Source of the DNA: Spirochaetales bacterium | GTDB taxonomy: Bacteria > Spirochaetota > Spirochaetia > SZUA-6 > JAFGRV01 | Direction of reading: 5' to 3' | Assembly (NCBI GenBank): GCA_016930085.1 | Contig: JAFGHO010000119.1 | Location: forward strand, 1 to 50,151 | Length of the DNA stretch: 50,151 nt | Shown: positions 1 to 50,151 of the stretch, in pieces | Layout: each line of letters starts with the position of its first letter | Position numbering within the stretch: position 1 is the first letter of the stretch | Position numbers and translations under genes: made by a program | Notes under the pieces: generated by a model | Told to the model about the DNA's origin: nothing | The model's database searches: none | Seen by the model: only the letters and a program-made list of their open reading frames with translations

Positions 1-37
1 AGTGTGAACGTATAGAGTGGGGACGGAGGTCGAAAAA

Positions 38-745
38 ATGACGATTCAGCTATTTTGGATAGTGTTTTCTTTATCGTTCCTCACCGCCCTGACCGGTGCT
101 CTCGTCCCGGGACCACTGCTTACCTATACGATAATGAAATCAGTAGAACAGAAAAAGCACGGCTTTCTTACAGGCCTCTGGGTGATAACCGGTCATGCGA
201 TTCTTGAATCCGCGATTCTCATCGCATTACTTTCAGGATTTTCCTATATTCTCGGAAATGCGGTTATCAGGTTTATTGTAAGTTTGGCAGGATGCCTTTT
301 TTTGATCTACTGCGGCGTTTCCATCATCATCAATCTTATAAAAGGGAAAATTCCGACAGATTTCACGGAGAATACCGATGTTCTTCAGCAAAACAATAGT
401 GAAAAGAAACCGGCGTTATTAAAAAATCCCATTATAGGCGGGGTGGTGATTTCAATGAGTAATCCGTATTGGTGGATGTGGTGGGCGTCAATCGGTTCCG
501 CATTTCTCATCAAGTACAATATTTCTCTGGAAAACTGGCAATCCATACTCGCATTTTTTGCAGGTCACGAGGCCGGTGATCTCGCCTGTTATGTTCCCGT
601 ATCCATGCTTGCCTTTTTAGGCGGACGGTATATCAATAAAAAGGTATATTACGGGATTCTCGGCTGTTGTGCCTTATTTCTTGTCGGTTTTGGGGTGTAT
701 CTTGGTATTACATCGATTTTTCAGATTTCACTCCAGCCGCTTTAA
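38..745 (+). CDS. LysE/RhtB-type small-molecule exporter
   Basis: This is a 235-residue integral membrane protein with about six hydrophobic segments. The first segment carries the V-P-G-P-L sequence typical of the LysE/RhtB amino-acid exporter superfamily, so the likely role is export of an amino acid or similar small solute across the inner membrane. The substrate cannot be read from the sequence. I chose the ATG at 38 because a strong ribosome site (GGACGGAGGT, 21-30) lies 7 bases before it; an upstream in-frame GTG at 17 would put that site inside the gene. A hydrophilic loop near residues 115-135 separates the two halves. The stop codon overlaps that of the convergent gene ending at 742. 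Confidence 0.8.
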   Translation: MTIQLFWIVFSLSFLTALTGALVPGPLLTYTIMKSVEQKKHGFLTGLWVITGHAILESAILIALLSGFSYILGNAVIRFIVSLAGCLFLIYCGVSIIINLIKGKIPTDFTENTDVLQQNNSEKKPALLKNPIIGGVVISMSNPYWWMWWASIGSAFLIKYNISLENWQSILAFFAGHEAGDLACYVPVSMLAFLGGRYINKKVYYGILGCCALFLVGFGVYLGITSIFQISLQPL

Positions 746-1563
746 TAATACATGAGTGTGATATTGGGGCATTTACTGAAGAGTTTTTCTATATCTATGA
801 ATGGATCGAATATTTTCCCGAAAAAATTAACCGTCGTTTTATTCTCTTCTACGGTATTAATGATGGAGCGGGCAAGAGATTGAATTTTTGTAAAATATTT
901 CATGGGCTGGATACCGTATGGCGTTTGAAAGGTAATATTATAGATATTCGTTACCTCGACACGTGAATAAATTCCATAAATATAATAATTATAAACCGAT
1001 GAGGCGATTCTCTTTTCGACTTCCTCCTGTGTAACACCGATAAGGCACCGTTTGACAATCATTGCGGCAAGCAGGTCGTAATTTTCCGACTTATTGAGAT
1101 ATTTTTTCATAAGGAAATGGGCCAATAATCGTTTTTCACTCATTTTTCTGTATTTCTGAATAAATCCCGTTCGAACGGAATGAATCAAAGCCTGTGCCCG
1201 ATTTTCATATTGTGCGTTGAGGATTATAATAAGCTGGTCAAGGAGCTGGGCGTCTTTTTTCGTATTTGCCTTCAGATAATTTATAAAAAGGGTATTCAGG
1301 ATATCGGAGAAGATATTAATGGTTATATACTCGGCCATCTTGAAATGATCGGTATGATCCTTGATAAGGCTTTTGTAACTTACCAGCCTTTCTTTATATG
1401 GGTCGAGGTATATCGCATCGGCAAATTGGGCGATTTTGAGAAGACCGATAGCGATCACTTTTGTCTTGTATTTATGCTCTATCAATTGTATCGGTTTATA
1501 ATAAGCGATCAATAAATTGGCGATACAATCAAGAGGATTAATACGTATTACTTTATCTGCCAA
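742..1563 (-). CDS. unrecognised 273-residue protein
   Basis: I do not recognise this protein. It is mostly alpha-helical, rich in Ile, Tyr and Lys, and has no signal peptide, membrane segment or catalytic motif that I can see. The only start in this frame is TTG at 1563, with AGGTGA 5 bases upstream. Just before it lies another open frame (1548-1730) whose basic, Arg/Lys/Tyr-rich translation could be the true N-terminus if one base has been lost or gained around 1550-1565. The gene may therefore be intact with a TTG start or frameshifted. It converges on the LysE-type gene, sharing bases 742-745 at the stops. Confidence 0.6.
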   Translation of the reverse strand: MADKVIRINPLDCIANLLIAYYKPIQLIEHKYKTKVIAIGLLKIAQFADAIYLDPYKERLVSYKSLIKDHTDHFKMAEYITINIFSDILNTLFINYLKANTKKDAQLLDQLIIILNAQYENRAQALIHSVRTGFIQKYRKMSEKRLLAHFLMKKYLNKSENYDLLAAMIVKRCLIGVTQEEVEKRIASSVYNYYIYGIYSRVEVTNIYNITFQTPYGIQPMKYFTKIQSLARSIINTVEENKTTVNFFGKIFDPFIDIEKLFSKCPNITLMYY

Positions 1564-1730
1564 AACGTCACCTGTATTCTTTCCATCTCATTCTTGACTT
1601 TTTTATTCCTTATAATCATATAGAGAAGCGGCCGAAAATTCAACCCTGTATAAAAGGGAGTATATTTGTTCCCTTTGATAATAATCTGAAAATATCGAAG
1701 CCTCACGGTTTTTCTCACGGCGCTTGACAA
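1548..1730 (-). other. short open frame, possible displaced N-terminus of the 742-1563 gene
   Basis: This 60-codon frame begins at TTG 1730 (or GTG 1715) and runs 16 bases into the 742-1563 gene in another frame. The translation is basic and aromatic, and reads smoothly into the downstream protein if the frame is shifted near 1555. It has no good ribosome site, and its start overlaps the -35 box of the divergent gene at 1782. It may be a chance frame. Confidence 0.3.
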
Positions 1731-1752
1731 AGAAAAAATGTCACGCTACATA
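1724..1752 (+). promoter_or_regulatory. sigma-70 type promoter for the kinase/dCMP deaminase pair
   Basis: TTGACA at 1724-1729 is followed after 17 bases by TACATA at 1747-1752. Transcription would begin near 1759. That rules out the in-frame ATG at 1752 as a start and supports ATG 1782. Confidence 0.55.
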
Positions 1753-1781
1753 TGAAAGGGGGATGTATCGAGGAAAAGCGT

Positions 1782-2354
1782 ATGGATAATAGAATCATGG
1801 CAATAGTCGGCATGTGCGGCGCGGGAAAATCGGTCGCCTGTGACGTTCTTAAGGAGAGGGGTTGGCATTATATTCGATTCGGCCAGATCACGATCGATAA
1901 ATTGAAAGAAAATGGCTTGGAGATTACTCCGGCAAACGAGAAAGAAATGCGGGAATCCCTGCGGAAAATATACGGAATGGGGGCTTTCGCCATTCTCTCG
2001 CTTCCCCGTATTGACGCTGCCGTAAAAAAGGGCAATGTGATTATAGACGGTCTGTACTCATGGAGTGAGTACAGGATTCTAAAAGAAAAGTTCGGTGCGA
2101 TGATGAATGTGGTTTGTATCCATGCCGCACCTGAAATACGCTATGAACGGCTTGAACGCCGCCAGCGGGATCCGGCAGACAGTGACACGCGGATGCGTCC
2201 GCTTGCCAGGGAAGAGGCGCGGGCAAGGGATTATGCTGAAATCGAGAATATCGAAAAAGGCGGTCCGATCGCCATGGCGGATATCATGATCATCAATGAA
2301 TCATCGGAAGAAGATCTTAAAAAAAGAATGGAGGAAGTGGATGATGGAAAATAA
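1782..2354 (+). CDS. P-loop nucleotide kinase, UPF0200/dephospho-CoA-kinase-like
   Basis: This 190-residue soluble protein has a Walker A motif G-M-C-G-A-G-K-S at residues 10-17, and an arginine-rich lid region near residues 115-130 (ERLERRQRDP). It resembles the UPF0200 family of dephospho-CoA-kinase-like P-loop proteins, which is best known from archaea. The substrate is not known; a (deoxy)nucleotide kinase role is suggested only by the neighbouring dCMP deaminase. The start at ATG 1782 is supported by GAGG at 1770-1773 and by the promoter upstream. The 3' end overlaps the deaminase start by 14 bases, so the two are probably translationally coupled. Confidence 0.7.
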   Translation: MDNRIMAIVGMCGAGKSVACDVLKERGWHYIRFGQITIDKLKENGLEITPANEKEMRESLRKIYGMGAFAILSLPRIDAAVKKGNVIIDGLYSWSEYRILKEKFGAMMNVVCIHAAPEIRYERLERRQRDPADSDTRMRPLAREEARARDYAEIENIEKGGPIAMADIMIINESSEEDLKKRMEEVDDGK

Positions 2355-2826
2355 ACGTATTTCCAAGGATTTGTATTACCTCCATATCGCAAAGGATATC
2401 GCGATGCGGGCGACCTGTCTTCGAAGGAAATTCGGGGCGGTCATCGTAAAGAACGATGCGATCGTATCGACCGGATATAACGGGGCGCCGAGGGGATGCA
2501 TGGATTCACTTTCTGCGGGGTGGTGTTTCAGGGAAGAAAAAAAGATACCTTCCGGTGAACGCTACGAAATGTGCAGAAGCGTCCACGCCGAACAGAATGC
2601 GATTATTCATGCCGGGAGGGACAGAACATTCGGTGCGACCCTTTATCTGTCTGGGGTCGATGCCAAAACAGGGAAACTCTGCGGTATAGAGCCATGTCTT
2701 CTTTGCACAAAAATGATTATCAATGCGGGGATCATGCGAACCGTTGTGCAGAAAGAAGATGACACATTTATCGAACTCAATATGAAGGAAATGATCCATC
2801 GTTTTGAAGAAACCTTCAAACGGTGA
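2341..2826 (+). CDS. deoxycytidylate (dCMP) deaminase
   Basis: This 161-residue zinc deaminase converts dCMP to dUMP, the precursor for dTMP synthesis, in the cytosol. The H-A-E motif at residues 82-84 and P-C-L-L-C at 118-122 are the zinc ligands and catalytic glutamate of the cytidine/deoxycytidylate deaminase fold. The stretch Y-N-G-A-P-R-G-C near residues 46-53 is typical of dCMP deaminases of the ComEB/T4 type. GGAGG at 2330-2334 fits ATG 2341 (or 2344). The gene overlaps the 3' end of the P-loop kinase gene. Confidence in the family is high; whether the enzyme is allosterically controlled by dCTP/dTTP cannot be read here. Confidence 0.9.
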   Translation: MMENKRISKDLYYLHIAKDIAMRATCLRRKFGAVIVKNDAIVSTGYNGAPRGCMDSLSAGWCFREEKKIPSGERYEMCRSVHAEQNAIIHAGRDRTFGATLYLSGVDAKTGKLCGIEPCLLCTKMIINAGIMRTVVQKEDDTFIELNMKEMIHRFEETFKR

Positions 2827-2866
2827 CCCCCGGAATCGTTGATCGCGTCAATGCCGGCCCTCCGGC

Positions 2867-3796
2867 CTAAAATTCGGCGTATAGTGCCGCGATTTCCGCT
2901 TCAGAAAGCATCCTGTCATAGATTCGTAACGAATCAATAAGTCCGTCGCAATTATAGTACGACCATGTCCGGGCGTTGTTCGCTTTAGCCGTTAAAATAT
3001 AAAGAGGAGCGTTGTCCTTCTTGAGACGCGTAAATGAATATTGTTTTTTTCCGTATAGTTTGTTGTCGACATACAGACGCAGTTCGCCCATGTCACAGAT
3101 GACGACGATATGCTGCCACTGTTCCTGTTTTATGGCCTCTGCGACATGGAGATTATGATGATATCCCTCTGCATCCACGACGAAACACCTGATTGCCGGA
3201 ACTTTGATGTTAAGTGCGACTTTTCCTTCCGCTTTTTCGCCGGAAGACGATGCCCATTTGGAGATTAGATACTGAGATTTCGTACTGTTACGAATATAAA
3301 CCCAGAGAGAGATTGAAAACGAATGACATTCATCGAATTCCTTGAGGGATGAAGTAAAAAGGTATTTCCCGGTACCGTCCGCCTCGATTGCCGATTTTTC
3401 ACTATTATCGGCTCCTTTACCGAATCCGGTATTATTGACATTTAACAGTATGTCGCTATGGCCTGAAGTATCCAGGAGGTTGCCGTTAAAAAGAAACTCA
3501 CCGATAAGTCCCCGTACCGGCGGATTCGCGGGTTTTTCCGTGCCGGAGCCTTCTATAGGATTGTTTTCCATATTCTGCCCGGACATCCCTTCTCCGTTTG
3601 ATGTAAATATTCCCTCCTTTATATATTCACGCCTGATTTGAAGCAGACCATAATCGGTCTGAACGATGACCTTCTCCTCGTCCATACTGACTATCGTTCC
3701 CGTTATTGTATCCCCGTTTGTCAATTCGAGTGTGTCCGCAAAACAGAAAGATGCGCTCAATGTCGTGCAAATGAGTATCCATACCGGAATTTTCAT
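2867..3796 (-). CDS. exported LamG (concanavalin-like) domain protein
   Basis: This is a 309-residue exported protein. Residues 1-20 form a signal peptide ending in an A-S-F-C-F-A type cleavage site. A short beta-rich domain follows (about residues 21-60; 'LTNGDTITGTIVSMDEEKVIVQ'-like, cut here to its key residues N-G-D-x-I-x-G), then a low-complexity linker. From about residue 95 to the end there is a LamG/concanavalin-like jellyroll (D-x-S-G near 112, ISLWVYI, W-Q-H-I-V, L-Y-V-D-N, G-x-I-D-x-L-R-I-Y). Such domains bind glycans or surface ligands. The start is taken at ATG 3796; no ribosome site precedes it, but a -10 box lies 7 bases upstream. The longer open frame would put non-coding sequence ahead of the signal peptide. 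Confidence 0.75.
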   Translation of the reverse strand: MKIPVWILICTTLSASFCFADTLELTNGDTITGTIVSMDEEKVIVQTDYGLLQIRREYIKEGIFTSNGEGMSGQNMENNPIEGSGTEKPANPPVRGLIGEFLFNGNLLDTSGHSDILLNVNNTGFGKGADNSEKSAIEADGTGKYLFTSSLKEFDECHSFSISLWVYIRNSTKSQYLISKWASSSGEKAEGKVALNIKVPAIRCFVVDAEGYHHNLHVAEAIKQEQWQHIVVICDMGELRLYVDNKLYGKKQYSFTRLKKDNAPLYILTAKANNARTWSYYNCDGLIDSLRIYDRMLSEAEIAALYAEF

Positions 3797-3803
3797 GATC
3801 ATC

Positions 3804-3832
3804 ATAGTATCATACCGTGGGAATGAAGTAAA
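3804..3832 (-). promoter_or_regulatory. candidate promoter placed for a leaderless transcript
   Basis: On the minus strand TTTACT (3832-3827) and TACTAT (3809-3804) are 17 bases apart. The ATG at 3796 begins 7 bases after the -10 box, so transcription would start at or next to the start codon. No Shine-Dalgarno sequence is present. Confidence 0.4.
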
Positions 3833-3878
3833 GGGGAGGGACGGAGGTTCGGATAATGCGCTGTGTGTGAAGTGCGGT

Positions 3879-4322
3879 TTAGGTGATAACCGTGATTTTG
3901 CAGGCATCGCCGCCCGAAGCTATTGTCGTTTCGAGCCGCACTTCCACCTCCCGGTTGAAGATGTTTTCGAAGACCGCTTTTGTCCAGCCTTTCGTGCATT
4001 GACAGAAAAGTGGAGAGGAAACGTATCCCGCCTTTCTTATCGGACAACAGCATTCATGGTAATATCCGGTAATCCGGTTGCCGGTCACCGAAAGCGTTCC
4101 ATCCCATAGCCCCATTCCGTTCATCAGGTCGATAATTTCTTCGATCGGAGAATTGGGGGGAATATTTTTTTTTATTTCATGCACCACATCGTCGATGCCG
4201 CAACTTTCGGCGCACGATCTTCCGCATTGTTCCAGAATAGAAGTGATACAATCCTTTTTATCGTTATATTCCTTTTCAAGCATGAAAAAAAAAGAACGCA
4301 GCCAGGTTTTTAACTGTTCCAA
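3879..4322 (-). CDS. cysteine-rich protein of unknown function (resembles DUF6144)
   Basis: This 147-residue protein has no signal peptide and many cysteines: C-x6-C-x3-C-x3-C near residues 25-41, C-C-C-P near 92-95, C-Q-C near 107-109 and one near 142. The C-terminal half (a C-C-C-P cluster, then C-x-C, G-W and an alternating strand ending in G-x-x-x-C-x-I) resembles DUF6144 and ATC-hydrolase-like small-molecule-binding folds; this is recalled, not computed. The cysteines could bind a metal or Fe-S cluster. The start is TTG 4322, with AAGGAGGG 6 bases upstream. It lies 158 bases downstream of ftsK on the same strand, with no clear terminator between. Confidence 0.65.
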   Translation of the reverse strand: MEQLKTWLRSFFFMLEKEYNDKKDCITSILEQCGRSCAESCGIDDVVHEIKKNIPPNSPIEEIIDLMNGMGLWDGTLSVTGNRITGYYHECCCPIRKAGYVSSPLFCQCTKGWTKAVFENIFNREVEVRLETTIASGGDACKITVIT

Positions 4323-4480
4323 TACGCCCTCCTTATTGAAAGCACCGTCTTTTTTTATGTTCGTATTTTTAGAAAACCTTACAAAAAGTACTTATAATTG
4401 AAAAAAAAGGCAAATGATTATGAGCAATTAACGCAATTCGACGTGGTTTATCCCGCCACGAGAAACGACGGCATGTGAGG

Positions 4481-6811
4481 CTATTGCTTTTTATCCGGTA
4501 TATGAAGCAGTTCTCGCGGTTTGCTTCCGTTCTGGGGACCGACGATACCCCGCATCTCCAATTCTTCGATAAGCCTTGCCGCCCTGTTGTACCCTATTTT
4601 CAGCCGCCGCTGCAAAAATGAAGCCGACGCCTTTCCCTTCGCGATAACGATATCGAGCGCTTTTTCCATAAGGGGATCGGGACCTCCAATCTGTATCGAT
4701 TCCTCGTCTTCCTCCTCGATAAAAATTTCCTCGTCGATGTAGTCCGGTTCACCGAATGATCTGGCGCAGGCCGCAATAGCTTCGACTTCTTCTTCTGAAA
4801 GGAAGGCCCCCTGTATTCGCGTGGGGATCGGATTCCATGCGGTAGTGAGCAGCATGTCGCCTTTGCCCAGGAGTTTTTCCGCGCCCACCGAATCGATGAT
4901 AATCCGGGAATCGAATTTGCTTGCGACCATGAACGCGATGCGTGAGGGAAAGTTCGCCTTTATGAGACCGGTAATCACTTCCACCGAAGGCCGTTGTGTG
5001 GCAAGTACGAGGTGTATGCCGACTGCACGGGACATGGCCGCAAGCCGGGCAATGGTTGCTTCCATTTCCTTTCCGGTTGTGGCGATAAAATCGGCGAACT
5101 CATCGATAACGATGACGATATAGGGAAGCTTTGAAACGGTCAGCTTCTTTTTCGTGATTTTATTGTTGAATGATTCGATGTCCCTGACACCGATGGAATC
5201 GAGCAGTGAATACCGGTGTTCCATTTCGCAGATGCAGTACTGAAGCGCCTGAAATGCCCGCCTGGGATTGGTGATAACCGGGGTAAGGAGATGGGGAATA
5301 TCGTTGTAGAACTTGAGTTCGATAATCTTCGGATCGATCAGCATGATTTTTACTTCATCCGGTGAATGCCGGTAAAGCAGAGAACATATAATGGAATTGA
5401 CACAGACCGATTTCCCAGATCCTGTTGCCCCCGCAATGAGAAGATGCGGGGTCTGACTCAAATCGATGATTTTCGCTTCCCCCGCGATATCCTTGCCCAC
5501 GACAATCGGCAATTTGTATTTTTTTGCATAAAACTGTTCGAGGGAGATGAGTTCCTTAAAGGAGACGATGGCGCGCTTTTTATTGGGAACCTCGATCCCG
5601 ACGGCATGCTTGCCCGGTATCGGCGCCACGATACGTACCCGGGACGCCGCGAGTCGAAGCGCGATGTTATCGGCGAGATTGACGATTTTAGAGAGTTTTA
5701 CTCCCGGCGCGGGAAGTATTTCAAACATGGTGATAACGGGGCCTCTTCGAATCCCCGTCACTTCGGCGGTAATCTTGAACTCGTTCAGGGTTTCCATAAG
5801 GATCCGGCCGGCAGAGCGGGTCTCATCGTCGATCGCGCGGTAGGAGCTGTCTTTGTAATCCTTGAGCAGCCCGTTTACCGGCATTCTGTATGGTTTATTC
5901 GACCGTTTTGCTGCATTGTCCCCTGTTTTGGATGAAGACTTCGTGTTTGGGGTGATATCCTGGGGATATTCTTCTTCACGGTTCTGCTTTTCATCGATGG
6001 CATCGGGGACAACGAGCGGCTGATCCATATCCTCTGTTTCGATCTGCACCGATTCGTCCGGGGCGTTCGCCTGCGGCAGTTGTTCGGGAACCGGCAGCAG
6101 GAACCGGGCTGCATTGTTTCGATTGGTGACCTGTTCCCTGTCAGCGATGTCGCCTGAGGCGGAAGGATGCTTTTCCACCAGGGTATTCCCGTCACCGGGA
6201 TAAAGCTCTTTCGATGCCCGCTTCCTCCGGTGCAGGTCGAGGATAAACTTTCGCCGTACCGCTTCGGACATGAGTTCTTCACCGTTTTCGATTTGATACG
6301 GCTTTTTGTTATTGACGGATGCTTTTCCTTTTTTTTGGGGCTTTATTGCGGCCTGATTTTCATCAGCGGGTTTTCTTGCGTACGTATAGATTAGGAAAAT
6401 CTCGCATAGAAAGAGAAAAAGGAGAAGTATCCCGCCGGGTATGTCTCCAAAATTACTTCTGATATGGTGTGAAAGGTAGTTACCCAGGACTTTTTGAGGA
6501 GAAATCACGCAGAGAAACACTGTGAATGTGATGAATGGCAGAACAGTAAGCAGGAGCGTCACGAGACGCCGGTAGCTGAAAGGCCGTTTGCCGATAATGA
6601 TCGCACCGGCAAAAAGAAAAAAGGGGATATAAAATGCTGCAAGGAAAAAGCGGGACGACAGGAACGTACCGGGAAGCAGCAGCACATGCCGGTAATCGGG
6701 CAAAAAGGTATCCTTGAAAAACGAGAAGAAGAGTGTAAGAAGGAGGTAAGAGCCGAGAAGGACGAAGATAGCGGCTATTATAAGAGCAAAACGAGACGGT
6801 TTTTCTTTCAC
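4481..6811 (-). CDS. ftsK: DNA translocase FtsK/SpoIIIE
   Basis: This 776-residue membrane-anchored motor pumps double-stranded DNA to clear the chromosome from the closing septum and to help dimer resolution. Four hydrophobic segments occupy residues 1-145. A charged, low-similarity linker runs to about residue 300. The alpha/beta motor follows, with Walker A G-A-T-G-S-G-K-S near residue 465, Walker B V-I-V-I-D-E-F-A-D near 570 and the A-T-Q-R-P-S motif typical of the family. The C-terminal 65 residues form the winged-helix gamma domain that reads oriented KOPS/SRS sequences (R-R-L-K-I-G-Y-N-R-A). The start is GTG 6811 with AAGGAG 7 bases upstream. Length is at the short end of the family because the linker is short. 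Confidence 0.95.
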   Translation of the reverse strand: MKEKPSRFALIIAAIFVLLGSYLLLTLFFSFFKDTFLPDYRHVLLLPGTFLSSRFFLAAFYIPFFLFAGAIIIGKRPFSYRRLVTLLLTVLPFITFTVFLCVISPQKVLGNYLSHHIRSNFGDIPGGILLLFLFLCEIFLIYTYARKPADENQAAIKPQKKGKASVNNKKPYQIENGEELMSEAVRRKFILDLHRRKRASKELYPGDGNTLVEKHPSASGDIADREQVTNRNNAARFLLPVPEQLPQANAPDESVQIETEDMDQPLVVPDAIDEKQNREEEYPQDITPNTKSSSKTGDNAAKRSNKPYRMPVNGLLKDYKDSSYRAIDDETRSAGRILMETLNEFKITAEVTGIRRGPVITMFEILPAPGVKLSKIVNLADNIALRLAASRVRIVAPIPGKHAVGIEVPNKKRAIVSFKELISLEQFYAKKYKLPIVVGKDIAGEAKIIDLSQTPHLLIAGATGSGKSVCVNSIICSLLYRHSPDEVKIMLIDPKIIELKFYNDIPHLLTPVITNPRRAFQALQYCICEMEHRYSLLDSIGVRDIESFNNKITKKKLTVSKLPYIVIVIDEFADFIATTGKEMEATIARLAAMSRAVGIHLVLATQRPSVEVITGLIKANFPSRIAFMVASKFDSRIIIDSVGAEKLLGKGDMLLTTAWNPIPTRIQGAFLSEEEVEAIAACARSFGEPDYIDEEIFIEEEDEESIQIGGPDPLMEKALDIVIAKGKASASFLQRRLKIGYNRAARLIEELEMRGIVGPQNGSKPRELLHIPDKKQ

Positions 6812-6910
6812 AGTGTTCTCCTTATATGAATATCGGTTTGTTTTTATCTCGACCTGAATAGGTAGTTTGTCATATTCCGATTTGTCCCGGCAATATATTT
6901 TTATTTGCGT

Positions 6911-6939
6911 TTGACATTTATTCGTTTTTTTTTTATTAT
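6911..6939 (+). promoter_or_regulatory. strong sigma-70 type promoter for the ferredoxin gene
   Basis: TTGACA (6911-6916) and TATTAT (6934-6939) are separated by exactly 17 bases, much of it T-rich. Transcription would begin near 6946 and leave a leader of about 55 bases with AAGGAG near 6988. Confidence 0.75.
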
Positions 6940-7000
6940 ATCGTCAAATAATGAGGGTAGTCCTCAATAATACAAAGCTTGAATCCAAGGAGAATATTGT

Positions 7001-7186
7001 ATGACGGTTAAAATTGACGATAGCGCATGCACCGGCTGCGGTCTGTGCGCGGATAGTGTGCCGGATGTCTTTAAAATGGGAGACGATCTGGCAGAAGTCA
7101 TCAAGGCGGAAGTTCCGTCAGATCTCGAAGATGATGTCAAGGATGCTGCTGATAATTGTCCTGTAGAGGCGATTATCATCGGATAA
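7001..7186 (+). CDS. small single-cluster [4Fe-4S] ferredoxin
   Basis: This 61-residue acidic protein is a monocluster ferredoxin, a soluble one-electron carrier. Three cysteines form C-T-G-C-G-L-C at residues 10-16, and the fourth is in N-C-P-V-E-A-I near residue 53. This matches the Thermotoga/Desulfovibrio ferredoxin I arrangement, in which the second cluster has been lost. AAGGAG lies 7 bases before ATG 7001. The gene has its own strong promoter (6911-6939) and a perfect intrinsic terminator (7224-7254), so it is a one-gene transcript. Its redox partner is not evident nearby. Confidence 0.95.
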   Translation: MTVKIDDSACTGCGLCADSVPDVFKMGDDLAEVIKAEVPSDLEDDVKDAADNCPVEAIIIG

Positions 7187-7223
7187 GGAATCGAGTATTC
7201 TTTCGAGAACGAATCACGGTAGT

Positions 7224-7254
7224 AAAAATCCACCTGCAAACCAGGTGGATTTTT
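7224..7254 (+). terminator. intrinsic terminator after the ferredoxin gene
   Basis: A perfect 13-base-pair stem (AAAAATCCACCTG, 7224-7236, with its complement at 7242-7254) encloses a 5-base loop and ends in a T run. Confidence 0.85.
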
Positions 7255-7314
7255 AATAAAACATACCGGAGAATTTGAAAAAGCCTTTATCATAATAAAG
7301 AGAATGTCCTGTGA

Positions 7315-7335
7315 ACCACCTCCGAAGGAGGTGGT
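7315..7335. terminator. second perfect hairpin downstream of the ferredoxin gene
   Basis: ACCACCTCC (7315-7323), a GAA loop and GGAGGTGGT (7327-7335) form a perfect 9-base-pair stem, followed by CTTCTTAT. It could be a back-up terminator or a short mobile hairpin element. It shares the CCACCT/AGGTGG core with the terminator 60 bases before it. Confidence 0.45.
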
Positions 7336-7432
7336 CTTCTTATGGTAATGAACCGCTGCCCGTGATATAAATCTGATTTTGGCTGGATGTTAACCGGGTA
7401 CGGGTTTATTAGTCATCGGTGTGTGACCCGGG

Positions 7433-8242
7433 TCAGGCGAAGATGATGGTGAGAACTCCCGCAGGAATAAGATAGATACTGAAAAAGTAAAGCCGGGATT
7501 TTTTTACAAGCCGAATCAATAAAATCAGTGAGAGCAATCCGGTTACGAAGCTTACCAGGAGCGAGATTACCAGGACGTGAGGGGCGATATGCATGCTGCC
7601 GGCCTCGTTCATTTTAAGAAGGAGTGCTCCGAGTATAGCCGGTATCGCCAGGAGAAAGGAATATTCCCCTGCATTCTCCCGTTTCATTCCCGAAAAGAGT
7701 GAAGCCGCGATGGTGATGCCGGAGCGTGATATTCCCGGCAAAACACCGATTCCCTGTCCGATCCCCGTCACTATACCTTCCCTGATACCGATCTGATTAT
7801 ATTCTTTGTTACCATGCATGAACCTTGTTGCTATCAGAATAAGTCCTGTTATAATAAAAAGAATACCGCTTATTTTTGGCGTCACGGGAATATAATCCTT
7901 TAATTTTTCTATTCCGGCACCGAGCAGGGCGGTTGCCGCGGTGGCAACGAGGAGGACCGAAATGAGTCTCCCCGCCTCCCTTTCTTTTTGGGGGGCTTTT
8001 TCATGCTTAATCAGGGCTTCAATGAGGGGCGGGACGGCGGCAGCGAGTTCGATTATTTTTTTTCTGAAAACGATGACAATCGCCAGAAGCGTAGGGACAT
8101 GAAGCAGTATATCGAAAAGTACGGGAATTTCCTCCAGTCCCATGAACGTTCTCAAAACCAAAAGGTGGCCGGAACTCGAAACAGGGATAAACTCCGTCAC
8201 ACCCTGAAGTGCACCAAGAATTATCGATTGCACGATATCCAT
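7433..8242 (-). CDS. uppP: undecaprenyl-diphosphatase UppP (BacA family)
   Basis: This 269-residue polytopic membrane enzyme hydrolyses undecaprenyl diphosphate to the monophosphate, recycling the lipid carrier for peptidoglycan and surface polysaccharide synthesis; extra copies give bacitracin resistance. The two family signatures are clear: G-V-T-E-F-I-P-V-S-S-S-G-H at residues 14-26 and L-P-G-I-S-R-S-G-I-T near residues 165-175. Seven to eight hydrophobic segments span the whole length. The start at ATG 8242 is only 4 bases after the stop of the upstream aldolase-like gene, so the two are co-transcribed. That pairing suggests a link to polysaccharide metabolism, but this is inference. Confidence 0.93.
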   Translation of the reverse strand: MDIVQSIILGALQGVTEFIPVSSSGHLLVLRTFMGLEEIPVLFDILLHVPTLLAIVIVFRKKIIELAAAVPPLIEALIKHEKAPQKEREAGRLISVLLVATAATALLGAGIEKLKDYIPVTPKISGILFIITGLILIATRFMHGNKEYNQIGIREGIVTGIGQGIGVLPGISRSGITIAASLFSGMKRENAGEYSFLLAIPAILGALLLKMNEAGSMHIAPHVLVISLLVSFVTGLLSLILLIRLVKKSRLYFFSIYLIPAGVLTIIFA

Positions 8243-8246
8243 TGAT

Positions 8247-9254
8247 TTACTCTTCTTCCATCACCGAATCGTAGAATTGAACATATTTTTCCCGATCGTC
8301 ACTGGCAAGGAATTTCATTGCCGCCCTCGGGTGCTGGTTCAGCTGGCCCGTAATCATATAGGGGACTTCACAGCCCCATCTCAGCTGTTTCTGAAGAGGA
8401 CGTACTTCCTCCTGCAGGCATTTAAGAATGGGTCTGAGATGGAACTTCGGATTGTGCAGGAAACCGATTAAAAGCTCAAGCGCGCAATTACCCGCGCCTC
8501 GTCCCATGCCGTCGATGGTGGCGTCGAGCAGGTTCGCGCCTTCGATGACCGCGGTAATTGTGTTGGCATAGGCGAGTTGCTGATTGTTATGGGCATGAAT
8601 TCCCACATGCTTTCCTCCGGGTTGTGCGTACCGCATATATTTCCGTGTCAGATATTGAATCTGTTCGTGGTAAAGCGAGCCGAAACTGTCGACAAGATAG
8701 ATGGTCCCGACAGGCGTCCGGGAAAGTGCATCGAGACCCGCATCGAGTTCGCGTTCCTGCACGGTTGAAATGGCCATGAGATTGACGGTGGTTTCATATC
8801 CTTTTTCATGGGCATCGATGATTATTTCAATAGCGGTGGGTATCTGATGAATATATGTCGCCACCCTTATCATATCGACGACACTCTCCGATTTCGGCAG
8901 AATATCCGTATGGTAATCCGTTCTTTCCGCATCCGCCATTACCGAGAGTTTAAGCCCCGTGTTGTTTTCCCCGACTATTTTCCTGATATCGTCTTCGTCG
9001 CAGAATTTCCAGTTTCCGTAAGTCGATGGTGCGAAAATTTTCTTGTCCGCTTTATAACCGAGTTCCATATAATCAATCCCCGCTTCCACGCAGGTCTGAT
9101 ACACAGATTTAATAAAACCGTTTTCAAACTTATGGTCGTTCATGAGTCCGCCGTCACGGATCGTGCAGTCGAGTACTTTAATTTCAGGTCGGTAGGTAAT
9201 CCATCCCTCACTGTCCCTGAGTATCTGTGGATTCTCATTGATTTCCTTTGACAT
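8247..9254 (-). CDS. DRE-TIM metallolyase, HMG-CoA-lyase/aldolase-like
   Basis: This 335-residue protein belongs to the HMGL-like TIM-barrel family. The catalytic D-C-T-I-R-D-G-G motif lies near residues 28-35, and the metal-binding G-I-H-A-H-N-N near residues 216-222. A glycine-rich G-M-G-R-G-A-G-N follows, as in 4-hydroxy-2-oxovalerate aldolases and related enzymes of sugar or polysaccharide clusters. The family cleaves or forms C-C bonds using a divalent metal; the substrate here is unknown. I chose ATG 9254 because GGAGG sits 5-6 bases upstream; the frame extends to 9269 but that part holds the ribosome site. It is followed 4 bases later by uppP. Confidence 0.8.
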   Translation of the reverse strand: MSKEINENPQILRDSEGWITYRPEIKVLDCTIRDGGLMNDHKFENGFIKSVYQTCVEAGIDYMELGYKADKKIFAPSTYGNWKFCDEDDIRKIVGENNTGLKLSVMADAERTDYHTDILPKSESVVDMIRVATYIHQIPTAIEIIIDAHEKGYETTVNLMAISTVQERELDAGLDALSRTPVGTIYLVDSFGSLYHEQIQYLTRKYMRYAQPGGKHVGIHAHNNQQLAYANTITAVIEGANLLDATIDGMGRGAGNCALELLIGFLHNPKFHLRPILKCLQEEVRPLQKQLRWGCEVPYMITGQLNQHPRAAMKFLASDDREKYVQFYDSVMEEE

Positions 9255-9538
9255 GTGACCTCCATTCATTTTTAAACCATACCGTTTAATTTACGTGGTA
9301 TGTTATGTTTTTTTTTGCTTTTACTTAAGCGACAAAATTTTTTTCTTCGAAATCAAAGAACCATTCGTTGAAGAGTGAAAACAATATCATTATTTTTGAA
9401 TTATGTCAATCTTAATGGAACGCTATCGCCGTTTCCTTTGAACGAAAATACAGCGTGTCCGGATGTTCCGTTTTATTTTATTATAAATACCGCCGCATTC
9501 GGAGAAGTTCCTTGACAGTCGGGTTTTTACTCACCATG

Positions 9539-10501
9539 TCAATGGAGTTTCGACCGGAGTTCTTCGATATCCTCGTCCGATTCGTAAAGCGCGGGGACCT
9601 GAAAACGCGAGGAAGATATGAGTTTTTCCGCAATAGCACGGATGGATAGCGAATATGAACAATCGGGTGCGATCAGAACAGCGGGCTTTCTCCTTATCAC
9701 CGACATACCCACATCCTGATTTTTCTGTAAAAAACCGATGTATTCAAGTGTTAAAAGGAGATTCATCAGGGTGATTTGCCGTAATTTTGAACCGATAGCG
9801 AGATCGTTTTTGGATGTCACCATATTGATGATAATTTTCGGTCTCAAACCGGCTATCTGGTTTTCCACCGTTGTGCCGGATGCGGGGTTGGCCTGTTTCA
9901 ATTCATCGATAAGTGATCGAAAGGAGATGTGGGTTCCTTCTATCCTGCTTGTCAGAAAACGGAATATCGATTCCCTTTCGCTGCTTTTCGCGGGAAAACT
10001 CCGGTAGAGAAGCCGGAAGAGGGCGGTTTTAAGAAAGGAATATGCATTGAGAATAGCCGTTGTCTCCGGAGTGGTAACAATGATGCCGTTTGAGGAAGTC
10101 AGGAAAAAATCGATCGTATTAAAGGTTGAACCGGAACCGAGATCGAGAACGATAAAGTCCGCTTCAAGTGCGTGTATCTGCTTAATGATTTTCCGTTTGG
10201 ACGCGTAATCAAGATTTGCGGTACCGGTAAGCAGGGAGTCACCGGGAATAAAAAAAAGACGGTCGATATCGGTCTTGAAAAGAAGCGCCGAGAGGTTGTT
10301 TTCCTTTTTATAAATGAGATCGCCGATTCCCGGATTGCTGTTCTGTATGCCGAGACACGTATGCAGGTTTGATCCGCCGAGATCGAGATCGATAAGGACG
10401 ACGGTTTTTCTCATTTGTGCGAGTGTGACGCCGAGATTCGCGGAAAAAATGGTTTTTCCGGTCCCTCCTTTTCCGCTTGCAACAGGAAGAATTGTCGTCA
10501 T
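9539..10501 (-). CDS. MinD/ParA-family ATPase (FlhG-like)
   Basis: This 320-residue soluble ATPase has the deviant Walker A motif K-G-G-T-G-K-T at residues 11-17 with the signature lysine, followed by I-D-L-D-L-G-G-S-N near 38-46 and F-I-V-L-D-L-G-S-G near 134. This matches the MinD/FlhG branch of the P-loop ATPases that place cell-division sites, flagella or other polar structures by cycling on and off the membrane. It is longer than MinD and has no obvious C-terminal amphipathic targeting helix. No flagellar or min genes lie nearby, so the cargo is unknown. It is divergently transcribed from the gene at 10754. Confidence 0.82.
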   Translation of the reverse strand: MTTILPVASGKGGTGKTIFSANLGVTLAQMRKTVVLIDLDLGGSNLHTCLGIQNSNPGIGDLIYKKENNLSALLFKTDIDRLFFIPGDSLLTGTANLDYASKRKIIKQIHALEADFIVLDLGSGSTFNTIDFFLTSSNGIIVTTPETTAILNAYSFLKTALFRLLYRSFPAKSSERESIFRFLTSRIEGTHISFRSLIDELKQANPASGTTVENQIAGLRPKIIINMVTSKNDLAIGSKLRQITLMNLLLTLEYIGFLQKNQDVGMSVIRRKPAVLIAPDCSYSLSIRAIAEKLISSSRFQVPALYESDEDIEELRSKLH

Positions 10502-10610
10502 ATCACTTTAAATCTTATTTTATTCAATGGTGAAAATCAAGGATTTTTCAATGACGGGTATCGTCGTAACACTGGAAAACCGCCTGTTTTGCGGACCGTA
10601 TTTTTACTCA

Positions 10611-10639
10611 TTGACACTCTAAATTCTTTCTGTTAATAT
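10611..10639 (+). promoter_or_regulatory. strong sigma-70 type promoter ahead of the apt pair
   Basis: TTGACA (10611-10616) and TAATAT (10634-10639) lie 17 bases apart. Transcription would begin near 10646, giving a leader of about 108 bases before ATG 10754. Confidence 0.7.
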
Positions 10640-10753
10640 CCGGTGATTGGCGGTATATTCTTTCCCGCTATGTTTTGTTTTATCATTGTGAACTATCGAA
10701 GCATTTATTCCGACAATCAAAATAGAACAACCTTAACGGTAAGGAAATTTATA

Positions 10754-11197
10754 ATGTCAGAAGAAAAGAAAGTTGTCATTATTTTTGCGCCGGATGACGA
10801 ACTGGTACAGAAGTCGGCAGTCGCAATAAAAAGCACATTTGTCAATGAAAAATTCGATGTCGTAATCAAGGAAGCGCGCGATGCGCATATGCCCGATCTG
10901 GCAGTCGGTAATATCGTCATTCTCGGGTCGAAAAAAGAAGATAAAAAACCGGTACATTCCGATTTTACTGAAATTATCAGGGCCTTGAAGGGGATCAATC
11001 TCGCAGGCCGGATCGCCGGTGTATTTACTTTTGATTCTGAAGAAACGACAGATTTCTTATCGCAAGCGCTTGGCGATTCGGATATCACATTGATCGAGCG
11101 GGGATTATGTTTCAAAAACGGAAGGATCGATACGAAAGTGATAAAAGACTGGGTACATACTATTATTCAAACATATATCAAGAAAGGGTCAACATGA
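10754..11197 (+). CDS. flavodoxin-fold-like small protein
   Basis: This 147-residue protein shows alternating hydrophobic strands and helices (V-V-I-I-F-A-P near residues 6-12, N-I-V-I-L-G near 51-56, G-R-I-A-G-V-F-T-F near 82-90). The pattern suggests a flavodoxin-like Rossmann fold. The phosphate-binding loop of true flavodoxins is not evident, so cofactor binding is uncertain. The start is ATG 10754 with AAGGAA upstream; the open frame upstream of it overlaps the promoter. The stop overlaps the start of apt by 4 bases (ATGA), indicating translational coupling. I cannot assign a function. Confidence 0.65.
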   Translation: MSEEKKVVIIFAPDDELVQKSAVAIKSTFVNEKFDVVIKEARDAHMPDLAVGNIVILGSKKEDKKPVHSDFTEIIRALKGINLAGRIAGVFTFDSEETTDFLSQALGDSDITLIERGLCFKNGRIDTKVIKDWVHTIIQTYIKKGST

Positions 11198-11727
11198 AAC
11201 AGGAATATGATCTCGATGCAGCCATCAGGAAAATTCCGGATTTTCCAAAAAAGGGTATACTTTTTTACGATATTACCAGTATCCTCATCAATCCGGAAGC
11301 ATTCAATTATTGCATTGACAGAATGGAGGGATTGTACAGAGGATCGGACATTACCGCGATTGCCGCAATTGAATCGCGGGGTTTCATTTTTGCATCGCCA
11401 CTGGCAAACAGACTCGGTCTTCCCCTGCTCATTATCCGAAAAAAGGGAAAACTACCCGGTGAGACATATGCTGTCGATATCAGTCTCGAATACGGTGTTG
11501 ATACGGTTGAGGTACATAAAAGCGATGTGAGACCGGGAATGCGGTTTCTGTTGATCGATGATCTCATTGCCACGGGCGGAACACTCAAAGGAACGATCGA
11601 ACTCCTTAAAAAGGGAGGGGGAACAGTCGCCGAAATTTTTGGTGTTGTCGGGCTTCCGTTTCTCAAATACGAGGAGCTTCTTGCAGGATACCGTATCACG
11701 ACACTCATTGACTATCATGGAGAATAA
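11194..11727 (+). CDS. apt: adenine phosphoribosyltransferase
   Basis: This 177-residue cytosolic salvage enzyme makes AMP from adenine and PRPP. The PRPP-binding loop F-L-L-I-D-D-L-I-A-T-G-G-T-L spans residues 118-131. The N-terminal I-P-D-F-P-x-K-G-I-L-F-Y-D-I-T and E-S-R-G-F-I-F near residue 60 are specific to APRT rather than to other phosphoribosyltransferases. The length is normal. ATG 11194 overlaps the upstream stop codon, so its translation is probably coupled to the preceding gene. It shares that gene's promoter at 10611-10639. Confidence 0.95.
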   Translation: MKQEYDLDAAIRKIPDFPKKGILFYDITSILINPEAFNYCIDRMEGLYRGSDITAIAAIESRGFIFASPLANRLGLPLLIIRKKGKLPGETYAVDISLEYGVDTVEVHKSDVRPGMRFLLIDDLIATGGTLKGTIELLKKGGGTVAEIFGVVGLPFLKYEELLAGYRITTLIDYHGE

Positions 11728-12053
11728 GACATTCCATATGCGGATTTTCCTCATATGGTTGAGCGTTTAGGGATATTTATCCGGTATACGTGCAATTAAC
11801 CTGCCGAATGAAAAATACGTTGATTGTTGAGAAAGAGGCAGAGGCAAAAGGCTTCTTTCTCGCGAGTTTTATCCCCGTCATTCGAACACTCGACCGTGTG
11901 AACGGCAATTAATCAGGGAAACCATGTGATGGGAAAAAACCGCGTTACCGAATGTCTGTCGTTTTCACGACAGGAGGAACGCACCGTAATGTTTTTCCGG
12001 GATCAGCGCATGAATTATCCAATTTATCAAAACAAGAAAGAATACTGATAAAA
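11728..12053. other. gap between apt and the hybrid sensor gene, no gene seen
   Basis: I see no convincing coding frame here. There is a small dyad CTGTCG-TTTTCA-CGACAG near 11957-11974 and an imperfect GAGAAAG/CTTTCTC pair near 11829-11861 that might act as a weak terminator for apt. Confidence 0.4.
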
Positions 12054-12082
12054 TTGACATTACAATAAACATGGATTACACT
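12054..12082 (+). promoter_or_regulatory. candidate promoter for the hybrid sensor gene
   Basis: A perfect TTGACA (12054-12059) lies 17 bases before TACACT (12077-12082), a weaker -10. The predicted start near 12089 favours translation from ATG 12116 (GGGAGG 5 bases upstream) over ATG 12101. Confidence 0.5.
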
Positions 12083-12115
12083 TAAGGGGAGCAGAAAATC
12101 ATGAGGGAGGCGCTT

Positions 12116-14005
12116 ATGGGAGGAAGAGCAAGAATCCTGATTGTTGAAGATATCTATCTTGTCGCCAAGGATTTGCAGGAATCTCTCGAGGAAATGGGTT
12201 ATACGGTAATCGATATTGTCGATTCCGGCAAGGACGCAATAGAACGTACGGGACAGCGGAAACCCGATCTTATCCTCATGGATATCAGGCTGAAGGGTAA
12301 TATGGATGGTATCGAGGCGGCTTCTATTATCCATGAAACCTATAATGTCCCCATTATCTATGTGACCGCGTATGCGGATGACCATACCCTAATGAGGGCA
12401 AAACGGACCGAACCAAGCGGTTATATCATCAAACCGTTTAATAGAAAGGAACTGCATTCCACGATCGAGATGGCCCTTTATAAACAGAAAATCGAATCCT
12501 TTCTCAAGGACAGGGAAGAATTCCTTGCCGTTACCTTGAGAAGCATCAGCGATGCGGTCATTACAACCGATTTAAAAGGGTATATTACATTTTTAAATCC
12601 TTTTGCGGAAAACATCACGGGCTGGAGTCAGGATGAGGCGATGGGCAAACATATTGATGATGTGCTTGTTCTGGTATACGAGCGGGGAGAAGAGATGAAT
12701 GTCTATCCCGTCAGGCAAACCATAGAAGAAGATACGACGATTGTTCTGGAAAATCTTTTTCTGCTGTCGCGGGATAAAAAAAGAGAAAACATATTGTGCA
12801 GCACTTCACCCATAAAGGACGATAAAGGCTCGATAATCGGGACAGTCGTCATCTTGCGTGATATGACGGAGGAAAGACGGCTGCAAAAAGAACTGATGAA
12901 AACCCAACGGCTTCAATCTCTCGCGGAACTCGCGGGCAGCATCGGACATGAGTTCAATAACCTTCTTACCGTCATCCTCGGCAATATCGAACTGGTAAAG
13001 CAGGGCGGGGGGGTGAAAGCGGAATTTAAGGAAGGTATCGAAGAGGCGGAAATCGCGGCAAAGAAAGCGAAGGGATTGTCGACGCAATTACTCATGTTTT
13101 CAAAAAGAGGCGAACCCGCAAAAAAAGAGATGGATGTAAAAAAGGTGATGGATTCCATTATCGCCTCATCATCGCGAAATGCCAGAGTTGAATTTGAAAT
13201 CGATTTTGCCGATGACCTCCGTCGGATTGAAGCAAACGAAGCCCTTATTTCACAGGCAATCGATCGTATGATGAAGAAGGCTATGTCGCTTTTCGCCAGG
13301 GAAGGGAAAATAATTGTAAAAGCGGAAAATGTCGTCATCGACGAGAAAACCCTTGTTCCGCTTGATCCCGGTATATATATACGGATAGAGATAAGGGAGC
13401 ATGATGTGCTGATGCCCGGAGAACAGCTCGAGAGCATGTTCAATCCGAATTTCTCCATCGAGAAACGCAAAGAGAGTATTGATATCGCCTCGGCATATTC
13501 GATTGTCAAAAACCATGGCGGTACCATTATCGCTGAATCGGGAAAAGACGATGGAACGGTTTTTTATATCTATCTGCCTGCGATAAAGGAAAGAATCCCG
13601 CGTGATGAAGCGTCGAATAATAAACAGCATATCGGGAAAAGGGTTCTGGTCATGGACGATCACGAGCTGGTGAGGATTATAGCCGGGAAAATTCTCAACC
13701 ACCTCGGCTTTGAGGTCGAATTTGCACGGCATGGACTCGAGGCGGTTGAGCTGTATAAAAAGGCGAAGGAAAACGGCAATCCCTTTTCTGTTGTATTTCT
13801 TGATCTGACGGTCAATTTCGGGCTTGGGGCGATCGATACCATTCAAAAGCTTCTGGAAATCGATCCAAAAGTGAAGGCCGTCGTATCGAGTGGTTATTCC
13901 AATGATCCCATCATACAGAATTACCAGGTATACGGCTTTTGTGCGGTGATTACGAAACCATACGAGATCGAAGATTTTAACAGAATACTGCGGAAACTGA
14001 GATAA
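12116..14005 (+). CDS. hybrid signalling protein: REC-PAS-HisKA-degenerate ATPase-REC
   Basis: This soluble protein of about 629 residues has no membrane segment. Domains in order: receiver 1 (about 1-120; phosphoacceptor D56 in L-I-L-M-D, T in V-T-A-Y, K in I-K-P-F); PAS (about 135-255); HisKA with the H-box G-H-E-F-N-N (His near 278); an ATPase-like domain (about 345-490); and receiver 2 (about 505-629; D-D pair, L-D-L-T, S-S-G, T-K-P-Y). The ATPase domain has lost the N-box asparagine (M-M-K-K-A-M) and the D-x-G-x-G box, while keeping the family's overall pattern (Y-S-I-V-K-N-H-G-G). Autophosphorylation is therefore doubtful. It may act as a phosphotransfer scaffold between its receivers. 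A start at ATG 12101 is also possible. Confidence 0.85.
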   Translation: MGGRARILIVEDIYLVAKDLQESLEEMGYTVIDIVDSGKDAIERTGQRKPDLILMDIRLKGNMDGIEAASIIHETYNVPIIYVTAYADDHTLMRAKRTEPSGYIIKPFNRKELHSTIEMALYKQKIESFLKDREEFLAVTLRSISDAVITTDLKGYITFLNPFAENITGWSQDEAMGKHIDDVLVLVYERGEEMNVYPVRQTIEEDTTIVLENLFLLSRDKKRENILCSTSPIKDDKGSIIGTVVILRDMTEERRLQKELMKTQRLQSLAELAGSIGHEFNNLLTVILGNIELVKQGGGVKAEFKEGIEEAEIAAKKAKGLSTQLLMFSKRGEPAKKEMDVKKVMDSIIASSSRNARVEFEIDFADDLRRIEANEALISQAIDRMMKKAMSLFAREGKIIVKAENVVIDEKTLVPLDPGIYIRIEIREHDVLMPGEQLESMFNPNFSIEKRKESIDIASAYSIVKNHGGTIIAESGKDDGTVFYIYLPAIKERIPRDEASNNKQHIGKRVLVMDDHELVRIIAGKILNHLGFEVEFARHGLEAVELYKKAKENGNPFSVVFLDLTVNFGLGAIDTIQKLLEIDPKVKAVVSSGYSNDPIIQNYQVYGFCAVITKPYEIEDFNRILRKLR

Positions 14006-14061
14006 ACGATGGCTGTCGATTGCATGAAAACGTATCGGCTTCCGGCAATGGTTTATTTGTA

Positions 14062-15639
14062 ATGGAAACGATTCTTTACATTTTGTTCGGCTGCATTTCC
14101 TGCGGTATCATCCTGGCGGTGTCGGTCGCCCGGGACAGAAAAAATAGGCTTTCGGATAAAAAAAGGAATGAAACCGAACCATCCCTTTCACATCAGGTTT
14201 CTTTAAACGATTTCAGGGCAATACTTTTACAGTTCGCGGATCATTTTACTATCAACAGACTCAATATCGGTGAGAAAAATGATACCTTTCCTTTCCTGAA
14301 ACAGTCGGACATCGGCCCGGTGTCCGTCGCGATCGATGTCGGATACGAGGAAGGAGGGCATCGGTGTATCGTTACATTGACGCCAAAAACCCCGTATCCC
14401 CTTTATATCGTAAGGAGAAAATCCTTCACGCCCCCCGAACACATGAGTTTGGTAAGAACCGGTGACCGGAATTTCGATTCGCTGTTTTTCGTCTATTCCA
14501 GGTATGATTTTTTTGCACGGCTTCTCCTCGATCAGCCGTTCAGGGAGTTGTTGTGCGGGATCGGGGGCGACACGTCATTTTTTGAACTTTCCCCCTCCCG
14601 TCTCAGCGTGTCGGTCGCACTCGACCTCCTTTTTTCTCACAAAAAACTGCTCGTCACCCTCACGGATAACCTTCTCAGGATCGACCGGATATTTTCGTCA
14701 TGCGATGTCATGGAGGAGAAAATCATCGGGAATATCTTTGACTCAAGCGATCCGGGCGTCAAGAAGGAATTTTTGGAAAAGCTGTCCCGTATTGCGGGAC
14801 AGCAGGCGGCTTCGTATCACAATAGTGAAGATTTGCTTGTGAAAACAATACTCGAGTGCAGCTTATCCTTCAGGGAGACATGCCCGGAAGCGCTTCTTCA
14901 CTCAAGAGAACTGGAAAATGTGCGTAAAACGACGATTGAAACCATGCTTGTGAAAATAATTTCCGAAAGCGACAATGTCTCACTCAAAAAGGCCTGCATA
15001 AAAGAACTCGTTTCCCTTTCCGAAAAGAGGGGGTTGATGAAGTATGACCGTGAAGAAGTGCTGCGAACGTGCTGTCATGACGAATCCCCGCTGGTCAGAA
15101 TCATGGCCGCTTTTTATCTCGGTAAAAAGGGGCTGCCCCTTCTCTACGACCATCTTCTCAGGACTTCCCTTTCAATACGGAAGCAGGCCCTGCATGCGAT
15201 TGTTATGATAGAGGGAAGGTCATGTGTGCCGGCTTTGATACAATATTATCAAAAGATCAGTATCAATCACGAGTTCAAAGCCGCCATTATCGCTACACTG
15301 AAGGACTTCGGGGACCGGCGCGCATCAGGTTTTCTCGTAAAGGAATTGCTGAACAGCAATGACCCGTTGCTGTGTAACGTGATTATCGAGGCGCTCGCCG
15401 CATGCGGGACAAAGGAAGCGATTAACGCCCTCAGGCGATTTTCCGGACAGACCGATATTGAACGCTGGCTCAGGCGAAAGGCCCTTCTTGCCATCAAAGA
15501 AATAAAGGAAACATTAAAGGAAAAACACGACGGGTGGCTTTCACTTTCGGAGAAAGACGATATCAAAGGTGCCTTGAGTGATATCGAAACGCCGGAGACC
15601 GGAACGCTGAGTTTTACCGGGGAGGAAAAGACGGACTGA
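14062..15639 (+). CDS. membrane-anchored HEAT-repeat-like protein
   Basis: This protein of about 525 residues has one N-terminal membrane helix (about residues 3-22) followed by a charged stretch and a domain of unknown type to about residue 215. From about residue 215 to 490 it has helical repeats of HEAT/PBS-lyase style (for example V-R-I-M-A-A-F-Y-L-G, I-R-K-Q-A-L-H-A-I, L-R-R-K-A-L-L-A-I-K), which usually serve as protein-binding scaffolds. The start is uncertain: ATG 14062 has no clear ribosome site but overlaps the TAA of a 17-codon frame beginning at ATG 14009, so coupling is possible. TTG 14020 is an alternative. It follows the hybrid sensor closely and is probably co-transcribed with it. 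Confidence 0.65.
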   Translation: METILYILFGCISCGIILAVSVARDRKNRLSDKKRNETEPSLSHQVSLNDFRAILLQFADHFTINRLNIGEKNDTFPFLKQSDIGPVSVAIDVGYEEGGHRCIVTLTPKTPYPLYIVRRKSFTPPEHMSLVRTGDRNFDSLFFVYSRYDFFARLLLDQPFRELLCGIGGDTSFFELSPSRLSVSVALDLLFSHKKLLVTLTDNLLRIDRIFSSCDVMEEKIIGNIFDSSDPGVKKEFLEKLSRIAGQQAASYHNSEDLLVKTILECSLSFRETCPEALLHSRELENVRKTTIETMLVKIISESDNVSLKKACIKELVSLSEKRGLMKYDREEVLRTCCHDESPLVRIMAAFYLGKKGLPLLYDHLLRTSLSIRKQALHAIVMIEGRSCVPALIQYYQKISINHEFKAAIIATLKDFGDRRASGFLVKELLNSNDPLLCNVIIEALAACGTKEAINALRRFSGQTDIERWLRRKALLAIKEIKETLKEKHDGWLSLSEKDDIKGALSDIETPETGTLSFTGEEKTD

Positions 15640-15647
15640 CTGCCGTC

Positions 15648-16901
15648 TTAATGTTTAAAGCTGCGTTCCCCGGTATATACCATGGCGACATTCGCCTCGT
15701 TACACGCCTCGATGCTCTCGAAGTCCAGGATCGAACCGCCCGGCTGGATGATGGAGGTAATTCCCTCCCTGATACCGACATCGACCCCGTCCCTCTTGGG
15801 GAAAAAGGCGTCGGAGATCATGCAGCACCCGATAAGCCCGCCCTTTTTCGCATTTGTCTCTGCCTCGATTTCATCCCTTTTACCTTTATCCTGCAACTCG
15901 TTAAAGGGGGTTTTGTATCGTTCCCATGATAAGCGGTCCGCCAGTTTACGGTACGCCTTGTCCCGGGCGATTTCCGCGACACCGACCCTGTCCTGTTCCC
16001 CGGTTCCGATACCGACCGTCACCCCGTCCTTGACATAAATCACGGAATTGCTCGTGACACCGGATTCGACAAGCCAGCCGAAAATGAGGTCCTCGTATTC
16101 GTGATCTTCCGGAAGCCGGTTGATGCGGTATTCCTTTCCTTTATATGTGGTCTGGGCGGGCACGAGATCCTCTTTTCGCAGTGTTTTTGGGGAATATGAC
16201 CACTGGGCGATAAGCCCGCCGTCCATGAGGGATTTAAAATCGACGAAACGCTGCCCGATATAGCTTTTCAGGTTGCCCATGTTTTGTATCTTCATGACCC
16301 GAAGATTTTTTTTCTGCACGAATACATCGAGAACACCCGGGGCAAACTCCGGCGCGACCACGACTTCCGCGTAGTTTTCCACGATAAGTTCAGCCGTTTC
16401 ACGGTCGACTTCCCGGTTGCATGCAATGGCGCCGCCGAAGGCGGCCACCCTGTCCGCCATATTCGCGCGGTGATAGGATTCGGAGAGGGTTTTTCCCTTT
16501 GCCACGCCGCAGGGATTATTGTGCTTGACGATCACGGTGCAGGGGGTTTCGGTAAAATAACGAAGGATGTTGAGCGCGTTATCCGCGTCCGTGATATTGG
16601 TTTTACCGGGGTGCTTGCCGGACTGGAGGAGTTCTATGTCCGATGCGAGGTAGCGGCCGGGCTTGATGCTGACCACATCACCCAGCCTGAGATTGCCGTT
16701 TGCGAGTCTGTAAAGCGCCGCTTCCTGTCCCGGATTTTCACCGTAACGAAGGCCCTTTTGAATGTCATCGATCGTCCAGCATACTTTTTCATAGACAAGC
16801 GTTTGCCTTTTTGATTTTTCGTAAAAAGAAATCTCGAGTGAATCGGGAAAATGATCGTCCATGATCGTTCTGTAAGCCGATTTAAAATCTTTTGTTGCCA
16901 T
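15648..16901 (-). CDS. purH: AICAR formyltransferase (C-terminal half of PurH as a separate gene)
   Basis: This 417-residue protein matches the AICAR transformylase domain of PurH, which formylates AICAR with 10-formyltetrahydrofolate, the ninth step of purine synthesis. It has L-R-Y-G-E-N-P-G-Q near residues 51-59, the catalytic K-H-N-N-P-C-G near 126-132 and S-D-A-F-F-P near 366. In most bacteria this domain is fused to IMP cyclohydrolase; here the two are separate genes in the same frame, split by one TAA and 15 bases holding a ribosome site (GGGAG). The protein is longer than a bare transformylase domain because it keeps the linker and carries insertions. It is the last gene of a minus-strand series starting at 19277. 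Confidence 0.9.
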   Translation of the reverse strand: MATKDFKSAYRTIMDDHFPDSLEISFYEKSKRQTLVYEKVCWTIDDIQKGLRYGENPGQEAALYRLANGNLRLGDVVSIKPGRYLASDIELLQSGKHPGKTNITDADNALNILRYFTETPCTVIVKHNNPCGVAKGKTLSESYHRANMADRVAAFGGAIACNREVDRETAELIVENYAEVVVAPEFAPGVLDVFVQKKNLRVMKIQNMGNLKSYIGQRFVDFKSLMDGGLIAQWSYSPKTLRKEDLVPAQTTYKGKEYRINRLPEDHEYEDLIFGWLVESGVTSNSVIYVKDGVTVGIGTGEQDRVGVAEIARDKAYRKLADRLSWERYKTPFNELQDKGKRDEIEAETNAKKGGLIGCCMISDAFFPKRDGVDVGIREGITSIIQPGGSILDFESIEACNEANVAMVYTGERSFKH

Positions 16902-16916
16902 GGGAAACTCCCTTTT

Positions 16917-17600
16917 TTATACTATTTCTTTATAGCTTTTCGTTATCGCCTCGTATGTGAGACCGTCGAGGTATCCGGAAATCGCCCTGTCATAGGCGGC
17001 GGTATGGGCAAAAGCCTTTTTCGCGCAATCGAAACGGGTTCGAAGCGAAATAGTACCGCCCGAGGATTTCAATTCATCGATTATCTTCCCGTAATCCGCC
17101 GGGTCGGTGACGGAAACGACACGAAGATAGTTTTTTGCCGATGCTCGTATCATACAGGGCCCCCCGATGTCGATATTCGCCCGCGCCTCTTCCGGGGTGA
17201 CGCCCGGCCGTGCGATCGTTTGCGTGAAGGGGTAGAGGTTGACGACCGCCATGTCGATGGCGGCGGCCCCGGTGCGTTCGAGATCCTGCCGGTGTGCTTC
17301 ATTATAGGTCTCGTTGAGCAGGCCGAGGTAGATTTTGAAATCGAGTGTTTTAACGAGGCCCCCCTGCATCTCCGGTTGTCCCGTATAATCGGAGACACTG
17401 ATCAGGTTTTTTTCCGCTTTCAAACCGAGTATCGTCCTGATCGCCTTGAACGTGCCGCCGGTTGAATATATTTTTATGTCCGGATTGACATTGAGGAGTC
17501 CGGGGACGAATGAGGTGAGTCCCTCCTTGTCGTATACGCTTACAAGGACATGCTGTATTTTGACCCGGCCGTCGATTTTTTCAACGATATTTCCCGCCAT
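16917..17600 (-). CDS. purH: IMP cyclohydrolase (N-terminal half of PurH as a separate gene)
   Basis: This 227-residue protein is the MGS-like IMP cyclohydrolase domain of PurH, which closes the ring of FAICAR to give IMP in the last step of purine synthesis. The family motifs are V-S-V-Y-D-K-E-G-L near residue 20, Y-S-T-G-G-T near 45, the H-x-x-x-x-D/N-L-Y-P-F region near 125, and D-I-G-G-P-x-M-I-R-A-S-A-K-N near 145-158. It ends after A-F-A-H-T-A-A-Y-D, exactly where the fused protein would enter its linker. ATG 17600 has AGGAGG 5 bases upstream; ATG 17603 is too close to it. It is followed by the transformylase gene after 15 non-coding bases. Confidence 0.9.
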   Translation of the reverse strand: MAGNIVEKIDGRVKIQHVLVSVYDKEGLTSFVPGLLNVNPDIKIYSTGGTFKAIRTILGLKAEKNLISVSDYTGQPEMQGGLVKTLDFKIYLGLLNETYNEAHRQDLERTGAAAIDMAVVNLYPFTQTIARPGVTPEEARANIDIGGPCMIRASAKNYLRVVSVTDPADYGKIIDELKSSGGTISLRTRFDCAKKAFAHTAAYDRAISGYLDGLTYEAITKSYKEIV

Positions 17601-17614
17601 CATCCTCCTCCTTT

Positions 17615-18670
17615 TTATTCATGTACCCATGTCCCGGACCATGTGCCGGAATATGTGTTGCTGTAAAGACCCTGGGCCGCCGTCAGGAAATATACCTTGT
17701 CATCATGGACATGAAACCTCATCACATGGCACCTGTCGAGCTCGGTATCGAGCATCTCCTTCTCGTCGATCCGATCGAGCCCGCCCACCGTGCCGTCTTC
17801 CATCTGATAGAATCCGAAGGAAGTGGTTCCGACCAGGACATTGCCGCCTACCTCGGTGAATTCGGTAAACTTCACGGTTTTTTGTGAAACGGTCTTTTTC
17901 TCCGAGCCTTCCGAGGATGCAAAACCGTCGTCCGACCGGTATACCTTCCCGTTATCGGCGGACAGATAATAGTGGGTTCCCGCGAAAAGGATACCGCCGT
18001 ATTTATTTCCCGAATCCGATTGAAGCGGGTCCGTCGTGACTTCCGCCAACGATTCGGGGTTCGCGCCGCTGTACAGCCTGTTTCCTGCAATCGTCCAATA
18101 TGCGGAACCGTCCCATATAACGGTAACGATAAGATGACTCAAACCCGAAAGGGTTGCGGGCTGATAAATCGCTCCATTAAAGTAATACAGACCGAACTTT
18201 TCACTTTCGTCCATGGCAACGACAAACAGAACGCCGTTTGCCTCGACAAGCCGTACGATTTGTTTGCCGGCGATATCGGCATCGACCTCTTCCTGCCAGC
18301 TTACCGGGTCCGGCGCCGTTCGATACAGAGCGGTTTCGCTTTCATTAATGAGAAATCCCGCATAGAGGTTTCCTCCGTACAGGGTAATTCCCGTACAGAA
18401 CGCCCCGCTTCGGGGAAGCGATATTTTTTTCCAGGATGCCGAAGATGCGGCAGTCACGCTTTTTTTCAAGATAGAGCCGCCCGTTGAAATGAAGTATGTA
18501 GATCCGTCATCCGACATGCTCCCGATCGTGAGGTTATTGTCCAGACTGTTGTCCGTCTCTTTCTCCGTGAGGTGTATAGACCAGAAAACGGAATATTCCT
18601 CCGCCATACAGGCGGTGAAAAATAAAATTATCACCGTAAGACATGTTACTGTAAAGATGTGCTGTTTCAT
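17615..18670 (-). CDS. lipoprotein, probable beta-propeller, function unknown
   Basis: This 351-residue protein has a lipoprotein signal peptide (hydrophobic residues 6-18, then F-T-A-C with the cysteine at 21). The mature part is almost entirely beta, with repeating strands such as G-S-T-Y-F-I-S-T-G-G, N-L-Y-A-G-F-L, V-L-F-V-V-A-M-D and K-V-Y-F-L-T-A-A, suggesting a propeller of the type seen in WD40/PQQ-like envelope proteins. No catalytic residues are evident. AAGGGGA lies 8 bases before ATG 18670. It sits between the barrel gene (18681) and the purH halves on the same strand, with gaps of 10-15 bases, so the four are probably one transcript. Confidence 0.7.
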   Translation of the reverse strand: MKQHIFTVTCLTVIILFFTACMAEEYSVFWSIHLTEKETDNSLDNNLTIGSMSDDGSTYFISTGGSILKKSVTAASSASWKKISLPRSGAFCTGITLYGGNLYAGFLINESETALYRTAPDPVSWQEEVDADIAGKQIVRLVEANGVLFVVAMDESEKFGLYYFNGAIYQPATLSGLSHLIVTVIWDGSAYWTIAGNRLYSGANPESLAEVTTDPLQSDSGNKYGGILFAGTHYYLSADNGKVYRSDDGFASSEGSEKKTVSQKTVKFTEFTEVGGNVLVGTTSFGFYQMEDGTVGGLDRIDEKEMLDTELDRCHVMRFHVHDDKVYFLTAAQGLYSNTYSGTWSGTWVHE

Positions 18671-18680
18671 AAATATCCCC

Positions 18681-19277
18681 TTAAAAATGATAGAATAATG
18701 ACGGAGAGATCGTAAGGAAATTCGCCATGATTGCCGGGTCTTCTCCTACAGGAAACTCGAGATTCCACCACCAGGCACAATCGATACCGAATGAAAAATT
18801 GGCGTCGAAACGCCAATATACCGAAGCGCCCGGTTTTACGAGAAATACCGTATTCGTTCTGTCATCCCCATATTTCAATATATTGACCCCGATTGCGAGG
18901 TTGATGGGGAATTCGAATCTGGAGACGTTAAAGATATAGGACGCTTTTGCCGCGATCGGCATCATCAGGTATATTTTCATATTCGGATCAAAACTCAGCG
19001 CGCCGCCGAACTCGAGTCCGAGTCTTACGGAACTATTGATATAGGCACTCCATTGAAGGTGGCCCGCTGTTCCGAGGGTGGAGTTCGCACTCAGATACTC
19101 ACCGGTAAAATCCTGGAAAAAAAGAGGGATAAAAAGACCGACGGTAAGCGAAAAGGTCTGGTCTCCGAGTTCGTGACCGGGGAGTGCGATAACGGACTCC
19201 TCTTTTCCATAGACAAATGTCTGCATCATGATCAGGATAAACACAAGCAGCAGTAGTATCGTTCTTTTTTTAAACAC
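18681..19277 (-). CDS. small outer-membrane beta-barrel protein (OmpW-like size)
   Basis: This 198-residue protein has a signal peptide (about residues 1-24, ending F-V-Y-G). The mature part has alternating amphipathic strands with aromatic girdles (S-L-T-V-G-L-F-I-P-L, L-G-L-E-F-G-G-A, F-P-I-N-L-A-I-G-V-N, V-K-P-G-A-S-V-Y-W-R-F) and a C-terminal phenylalanine (L-F-Y-H-F), as expected of an eight-stranded outer-membrane barrel assembled by BamA. Size is close to OmpW and to small spirochaetal barrels. The start is GTG 19277 with AAGGAG about 10 bases upstream. It leads the transcript that also carries the lipoprotein and the purH halves. Confidence 0.72.
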   Translation of the reverse strand: MFKKRTILLLLVFILIMMQTFVYGKEESVIALPGHELGDQTFSLTVGLFIPLFFQDFTGEYLSANSTLGTAGHLQWSAYINSSVRLGLEFGGALSFDPNMKIYLMMPIAAKASYIFNVSRFEFPINLAIGVNILKYGDDRTNTVFLVKPGASVYWRFDANFSFGIDCAWWWNLEFPVGEDPAIMANFLTISPSLFYHF

Positions 19278-19355
19278 CTATGACATTCTCCTTTGTTCGC
19301 TAAAGTGTTCTATTAATAATAATGAATCAGCGTGTCTGTACGATTTCGGCCGATA

Positions 19356-19379
19356 TCCGGTATATTCCCGGATTTTTTT
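19356..19379 (+). terminator. terminator-like hairpin with no matching upstream gene
   Basis: TCCGG (19356-19360), a 7-base loop and CCGGA (19368-19372) are followed by seven T. It reads on the plus strand, but the flanking genes are both on the minus strand, so it may end a small transcript or be chance. Confidence 0.3.
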
Positions 19380-19554
19380 CAATCGCATGGTTTATTGACA
19401 GGTTACCTGTTTTTTATCGTACGTACAGGATGATAACAAATTCCGGTGCGTCTGGTTACACCCGATATTATGCCATTATCGATCGCTTTTCTGCATATTA
19501 CTGTGAATGGATTTTTTTTTCAAGCTTCAGGGGCAATTATCATTTGAACTTTTT

Positions 19555-19899
19555 TTATACAACCGTCTCGATTATTTTTATATACTCATCGAGGGATTTT
19601 GTGCGAAGGAATCGAATACCGGCATAGAGGGTGTTGTTATCCAGTGCGGCGACGTAAATGATTTCTCCGACAAGTTTGAATCGTTCATCTTCAGGATAAA
19701 TGATCAGTCCGTCTCCGACCCTGAATAGTGCATTTGTCACCGGAATAAGAAGCCTGATCCCCTTTATCGAAAAATCCGTTGTTTCCGTTTTGATTTTCTC
19801 GCCCATTCCCTGTTCGATAATAAATTTTCTGAAACAACTCGGGATTAATGTTCCCTCCATCCTTTCAAACTCTCGAAGATCGATGCCATCCCAATCCAT
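19555..19899 (-). CDS. PilZ-domain protein
   Basis: This 114-residue protein ends in a PilZ-like barrel: a D-F-S-I-K-G-I-R-L-L-I-P strand pair, a L-I-I-Y-P-E-D-E turn, then V-G-E-I-I-Y-V and L-Y-A-G-I-R-F-L. PilZ domains bind cyclic di-GMP and act on motility, adhesion or secretion partners. The usual R-x-x-x-R start of the c-di-GMP site is not obvious here (only R-K-F near residues 24-26), so binding is uncertain. GGAGAG lies upstream of ATG 19899. It is divergent from the DNA polymerase gene. Confidence 0.6.
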   Translation of the reverse strand: MDWDGIDLREFERMEGTLIPSCFRKFIIEQGMGEKIKTETTDFSIKGIRLLIPVTNALFRVGDGLIIYPEDERFKLVGEIIYVAALDNNTLYAGIRFLRTKSLDEYIKIIETVV

Positions 19900-20022
19900 A
19901 CGCTTCTCTCCTTCCTTGCTCTGACTACAATATACGCTGAAAAACCTTGCTTTTCAATATATCTTCGCGGGTATTTTCAAAAAACATCGGATGTGGTGGT
20001 TACCGAACTAATAAAAATGATA

Positions 20023-20051
20023 TTGATTCTTTTGAATAAAAGTACTATACT
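20023..20051 (+). promoter_or_regulatory. promoter for the DnaE2-like polymerase gene
   Basis: TTGATT (20023-20028) and TATACT (20046-20051) are 17 bases apart. Transcription would begin near 20058, leaving only about 10 bases before ATG 20068 and no ribosome site. Upstream ATGs at 20038-20053 would lie at or before the transcript start. Confidence 0.55.
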
Positions 20052-20067
20052 AATGTTAAGCATTCAT

Positions 20068-23064
20068 ATGTTTTGGGATTCTTCTTTTCATATACCGATA
20101 CATCTCCGCTCGAATTATTCGCTTCTGGGCGGTTGCCTTTCCCCGGAGGAAATATGCCGCTATGCGTCGACAAAGGGATTCCCCGCCGTCGGCATGGTAG
20201 ACCGGAACAACATGTACGGCCTCCCCCGTTTTCTGGCGGCGGCCGGACGCTTCGGGATAAAACCGGTGGCCGGCGTCGCTGTCCGGACGGGGGGCGGGGA
20301 TCTCTTTACCGCTTATATCATGAACAGAAAAGGCTTTTCGCGTATTGCAGGCATAATCACCGCCCTTCTCTATGAAGAAAGCCCCTTCAGGAAAGATGAA
20401 AGAAAATCCTCCCATGATCCTGTCGCCGATCTCCTCGAACACGGATGGGATGGGCTTTCAATCGTTTCGGACAACTTTTCACTCCTCAAACGGCTTGCCG
20501 GACGGGAAAGGCGGGGTCTTTTTGTCAAGCTTACCTGGGGAAGGGGCTATATCGGACTTCTCCGTGCCGCTCGGGCCATGTCACTGCCTGTGATCGGCAT
20601 CAATGACGGGGTCGTTCTTGACCGTAACGATGTGTGGTTCTTCAATCTTCTACGGGCAATCGATCTCAACACGACCATCGGACGGCTGCCGGAAGGAGAA
20701 AAACTCCTTTCCCATCAAAGAATCGCGACAACGGATGAAATGGAAGCCTTTTTTTCCGCAGTGCCCGAAGCCCTTCGTAATGCCGCAGTCCTTGCGGATG
20801 AGTCGGCCGCAGAGGAGATCGTCGGGAAGGGGTACGTATTTCCAAGGTTCAGGGATCTCGATGAGAACGGGGCATTCTCCCTGCTCCGGCGGCTTTGTAT
20901 GGCCGGTGTCGGAAGGCGGTATGGTTCCATTCGGCCGGATATCGAGAAGCGGTTGAATTACGAACTCTCCATTATACGCAGAAAGCATTTTGCCGCTTAT
21001 TTTCTGGTGGTTCACGATATTGTGTCCCGTTGTCCCAGAACATGCGGCAGGGGGAGTTCGGCGGCGAGTATCGTCTCCTATCTGCTTGGTATTACCCATA
21101 TCGATCCCTTGAAGTACAATCTTTTTTTCGAACGCTTTCTCAACATGGGAAGAAAAGACCCGCCGGATATCGATGTTGATTTTCCGTGGGACGAACGTGA
21201 CATTGTCCTCAAGTATGTGTTTGACACATACAGGGGGAGGTCAGGGATGGTGGCAAACCACGTGACCTTCGGGCGGCGGTCGTGTATCAGGGAACCGGCA
21301 AAGGCCCTCGGGATTCCGGAAGAGGAGATCGGCAGGCTCGTGTCCCTGTGGAGGGAAGAAAAGCGGGACGGCCTCCCCCCGTATCTGAAGAAGGTTTCCG
21401 AACGAATATTCGGGTTTCCCCATTATATTGGGGTTCACTGCGGCGGGGTGGTCGTCACGCCCGAACCGATTACCGGTTACACCCACCTCCAGCCTTCGAT
21501 TGCCGGATATCCGGTGATCGCGTGGGAGAAGGAGGGAACGGAAGATGCCGGTCTTGTCAAGATCGATCTCCTGGGCAACAGGTCCCTGGCGGTTCTCCGT
21601 GATACCATCGAGTTCATCGGAGAGCGCTACGGGAGAAAGATCGAATGGGACCGTTTTAATCCCCTTGACAACAAAAAAGCGCGGCAGCTTATCGGAAATG
21701 GAAACACGACCGGCATTTTTTATATCGAATCCCCCGCGACCCGGCAGCTTTTAAAAAAAATGAAGCGGGGGGATTTTGAACATATCGTGATTGCGAGTTC
21801 CATAATACGGCCCGCCGCGAATATGTATATACGCGAGTATGTGAGAAGACTCGGAACCGGTACCTATACACCCCTTCATCCCCTCATCGGAGAGACCCTG
21901 AAGGAGACCCTCGGGATCATGGTCTATCAGGAGGATGTCTCCCGTGTGGCAATCGATCTGGCGGGGTTTTCGGTGGAAGAAGCGGATGCGCTGCGCAAAA
22001 TAATTGCCAAAAAGGACCGGGAACACCGTCTCGCCGATTTCAGGGAACACTTTGTCATGGGCGGACGGGCGAGGGGTGTTTCGGAGGAGGTCCTCGTTAC
22101 GGTGTGGAATATGATTCTTTCCTTTAAAGGGTATTCCTTTTGCAAACCCCACAGTGCCTCTTACGCGCTTGTTTCCTACAAACTGGCCTATCTAAAGGCG
22201 TACTATCCCCTCGAGTTCATGACTTCTGTCATCAATAACGGCGGCGGATACTATTCGCGCCAGACCTATCTCAATGAAATCAGGCGAATGGGATTCGCCG
22301 TGCTCGGGCCGGATGTGACGGCAAGCCGTTACGACTATTCGATAGAGGACCGGAGGGAAAACGGCGAGGTCCGGGCGGCACTCAGGGTGGGGTTGGGTCA
22401 GCTCGTCGAACTTTCCCGTGAATTTGTCGAGAGCATAATCCGCGAAAGGGAAATGAAGCCCTTCCGCGGGTTTCAGGATTTCCTGCGGCGGACACATCCC
22501 GGGCTTCCGGAAATGCGTATTCTTATCCGTTCGGGGGCACTCGACCGGCTCGGGGAAAAACTCAGCAGACCGGCCATGTTCTGGCTTTACTTTAACACGG
22601 AAAAGAGTGACGGATTTTTTCTCATTCCCCCTGTTCCGGATTTTATCGGCGACTACCCGGCGGGAATAAAACTCAGAGATGAGATCGCCACCCTGGGACT
22701 CATTATATCACACCACCCGCTTGCCGTTTTCAGAAAGAGAATCGCCTGCCGCCTCACAAAAAAATCCATTTTCCCCTTTATCTCGTCACGGGAAATACCC
22801 GCCTTCATAAACAGGCAGGTTTGTATCGCGGGGCTTATCGTCACCGGCAAGGAGGTGGTGACAAAAGCAGATGAAACAATGATATTTGTGAGTTTTGAGG
22901 ATCCCTATTCGATGTTCGAGACGGTGTTTTTCCCTCCTGTTTTCAGGAGGTTTTTCCCCCTCCTTGAGGAGGTGGGGATTTACCTCATCACCGGGAAAGT
23001 GGAAGAGGATCAGGGGGCGATCAGTATCAATGTCGATGCGATTGAAAAATTAAGCAGGTCGTGA
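20068..23064 (+). CDS. DNA polymerase III alpha-like subunit, DnaE2/ImuC-like
   Basis: This C-family replicative-type DNA polymerase has about 998 residues, shorter than DnaE1 (about 1,160) and close to the error-prone DnaE2/ImuC group. Domains in order: N-terminal PHP (1-200), palm with the catalytic P-D-I-D-V-D-F near residue 370 and the third acidic residue in V-K-I-D-L-L-G near 499, thumb and fingers, tandem HhH (about 800-850), and an OB fold (about 920-990). The PHP metal site is degenerate: the family's H-x-H-S is H-L-R-S here, and the later D-H is D-R. A proofreading or pyrophosphatase role of PHP is therefore unlikely. No imuA, imuB or lexA neighbours are present. The gene could be a translesion polymerase; a replicative role is not excluded. 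Confidence 0.88.
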   Translation: MFWDSSFHIPIHLRSNYSLLGGCLSPEEICRYASTKGFPAVGMVDRNNMYGLPRFLAAAGRFGIKPVAGVAVRTGGGDLFTAYIMNRKGFSRIAGIITALLYEESPFRKDERKSSHDPVADLLEHGWDGLSIVSDNFSLLKRLAGRERRGLFVKLTWGRGYIGLLRAARAMSLPVIGINDGVVLDRNDVWFFNLLRAIDLNTTIGRLPEGEKLLSHQRIATTDEMEAFFSAVPEALRNAAVLADESAAEEIVGKGYVFPRFRDLDENGAFSLLRRLCMAGVGRRYGSIRPDIEKRLNYELSIIRRKHFAAYFLVVHDIVSRCPRTCGRGSSAASIVSYLLGITHIDPLKYNLFFERFLNMGRKDPPDIDVDFPWDERDIVLKYVFDTYRGRSGMVANHVTFGRRSCIREPAKALGIPEEEIGRLVSLWREEKRDGLPPYLKKVSERIFGFPHYIGVHCGGVVVTPEPITGYTHLQPSIAGYPVIAWEKEGTEDAGLVKIDLLGNRSLAVLRDTIEFIGERYGRKIEWDRFNPLDNKKARQLIGNGNTTGIFYIESPATRQLLKKMKRGDFEHIVIASSIIRPAANMYIREYVRRLGTGTYTPLHPLIGETLKETLGIMVYQEDVSRVAIDLAGFSVEEADALRKIIAKKDREHRLADFREHFVMGGRARGVSEEVLVTVWNMILSFKGYSFCKPHSASYALVSYKLAYLKAYYPLEFMTSVINNGGGYYSRQTYLNEIRRMGFAVLGPDVTASRYDYSIEDRRENGEVRAALRVGLGQLVELSREFVESIIREREMKPFRGFQDFLRRTHPGLPEMRILIRSGALDRLGEKLSRPAMFWLYFNTEKSDGFFLIPPVPDFIGDYPAGIKLRDEIATLGLIISHHPLAVFRKRIACRLTKKSIFPFISSREIPAFINRQVCIAGLIVTGKEVVTKADETMIFVSFEDPYSMFETVFFPPVFRRFFPLLEEVGIYLITGKVEEDQGAISINVDAIEKLSRS

Positions 23065-23109
23065 CGGCGGATCATAGGGTTAGGGCAGCGCTGTTTTCTG
23101 TTCGAGAGC

Positions 23110-23535
23110 TTAGTTGTACACGTTTCGCCTCAATCTCCATTGCTTAAATCTTTTCTCAATTTTTTCGATGACTTCATTTCCATATTTTTCTACCTGCGCT
23201 AAAAACAACGCCAATAACCATCTCACCAACTGTGCGATACTAAAACAATTCAAATCCGCATGCAGCAGCTTGACCTTTCGATACACATCTTCGGGAAAAT
23301 AGACATGCACATGTCCCCGGTTTTCCTCATAACAGGATGATACCGGTTGATATCGACTCATTCGTTGTTTGCCCCATTGAAGCTCCTTTATAATAAACGG
23401 ATCGATAAGGGACATAATCCCGATAATAACGCCGGACAACGAGCTCCTTGAACCGAATAATTTCAGGTTTTTAAGTTTCTTTCTCATCGTATCCGTCATC
23501 GCAAAATGAAATTCATGCAGATCTGATTGTATCAT
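23110..23535 (-). CDS. unrecognised protein, possibly ribbon-helix-helix-like
   Basis: This basic protein of about 141 residues has no signal peptide or membrane segment. The middle part (H-V-H-V-Y-F-P-E-D-V-Y-R-K-V-K-L-L-H-A-D-L, then a helix S-I-A-Q-L-V-R-W-L-L-A-L-F-L) has the strand-helix-helix rhythm of ribbon-helix-helix DNA-binding proteins, and loosely recalls the spirochaetal DUF1564 family. Both comparisons are tentative. The start is taken at ATG 23535, with GAGGGAG 6 bases upstream; ATG 23568 lacks a ribosome site. It lies convergent to the polymerase gene, with a 45-base gap. Confidence 0.5.
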   Translation of the reverse strand: MIQSDLHEFHFAMTDTMRKKLKNLKLFGSRSSLSGVIIGIMSLIDPFIIKELQWGKQRMSRYQPVSSCYEENRGHVHVYFPEDVYRKVKLLHADLNCFSIAQLVRWLLALFLAQVEKYGNEVIEKIEKRFKQWRLRRNVYN

Positions 23536-23668
23536 GCTATTCTCCCTCAAATATTCATTCTCCTGCATTGTATAACGCTGGAAAAGTATTACCGCATTGA
23601 ATTTTATTTTATTGGAGACAAAAAAACCGGTAGATTTTTTATAGGCATTCGTATGCTTATATGGAAAG

Positions 23669-23697
23669 TTGACTATTTGCGGTATTTAGTATATGCT
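23669..23697 (+). promoter_or_regulatory. promoter placed for a leaderless lipoprotein mRNA
   Basis: TTGACT (23669-23674) and TATGCT (23692-23697) lie 17 bases apart, and ATG 23705 begins 7 bases after the -10 box. Transcription would start at or beside the A of the start codon. No ribosome site is present. Confidence 0.5.
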
Positions 23698-23704
23698 CAC
23701 ATCT

Positions 23705-24925
23705 ATGAAACGGAAAATTTTATTAATAACAATGTGCATGGCAGGTATATGTTTATTGACAACCTCATGTATCGAAAAAAAACAGGAAAACGGCGGGGTT
23801 GATAAAACGGCAACTGACGAGCCGTTTTCCGTTGAGGGTGTTATCTTTGAAAAACAGCTTGGTGGAGATAATATCGATAACGGTAATGATATTATTATGA
23901 CCGATGACGGCGGGTTTCTAATAGCCGGTTATACCTTTTCAAAGGGCGCGGGGAACGCGGACGCATACCTGGTCAAATGCGGAAGTGGCGGGGAAGTGCA
24001 ATGGGACCGAACCTATGGGTGGGGGGAAAATGATCAGGTATTTTCCGTGGTCAAAACCTCAGACGGCGGTTATGTCGCAGCCGGACGAACCGAATCGGGC
24101 GGTCCCGATAAACGGGATGTGTATATTATCAAAGTGGATGATACCGGGAATAAGCTGTGGGAAAAGATATACGGGGGTGAAACCACCCAGGATGAGGCGA
24201 ATTGTATTATCCGGACAAGCGATGGCGGATATATGGCGGGTGGCATGACCTTTTCGAACAGGAACGGTGGGGATATTTATATTCTCAAACTCGCATCAAA
24301 CGGCAGCCGTGAATGGGAAAAAACATTCGGGGGGAAAGCAAAGGATTTTGCGAATCAGATACAGCAGACGGACGACGGGGGATTTATTGTTGTCGGTGTC
24401 GGGGGAGAAAAGCAGGATGTCTATGTATTGAAGCTGGACGGGAAGGGAGACGTTCTATGGGAAAAAATGATAGGCGGGGCTAATTTTGATGTGGGAAATT
24501 ATATCGTACAGACCGGGGATAAAGGATATATCCTGGCGGGGATCACCCAGCCGGTTCAGAATCAAAAGGTGGATGTGTATATTGTCAAGCTGAAGCCGGA
24601 CGGAGAAATTCAATGGGAACGGGAAATAGGAGGAGAGGATCACAGCGGTGCTCAGGTAGTCAGGGAGCTTGACGACGGCGGGTACATCGTCGTCGGTACG
24701 ACAAAGAACAACGCCAATAAAATGGATAATGTTTTTCTTCTTGAACTCGATCCCGATGGCAATACACGATGGATGGAAACCTTCGGGGGCAAGCACATTG
24801 CGTACGGGAACGGGGTCGTCGTTCCCCGGCAGGGACGTTACGTTTTTGTCGGTTATATCTATACGAAAAAGTCCGATGAAGACGTCGACTGTAATATTTA
24901 TTTCGTCGGTTATGAGAGGCGATAG
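23705..24925 (+). CDS. lipoprotein with a seven-repeat beta-propeller
   Basis: This 406-residue protein begins with a lipoprotein signal (L-L-T-T-S-C, cysteine near residue 22). Seven repeats of about 50 residues follow, each with a core of the type D-G-G-[FY]-x-x-x-G-x-T, then D-x-Y-x-[VI]-K-[LV]-D-x-x-G-x-x-x-W and a G-G turn. Seven such units predict a seven-bladed propeller. The repeat is common in secreted bacterial surface proteins of unknown role, and no catalytic site is evident. Its stop codon is directly followed by the ATG of the cysteine synthase gene with no spacer, so the two share a transcript although their roles seem unrelated. An upstream ATG at 23693 falls inside the -10 box. 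Confidence 0.8.
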   Translation: MKRKILLITMCMAGICLLTTSCIEKKQENGGVDKTATDEPFSVEGVIFEKQLGGDNIDNGNDIIMTDDGGFLIAGYTFSKGAGNADAYLVKCGSGGEVQWDRTYGWGENDQVFSVVKTSDGGYVAAGRTESGGPDKRDVYIIKVDDTGNKLWEKIYGGETTQDEANCIIRTSDGGYMAGGMTFSNRNGGDIYILKLASNGSREWEKTFGGKAKDFANQIQQTDDGGFIVVGVGGEKQDVYVLKLDGKGDVLWEKMIGGANFDVGNYIVQTGDKGYILAGITQPVQNQKVDVYIVKLKPDGEIQWEREIGGEDHSGAQVVRELDDGGYIVVGTTKNNANKMDNVFLLELDPDGNTRWMETFGGKHIAYGNGVVVPRQGRYVFVGYIYTKKSDEDVDCNIYFVGYERR

Positions 24926-25831
24926 ATGGAATTCTTCACGAATATATTGAATACGATCGGAAATACTCCCCTTTTAAAACTCGCCAGGATGGGGGCCGTC
25001 CCTATTTTCGCCAAAGCGGAGTTTATGAATCCCGCGGGGAGTATCAAGGACAGGGTCGCCCTCTACCTGATCGAGCAGGCGGAAAAGGAAGGGAAACTGA
25101 AACCCGGCATGACCATTATCGAGGCCACCTCCGGGAATACCGGTATCGGTGTTACTTTTGTAGGAGTTCACAAAGGCTATCGCGTCATTATCGTAATGCC
25201 GGAAGATATGAGTGTCGAACGGAAAAAGATCATCAAGGCATTCGGCGGGGAACTTGTCCTTACACCGGCGGACAAAAGTATACCGGGATCGATCGCAAAG
25301 CTGAAAGAAATGGTCACGGATAATCCGGGGATGTTCGTTCCCGATCAATTCAACAATCCCCATAATCCGGAGATTCATTATATGACAACGGCCGATGAAA
25401 TCTGGAGACAGATGGAAGGGGATGTGGCGGCGTTTGTCGCCGGAGTGGGAAGCGGCGGGACACTCGCGGGTGTCGGCAGGTTTCTCAAGGAACAGGACGC
25501 TGATATTCACGTCGTGGCGGTCGAGCCCGCCAATGCCTCGGCATTACTGGGTCATGAGCCGGGTCTACATCAGATTCAGGGCATCGGCGACGGATTTATA
25601 CCCGAAGTCCTCGACGTATCACTGGTCGATGAAGTGATTACGGTTACCGATGATGATGCGATCCATACCGCACGCGACCTCGCAAAGAAAGAAGGTACCC
25701 TTGTGGGAACTTCTTCCGGTGCGAATGTATGGGCAGCTCTGCAGGTTTCCAAAAAACTCGGACCGGGGAAAAATGTCGTCACCGTGCTTCCCGACCGGGC
25801 GGAACGATATTTCAGTACCGCACTGATATAG
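24926..25831 (+). CDS. cysK: cysteine synthase (O-acetylserine sulfhydrylase)
   Basis: This 301-residue PLP enzyme makes L-cysteine from O-acetylserine and sulfide in the cytosol. N-P-A-G-S-I-K-D-R places the PLP lysine at residue 41. The T-S-G-N-T-G substrate loop is near residues 69-74, and the phosphate-binding G-S-G-G-T near 175-179. The variation N-P-A-G-S-I-K (rather than N-P-x-x-S-V-K) occurs in CysK and CysM alike, so the choice between the A and B isozymes is not firm. The ATG follows directly on the stop of the propeller lipoprotein gene, so translation is probably by re-initiation. It converges on the methyltransferase gene. Confidence 0.92.
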   Translation: MEFFTNILNTIGNTPLLKLARMGAVPIFAKAEFMNPAGSIKDRVALYLIEQAEKEGKLKPGMTIIEATSGNTGIGVTFVGVHKGYRVIIVMPEDMSVERKKIIKAFGGELVLTPADKSIPGSIAKLKEMVTDNPGMFVPDQFNNPHNPEIHYMTTADEIWRQMEGDVAAFVAGVGSGGTLAGVGRFLKEQDADIHVVAVEPANASALLGHEPGLHQIQGIGDGFIPEVLDVSLVDEVITVTDDDAIHTARDLAKKEGTLVGTSSGANVWAALQVSKKLGPGKNVVTVLPDRAERYFSTALI

Positions 25832-25843
25832 GGCATCGACGAA

Positions 25844-26953
25844 TTATGTGCCGGTACCGGGGAAAAGCCATCCGGTTTGTTCAGGTTCTTGTTTACTTCG
25901 CTTGAATCCGGTTTTCCGTGAATAGGTGCATTGGAATCGATTGCCGCCCAAATCGGTATAATCCTCGATAAAGTATAAGATAAGTTCCTTCTCCTGTGAT
26001 GTCATGACCGGAAAGCCGTAATGTATATTTGTGTGCCGAAGGGTCCCACCCACCGCCTCCCGGGATTCGACGAACTCCCAATGATCCAGGATGCGTTTTT
26101 CCGTATAGCCGTTTATCCGCCCGAGGAATAAATCAAGGTCTTCTCCGAACACGGACAATATTGTGTCATCGATATCGATACCGATGCTGTTTCTGCATAA
26201 TCCCATGGCGGTATATACCGTTGTTCCCGTTCCGCAAAAGGGATCGAGGACAATATCTCCCCTCACCGAATACATGGCGATAAGACGGTAGGCGAGGTGA
26301 AAGGGGAATGCAGCGCTTCTTTTTCTGATATCGGCTTTTTCGATCTGCTGGCGTGCCCCTCCGATTTCCCAGATATCGGAAAACCATGTATTTCGTTCCT
26401 CCCAGAAGAGGGCGCTTTCCCTTCTGCGTTTTTTTTCACTTTCATTGCTAAAGGTCCGTTTCCCGTTTTTTCTGAGGATGAGGATATATTCATGTTCAAG
26501 GGTGACATATGCTCCCGCGGGAAGCATGCCCGACCCCATGAATTTGTTCGGGGCGTTTGTCGATTTTTTCCAGAGAATCATCGGAAGAACCTCGAACCCC
26601 GCACGGGAACAGGATTCAAGAATACGGGAATGATTCGGGAAAAGCCGGAAGGTATCACCTATGGTACGGGTCGCATCACCGATATTAATACACGCGAATC
26701 CCCCGTTTTTCAGCACCCGGAAGGATTCACGCCATACATTATCGAGTTCATCATGTATGAGGTCGAAAGCCTGCGGACCGTCGGATGTATCAAGGGCTTT
26801 TTTGATGGCCGGCGAATAGCCTGAAAAGAGCTCGTCCCACATCTGAATCATCGGGTAAGGGGGCGAAGTAAGGATAAGATCGATCGAATTATTTTTGATA
26901 GAGGATATCTTTCGCGAATCCCCGAAAGAAAGCGAATGAAGGGTTTTTTCCAT
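25844..26953 (-). CDS. orphan DNA methyltransferase, beta-class (N4-cytosine or N6-adenine)
   Basis: This 369-residue protein has the catalytic motif T-S-P-P-Y at residues 29-33 ahead of the AdoMet-binding motif D-P-F-C-G-T-G-T-T near residues 235-243, the order of beta-class amino-methyltransferases. An S-P-P-Y core is most common in N4-cytosine enzymes, while N6-adenine enzymes usually have D/N-P-P-Y. A target-recognition region lies between the motifs (about residues 100-220). No restriction endonuclease gene lies next to it, so it may be a solitary regulatory methylase or a moved piece of a restriction system. The start is ATG 26953. It is convergent to cysK. Confidence 0.85.
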   Translation of the reverse strand: MEKTLHSLSFGDSRKISSIKNNSIDLILTSPPYPMIQMWDELFSGYSPAIKKALDTSDGPQAFDLIHDELDNVWRESFRVLKNGGFACINIGDATRTIGDTFRLFPNHSRILESCSRAGFEVLPMILWKKSTNAPNKFMGSGMLPAGAYVTLEHEYILILRKNGKRTFSNESEKKRRRESALFWEERNTWFSDIWEIGGARQQIEKADIRKRSAAFPFHLAYRLIAMYSVRGDIVLDPFCGTGTTVYTAMGLCRNSIGIDIDDTILSVFGEDLDLFLGRINGYTEKRILDHWEFVESREAVGGTLRHTNIHYGFPVMTSQEKELILYFIEDYTDLGGNRFQCTYSRKTGFKRSKQEPEQTGWLFPGTGT

Positions 26954-27087
26954 AGATCACGCCTTTTTACTATAATGTGATAGAAAATCTACCTTTTACA
27001 TGGAAGGACGTCAATTGAAAAAGGAGGTGTCTTTGTCTTTCAGGCGAATAAAAAGGATGGGTATGAATACAGTGGATGAAAAAAAGC

Positions 27088-27118
27088 TTGACACAAGAAT
27101 ATAAATTGGGCATATTAT
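27088..27118 (+). promoter_or_regulatory. candidate promoter for the tRNA cluster
   Basis: A perfect TTGACA (27088-27093) is followed by CATATT after 17 bases or TATTAT (27113-27118) after 19. The first tRNA begins about 90 bases downstream. Confidence 0.45.
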
Positions 27119-27208
27119 CACTGACAAAGGGGGCCGCCTCCTTTGATATAGATTCGACAATAATGAGACAATACTGAAAGTATCTGTCCTCATTGATGCA
27201 GGAGTTAT

Positions 27209-27282
27209 GGTGAGTGTAGCTCAGGTGGTTAGAGCGCCAGTCTGTGGAACTGGATGTCGTGGGTTCAAGTCCCATCACTCAC
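27209..27282 (+). tRNA. tRNA-His (anticodon GTG)
   Basis: The cloverleaf is complete. The acceptor stem G-T-G-A-G-T-G (27210-27216) pairs with C-A-C-T-C-A-C (27275-27281). An extra G at 27209 faces C 27282, the G-1:C73 pair specific to tRNA-His. The anticodon loop reads C-T-G-T-G-G-A and the T loop T-T-C-A-A-G-T. CCA is not encoded. Confidence 0.95.
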
Positions 27283-27316
27283 CCGAAAATTTCGATAATA
27301 TATGTATCCTGCTTTA

Positions 27317-27322
27317 TATACT
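27317..27322 (+). promoter_or_regulatory. -10 box TATACT directly before tRNA-Arg
   Basis: TATACT ends 5 bases before the first base of tRNA-Arg; a weak -35 (TTCGAT) lies 20 bases upstream. If used, the tRNA would be made without a 5' leader. Confidence 0.3.
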
Positions 27323-27327
27323 TTCAT

Positions 27328-27401
27328 GCGTCCGTAGCTCAGCTGGATAGAGCGGCGGACTTCGAATCCGTAGGTCGCAGGTTCGAGTCCTGCCGGGCGT
27401 G
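27328..27401 (+). tRNA. tRNA-Arg (anticodon TCG)
   Basis: The acceptor stem G-C-G-T-C-C-G pairs with C-G-G-G-C-G-T with two wobble pairs. The anticodon stem G-C-G-G-A/T-C-C-G-T holds loop C-T-T-C-G-A-A, anticodon TCG, which reads CGA. D and T arms are standard. CCA is not encoded. Confidence 0.93.
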
Positions 27402-27415
27402 AAATAATAGGATCA

Positions 27416-27488
27416 GGGCCGTTAGCTCAGCTGGCAGAGCAGCAGACTCTTAATCTGCGGGTCGAAGGTTCGATTCCTTCACGGCTCA
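27416..27488 (+). tRNA. tRNA-Lys (anticodon CTT)
   Basis: The acceptor stem G-G-G-C-C-G-T pairs with A-C-G-G-C-T-C. The anticodon stem G-C-A-G-A/T-C-T-G-C holds C-T-C-T-T-A-A, anticodon CTT for AAG codons. CCA is not encoded. Confidence 0.94.
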
Positions 27489-27527
27489 GAATTTTTTTTT
27501 TAAATATAGGTTTTGAAAGCTTTTACG

Positions 27528-27555
27528 TTGACATTTTCCGGTTAATCAGTATACT
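27528..27555 (+). promoter_or_regulatory. strong promoter abutting tRNA-Leu
   Basis: TTGACA (27528-27533) and TATACT (27550-27555) are 16 bases apart, and the tRNA begins at 27560, only 4 bases after the -10 box. Transcription would start at or inside the first bases of the tRNA, so it would have no leader to process. Confidence 0.55.
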
Positions 27556-27559
27556 GATT

Positions 27560-27641
27560 GCGAGAGTGGTGAAATTGGCAGACACGCCAGACTTAGGATC
27601 TGGTGCCGTCAGGCGTAAGGGTTCAAATCCCTTCTCTCGCA
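27560..27641 (+). tRNA. tRNA-Leu (anticodon TAG)
   Basis: The acceptor stem G-C-G-A-G-A-G pairs with C-T-C-T-C-G-C. The anticodon stem C-C-A-G-A/T-C-T-G-G holds C-T-T-A-G-G-A, anticodon TAG for CTA codons. A long variable arm (T-G-C-C-G-T-C-A-G-G-C-G-T) marks it as class II. CCA is not encoded. Confidence 0.95.
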
Positions 27642-27685
27642 AAAGAGAGAAGAATGAGGGTGTGCTGTTGATCGGGCTTTCGATC

Positions 27686-27732
27686 GCTGATTGAGAGCCT
27701 TTACGTCGTAACGGCTTTCAATCAGCTTTTTA
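27686..27732 (+). terminator. intrinsic terminator between tRNA-Leu and tRNA-Gly
   Basis: A 14-base-pair stem (27686-27699 with 27713-27726, one G-T pair) encloses a 13-base loop and ends in a run of five T. It would end the His-Arg-Lys-Leu transcript before tRNA-Gly. Confidence 0.85.
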
Positions 27733-27765
27733 CATACATGAAAAGGGCAGGAAACGAAAGTCTTT

Positions 27766-27837
27766 GCGGGAGTAGCTCAGTGGTAGAGCTTCACCTTGCC
27801 AAGGTGGATGTCGCGGGTTCAAATCCCGTCTCCCGCT
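27766..27837 (+). tRNA. tRNA-Gly (anticodon GCC)
   Basis: The acceptor stem G-C-G-G-G-A-G pairs with C-T-C-C-C-G-C. The anticodon stem T-C-A-C-C/G-G-T-G-G holds T-T-G-C-C-A-A, anticodon GCC. The discriminator is T and CCA is not encoded. It lies between two terminators, so it needs its own promoter or read-through. Confidence 0.95.
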
Positions 27838-27849
27838 TATTGAAATACG

Positions 27850-27890
27850 AAAGCGATCTTGAGAGTATCTTGAGATCGCTTTTTATTTTA
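27850..27890 (+). terminator. intrinsic terminator after tRNA-Gly
   Basis: AAAGCGATCT (27850-27859) pairs with AGATCGCTTT (27873-27882), followed by a T-rich tail. Confidence 0.8.
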
Positions 27891-28216
27891 CACCGATAAG
27901 TGAAAACGAGGTTGTCCTATACCCTCGATTTCTAAAAATAATGATTTTTCAATTGATTTCAGCTATTATGATATTGATAAATATAAGAAAGCGGTGTAAT
28001 CTATACTATCTATTTGATGTCATGAACTCATGACGATGAATAATTGAGGTTGTCTCACAACCCCCATTTTTATATATCGATAGAGAGAGGCGCCGTATAT
28101 GGCTCTTTCTGTATGTAAACCACGCTATATATGCAGCAAGGTTGTGTAACGGCCTTATTGCAGGTTGCCTGACAATTTCAATTAAGCAATATTGAAAGGA
28201 AAGAGATATTTACCGT
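27891..28216 (+). promoter_or_regulatory. long upstream region of the tig-clpP-clpX-lon operon
   Basis: No gene is seen in these 326 bases. The region holds two copies of GAGGTTGTC (27908-27916 and 28046-28054), a perfect dyad GTCATGA-AC-TCATGAC (28019-28034), and a heat-shock-type promoter candidate: TTGAGG (28044-28049), 12 bases, then CCCCATTT (28062-28069), which matches the -10 consensus of sigma-32. The bases G-G-T-T-G-T-C-T-C-A-C-A-A-C-C inside it (28048-28062) form a 6-base-pair hairpin. Transcription from this site would give a leader of about 140 bases. Confidence 0.45.
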
Positions 28217-29602
28217 ATGGCGACAGAAACCAAAAACGATGAAACGGCGATTACATTCAATTCGAATTATGACGTAAAGGAGAATTCACGCATTCAGCTT
28301 ACCCTTACCGTCCCGTCCGTCGAAGTGAAAAAAGAGTTCGAACAATTGACACAAAAGTATTGCAGGGAAGCCCATATCAGGGGATTCAGAAAGGGAAGAG
28401 TTCCCGCGGACGTCCTTATTCGAAAATTCGGAGATTCGATCAAGGCTGAAACGGAACAGACGATCATACAGAAGGCACTCGAAGAAGCCTTTAAGGAAAG
28501 TGACCATCAACCGCTGCCTTATGCGTATCCCGAACTGGAGGAAAAATCGGATCTGGATATCGATAAGGATTTTACCTTTACTATCTGTTATGATACATTT
28601 CCCAAAGTCGAACTCGGCAAATATAAAGGATTGACCATACAGAAGCTTGTTCCCGATATAACTGAAGGGGATGTCGAGCGGGAGGTGACACACCTACAGG
28701 ATCAAAACGCCTTTGTCGTACCTAAAGAAGGGGGTGCGGTTGAAAAGGGGGATGTCGTCACGATGGATTATGTCGAGATCGATGATAGCGGCGCCGAGAT
28801 CGAAAAAACCCTTCGTAATGGTTTTACCTTTACCGCGGGAAGTGGTTATAATCTTTATAAAATTGACGAAGATATAATTGGCATGAAAAAAGGAGAAGAA
28901 AAAACGATAAACAAGCGATATCCCGAGGATTATGAACTTACCGAACTTGCAGGAAAGACGGTAAATCTAAAGGTAACGATCACAGAAATTAAGGAAAAAA
29001 AGATGCCCGCCCTCGATGATGAGTTCGCGCAGGATATCAGCGAAAAATACAAGACATTGACCGACCTGAAAAACGATATACGGTCAAAAATGGATGAAAT
29101 GGGGGAAAAAAAGGCCAGGGAAGACGCTGTTAATCAGATCATTGAGAAGATTGTAGAGACCTCCACAATCACGCTTCCCCGATCAATGGTGGAACGGGAG
29201 TTGGAAATGCACTGGCAAAATCTCATCCGGCGTACGGGCGGAAATGAAAGGCTCCTCGAGAGACAACTCGAAAATGAAGGAAAGTCAAAGACAACGTTAT
29301 TCGACGAGTGGAGGATAAAGGTTGAACAGGACGTACGCGCATCACTCGTCGCGGAGGAGATAATCAAAAAGGAATCGATCGCCGTGGACGATCAGGAAAT
29401 AAATGCGGAACTAGCAAAGGCTGCGGATAGGCAGGATATGAGTGTCGAACAAGTGAGGGAAGATTATGAGAAAAAAGGATTGATGCATGGATTGAAGATG
29501 ATGTTACAGCATGAAAAACTCAATACGTTGCTTTTGGATGTTTCGAGTATAAAAAAAGGAAAAAAAGTAAAATACCTGGATTTAATGCAGGGAAATTATT
29601 AA
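28217..29602 (+). CDS. tig: trigger factor, ribosome-associated chaperone
   Basis: This 461-residue cytosolic chaperone and peptidyl-prolyl isomerase meets nascent chains at the ribosome exit. The N-terminal ribosome-binding domain carries G-F-R-K-G-R-V-P near residues 56-63, the signature contact with protein L23. An FKBP-like domain follows (about 165-260; G-D-V-V-T-M-D-Y, then G-M-K-K-G-E-E-K), and then the long helical C-terminal domain to the end. Length is normal. The ATG at 28217 has GGAAAGAG upstream at a wide spacing. It is the first gene of the tig-clpP-clpX-lon series, and 26 bases separate it from clpP. Confidence 0.95.
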   Translation: MATETKNDETAITFNSNYDVKENSRIQLTLTVPSVEVKKEFEQLTQKYCREAHIRGFRKGRVPADVLIRKFGDSIKAETEQTIIQKALEEAFKESDHQPLPYAYPELEEKSDLDIDKDFTFTICYDTFPKVELGKYKGLTIQKLVPDITEGDVEREVTHLQDQNAFVVPKEGGAVEKGDVVTMDYVEIDDSGAEIEKTLRNGFTFTAGSGYNLYKIDEDIIGMKKGEEKTINKRYPEDYELTELAGKTVNLKVTITEIKEKKMPALDDEFAQDISEKYKTLTDLKNDIRSKMDEMGEKKAREDAVNQIIEKIVETSTITLPRSMVERELEMHWQNLIRRTGGNERLLERQLENEGKSKTTLFDEWRIKVEQDVRASLVAEEIIKKESIAVDDQEINAELAKAADRQDMSVEQVREDYEKKGLMHGLKMMLQHEKLNTLLLDVSSIKKGKKVKYLDLMQGNY

Positions 29603-29628
29603 ACTATGAGTAATGAGGAAATGAATAT

Positions 29629-30231
29629 ATGAGAGAAAAGGCTATAAGTGTCCCGACAGTCATCGAGCAGACAGGTGCAAGCGAACGGCCGTATGATATT
29701 TTTTCGCGATTGCTGAAAGACCGCATCGTCTTTGTTGACGGAGAGATTTTCGATTTGAATGCCGATGTCGTTGTTGCACAGCTTCTTTTTCTGGAATCCC
29801 AGGACCCTGAGAAGGATATTCATGTTTATATCAATTCACCCGGCGGCGTTGTTTCTTCCGGCCTGGCGATCTATGATACGATTCAATATATCAAGCCGGA
29901 CGTTCAGACGATTTGTATGGGACAGGCCGCTTCCATGGGGGCCTTGCTTCTGGCCTGTGGAACTCCCGGAAAACGCTTTGCACTTCCTTCGGCACGAATT
30001 CTCATCCATCAGCCGTGGGGCGGTGTTTCGGGCCAGGCGGAAGATGTGAGAATCCAGACGCAGGAAATACTCCGTATGAAGCATCTTCTTATACAGTATT
30101 TTGCTTTTCACACAAAAAAAAGCGAAGAACAAATAGCAAAAGACCTTGAGCGGGATTTTTATATGTCGGCGGAGGAAGCCGTCACCTACGGTCTCGTCGA
30201 CAAGGTATTGAAGAGGGAGAAAATTGGGTAG
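29629..30231 (+). CDS. clpP: ATP-dependent Clp protease proteolytic subunit
   Basis: This 200-residue serine peptidase forms the tetradecameric chamber that degrades proteins fed by ClpX. The catalytic serine is S102 in G-Q-A-A-S-M-G, the histidine H127 in R-I-L-I-H-Q-P, and the aspartate D176 in E-R-D-F-Y-M-S. The oxyanion-side P-G-G at residues 71-73 is present. GAGGAAATG lies upstream of ATG 29629. The last 8 bases overlap the start of clpX, which fits coupled production of the protease and its unfoldase. Confidence 0.96.
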
Positions 30232-31486
30232 ACTTACAAAAAACAATGCAATGAAAGTATGTTCATTTTGCGGTAAAACCGCGGATATCGCACGCCGGCT
30301 GATTGCCGGCCCGGGAGTGTATATCTGTGACGATTGCGTTTATGTCTGCCGGAAAATTCTTGACGAGGAAGAGGACAATCTTTCAAGCCAGATCGTACAG
30401 GATACGCCGCGGCCCAAAGAAATCAAGGAGTATCTCGATCAATATATCATTGGACAGGAACATGCAAAACGAATTCTGTCTGTTGCCGTCTACAATCATT
30501 ATAAACGCATATCGCTGAATCGATACATCAACAGAAGTGTTGAAATCGAAAAATCGAATGTCCTTATTATCGGACCGACGGGAACCGGGAAAACGCTACT
30601 GGCACGTACCCTCGCAAAAAAACTCAATGTTCCTTTCGCGATTGCGGATGCCACCACTCTCACTGAAGCCGGATATGTAGGAGAAGACGTGGAGAACATA
30701 CTCCTCAAACTTATCCAGAATGCGGGCAGCCAGAATAATATTCCCGCGGCGGAAAAGGGGATCGTCTATATCGATGAAATCGATAAAATAGCGAAAAAAA
30801 CCGAAAATGTTTCGATTACAAGGGATGTTTCGGGTGAGGGCGTGCAGCAGGCATTGCTGAAAATCATCGAAGGAACCGTCGCTTCGGTTCCGCCCCAGGG
30901 AGGAAGAAAACACCCGAATCAGGAAATGCTCAAGATTAATACGGAAAATATTCTTTTTATCTGCGGCGGGGCATTTGTCGGGCTGGATAAAATCGTCGAG
31001 TCGCGTATTTCCCAGAATCCTATGGGATTCGGTGCGGATGTACGGTCGGCAGGCAACAAAGATCTTGTCGAGCTTTATGCGCATATGCACCCTGACGATC
31101 TTATACGGTTCGGGCTTATTCCCGAGTTTGTCGGCAGGCTTCCCATCGTCGTCACGCTTGAAGAACTCGGGGTGAATGAACTTGCTCAAATAATCACGGA
31201 ACCTAAAAACTCTATTATCAAACAGTATCAGGAGTCTCTTAAACTGGATAATGTCGAACTCGAGTTTGAAAAGGAAGCGATTGAAGCCGTTGCCAGGAAA
31301 GCGATGACCCAGAAAACCGGAGCTCGCGGTCTGCGGGCTATCGTCGAAACGATGATGATGGATATTATGTACGACCTGCCATCGATTAAAGGAAAAAAAA
31401 AGGTAGTCGTAACAAAGAAAATGGTTGAAAAAGGAATAAAGCCCGAAATTATTGTCCTCAGCAGCAGCAATAAAAAAACAGCATGA
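30224..31486 (+). CDS. clpX: Clp protease ATP-binding subunit ClpX
   Basis: This 420-residue AAA+ unfoldase recognises and feeds substrates to ClpP. The N-terminal zinc-binding domain has cysteines 13, 16, 35 and 38 (C-S-F-C and C-D-D-C). The AAA+ domain has Walker A G-P-T-G-T-G-K-T near residue 117 and Walker B V-Y-I-D-E-I-D near 180. A ClpP-docking I-G-F-like loop is not obvious; P-M-G-F-G is in the expected area near residue 267. I chose TTG 30224 because AGGGAG lies 5 bases upstream and it gives the usual ten residues before the zinc domain; ATG 30251 is the alternative. Its stop overlaps the lon start by 4 bases. Confidence 0.95.
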
Positions 31487-33852
31487 AGGTGAGTGAGGAT
31501 ACATTCCTTAAGTATAACAAGAACAGGCTTTCCATGATACCACTGAGGGATATCGTCGTCTTTCCCCATATGGTATTGCCCTTTTTTGTCGGGAGAGAGA
31601 AATCGATCCGGGCTGTTGAAGATGCCATGGAGAACGGGCGTATTATCTTTCTTACGGCACAAAAGGATAAACAAACGCATGAACCTGATGCGTCGGAAAT
31701 CTGCGATGTCGGAACCATAGCCCGCATTCTCCAAATGCTCAAACTGCCGGATGGTACGGTCAGGCTACTGGTCGAAGGATGTGAACGCGCCCACATTGTC
31801 AAATATAGTGAACAGAAAAACCTCTTCAGGGTACATGTAAAAGCGATAAAGGAGACAAAAGAACTTACCTCGGAGGTCGAAGCCCTCATCCGAACGGTAA
31901 AAAGCGAATTTTATACATTCGCCGCCTTGTATAAAAAAATATCTCCGGAGGTGATTACAAAAATAGAGCACGTGAGGAATCCGGATAATCTCGTCGACAC
32001 GATCTGTGCCCATACCCCGATGACAATTGAAAAAAAGATCGAACTCCTGACGGAAGTCGATCACAAAAAACGCCTTGAAAATCTTGTCTTAACGCTTTCC
32101 AATGAAAAAAGTATGGTTGAACTCGAACATAAGATCCAGACGAGGATTAAAAAGAGAATAGAAAAATCGCAAAAAAACTTTTTTCTCAACGAACAATTAA
32201 AGGAAATACAGCGTGAACTCGGTAAAGATCAGGATGATCCGGCCGGAGTGAAGGACATTGAGGCCGCATTGAAGAAAAAGGGATTGCCGGAAGAAGTCTT
32301 TGCCCGGTGTAAAAAGGAATTGAAGCGTCTTTCGAGGCTTCAACCCATTTCACCGGAAGCGGGGGTGATTCGAACCTATCTTGAATGGATTGCGGATATC
32401 CCATGGCAGGAGATGACGGACGATAACAGGGATATCGAGGCGGCGCGCAGAATTCTGGATGAAGATCACTACGATCTCGTCAAGGTGAAAGAGCGGATTC
32501 TCGATTTCATCGCGGTATGCGCTTTCACTCAAAAAATCAAGGGACCGATTCTCTGTTTTGTCGGGCCGCCCGGAACGGGAAAAACCTCTCTCGGCCGTTC
32601 CGTCGCCCGGGCTCTTAACAGAAATTTCGTGCGCATATCCCTTGGCGGTGTGCGGGACGAGGCGGAAATAAGGGGCCACCGGAAAACATATATCGGCGCT
32701 TTACCGGGTAAAATCATACAGTCAATGAAACGGGCCGGGACAAAAAATCCGGTCTTTCTTCTCGATGAAGTGGACAAGATGAGCAGGGATTACAGAGGAG
32801 ATCCGGCCTCCGCGTTACTCGAGGTTCTCGATCCCGAACAGAACAATACCTTCATGGATCATTATCTCGAAGTGCATTACGATCTTTCTCACGTCATGTT
32901 TATCACCACGGCAAACTCGGTTCATAATATTCCCTATCCGTTACTGGACAGGATGGAGGTTATTCATGTTTCGGGATATACCGAATACGAAAAGGAACGT
33001 ATCGCGGAAGGTTTTCTGGTTCCCAAGCAGCTTCGGGAAAACGGACTGTCATGGGCGGATATCCGGTTTCACAAGACCGCCCTGAGAGCCATTATACGTG
33101 AGTATACGAAGGAATCCGGTGTAAGAAATCTCGAGCGCGAAATTGCCGACATCGTCAGAAAAATCGCCCGGGAAGCCGTGAAAAAAGGGCTTCACCTTGA
33201 CGAAGATGAGGCGAAAAAGGAATTCAGGATTCGAATTACCCGGAAAAACCTGTCCGTGTATCTCGGAAAGGAGAAGTTCAGGGAAACTCTGTTACTGCAG
33301 GATAACAAACCGGGATTCGCCTGCGGACTCGCCTGGACGGAGAAGGGCGGACTACTTCTTCCCGTTGAAGTGGTTCTCCTTGGGGGGAAAGGGGATTTTA
33401 TACTGACGGGAAGTTTGGGGGATGTCATGAAAGAGAGTGCGCAGGCGGCGTTCTCCTTTTTAAGGTCCCAGGAAGAAGTTCTTAAAATACCGGGGGCTTC
33501 CTACCGGAAAAAAGATATCCATATCCATGTTCCCGAGGGATCGATTCCCAAAGACGGTCCTTCTGCCGGAATTACCATTACCGCCGCCCTCTATTCCGCC
33601 ATAAGGAATATTCCGGTCAGGAAGGGATATGCGATGTCGGGTGAAATCACCTTGACCGGGAGATTGCTTCCCATAGGGGGCGTGAAGGAAAAAGTCCTTG
33701 CCGCACACCGGAATGCGATGACCCATGTGCTCCTTCCCACAGAGAACAGGAAGGATATCGATGAATTGCCTGAAGAAGTGAAAACCTCATTGACCTTTCT
33801 TTTCACCGATTCAATACAGGAAGGACTCAGTCTTTTATTCGAAGATTTTTAA
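31483..33852 (+). CDS. lon: ATP-dependent Lon protease
   Basis: This 789-residue LonA-type protease degrades misfolded and short-lived regulatory proteins in the cytosol. The N-terminal substrate-binding domain spans about 1-205, followed by a coiled-coil region and the AAA+ domain with Walker A G-P-P-G-T-G-K-T near residue 363 and Walker B V-F-L-L-D-E-V-D near 428. The C-terminal protease domain has the catalytic serine S694 in D-G-P-S-A-G and lysine K735 in G-G-V-K-E-K. ATG 31483 overlaps the clpX stop (ATGA), so lon is coupled to clpX. It is the last gene of the operon. Confidence 0.96.
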
Positions 33853-33961
33853 TCCGAACCTGTTACGGGCCGGTCGATTTTTACGGCATGAATAATACCT
33901 GTATGCCATATACGAAAACCCTTGAGTCACACGAATTTCAGTGTGTTTCCGGAAGCACCGC

Positions 33962-34927
33962 TCAGCTTTCTTCTTCCTTTATTTGAAACTCTTTCTGTAT
34001 ATATTTTTTGAGAATACCGATTATCTCCCTGTTAAAGCCGAGCGAGATGCGGTCCGCATTCGTTTCAGGTACGCCCTCATCAAGATCCCGCGACATCTCC
34101 CTGTAGCATTTCAATTCCCAGGCGATAAGGCCGAGTACGTTATCTTTCGTGCGGAGGATCGGCAAGAGGATTTCACGGACCTTGTATTTTTCGGTTCTCG
34201 CAAAATCGAAGGTTGTCGCGATTTTCGAGAATTCTTTTGCCTGATTGAACAGAACGGGGCCCGTCTTTTTAAGTTGTACTGCGGTTAGAATGTTTTTTTT
34301 AAGAATTTTCTCTGCGTCCTCACGGAGGATTATCTCGTAATTCCGCCTGATGCTTGCGAATATTTTTTCAAAAGTTACCTTGAAATTTTCATAGAATGAT
34401 GTTGAAGAACGGGTTTTTATATTCGAAGAAAGTTTTTTCATCGTCTCGTTTTCATTCTGGTAAATGGTAAACTGAACGAGGATATTCTTTATTGCTGAAT
34501 GCTTTTTGAGTTCCGGATTTTCTTTTATCCGTGCGAGAATGTCATGCAGGATACTCTTGATTTCTATTGTTTCGGCGTTAATCAACTCATCGATTCTCGT
34601 CTGACTCGAGATTTTCAGGTTTCCAAGAGCGATTAATCGTTGAATGAGTACGACAAGAAGCATTTCTTCAATGATTTCCACTTGTCTTGCCATATCATCA
34701 AGAAATACTGCCCGGAACTTGAGATTTTCGAGAAGTCTGAACATGGGAAGGAGTGACGTCCGCTTGAATTCCACAATTCCCTGTTCCATTGATGTGCCGA
34801 GTTTTCCCAGAAGGGAAGTGAATCGGGGTGCGGTGAATTTGAAATAATCCATAATTTTATAAAAATTGGTGGATACATTGCGAATATCCACCCATTTGCC
34901 GATTATTTTTTTTTCGAGGTCTTTCAT
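33962..34927 (-). CDS. unrecognised helical protein
   Basis: I do not recognise this 321-residue protein. It is almost wholly alpha-helical, with heptad-like patches (for example V-E-I-I-E-E-M-L-L-V-V-L-I-Q-R-L-I-A-L and I-L-R-E-D-A-E-K-I-L-K-K-N-I-L), rich in Lys, Ile and Leu, and has no signal peptide or catalytic motif. It may be a cytosolic scaffold or a spirochaete-specific protein. The start is ATG 34927, which lacks a ribosome site but lies 10 bases after a TACAAT box. The frame continues upstream to TTG 35020, but that part would precede the predicted transcript start. Confidence 0.6.
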   Translation of the reverse strand: MKDLEKKIIGKWVDIRNVSTNFYKIMDYFKFTAPRFTSLLGKLGTSMEQGIVEFKRTSLLPMFRLLENLKFRAVFLDDMARQVEIIEEMLLVVLIQRLIALGNLKISSQTRIDELINAETIEIKSILHDILARIKENPELKKHSAIKNILVQFTIYQNENETMKKLSSNIKTRSSTSFYENFKVTFEKIFASIRRNYEIILREDAEKILKKNILTAVQLKKTGPVLFNQAKEFSKIATTFDFARTEKYKVREILLPILRTKDNVLGLIAWELKCYREMSRDLDEGVPETNADRISLGFNREIIGILKKYIQKEFQIKEEES

Positions 34928-34937
34928 CAGTACTACT

Positions 34938-34966
34938 ATTGTATACGTAGATAATCTTTGATTCAA
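34938..34966 (-). promoter_or_regulatory. promoter placed for a leaderless transcript
   Basis: On the minus strand TTGAAT (34966-34961) and TACAAT (34943-34938) are 17 bases apart. ATG 34927 begins 10 bases after the -10 box, giving a predicted leader of about four bases and no ribosome site. Confidence 0.5.
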
Positions 34967-35077
34967 TAGGAGCGGGTCAATGATTTTTTTGCCTATTGGA
35001 TATTTTACCCAACATGACAACTGTTTGCGGAAAGACCGAATTATCGGTGTGACGGGATGAGGGAAAGATCCGAACCC

Positions 35078-35284
35078 CTATTTTTTCTTTTTCGCCGATG
35101 CCCTGTATTCGTCGACAATTCTTTTGAGGTTTGATTTATCCCCGGCGGTATTTTTTTCGATATATTCGATTATGATATCGATGGCACCCTCGCTGTCAGT
35201 CTTCCCTTCAATCGAACAGAAACCACGGAACATAGTCAAGAGTGCATTTGGAATTCCTTTGACAAGTAAATCTACCTTTTCCAT
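35078..35284 (-). CDS. small basic protein, unrecognised
   Basis: This 68-residue protein has a strand followed by two helices (V-D-L-L-V-K-G-I-P-N-A-L-L-T-M-F-R-G-F, then G-A-I-D-I-I-I-E-Y-I) and a lysine-rich tail (A-K-K-K-K). The layout loosely recalls ribbon-helix-helix DNA-binding proteins, but I cannot assign a family. The start is ATG 35284 with GAGGAGA about 7 bases upstream; ATG 35302 and 35299 would include the ribosome site. It lies upstream of the helical protein gene on the same strand. Confidence 0.5.
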   Translation of the reverse strand: MEKVDLLVKGIPNALLTMFRGFCSIEGKTDSEGAIDIIIEYIEKNTAGDKSNLKRIVDEYRASAKKKK

Positions 35285-35376
35285 TTTATCTCTCCTCATC
35301 AAGCAATATTTTGCGCGATCGTAACTATAATTAGGTCAATTGTCAATATGACAAATGGCACGGCTTTACCGCGGGT

Positions 35377-35420
35377 GGGACGGAGGCCGCCGGAAAAGCG
35401 ATCACACGGGGACGGAGGTC
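35377..35420 (+). repeat. two copies of the dispersed motif GGGACGGAGG
   Basis: GGGACGGAGG at 35377-35386 and GGGGACGGAGGTC at 35408-35420 lie 31 bases apart in a gap between genes. Other intergenic copies are at 19-30, 3838-3848 and 47039-47050. Confidence 0.55.
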
Positions 35421-35531
35421 GGCTGCCTGCAATAAATATATGAAGTTTTTACGGTCAGGATAAAAAACGCATTAATGGTTATGGAACGATCCGTACAGGA
35501 AAGCAATTAATCGGTGCTAAAAGCTGCGTGG

Positions 35532-38500
35532 TTATTTCAATTTCTTGAGTCGCCTGCTTAACGCCGAAAGCGATAGTCCAAGGAGTTGCGCTGCGATCGT
35601 CATGTTTCCCCCCGCCGCTTCGAGCGCCTTATGTATATGCGATGCTTCGGCTTCCCTTAACGAAAGGAAATGCCCGCTGTCGAAAAGCCGCTTCTTTCCT
35701 GCCGGCCCGCCTTCTTTCCCGGAATAATTCATTTCCGTATGTTTCTGTTGTTCGATATACTGCCTGAAATATCCGAGTGACAGAACTTTCCTTTTGTGAA
35801 GACTTACGGCATTCTTTATCATTGCTTCAAGCTCCCTGACATTTCCCGGGAAATGGTATGTTTTAAGGAGTGTGATTAATTGTGCCGGCCAGACGGGCTT
35901 TTTTTTCCCCATGGAAGCGGAAGCGGCGGTAAAAAAATGATCGAGGAGGAGTGGGAGGTCGTCAAAGCGTTCCCGAAGGGGCGGGATGGTAATTTTATGA
36001 GTGATCCGCTGATAGAGGTCTTCCCTGAATCCGCCTTCCTTTATTTTCCTCTTCAGGTCCCTGTTTGTCGCGAGAATGATCCGTGCGTGCGAGGCTCTTT
36101 TTTTATCCGATCCAAGGGGATAGTACTCGTGATCCTCGATAAGCTCAAGCAGTTTTACCTGGGAAGCGAGTTCGAGATCCCCTATCTCGTCCAGAAAAAT
36201 CGAGCCTCGTTCCGCCCTGGCAATAAGCCCTTCACGCGATTCGATTGCCGTAGTAAACGCCCCCTTTACATGTCCGAAAAGGGTGTCGGAAAAAAGAGTA
36301 TCGTCGATTCCGGCGATGTTGACCGGTACGAAGTACTCGTTGTCTCTATAAATAGTATGCACCGCGCGGGCGAACAATTTTTTACCAACGCCGCTTTCTC
36401 CTTCAATCAGGATCGGTTCGTGACTGAGAGAAAATGATGCAAGTGTTTCAAAAAGAGTATACATGTGCCGATTCTGTGTCACAATACAGGCAAACGCCTC
36501 CGCATACGATACATCGCGGGGCCGCGTGCGGGGGACGGAGGAGGAAATGGTATCGTCGATTTTTTGTTGTTCGATCGCACGCCGGACGACACCCCTGAAC
36601 ATGCCGTCGCTCAATGGTTTGACGAGGTAATCGAAGGCCCCCAATTTCATGCAGCGAACTGCGTCCTCCGGATCGCTTTTGCCGGTAACGATAATAACGG
36701 GGATTTCGGGATGGTCTTCATGTACGATCGTGAGAAAATCGAGGATGCCGCCTGAAGAAAGACTGTGGTCGAGAATAAGTACCGCCGCCTGGTTTACTTC
36801 CAGAAATGCGGTGATTTTCTTCTCATGTTCGAAAACCACAATGTTCGTTATACCGTCATGGATGAGAACCCTTTGATACACCTCCGACACGTCCGGATTG
36901 CCCGCAATAACGATCGGTGATGAAGGATGCAGCGGCCCTTTTACTCCGGCCGGCGTTTCCCCGCCCGTGGGGGTGACGGTTTTTCTCACCGCTTTATAAA
37001 CGGAAAGGATATAATTGACTTTCGCCATGAGTTCTGCGGGATGAAAGGGAACGGCGATGACCTCGTCCGGAACGGCGGCCGACCCGTCCGGCGGCAAACG
37101 CCTCGCCGGACGATCGGAAAGCAGGACAATCGGAATCGACGGTACTGTCTCGCTTTCCCGTATCAGTTTTATGAATTCATCACCGTCGGTCGCGGGAAGA
37201 TACGAAGTGCAGACAACGCAGTCCGGCTTGTGGGTTTCCGCTTTGTCCAGACCGTCACAGGCATCGACCGCTTCAATAACGGTACAGGATGGTGAGAGTA
37301 CCGTTTTTATCAGGGTGAGCATATCCCGATCGCCGGCGACTGCGAGGACGCAATTTTTGAGGACAGGTGTTGCCTGATGAGTTTTAGCGGCGATCGTTAT
37401 CTTTATGGTTCCGGCTTCATCGCGGCCGCCGCCGTATAGTTGTCCGGGCTTTTTAATTTCGGACGGGTCAAGGTGGTCTTTACCACACAGGAAAGAGAGA
37501 ACAACCTCGCTTCCTTGAACGGGATTGCCGCCGGTCCGCATTATCCCATGATGCAGCAGGATCATTTCTCTTGCGAGCAGCAGTCCGATTTCCGCCGCTT
37601 CTTCCATGACCTCATCCGTCTTCTTTTCTTCCGATCCTCTCACGGAACGGAAAAAATTATCTGTTATCGCCGTAATTCCACGGGAAAATTTTTTATCCGG
37701 CTGCATCCGGAGCCTGATTTCAATATATCGTCCGCCGGGTTTTTTGCGGCCCTTTTTAGAAAGACTTATGCGGATTTTCCCGTTTCGCGGCAGGCTGCGG
37801 ATCTGTGAGAAGAGTATGGCCCCGATAATCCGTTCGAACTTGAGGCGGTCGATGTAAAGAACGTGTTTTTCCTCCGCGTGACTGAAAAGAAGCCGGATAT
37901 TTCTTTCCGCCGCGCGGGCGGCGAAGGTTCTTGTGATGCTGTCGATGATCGGACTTATATCGGTTTTAGCGGCAGACAGCCCCATGGCGCGCCCCCCGAT
38001 CCGCGAAAGATCGAGGATCTGGTCAACGAGGTCCGCGAGTCGTTTTGCATTTCTCTTTGCGATCAAGAGTTGTTCTTCAATGAGTTCCGGCCCCCCCTTT
38101 CGGTGCTGCTGCAGAAGGACATCGAGAGGCCCGCTGATGAGAGCAAGTGGTGTTTTGAGTTCGTGGGAGACGTTTTCATAAAAGGCTTTTTTGATTTCCA
38201 CCCTTGAAAGGGCAAGGCGTTTTTCCTGTCTTTCACGGACAAAACGATACATACTGACTGCGGGAATCGCGAGGAAAAAACCGAGTGAGAACGGCAGCAT
38301 CAGGGGAAGCGTTCGCATGAAAAAAAACCCGGAAACCGAATATAGTATAAAAAGAAGAAAAACGAAAGCGGCCGCGGGGTAGAAGACCTGGGATTTCCAG
38401 AAAGCGGCGCAGACACAGAGAAGGAATATCCCGATCGCATATATCAGGGTAATACCGATAGGGTCGCAGTCGCGTATGAAATTCTCTGTAAGTATCATGT

Positions 38501-39545
38501 TTGCCACGGTGAGGTGAATGCCGCTCAACGGGTAGAGGGGATCGAGGATGCCGGTTCCGTAATCGTTGACCCGTAATGATATATCGGAAAAGAGAACAAG
38601 GGTCCCCTCGGTGACATCGCGTATTTGATTCCGCCGATTGACGTCCGCCGCCGCTTCGACGATATTATGGACGGGAAACTGGAGAAAGGAGTCACCCCAC
38701 CTGCCGGGGTAGTCGATGATCGCCCTGCCGCGGTCATCGACGGGTATGTTGATGTCCCGCGGTACCCCGGCCCCGATATGTGCGTTTTTTAGCAGGATGT
38801 GGCTGCCGAAGGAAACCTCGATGTCATCCCCCTTCACATGAAGAAGATCGCAGAGTGCGTGAAAGACGAGTGAAGGCACGTAACCGTCTTCAAACCGGTA
38901 TATGAGGGGGAAACGCCTGTTGATGCCGTCTTCATCTGGTGAGGCGTTGATATGCCCCATGCCCCGGCATGCGGTTGCAAGGGCCGGAAAGACGGTTTCG
39001 ACTGTTTCACCGGTAAAGGGAACCCCCTCGTGCAGTACGGCCGGATGCCAGATGTTCCGTTCGCCCGTTGTACCGGGGAATCCCCTTTCTCTTTCCTCTT
39101 TCCGTACGCCCGGTTCGCTTCCCCCTCTGAATATAACGGGGTAGTAAATATTTCCCGCTTCCAAGGTTTCCTCGACGAGTTCCGAGTCCCCGGGGCCGTC
39201 ACCCCGCCGCTCGAAAACGAAATCGCAGGCGATCGAAGACGCTCCGGAACGGCCGAGGATGCCGATCATATCGGCGTAAAACCGGTGGTCCCACAATTTC
39301 GATCCGAGTTCGTCGTAACTTGTGTCGTTTACCGTAACATGGGTAAGGTAGGGGGAAACGGGCCCTTTCCCGAATAGACGGTAGCGCAGGCGGAAAAGGT
39401 TGTCGTTCAGCCGGGCGTTCCAGAGTCCGATAGCGTCTGCGAAAAGAAAACTGAGGATAAAGACAAAAAGAAACGAACCGGCGATAATGAGAAAAGTGGG
39501 GATAAGTTCGGTTTTTTTAATGCCTGATCCGGATCGTCCTGACAT
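35532..39545 (-). CDS. giant membrane regulator: CHASE2, kinase-like, two receivers, sigma-54 AAA+, Fis HTH
   Basis: This protein of about 1,337 residues joins a sensor and a sigma-54 activator. Order: membrane helix (about 12-35); extracytoplasmic CHASE2 (about 40-340); three membrane helices (about 350-430); HisKA with S-H-E-L-K-T-P (His near 461); an ATPase-like domain lacking the N-box asparagine and D-x-G-x-G; receiver 1, whose phosphoacceptor is replaced (V-V-C-T-S-Y-L-P); receiver 2 with D, T and K retained (L-I-L-D, V-T-G, V-K-P); sigma-54 AAA+ with Walker A G-E-S-G-V-G-K-K near 1048, a G-A-F-T-T-A loop in place of G-A-F-T-G-A near 1095, and G-S-I-F-L-D-E-I-G-D; and a C-terminal Fis helix-turn-helix. 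The start ATG 39545 overlaps the DUF4384 gene by 29 bases. It is the last gene of the caspase locus. Confidence 0.88.
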   Translation of the reverse strand: MSGRSGSGIKKTELIPTFLIIAGSFLFVFILSFLFADAIGLWNARLNDNLFRLRYRLFGKGPVSPYLTHVTVNDTSYDELGSKLWDHRFYADMIGILGRSGASSIACDFVFERRGDGPGDSELVEETLEAGNIYYPVIFRGGSEPGVRKEERERGFPGTTGERNIWHPAVLHEGVPFTGETVETVFPALATACRGMGHINASPDEDGINRRFPLIYRFEDGYVPSLVFHALCDLLHVKGDDIEVSFGSHILLKNAHIGAGVPRDINIPVDDRGRAIIDYPGRWGDSFLQFPVHNIVEAAADVNRRNQIRDVTEGTLVLFSDISLRVNDYGTGILDPLYPLSGIHLTVANMILTENFIRDCDPIGITLIYAIGIFLLCVCAAFWKSQVFYPAAAFVFLLFILYSVSGFFFMRTLPLMLPFSLGFFLAIPAVSMYRFVRERQEKRLALSRVEIKKAFYENVSHELKTPLALISGPLDVLLQQHRKGGPELIEEQLLIAKRNAKRLADLVDQILDLSRIGGRAMGLSAAKTDISPIIDSITRTFAARAAERNIRLLFSHAEEKHVLYIDRLKFERIIGAILFSQIRSLPRNGKIRISLSKKGRKKPGGRYIEIRLRMQPDKKFSRGITAITDNFFRSVRGSEEKKTDEVMEEAAEIGLLLAREMILLHHGIMRTGGNPVQGSEVVLSFLCGKDHLDPSEIKKPGQLYGGGRDEAGTIKITIAAKTHQATPVLKNCVLAVAGDRDMLTLIKTVLSPSCTVIEAVDACDGLDKAETHKPDCVVCTSYLPATDGDEFIKLIRESETVPSIPIVLLSDRPARRLPPDGSAAVPDEVIAVPFHPAELMAKVNYILSVYKAVRKTVTPTGGETPAGVKGPLHPSSPIVIAGNPDVSEVYQRVLIHDGITNIVVFEHEKKITAFLEVNQAAVLILDHSLSSGGILDFLTIVHEDHPEIPVIIVTGKSDPEDAVRCMKLGAFDYLVKPLSDGMFRGVVRRAIEQQKIDDTISSSVPRTRPRDVSYAEAFACIVTQNRHMYTLFETLASFSLSHEPILIEGESGVGKKLFARAVHTIYRDNEYFVPVNIAGIDDTLFSDTLFGHVKGAFTTAIESREGLIARAERGSIFLDEIGDLELASQVKLLELIEDHEYYPLGSDKKRASHARIILATNRDLKRKIKEGGFREDLYQRITHKITIPPLRERFDDLPLLLDHFFTAASASMGKKKPVWPAQLITLLKTYHFPGNVRELEAMIKNAVSLHKRKVLSLGYFRQYIEQQKHTEMNYSGKEGGPAGKKRLFDSGHFLSLREAEASHIHKALEAAGGNMTIAAQLLGLSLSALSRRLKKLK

Positions 39546-40185
39546 AGATATCATTCGATTGTACCAGAACCCCCCGGTCCCCTGCAACCTCTTCGATACC
39601 CCGGAAACTCCCGGAAATTCCAACGGGCGTTTCTTCTTTCTCCGCAAGGGGGCTCGACTCTTTCCCGATCGACCGGATACGCGCGAGAATTTCTTCCTGC
39701 GCGGCCTGTATTTTTTCGCCCCTGTCATTTCCCGTTTTCTCACGCAGCGATACATAGGCTGCGGTAAGCCGTTCGAGGTCATGCAGGCGCTGCGCGGAGG
39801 CGACAAGGTAGAAATATTCGACGCCTTCGGGTTCGTCCAGGCTGAACCATTCAGTCCCTTCCGGCACCGTGTAGCGTTTCCCCTGTTCGTAACCGTCATC
39901 GAAAAAAGCGGGCTCCGGGGGAAAGAGAAGGTGGAGGGAGTTTTCCGTGTCGAGAAGGTACAGGGAGACGAAGGCGCGTTCGATGGGTTCGATGTAGATT
40001 TTTATCAGGTCTCCGGGATTCATGGTAACCTCCGGGGGGGTACAGTCGACCGTCCATACACCTCCGTCCCTGTCGAGTGAGACGAGCGCCCACTTGAAGG
40101 AGAGTGCGGCCGATGGTTTCGTGGCAAAGGAAAGAAGGATGAGGGGGAGAAGGATGATGGATACTGCGAAGAATGACTGTTTCAT
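39517..40185 (-). CDS. exported DUF4384-domain protein
   Basis: This 222-residue protein has a signal peptide (about residues 1-27, ending P-S-A-A). The main domain (about 40-145) matches DUF4384: G-D-L-I-K-I-Y-I, then V-S-L-Y-L-L-D-T, L-H-L-L-F-P and Y-F-Y-L-V-A-S. DUF4384 domains often occur with caspase-like or serine/threonine-kinase proteins in bacteria; their role is not known. A charged helical tail follows. The start is ATG 40185 with AAGAGGCAG upstream; the frame extends far upstream through the glycine-rich gene and is not real there. A long hairpin lies between it and the upstream gene, and its end overlaps the regulator gene. Confidence 0.8.
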   Translation of the reverse strand: MKQSFFAVSIILLPLILLSFATKPSAALSFKWALVSLDRDGGVWTVDCTPPEVTMNPGDLIKIYIEPIERAFVSLYLLDTENSLHLLFPPEPAFFDDGYEQGKRYTVPEGTEWFSLDEPEGVEYFYLVASAQRLHDLERLTAAYVSLREKTGNDRGEKIQAAQEEILARIRSIGKESSPLAEKEETPVGISGSFRGIEEVAGDRGVLVQSNDIYVRTIRIRH

Positions 40186-40215
40186 TGCTGCCTCTTGTAT
40201 TCGATTTAAAATAAA

Positions 40216-40250
40216 GCTGCAAGGGAAACGGTCCGACCGTTTCCCTTGCA
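40216..40250 (-). terminator. perfect 16-base-pair hairpin inside the caspase locus
   Basis: CTGCAAGGGAAACGGT and ACCGTTTCCCTTGCAG form a perfect 16-base-pair stem with a 3-base loop. Read on the minus strand it is followed by CTTTATTTTA, a T-rich but interrupted tail. It may partly stop transcription between the glycine-rich genes and the DUF4384/regulator pair, or protect the upstream mRNA from 3' decay. Confidence 0.75.
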
Positions 40251-40264
40251 GATGATGTTCCTGA

Positions 40265-41542
40265 TTATTCGGCTTCGTAGCCCTGCCACCAGATGATCGC
40301 GCATCCGGACGTTCCCAATCTTCCGTTAGCGCCTTTTCCTCCCGGGCTCCCGGGTTGGGGACCGGTTGTATTCGGTATTCCCCCATTCCCGCCTTTACCG
40401 CCTTTGCCACCGTTGCCGCCGTCTCCGCCCGAACCATATCCATTGTATTCGGTATTATATTCACCCGGTGTTCCGGCCTGGCCGCCGCTGCCGCCGTTTC
40501 CTGGGGCACTCGGACCGCTTTCCGCGTTGCTGCCGTAGGAACCGTCGCCCCCGCGTCGGTAACCGGCTCTGCCGGCTCCGGCGTTTCCGCTTCCTCCGGG
40601 AGTTCCGGCAGTCGTACTTACGGCAGTCCCACCGTTTCCCCCTCCGCCGCCGTTTCCTCCGTTTGAACCCGCGGTGCCTTTTGGCCCTATGTAGGCATTG
40701 CTGCCGGAAAAGGTGAAGCGGGTGTCTTTATCGTTTGTGCCGATTTCAATATCGAATCCTTCCGATGGTATCGCGATGAAGAATGTACCGGTAAATCGTG
40801 CCGCAACAGCGGCATAACCGCTTCCGCCTCCGCCGCCTCCGCCGCCTCCTCCGCCGCTGCCGCCGACTCCGCCGCCGATATTGGAAGAATAATAAGCATC
40901 GCCACCGCTTCCGCCGTTACCGCCGTTGCCGCCGTTGCCGCCGTTGCCGCCGCTGCCGACAAGGGTGATATCAAGCATGAAATTATGCAGGCTGCCGTTG
41001 TTCGGTTTCCAGTTATTTATGGTGGATGTAATCCATGGATCGGTCACTCCGGAGACGACCCTGTTTCCCTTTCCCGAAAGATTGATCGTGTAAAGGATTT
41101 CTTCCGGATCGGTATCCGGCCTTATTTCGACAATGGCCGTTTTCAATCCATTACTGACCGGATTAAAATCGATTTCCTTGACGATACTCTCATCGGGCGA
41201 CAACGTCGCCTGTTCCGAATTAATCGTAAAAACATTTTCTTCTTGTTCCATTTTAATGGTGATTCCGATTTCGGCTTCTCCGGTGTTTTTAATGGTGATG
41301 GATTTGGCAGTATGATTTTCCCTGACATCCTCTTCACCATACAAAGGAGAGCCTTCCCATAAAACGGTTTCAAAATCCAGTTCACCGCCGTTTGAGACCT
41401 CTTCCACGATTATCCCCTTGACGGGGGGCGGTGAAGGGTCGTTTATCTCTTGCGGAATTTCAATATCGTCACAGGCATGGAAGCACACAACCAGAGCCGC
41501 GAGAATAACGCCTGCCGTACATGCCGTCATACTTTTTTTCAT
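40265..41542 (-). CDS. glycine-rich repeat lipoprotein with an N-terminal ASH-type Ig domain (paralogue 1)
   Basis: This 425-residue protein has a lipoprotein signal (F-H-A-C, cysteine near 24, then D-D). A proline-rich hinge (D-P-S-P-P-P) leads to an ASH/choice-of-anchor type Ig-like domain (about 45-165; I-T-I-K-N-T-G, I-D-F-N-P-V, I-N-L-S-G-K-G). From about residue 200 it is mainly G-G-N and G-G-G repeats broken by one beta segment (about 265-295), ending in a hydrophobic tail C-A-I-I-W-W-Q-G-Y-E. Such glycine-rich parts form rigid or sticky surface structures in other proteins. AGGAGG precedes ATG 41542. The gene is a paralogue of the broken gene just upstream, sharing the hinge, the T-V-L-W-E-G motif and the tail. 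Confidence 0.8.
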   Translation of the reverse strand: MKKSMTACTAGVILAALVVCFHACDDIEIPQEINDPSPPPVKGIIVEEVSNGGELDFETVLWEGSPLYGEEDVRENHTAKSITIKNTGEAEIGITIKMEQEENVFTINSEQATLSPDESIVKEIDFNPVSNGLKTAIVEIRPDTDPEEILYTINLSGKGNRVVSGVTDPWITSTINNWKPNNGSLHNFMLDITLVGSGGNGGNGGNGGNGGSGGDAYYSSNIGGGVGGSGGGGGGGGGGGSGYAAVAARFTGTFFIAIPSEGFDIEIGTNDKDTRFTFSGSNAYIGPKGTAGSNGGNGGGGGNGGTAVSTTAGTPGGSGNAGAGRAGYRRGGDGSYGSNAESGPSAPGNGGSGGQAGTPGEYNTEYNGYGSGGDGGNGGKGGKGGNGGIPNTTGPQPGSPGGKGANGRLGTSGCAIIWWQGYEAE

Positions 41543-41612
41543 TGTTTCTTCCTCCTTAATATATATGTACAATTCACTCGCTGCATCCCGGCCGGAGATG
41601 TATCGATAATAT

Positions 41613-41633
41613 ATTTCCGTCCCGCGCGGAAAT
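41613..41633 (-). other. short hairpin upstream of glycine-rich paralogue 1
   Basis: ATTTCCG and CGGAAAT (7 base pairs, 7-base loop) lie in the 265-base gap between the two glycine-rich genes. No T run follows on the minus strand, so a terminator role is doubtful; it would lie in the 5' leader of paralogue 1. Confidence 0.35.
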
Positions 41634-41807
41634 CCCTGTGATATTTTCACCGTGGATTTCTCTCACGGGAAAGATTCCAAACAAATACCCGTATACCCCT
41701 GTCTGTCGTCACCGGAATGGCTTCATACCGGTGATGCACGGTGCTGGGTACCGTAAATCGATCCTTCCATGCAAACGATGTGTTCCCGGAAGGGTCCGGC
41801 AAAACGG

Positions 41808-42823
41808 TTACGGTATTTCATACCCGGTCCATTCGATAATGGCGATTCCGGCGGTACCCGCGGAACCTGCGCTGTTGGATGATCCCGACCACCCGCCTGT
41901 GCCTGCGCACTCAAAAGAGGGGGCCGGAACTCCACCGGTCCCTCCCTTTCCGCCTGATCCACCGTTACCACCATTACCTCCCCTTCCGTATTCCACATTA
42001 TTATATGTAAACCCTGAAGCGCCGGAACATCCTGCACCGCCGCTTCCGCCGCTTGACCCGATATTGCCGTTCTTTCCGTTCTGACTTACGCAGCACGATC
42101 CCGTTCCCCCGGGGCCGCCGCCGCCACCGCCATCTCCGCCCTCATAGCAGGGACCCGAAGGATCGTAGTGACAATAACCTCCCCCTGGCCGCCCTTTCCG
42201 CCACTGCCTCCATCTCCGCCGGCTCCACCGCCGCCGACAAGCGTCATATCCAGTCTCAGGCGATAGACATCCCCGTCGTTCGGTTTCCAGCTTGCCGTCG
42301 ATGCGGTAAAGGCCTGGGGTCCCGAACCTGCTATCACCCTGTTTCCTTTACCGCGGAGGCTGAACAGGTATGGAGGTATCGATTTTTCGTATGGTATAAT
42401 CGAGACGACCGCGCTTTTTATACCGTTATCCGCCGGTTTGAAGTCGAAGGTGATCGCGGTGTCTGTTTCCGGCAGAACGGTAAGCGGTAATGATGTGGTG
42501 ACGGTAAAGTTTATCTCCGGCTGCTCGATGGCGACTTCGGAGATGATAAGCGGGTCCTTATCCTGATTCGTTATCGTAATTGAATGCCGGGAAACAACTT
42601 CGCTGACATCGGACTCATCGTGAAGCCTCGTTCCCTCCCATAAAACCGTGCCGAAATCCAGTGTTCCGCCCTTTTCAATGTCCACGACCAGATCGCGGGA
42701 GGGAGGGGGTGACGGATCCTCCTTCGGTTTATTCGGAAAATCAATATCCTCGCAGGAATTGAACCATGTAAAGCCGGTAACGGCGATAATGCCGATTATT
42801 ATCGTTACGACGTTTTTTTCCAT
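41808..42823 (-). pseudogene. glycine-rich lipoprotein, paralogue 2, frameshifted at a G5 run
   Basis: Read from ATG 42823 (AAGGAGG upstream) the protein has a lipoprotein signal (F-N-S-C-E-D), the same D-P-S-P-P-P hinge, T-V-L-W-E-G motif and ASH-like domain as paralogue 1, then G-G repeats. It leaves its frame at 42181-42185, five G on the coding strand, and stops at 42086 after an Ala/Arg-rich out-of-frame tail. With one more G the frame stays open to 41808, giving about 338 residues that end in A-I-I-E-W-T-G-Y-E-I-P, matching the tail of paralogue 1. The downstream part also holds several cysteines. The gene is either broken, switchable by slippage, or a sequencing error. Confidence 0.8.
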
Positions 42824-42871
42824 TAATAATTCCTCCTTATGAATTGCCAATATAGCATTATCGCTGCGAAA

Positions 42872-44263
42872 CTATAATATCATCTCGTACAACAGCCCAG
42901 GGGAGACTCCCGTATACGGATCATCGCCCAGAAAGTTGATGAATAAACTCCCGTAGACGCCGAAGAACCATGAACGGAAAAGGTTCATCCTGATGCCGCA
43001 CGATACGGAAAAAGCGGGCCGGATATTTCCCGTTTCTCCTTCACCGGCCCCGGTAAGAAGCATATTGACGGCAGCGCCCCCGCAGAGTTCGATATATCCC
43101 GATACGAACGCGGCTTCGGGATAGGTGTATCGAAGCAGAAGCTGGAGGGGAAACGATATAACCGAAAACGCAGGGGAATAATCTTCCGCTTCCTCCGCAT
43201 AATTCATTCCCGCAAACACCCCGATACCGAATGTTCCGTGCATGAAACCGGTATTCCAGAGGAGACTCGCGGCGGGGGCGTACCCGTATCCCACTGCCTC
43301 TTCCAGTTTTCCGACCGGAAGGCTTATTTCCATCCTCAGGCCGAGCGACAGGTGTCCGGTGGAGGGCGTTATCGCAGCCGCCGGTTCTTCCATTACGACA
43401 ATTGTATTCTTTTCTTTCTGCGGGTTTGCTATTTCCTCTTTGAGGAAGAGGAGAAAACTCGCCCCTTCCTGATGGCCCGTCTCCTTCAGGTTCCCGACAA
43501 GGGGAGTCGTTCGCGTAATCCCGAGCCGGATTTCGCTGTAGATCATGTAGGGATCGAGGTACGGTTTTTTGTTTTTTTCCAGAAGAAGCTTGAGCTGGAG
43601 CGCGAATTCGGAATTATCCGGAACGGTCTCGGACGCCCCGGATGTAATCACCTGTCTCGATACACGCGTATACGCTTTGTTGAAATAAGTTATGTCCTTC
43701 CCGGTGTCCTCGAGGCCGCGGCTTCCGGAGAGGAGATCGCCGCTGAAACAAGAGTCGCTGATGATGCAGAGGTGGGATGCTTTGATCCCGCCGATGAATC
43801 CCCTTATCTGTGAATTGGGAAGCCAGTTTTCCTGGGCATAACGGTCTTTGCCCGCGTTAACCGGAATCCAGAATCCGGAACTCGTCGTTTGATCGAAATA
43901 GCCGTGACCGAAATAAATGACTAAAAGCGAGTCTTCGGGGAGGAATGTCTTCTTGAGACGGTCGAATGTTTCGATTATATAGCCTTTTGTCGCCTCTTTG
44001 TCATAAATTTCTGTGACCTCGTCAATGACATACCGTGTTTTGAGGATATCCCGTATTTCCTTTATGTCCCTGACAGGGTATTCCAGCGCCGGCCATTTCG
44101 TGTATTTTCCGATCCCGATGAGGAGAAGGTATTGCCTGCCGCGTTCTATGGATATCGTTTGAGGGACGTCGACTTTATTGAGATTTCTGGATTCATCAGC
44201 ATGCAGATAATACGAAGAAAAGACAGAGAGGATGATAATGATGGATATGGAGTGTTTTTTCAT
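42872..44263 (-). CDS. exported caspase-like (C14) protease with a C-terminal beta-barrel
   Basis: This 463-residue protein has a signal peptide (about residues 1-22, ending Y-L-H-A). A caspase/metacaspase-like p20 domain follows (about 43-290), with the catalytic His120 in V-I-Y-F-G-H-G and Cys172 in I-I-S-D-S-C-F-S-G-D; D170 lies where metacaspases hold the basic P1 residue of a substrate. After a Pro/Ala linker, about 165 residues of alternating amphipathic strands (L-S-L-G-L-R-M-E-I, F-G-I-G-V-F-A-G-M, F-P-L-Q-L-L-L-R-Y) look like an outer-membrane barrel. The start ATG 44263 has AGG upstream. It is the first gene of the five-gene unit and would place the protease in the periplasm or at the surface. 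Confidence 0.85.
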   Translation of the reverse strand: MKKHSISIIIILSVFSSYYLHADESRNLNKVDVPQTISIERGRQYLLLIGIGKYTKWPALEYPVRDIKEIRDILKTRYVIDEVTEIYDKEATKGYIIETFDRLKKTFLPEDSLLVIYFGHGYFDQTTSSGFWIPVNAGKDRYAQENWLPNSQIRGFIGGIKASHLCIISDSCFSGDLLSGSRGLEDTGKDITYFNKAYTRVSRQVITSGASETVPDNSEFALQLKLLLEKNKKPYLDPYMIYSEIRLGITRTTPLVGNLKETGHQEGASFLLFLKEEIANPQKEKNTIVVMEEPAAAITPSTGHLSLGLRMEISLPVGKLEEAVGYGYAPAASLLWNTGFMHGTFGIGVFAGMNYAEEAEDYSPAFSVISFPLQLLLRYTYPEAAFVSGYIELCGGAAVNMLLTGAGEGETGNIRPAFSVSCGIRMNLFRSWFFGVYGSLFINFLGDDPYTGVSPGLLYEMIL

Positions 44264-44321
44264 TGGGTTACCTGTTCCTTCAATAACCAAAAAGATATTT
44301 TTTTTACAAGGCGAAGTCTCA

Positions 44322-44349
44322 ATTGTATCATAAATAATAAAAAAATCAA
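44322..44349 (-). promoter_or_regulatory. sigma-70 type promoter for the caspase locus
   Basis: On the minus strand TTGATT (44349-44344) and TACAAT (44327-44322) are 16 bases apart in a T-rich stretch. Transcription would begin near 44315, about 52 bases before ATG 44263. Confidence 0.55.
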
Positions 44350-44402
44350 AAGAAAAAACACTCATCGAAATATATCCGGTTTCCTTTCTGCAAGGATATA
44401 TA

Positions 44403-44419
44403 TTCAATATGTGTGCCAA
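44403..44419 (-). promoter_or_regulatory. sigma-54-like promoter for the caspase locus
   Basis: On the minus strand TTGGCACACATATTGAA matches the consensus TTGGCAC-N5-TTGCA in the whole -24 part and in T-T-G of the -12 part, with the correct GG-N10-G spacing. The usual C of the -12 GC is A. It lies 140 bases upstream of ATG 44263. Confidence 0.45.
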
Positions 44420-44476
44420 TTTTTCCCTGTCTTATCTAAAACAGAATAATTTCTTATTTTATAAATAAATAACCCG

Positions 44477-44499
44477 CCTGTGGGACGGCGGTGCACAGG
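44477..44499. promoter_or_regulatory. inverted repeat, possible activator site
   Basis: CCTGTG (44477-44482) and CACAGG (44494-44499) flank an 11-base centre. The repeat lies 58-82 bases upstream of the sigma-54-like -24 element, a usual distance for an enhancer site. It could instead be a weak terminator for the PilZ gene. Confidence 0.35.
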
Positions 44500-44659
44500 A
44501 AGAAACCCCCTTGCGCATATGCAAGTAATTGCGGTTCCGGAGGCATTGCCGGATATTTATTTTTTTATATGATAACGAGATACTTCAATGAGTTGCGTAA
44601 ATGTCCACATGACGGATTGCGGAGGGGGGTTCGCCGTACCGTAAACGGGAAAAGGTATT

Positions 44660-44959
44660 TCAGTTTGTCAGCCTGTTGATCGTCTCGTACTGAAGTTTAT
44701 TCGCTTCCATAAAATCGATCCCGTTTTCGAAAAAATCGGAAATAATCTGAAGACTCCACATGACCTTTCCCTTTATTATTATCTGACTTCCGTCCGGCAA
44801 CGTCAGACTCAGGGTGAGCAGTCTTCCTTTATTCAACGGTTCCCTTGTAGTGATACAAATACCGCCTTTGCTTATATTTTTCACTTTTGCCCTCACCTGT
44901 TTGTTGACATTGACATTCACATTCACATCGACGCGGGGAAACTCTCTTCTTTCTTTCAC
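44660..44959 (-). CDS. PilZ-domain protein (c-di-GMP receptor type)
   Basis: This 99-residue protein is a single PilZ domain. It opens with K-E-R-R-E-F-P-R, which supplies the R-x-x-x-R motif for cyclic di-GMP, and continues with V-K-N-I-S-K-G-G-I-C-I, the second half of the binding site (D/N-x-S-x-x-G), then L-T-L-S-L-T-L-P and G-K-V-M-W. It is therefore a likely c-di-GMP receptor, in contrast to the PilZ protein at 19555. The start is GTG 44959 with AGAGGG about 10 bases upstream. Near the N-terminus the alternating V-N-V-N-V-N-V-N is encoded by a run of near-identical hexamers. It lies upstream of the caspase locus on the same strand, 396 bases away. Confidence 0.85.
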   Translation of the reverse strand: MKERREFPRVDVNVNVNVNKQVRAKVKNISKGGICITTREPLNKGRLLTLSLTLPDGSQIIIKGKVMWSLQIISDFFENGIDFMEANKLQYETINRLTN

Positions 44960-45111
44960 GATTGTATTGCCCTCTTTCGTATTCAGACTTCGTTATAAAT
45001 TTTATACTTTTATCGCCCGAAGACAAGAAAAAAATGAGAAATGTGCGCTGCCGGCGGCCCGATACGGAAGGCCGGCTGCCGGGAAAAAAAGGTAACCGTC
45101 CGCCTGTATGA

Positions 45112-45141
45112 TTGTTCATATATCCTTCTTTATTATATACT
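45112..45141 (+). promoter_or_regulatory. promoter placed for a leaderless DUF2784 mRNA
   Basis: TTGTTC (45112-45117) and TATACT (45136-45141) are 18 bases apart. ATG 45151 begins 9 bases after the -10 box, and no ribosome site is present. Confidence 0.45.
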
Positions 45142-45150
45142 GCCCGTATC

Positions 45151-45540
45151 ATGCTCGTTTACAAGGCGCTCGATATTTTCTTTTTTGTATTTCATGCGAT
45201 ATTTACCGGTTTTTGTACCTTCGGCTGGATATGGAAAAAAACCAGGAAACTGAATTTTATCCTGCTTTTTCTTACAGGCATTTCGTGGCTCCTGGTCGGC
45301 CCGCTGTGCGGGTACGGTATAGGATATTGCCCTTTCACCGACTGGCACTGGCAGGCAAAGATAAAACTGGGGTATACCGATTTTCCCCGTTCGTATGTAA
45401 AATTCTTTTTTGATTCGTTGACAGGACTGGATTTGAACGCCTTTGCCGTTGATGCGGCGGTTGCCTTTTTATTTGCCGCGGCTTTCATGCTTTCTCTGAT
45501 ACTCAATATCAGGGATATCGTCCGCACCCGGAGGCATTAA
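45151..45540 (+). CDS. DUF2784-like small membrane protein
   Basis: This 129-residue protein has four hydrophobic segments (about residues 5-25, 32-50, 85-100 and 102-122) and a conserved-looking loop with C-G-Y-G-I-G-Y-C-P-F-T-D-W-H-W between the second and third. The arrangement resembles the DUF2784 family of inner-membrane proteins of unknown function. The start is ATG 45151, since the -10 box lies just upstream; the frame extends to ATG 45112, which falls on the -35 box. Its stop overlaps that of the convergent gene (45537-45540). Confidence 0.7.
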   Translation: MLVYKALDIFFFVFHAIFTGFCTFGWIWKKTRKLNFILLFLTGISWLLVGPLCGYGIGYCPFTDWHWQAKIKLGYTDFPRSYVKFFFDSLTGLDLNAFAVDAAVAFLFAAAFMLSLILNIRDIVRTRRH

Positions 45541-46916
45541 TAAGAGATTTCACACCCCAATGTGGTGGTGAGAATTGATGTGATATTATTGATATCGATT
45601 CCTTCGACGGCCGCGGCCATAGCCCCCGACTCCAATGGCAGCGGTTTCCGTGTCGATAACGTTACGTATCCGCAGAAATCGGCGTACGTAAAACGATAGG
45701 AACATCTGAACGACCATGCCGGGTTTTCTCTTAAAAAAAGACCTCCGCCCGTGAATATCATGTGCGCGCCGGCTTCAAGGGAGATATCCGATGTTATCGC
45801 CGCCGTCACGTTTCCTCCCTCCTCCGCCATGTTCAGGGCCGCCCGGAACGAGACCGGGTCCGGGATGAGTTCCGCAGTCACGGATGCGCTTTTCTCGCAG
45901 CTTGTTTGCCCGTGTTTATCATACATCAGTCGTACCATTAAAAATGACGAAAAAGAACAATCGGGCTTCGAATTGCCCGGCATATCCCAAACGGCACCCG
46001 CTTTCCAGGTTTCCTCTCCTTCGAGATAGTGCTGGCGGGTATCCTCAGGGTGATTGTATGCAAGTTCATACCCCCCATGGAGTGAAAAGGATTTTGCCGG
46101 GGTAATCGTTATCTTTCCTCCTGTTTTAAGCCGCGCGGCTTCATAATCGCCCCGGGGTGTGATAAAGCCGTCTGTACAAACCCCGATAAAAACCTCAGGT
46201 GAGAATGCCGTGACATCGCACGACAAGGTACAACGGGTAAACGAGCCTGGAGGAATGAGCCGTCCGGCTGAAATGATTTCGGTGACGGTGAACGAAAACC
46301 GGGGTGGGGCGATACAGAGTTTTGTCCCGATATGCACAATGTCACCACCGGAGAAATTGTTTCTTGGGGTAAACCACGCTTCCCCGGCGGCATCCCGGGC
46401 GGGGCGCGAACCGGAATAAATAAAGCTGATAAACGATTCCCGGCAAAAATCAATAGATATTGTACCCCCCCAGAAAACAGGTTTTCCATTGTCGAGGTCG
46501 CAAAACATACCGAACGTATCGGGGACGGGTTCCAAAAACAGAAAATAATTGGAATCGTTATAAAAGGAAGATGAAAGCCTGAGATCAGTTTTTTCGGTAA
46601 AGACATTACTACCGGCTGAAAATCCCATCGGGTTGTATAATTCCCGGAAAAGCCCGTGTTTGTTGACCGGTCCGGCGGTCAACATCGGCGAAGAAAGACC
46701 GACCGTGACGGCGAGATCGTTCAGACCCAGGGATTTTTCACGTATGAGCAGTTTCATGTTTTCTCCCGTAAAAAGCAGTCTGGATTGTAATTCCTCACGA
46801 TCATGGAGTTCGACGGTCAGGGTCGTTTTATCCGGAAAAACCGGAAAAAGGGGGAGGCAGCCGGTCACACAGCAAAAAATGAATACGGCCGAATATCGGG
46901 ATATATTTTTTTTCAT
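45537..46916 (-). CDS. exported beta-rich protein, probably outer-membrane
   Basis: This 459-residue protein has an N-terminal signal (about residues 1-25) with V-T-G-C near residue 19, so it may be a lipoprotein or have a plain signal peptide. The mature part is rich in alternating strands (L-A-V-T-V-G-L-S-S, F-S-F-T-V-T-E-I, F-S-L-H-G-G-Y-E-L-A-Y, F-R-C-S-Y-R-F-T-Y) and ends in the aromatic I-S-Y, which together suggest a large outer-membrane barrel of 14-18 strands. I do not recognise the family. The start is ATG 46916; no clear ribosome site precedes it. It is divergent from the DUF362 gene, with a copy of the GGGACGGAGG motif in the gap. Confidence 0.65.
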   Translation of the reverse strand: MKKNISRYSAVFIFCCVTGCLPLFPVFPDKTTLTVELHDREELQSRLLFTGENMKLLIREKSLGLNDLAVTVGLSSPMLTAGPVNKHGLFRELYNPMGFSAGSNVFTEKTDLRLSSSFYNDSNYFLFLEPVPDTFGMFCDLDNGKPVFWGGTISIDFCRESFISFIYSGSRPARDAAGEAWFTPRNNFSGGDIVHIGTKLCIAPPRFSFTVTEIISAGRLIPPGSFTRCTLSCDVTAFSPEVFIGVCTDGFITPRGDYEAARLKTGGKITITPAKSFSLHGGYELAYNHPEDTRQHYLEGEETWKAGAVWDMPGNSKPDCSFSSFLMVRLMYDKHGQTSCEKSASVTAELIPDPVSFRAALNMAEEGGNVTAAITSDISLEAGAHMIFTGGGLFLRENPAWSFRCSYRFTYADFCGYVTLSTRKPLPLESGAMAAAVEGIDINNITSILTTTLGCEISY

Positions 46917-47064
46917 ACCGATGGTAAGCAACAAGTGTGCCGGGAAAAGCGGCCGAAATACCTTAAAAAATTTACATTCATTAACATAGCATACCAATTG
47001 TATCGATGTCGATATGACACGGGTCTTGTTGCCTTCATGGGGACGGAGGTGCATGCGTCTCCCC

Positions 47065-47093
47065 TTGCTAAATTATCGCTTTCGCTTTATATT
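47065..47093 (+). promoter_or_regulatory. promoter placed for a leaderless DUF362 mRNA
   Basis: TTGCTA (47065-47070) and TATATT (47088-47093) are 17 bases apart. ATG 47103 begins 9 bases after the -10 box. There is no ribosome site. Confidence 0.5.
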
Positions 47094-47102
47094 ATATTCG
47101 GT

Positions 47103-48299
47103 ATGGAGAAGAACAAGGTCGCGATTGTCTGTAAAAACGGACCGCTTGAAAATATAAAACGTGCGATACTCAGTCTTCCGATCGGAGGTCTTAAGGGGGC
47201 ATCGGTATTAATAAAGCCGAATATCGGGAGGGCAGCCCGTCCAGGCCAGGGAATAAATACCCATCCACTTGCCGTGGCCGGGGCTATCGAGGCATTGCAG
47301 GAAGCGGGGGTATCGATTCTTGCCGTGGGCGAAAGCCCGATTGTCGGTGTGGATACGATGGAGGCATTTCGAAAGGCGGGGATTACGGAGATCACAGCCG
47401 AATACAAGGTCCCCCTTCTGGATTTGAATGAAGGAAAGCCGGTTAAAACTGAAATCCCCGGTTCCCGTATTCTGGGTTTCACGAAAATATGTCAACAGGT
47501 TTTTGATTTTGATTTTATCCTTTCCCTGCCCGTCGCGAAATGCCATATGCATACCGGTGTCACCCTCGGCATCAAGAACATGAAAGGGTGTCTCTGGCGG
47601 CACGAGAAGGTGAGATATCATCAACTTGAGTATCAGGAGGGAAATGAATATCCCGAAAAAGCCCTCGATACCGCGATTTCCGATCTCGCGACGATCCTCC
47701 GTCCCCACCTGAGCGCGATCGACGGGTATATCGGGATGGAGGGACTGGGCCCGTCCGGCGGAGAGGCGGTGAAATCGGATTTCGCCGTTGCGTCATGGAA
47801 CCCGGTCGGGGCCGATATATATGCCTGCCTCATGATGGGAATCGATCCCGCGGAAATACCTCATATCAGGCTCACCGCCGAACGGACAGGATATTCTTTC
47901 GATCCGGCCACATATCAAGTCTGTGGAGCCAACGCGGAGAATTATACGTCTCATATTATTTCATACACCCGGCCGCCTTCGAGTATTTCGATAAAATATC
48001 CGAATATCGTCGTTCATGATTGCGATTCATGCAGCGCCTGCCAGTCCACGGTCATGCTTTTTCTCCGCAGGTTCAAGGACGATATGAGCCAATACCTGCT
48101 CGATGACGGCAAGTTTCATATCGGGATCGGGAAGGGTCTGGACGGGACGATTAAGCAGGGAACGGTCCTTATCGGTAATTGTACGAAAAACGTCCGGGAT
48201 TCAGGACTATTCATACCGGGATGTCCGCCGGTGCCCACCCGTATTTACAAGGCGATTACCGGAAACGAACCGGAAGAAAACGAACCTGAAGTTAAATAA
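47103..48299 (+). CDS. DUF362-domain protein with a C-terminal cysteine cluster
   Basis: This 398-residue cytosolic protein matches DUF362: K-P-N-I near residues 38-41, T-H-P near 53, G-E-S-P near 79, L-P-V-A-K-C-H near 143 and G-I-K-N-M-K-G near 158. The C-terminal part has C-D-S-C-S-A-C near residues 308-314 and further cysteines in G-N-C and G-C-P-P. These could hold an Fe-S cluster, as in DUF362 proteins fused to ferredoxin domains, although the spacing is not that of a standard ferredoxin. Function is unknown for the family. The start is ATG 47103. clpB begins 31 bases after its stop, with no visible promoter between. Confidence 0.82.
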   Translation: MEKNKVAIVCKNGPLENIKRAILSLPIGGLKGASVLIKPNIGRAARPGQGINTHPLAVAGAIEALQEAGVSILAVGESPIVGVDTMEAFRKAGITEITAEYKVPLLDLNEGKPVKTEIPGSRILGFTKICQQVFDFDFILSLPVAKCHMHTGVTLGIKNMKGCLWRHEKVRYHQLEYQEGNEYPEKALDTAISDLATILRPHLSAIDGYIGMEGLGPSGGEAVKSDFAVASWNPVGADIYACLMMGIDPAEIPHIRLTAERTGYSFDPATYQVCGANAENYTSHIISYTRPPSSISIKYPNIVVHDCDSCSACQSTVMLFLRRFKDDMSQYLLDDGKFHIGIGKGLDGTIKQGTVLIGNCTKNVRDSGLFIPGCPPVPTRIYKAITGNEPEENEPEVK

Positions 48300-48330
48300 C
48301 TACATTATGTGAAAAAGAGAGGTATACGCA

Positions 48331-50151
48331 ATGAAAACAGACAGGCTGACGGAAAAGGCTCGTGAGGCGATCGAAGAATCCCATTCGATCGCCACAAAGT
48401 ATAACCATTCGGAAATCGACGTCGAACATCTTTTCTCCGCCTTACTCTCGCAGGAGGGCGGTGTGGTCCCCCCGCTGCTACAGAAACTCGGGGTCGATAT
48501 AAAGGAATTCAGCGGCGCGATCGAGCAGAAAATTAAGGTAAAGCCCAAGCTGTACCACGGGGCGACACAGCTTTATCTTTCGACCGCCGTGAACGGCATT
48601 CTGCAGCAGGCGGAGGAAGAGGCGAACGGCCTCAAGGATGACTATATTTCGACGGAACACTTTCTCCTTGCCGCCCTGAAAGTGTCGAGTGAAGTAAAGC
48701 GCCTGCTCGAACGCTACAATGTCAACCGGGGCAGGGTCCTCGAAGCACTGAAATCAATCAGGGGAAATCAGCGTGTCACCGATCCGAACCCGGAAAACAA
48801 ATACCAGGCGCTCGAACGGTATTGCAGGAACCTGACGGACCTCGCGCGAAGGGAAAAACTCGATCCGGTGATCGGGCGCGACAATGAGATCCGCCGGATC
48901 ATTCAGGTGCTGTCACGGCGGACAAAAAACAACCCGGTCCTCATCGGCGAGCCCGGTGTCGGGAAAACCGCCATTGTCGAGGGACTGGCCAGAAGAATCG
49001 TGTCGGGGGATGTCCCCGATTCCCTGAAAAACAAGACGGTACTGGCACTCGATCTCGGGGCGATTGTCGCCGGCGCCAAATACCGCGGGGAGTTCGAGGA
49101 ACGACTCAAGGCGGTTATCAAGGAAGTCGTCGATGCCGAAGGAAGGATCATTCTCTTTATCGACGAACTTCATACTCTGGTCGGCGCCGGAGCCGCGGAA
49201 GGGGCGATGGATGCGTCAAATCTCCTCAAACCGGCACTCGCCCGTGGTGAATTGCGCGCGATCGGTGCGACGACCCTCGATGAATACAGAAAACATATTG
49301 AAAAGGACCCGGCACTCGAGCGCCGTTTTCAGCAGATATATACGTCGGAACCATCGGTCGAGGACACGGTCGCGATTTTACGGGGCATTAAGGAGCGGTA
49401 TGAAGTCCACCATGGCGTACGAATAAAGGACGAAGCGATTATCGCGGCCGCGGTATTGTCGGACAGGTATATCACCTCCCGTTTTCTCCCCGACAAGGCG
49501 ATCGATCTTATCGACGAAGCGGCAAGCAAACTCAAAATCGAGATCGAAAGCCAGCCCACGGAACTTGATGAAATTTACCGGGAGATTCTTCAACTCGATA
49601 TTGAAAAACAGGCGCTTGCAAAAGAATCGGATCCCGCGAGTAAGGAGCGGCTCAAAAAAATAACGGAAGAACTTGCCAAACTCAAGGAGCGCCAGGGTGC
49701 CATGCAGCTTCAATGGCAGAATGAAAAGGCCATCATCGAAGAGATCAGAAAAATCAAACAGGAACTCGAGGAGCTCAATATCGAGGAAACGCGGCATGAA
49801 CGGGAAGGAAATCTCGCGAAAGCGGCGGAAATTAAGCACGGGAAAATACCCGAAGCGGAGAAACGCCTCGAAGAGAAAACACGGATGCTCGAAAAACTTC
49901 ACGGTGAGGCGAAACTGCTTCGCGAGGAAGTGTCCGAGGAAGATATCGCGAAAATCGTGTCGACATGGACGGGAATTCCGGTCTCGAAGATGATGGCCTC
50001 TGAAATGACAAAGCTTTTAAAGCTCGAGGAAATCCTCTCGCGCCGTGTCGTGGGCCAGGAAGAGGCGATCAGGGCGGTTTCGGACGCGATCCGCCGGAAC
50101 AAGGCCGGCCTTTCGGATATCGCCAAACCGCTCGGTACCTTTATGTTCATC
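48331..50151 (+). CDS. clpB: ATP-dependent disaggregase ClpB (partial, runs off the window)
   Basis: The window holds the first 607 codons of a Hsp104/ClpB protein, which with DnaK pulls polypeptides out of aggregates. Visible parts: the two N-domain repeats (about 1-145), nucleotide-binding domain 1 with Walker A G-E-P-G-V-G-K-T at 206-213 and Walker B I-I-L-F-I-D-E-L near 270, the long coiled-coil middle domain (about 410-530) that marks ClpB rather than ClpA or ClpC, and the beginning of domain 2, cut a few residues before its Walker A. ATG 48331 has GAGAGG 8 bases upstream. No CIRCE or sigma-32-type element is seen just before it, so it may be read from the DUF362 promoter. Confidence 0.96.

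Follow-up and report, generated by a model that had tools for sequence, protein, structure and literature searches.

Most discussion of bacterial caspases has treated them as proteases that act in the cytoplasm, in cell death or immunity. The prokaryotic homologues known as orthocaspases (MEROPS C14) have the p20 fold with its His-Cys dyad in common with CASP, the protease analysed here. Unlike them, CASP is exported, is fused to an eight-stranded barrel of its own and is encoded beside a pair of genes for a DUF4384 protein and a CHASE2-bearing regulator (REG). OmpA domains have been reported in 14 metacaspase operons (PMC3501461). A CHASE2 receptor is likewise associated with a caspase or conflict component in a Trichodesmium caspase–CHASE2 fusion (PMC3501461) and in CHASE2-bearing conflict proteins (PMC8195603). 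In those proteins the caspase is predicted to be cytoplasmic, whereas here it is exported and CHASE2 resides in a sigma-54 regulator, so that the link between the two is probably transcriptional. The association is also alike in orthocaspases with a DUF4384 domain in the same protein (PMC7475262), but here DUF4384 forms an exported protein of its own, with CHASE2 as its partner. REG resembles NtrC-type sigma-54 activators and hybrid sensor kinases in its AAA+ Walker A/B motifs, GAFTGA-type loop, Fis HTH and receivers; unlike them, it joins kinase, receivers, AAA+ domain and CHASE2 in one chain, with a kinase that is degenerate in the copy at hand. Published caspase homologues thus include CHASE2 fusions, DUF4384 fusions and OmpA-domain operons, and the present arrangement is not among the descriptions that we found; a search of the open-access literature returned no account of a DUF4384–CHASE2 pair or an exported caspase-barrel protein.

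Known conflict systems were also compared with the locus. The EACC1-associated caspase conflict system was rejected: the NF047832 match of CASP (45.3 bits) lies below the cut-off of 140, none of the five proteins contains an EACC1 component domain, and the caspase has a signal peptide. No known anti-phage defence system was recognized either, component sets being matched only by generic caspase and RtcR-type AAA models.

Organization of the locus

The window, a stretch of 50,151 nucleotides, is part of a 5.36-Mb draft genome from a spirochaete relative. An initial annotation had proposed a unit of five minus-strand genes, and five coding regions are indeed present within 35532–44263. The features are as follows.

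44403–44418, minus strand: candidate sigma-54 promoter TGGCACACATATTGAA upstream of CASP (equivalent exact-consensus sites in relatives; rpoN present)
42872–44263, minus strand: CASP, with signal peptide, caspase p20 domain (His120/Cys172), linker and C-terminal OmpA-like 8-strand barrel
41808–42823, minus strand: GLY1, lipoprotein with an ASPM/choice-of-anchor-D-like Ig domain and a glycine-rich C-terminus, frameshifted
40265–41542, minus strand: GLY2, intact glycine-rich lipoprotein, paralogue of GLY1
40217–40251, minus strand: terminator-like hairpin between GLY2 and DUF4384, then CTTTATTTT
39517–40185, minus strand: DUF4384, exported DUF4384-domain protein (PF14326 and 12-copy alignment)
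35532–39554, minus strand: REG, with CHASE2, HisKA, degenerate HATPase, two receivers, sigma-54 AAA+ and Fis HTH

The genuine starts lie downstream of the long-ORF starts. Ribosome-binding sites or signal peptides place them at 44263 for CASP, 41542 for GLY2 and 40185 for DUF4384, and for REG 39554 or 39545 is a more probable start than 39899. Intergenic distances are 48 bases between CASP and GLY1, 265 between GLY1 and GLY2 and 79 between GLY2 and DUF4384, while the last bases of DUF4384 are shared with the REG frame. The hairpin in the 79-base gap has a perfect 16-bp stem (z=-7.0; 0/200 shuffles equally stable), and a hairpin was also found in a related locus, L042. Because it splits the block, the five genes probably form two transcription units, CASP-GLY1-GLY2 and DUF4384-REG. 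A single five-gene operon was judged unlikely, given this hairpin and the divergent arrangements seen in relatives. What stands of the proposed unit is therefore its five real coding regions; the starts had to be corrected, GLY1 proved to be frameshifted and the single unit gave way to a probable two.

An exported caspase with an outer-membrane-type barrel

CASP carries a signal peptide and matches the NCBIfam caspase p20 model NF047832 at E=6.9e-12, with a score that does not reach the curated cut-off. Pfam Peptidase_C14 is matched in CASP homologues and not in CASP of the window. Profile searches matched metacaspases and MALT1, and Cys172 and His120 are invariant in a 12-copy alignment. An AlphaFold model (pLDDT 74, pTM 0.53; the barrel part at moderate confidence) gave structural matches to MALT1, metacaspases and legumain on the caspase side, and to OmpA and NspA on the side of the barrel, which has about eight long strands. 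By sequence and predicted structure, CASP thus has the His-Cys dyad and caspase fold of a C14/p20 caspase-like protein. These results bear out the proposed exported, barrel-bearing protease: as far as can be read from its sequence, CASP is exported, keeps the His-Cys dyad intact in its caspase fold and carries an outer-membrane-type barrel. A classical autotransporter was rejected, since a 12-strand translocator barrel is expected there and the model gives about 8, like OmpA/NspA. The caspase of one relative (L038) has an FGE-sulfatase domain in place of the barrel, a fusion also described among prokaryotic caspase homologues (PMC3501461).

The same domain order bears on the location of the protease. 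Both ends of an even-stranded barrel lie on the periplasmic side, as does the N-terminal domain of an OmpA-type 8-strand barrel. By this general rule the caspase domain of CASP should be periplasmic rather than surface-located, and the surface protease that had been envisaged is unlikely.

The glycine-rich lipoproteins

GLY1 and GLY2 are paralogous, as had been supposed, with 39% identity over their first 196 aa and a lipobox-like FNSC or FHAC near each N-terminus. GLY1 is not one open frame: near 42185, where five Gs follow one another, the reading shifts by one base. The shifted frame adds a further 125 residues, ends at 41808 and has the same C-terminal motif as GLY2. Since it stays open to this GLY2-like end, the shift may have arisen recently, reflect an assembly error or be a case of translational frameshifting; all three fit. 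In 27 genomes searched, the glycine-rich pair had no match of meaningful score outside the window, and the two proteins were accordingly rejected as a conserved part of the module. A phage origin was likewise set aside, the matches being weak and probably driven by composition.

The DUF4384 protein and the regulator REG

The exported DUF4384 protein and the CHASE2/sigma-54 regulator were both recovered as first annotated. The DUF4384 protein matches Pfam PF14326 at E=2.6e-10. Its AlphaFold model is good (pLDDT 84), but nothing in the PDB matched the fold at E<=0.001, and a fold-based function was dropped. REG is an intact frame of 1340 aa in which Pfam finds CHASE2, HisKA, a HATPase-like domain, two successive receivers, a sigma-54 AAA+ domain and a Fis HTH. 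Its AAA+ domain has Walker A/B motifs (GESGVGK and FLDEIGD) and, together with a GAFTGA-type loop and the Fis HTH, gives REG the features of a sigma-54 enhancer-binding protein; rpoN in the genome and the near-consensus candidate site at 44403–44418 complete this picture. The kinase half of REG does not have the features of a functional hybrid histidine kinase (N and G1 boxes, receiver pocket). It is without the N-box Asn and the DxGxG box, receiver 1 is without the phospho-acceptor Asp, and receiver 2 retains Asp and Lys and is missing the acidic pair. Several relatives retain the pocket residues that are lost here.

The GAFTGA loop of REG reads GAFTTA. The second Gly is altered in 5/14 copies examined, to T in the window, N in L037 and D in L044 and L157, with GAFNEA in L042. 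In NorR, D or N at this position bypasses repression of the activator (PMC2941729). The degenerate kinase and receiver pockets and the changed loop suggest that signalling by the window copy may be phosphorylation-independent, or that the copy may be decaying.

A DUF4384–CHASE2 pair is conserved in relatives

Caspase, DUF4384 and regulator were each searched separately in 26 genomes of the order. DUF4384 lies within about 3 kb of 12/14 caspase copies, in tandem or divergent arrangement. One of the two others (C17) is on a 3.7-kb contig and cut by the contig end; the second (C259, in L038) is a true exception. The CHASE2 regulator adjoins 18/20 strong DUF4384 copies, all but G005:C349 and G002:C109. 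In L157 and L167, kinase and AAA+ are encoded by separate adjoining genes. The pair occurs with no caspase in the fetched stretch in 12 loci (L153, L154, L156–L158, L160–L162, L164–L166 and L169), and the full five-gene set was seen in the window only. In a sample of the phylum, this type of DUF4384 was found in 5/393 genomes at the threshold used, including that of the window; of the other four, two had their loci checked for neighbours (L164 in one, L165 and L166 in the other), and both again show adjoining CHASE2. Starting from caspase sequence patterns only, a scan of 84,980 species revealed no such module in non-spirochaete loci.

Because the three genes recur together in relatives, the neighbourhood of CASP, DUF4384 and REG does not appear to be due to chance. 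The conserved unit, to judge by these comparisons, is a DUF4384–CHASE2 sensor/activator pair beside variable exported cargo. The co-occurrence expected of all five families thus holds for CASP, DUF4384 and REG, and the two glycine-rich genes are rarely with them.

The position of the glycine-rich pair is taken by other exported proteins in relatives, so that the five-gene set is not conserved as a unit. The slot between or beside caspase and DUF4384 holds propeller-like lipoproteins in L032, L034 and L041, a tail-collar protein in L039 and L042 and another lipoprotein in L043, and is empty in L035 and L044. S74-type tail fibres are found elsewhere in the locus in L037 and L040, and four partner proteins are phage tail-fibre-like. 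Read by eye, nearly all partner genes have an export signal or lipobox. A clostripain gene adjoins L035, and in L159 a TPR-CHAT protein headed by a sigma-54 site lies about 5.6 kb from the DUF4384 gene of the locus. Genes abut or overlap in L032, L034 and L041, making read-through between them likely.

Sigma-54 promoters precede the cargo genes

The site upstream of CASP, TGGCAC-N5-TTGAA, was first spotted by eye and the idea was then tested on the other copies. Its -12 element, TTGAA, is one base off the TTGC consensus. Sites scoring >=12.5 within 250 bases upstream were found for 4/13 caspase copies and for 5/179 other genes of the same loci (Fisher p=0.0013), and all five of the latter belong to the module as well (L035 twice, L037, L041 and L153). 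In the 667,694 strand-bases of the loci, the exact consensus TGGCAY-N5-TTGC was counted 10 times, where about two occurrences are expected from the 19–45 per genome found in six whole genomes. Nine of the 10 head module genes (L034, L037, L038, L039, L040, L041, L042, L157 and L159). Caspase copies in L032, L033 and L037 are without a clear sigma-54 site, and those in L036 and L043 have weak ones. No palindromic activator sites were detected upstream of the promoter at the thresholds used.

In most copies these sites precede the cargo genes and not the DUF4384–CHASE2 pair. Where cargo and pair are divergent (L040, L153 and L157), the strong sites face the cargo, and the pair therefore seems to be transcribed separately from it. 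Separate transcription agrees with the GLY2/DUF4384 hairpin of the window and with that in L042.

Since sigma-54 promoters head the cargo genes and are rare elsewhere, and since rpoN is present, the regulator most likely switches on the neighbouring cargo. The earlier idea that it drives production of its neighbours gains support from these promoters. The weakest point of this regulatory reading is the genome of the window itself (G000), in which the exact consensus is barely above a reversed-pattern control (30 vs 23) and the CASP site deviates from it.

A proposed envelope-sensing pair that would control an exported protease

The best explanation of the whole, to which we assign a probability of roughly 55%, is that an envelope-sensing regulator pair switches on an exported protease and an exported partner. 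Its best-supported statement is regulatory, namely that the DUF4384–CHASE2/sigma-54 pair would control neighbouring exported cargo including the barrel-anchored caspase. CHASE2 and DUF4384 are extracytoplasmic, as family knowledge and the signal peptide indicate, which argues for envelope sensing. The exported DUF4384 protein and the CHASE2 domain would act jointly in the periplasm, and kinase and receivers would relay the signal to the AAA+ domain, which would open sigma-54 promoters. Switched on in this way would be a caspase attached to the outer membrane on its inner face and, with it, an exported partner: the glycine-rich lipoproteins in the window, and tail-fibre-like, propeller-like or other exported proteins elsewhere. 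Given co-regulation and a shared compartment, the most likely role of the protease is to process or release envelope proteins of this kind in the periplasm, so that the cell surface would be changed on demand. That the glycine-rich pair is not conserved counts against this explanation, and the window copy, with GLY1 frameshifted and the REG kinase degenerate, may be non-functional.

If the proposal is true, an outer-membrane-barrel caspase under an envelope sensor would have a different job from the cytoplasmic proteases, the controlled cutting of envelope proteins. The module would also supply DUF4384, a domain of unknown function, with a concrete partner in CHASE2, and it predicts which promoters the regulator acts on. 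More tentatively, the cassette may capture exported cargo that is interchangeable; its recurring effector would be a clan-CD protease (caspase, clostripain or CHAT), and tail-fibre-like or glycine-rich surface proteins would be the substrates, in an inducible periplasmic caspase pathway that remodels the spirochaete surface.

We consider it improbable that the locus serves stress-triggered lysis or defence, with CHASE2/DUF4384 sensing envelope damage by phage or predator and the induced caspase acting from the periplasm to kill or lyse the cell. The literature on conflict systems discusses caspase-like proteases in the role of cell-death effectors (PMC8195603, PMC7475262), and the pair, or its DUF4384 member, repeatedly has a clan-CD protease (caspase, clostripain or TPR-CHAT) for a neighbour. 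Those conflict systems are cytoplasmic, however, whereas this caspase is exported; a defence-gene library matched generic caspase and AAA models only, no immunity or NTPase component was seen, the partners resemble surface proteins, and transcriptional switching is slower than the usual post-translational triggering.

Similarly improbable is that the genome of the window holds a decaying copy with remnants as neighbours. The GLY1 frameshift, the degenerate pockets, the GAFTTA loop and the imperfect CASP promoter would fit decay, but the frames of CASP, GLY2, DUF4384 and the 1340-aa REG are intact, and the caspase dyad and Walker A/B are kept. Changes of the second Gly of GAFTGA moreover recur in other copies, and Asp or Asn there frees NorR from repression (PMC2941729).

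Less probable still than either is that two independent units merely adjoin, DUF4384-REG regulating other genes and CASP-GLY1-GLY2 being separately controlled: the hairpin separates the two, DUF4384–CHASE2 pairs without caspase exist and the L038 caspase has no pair nearby, but DUF4384 accompanies 12/14 caspase copies, whether tandem or divergent, and the neighbouring cargo is headed by sigma-54 promoters.

GAFTGA loop of the regulators and sigma-54 sites at other genes

In the CHASE2/sigma-54 AAA+ regulator of the window (35532..39554, minus strand), the second glycine of GAFTGA, the sigma-54 contact loop, is replaced by T near position 36250. The regulators of relatives carry N (L037), E (L042) or D (L044 and L157) at this residue; in NorR, bypass substitutions of the GAFTGA second glycine are N and D (PMC2941729).

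An exact sigma-54 consensus site (TGGCAY-N5-TTGC) lies at the head of a TPR-CHAT protease gene (L159:224-3496), in a locus that also holds a DUF4384 gene, and the histidine kinase gene 3' of the L037 regulator (L037:1-1229) has an exact site of its own. A sigma-54-like site in L153 points toward a large exported protein (L153:1-3078), without a Pfam match, that lies divergent from a DUF4384-CHASE2 regulator gene pair of the same genome. In the window, a sigma-54-like site CGGCACACTTGTTGCT (46927-46942, minus strand) is found near a possible start of the exported protein 45537-47054.

Reading frames and neighboring genes

A PilZ-domain gene (44660-44959) is located immediately upstream of the caspase gene, on the same strand. 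The glycine-rich lipoprotein gene at 41808..42823 (minus strand) contains, within 42170-42200, a one-base frameshift at a G5 run, and the frame 3' of the shift stays open for 125 aa; this may reflect an assembly error, a pseudogene or a programmed shift. The L039 copy of the DUF4384-CHASE2 pair is possibly interrupted: approximately 1.3 kb separates DUF4384 from CHASE2, and the regulator is in two frames (L039:4564-7525).
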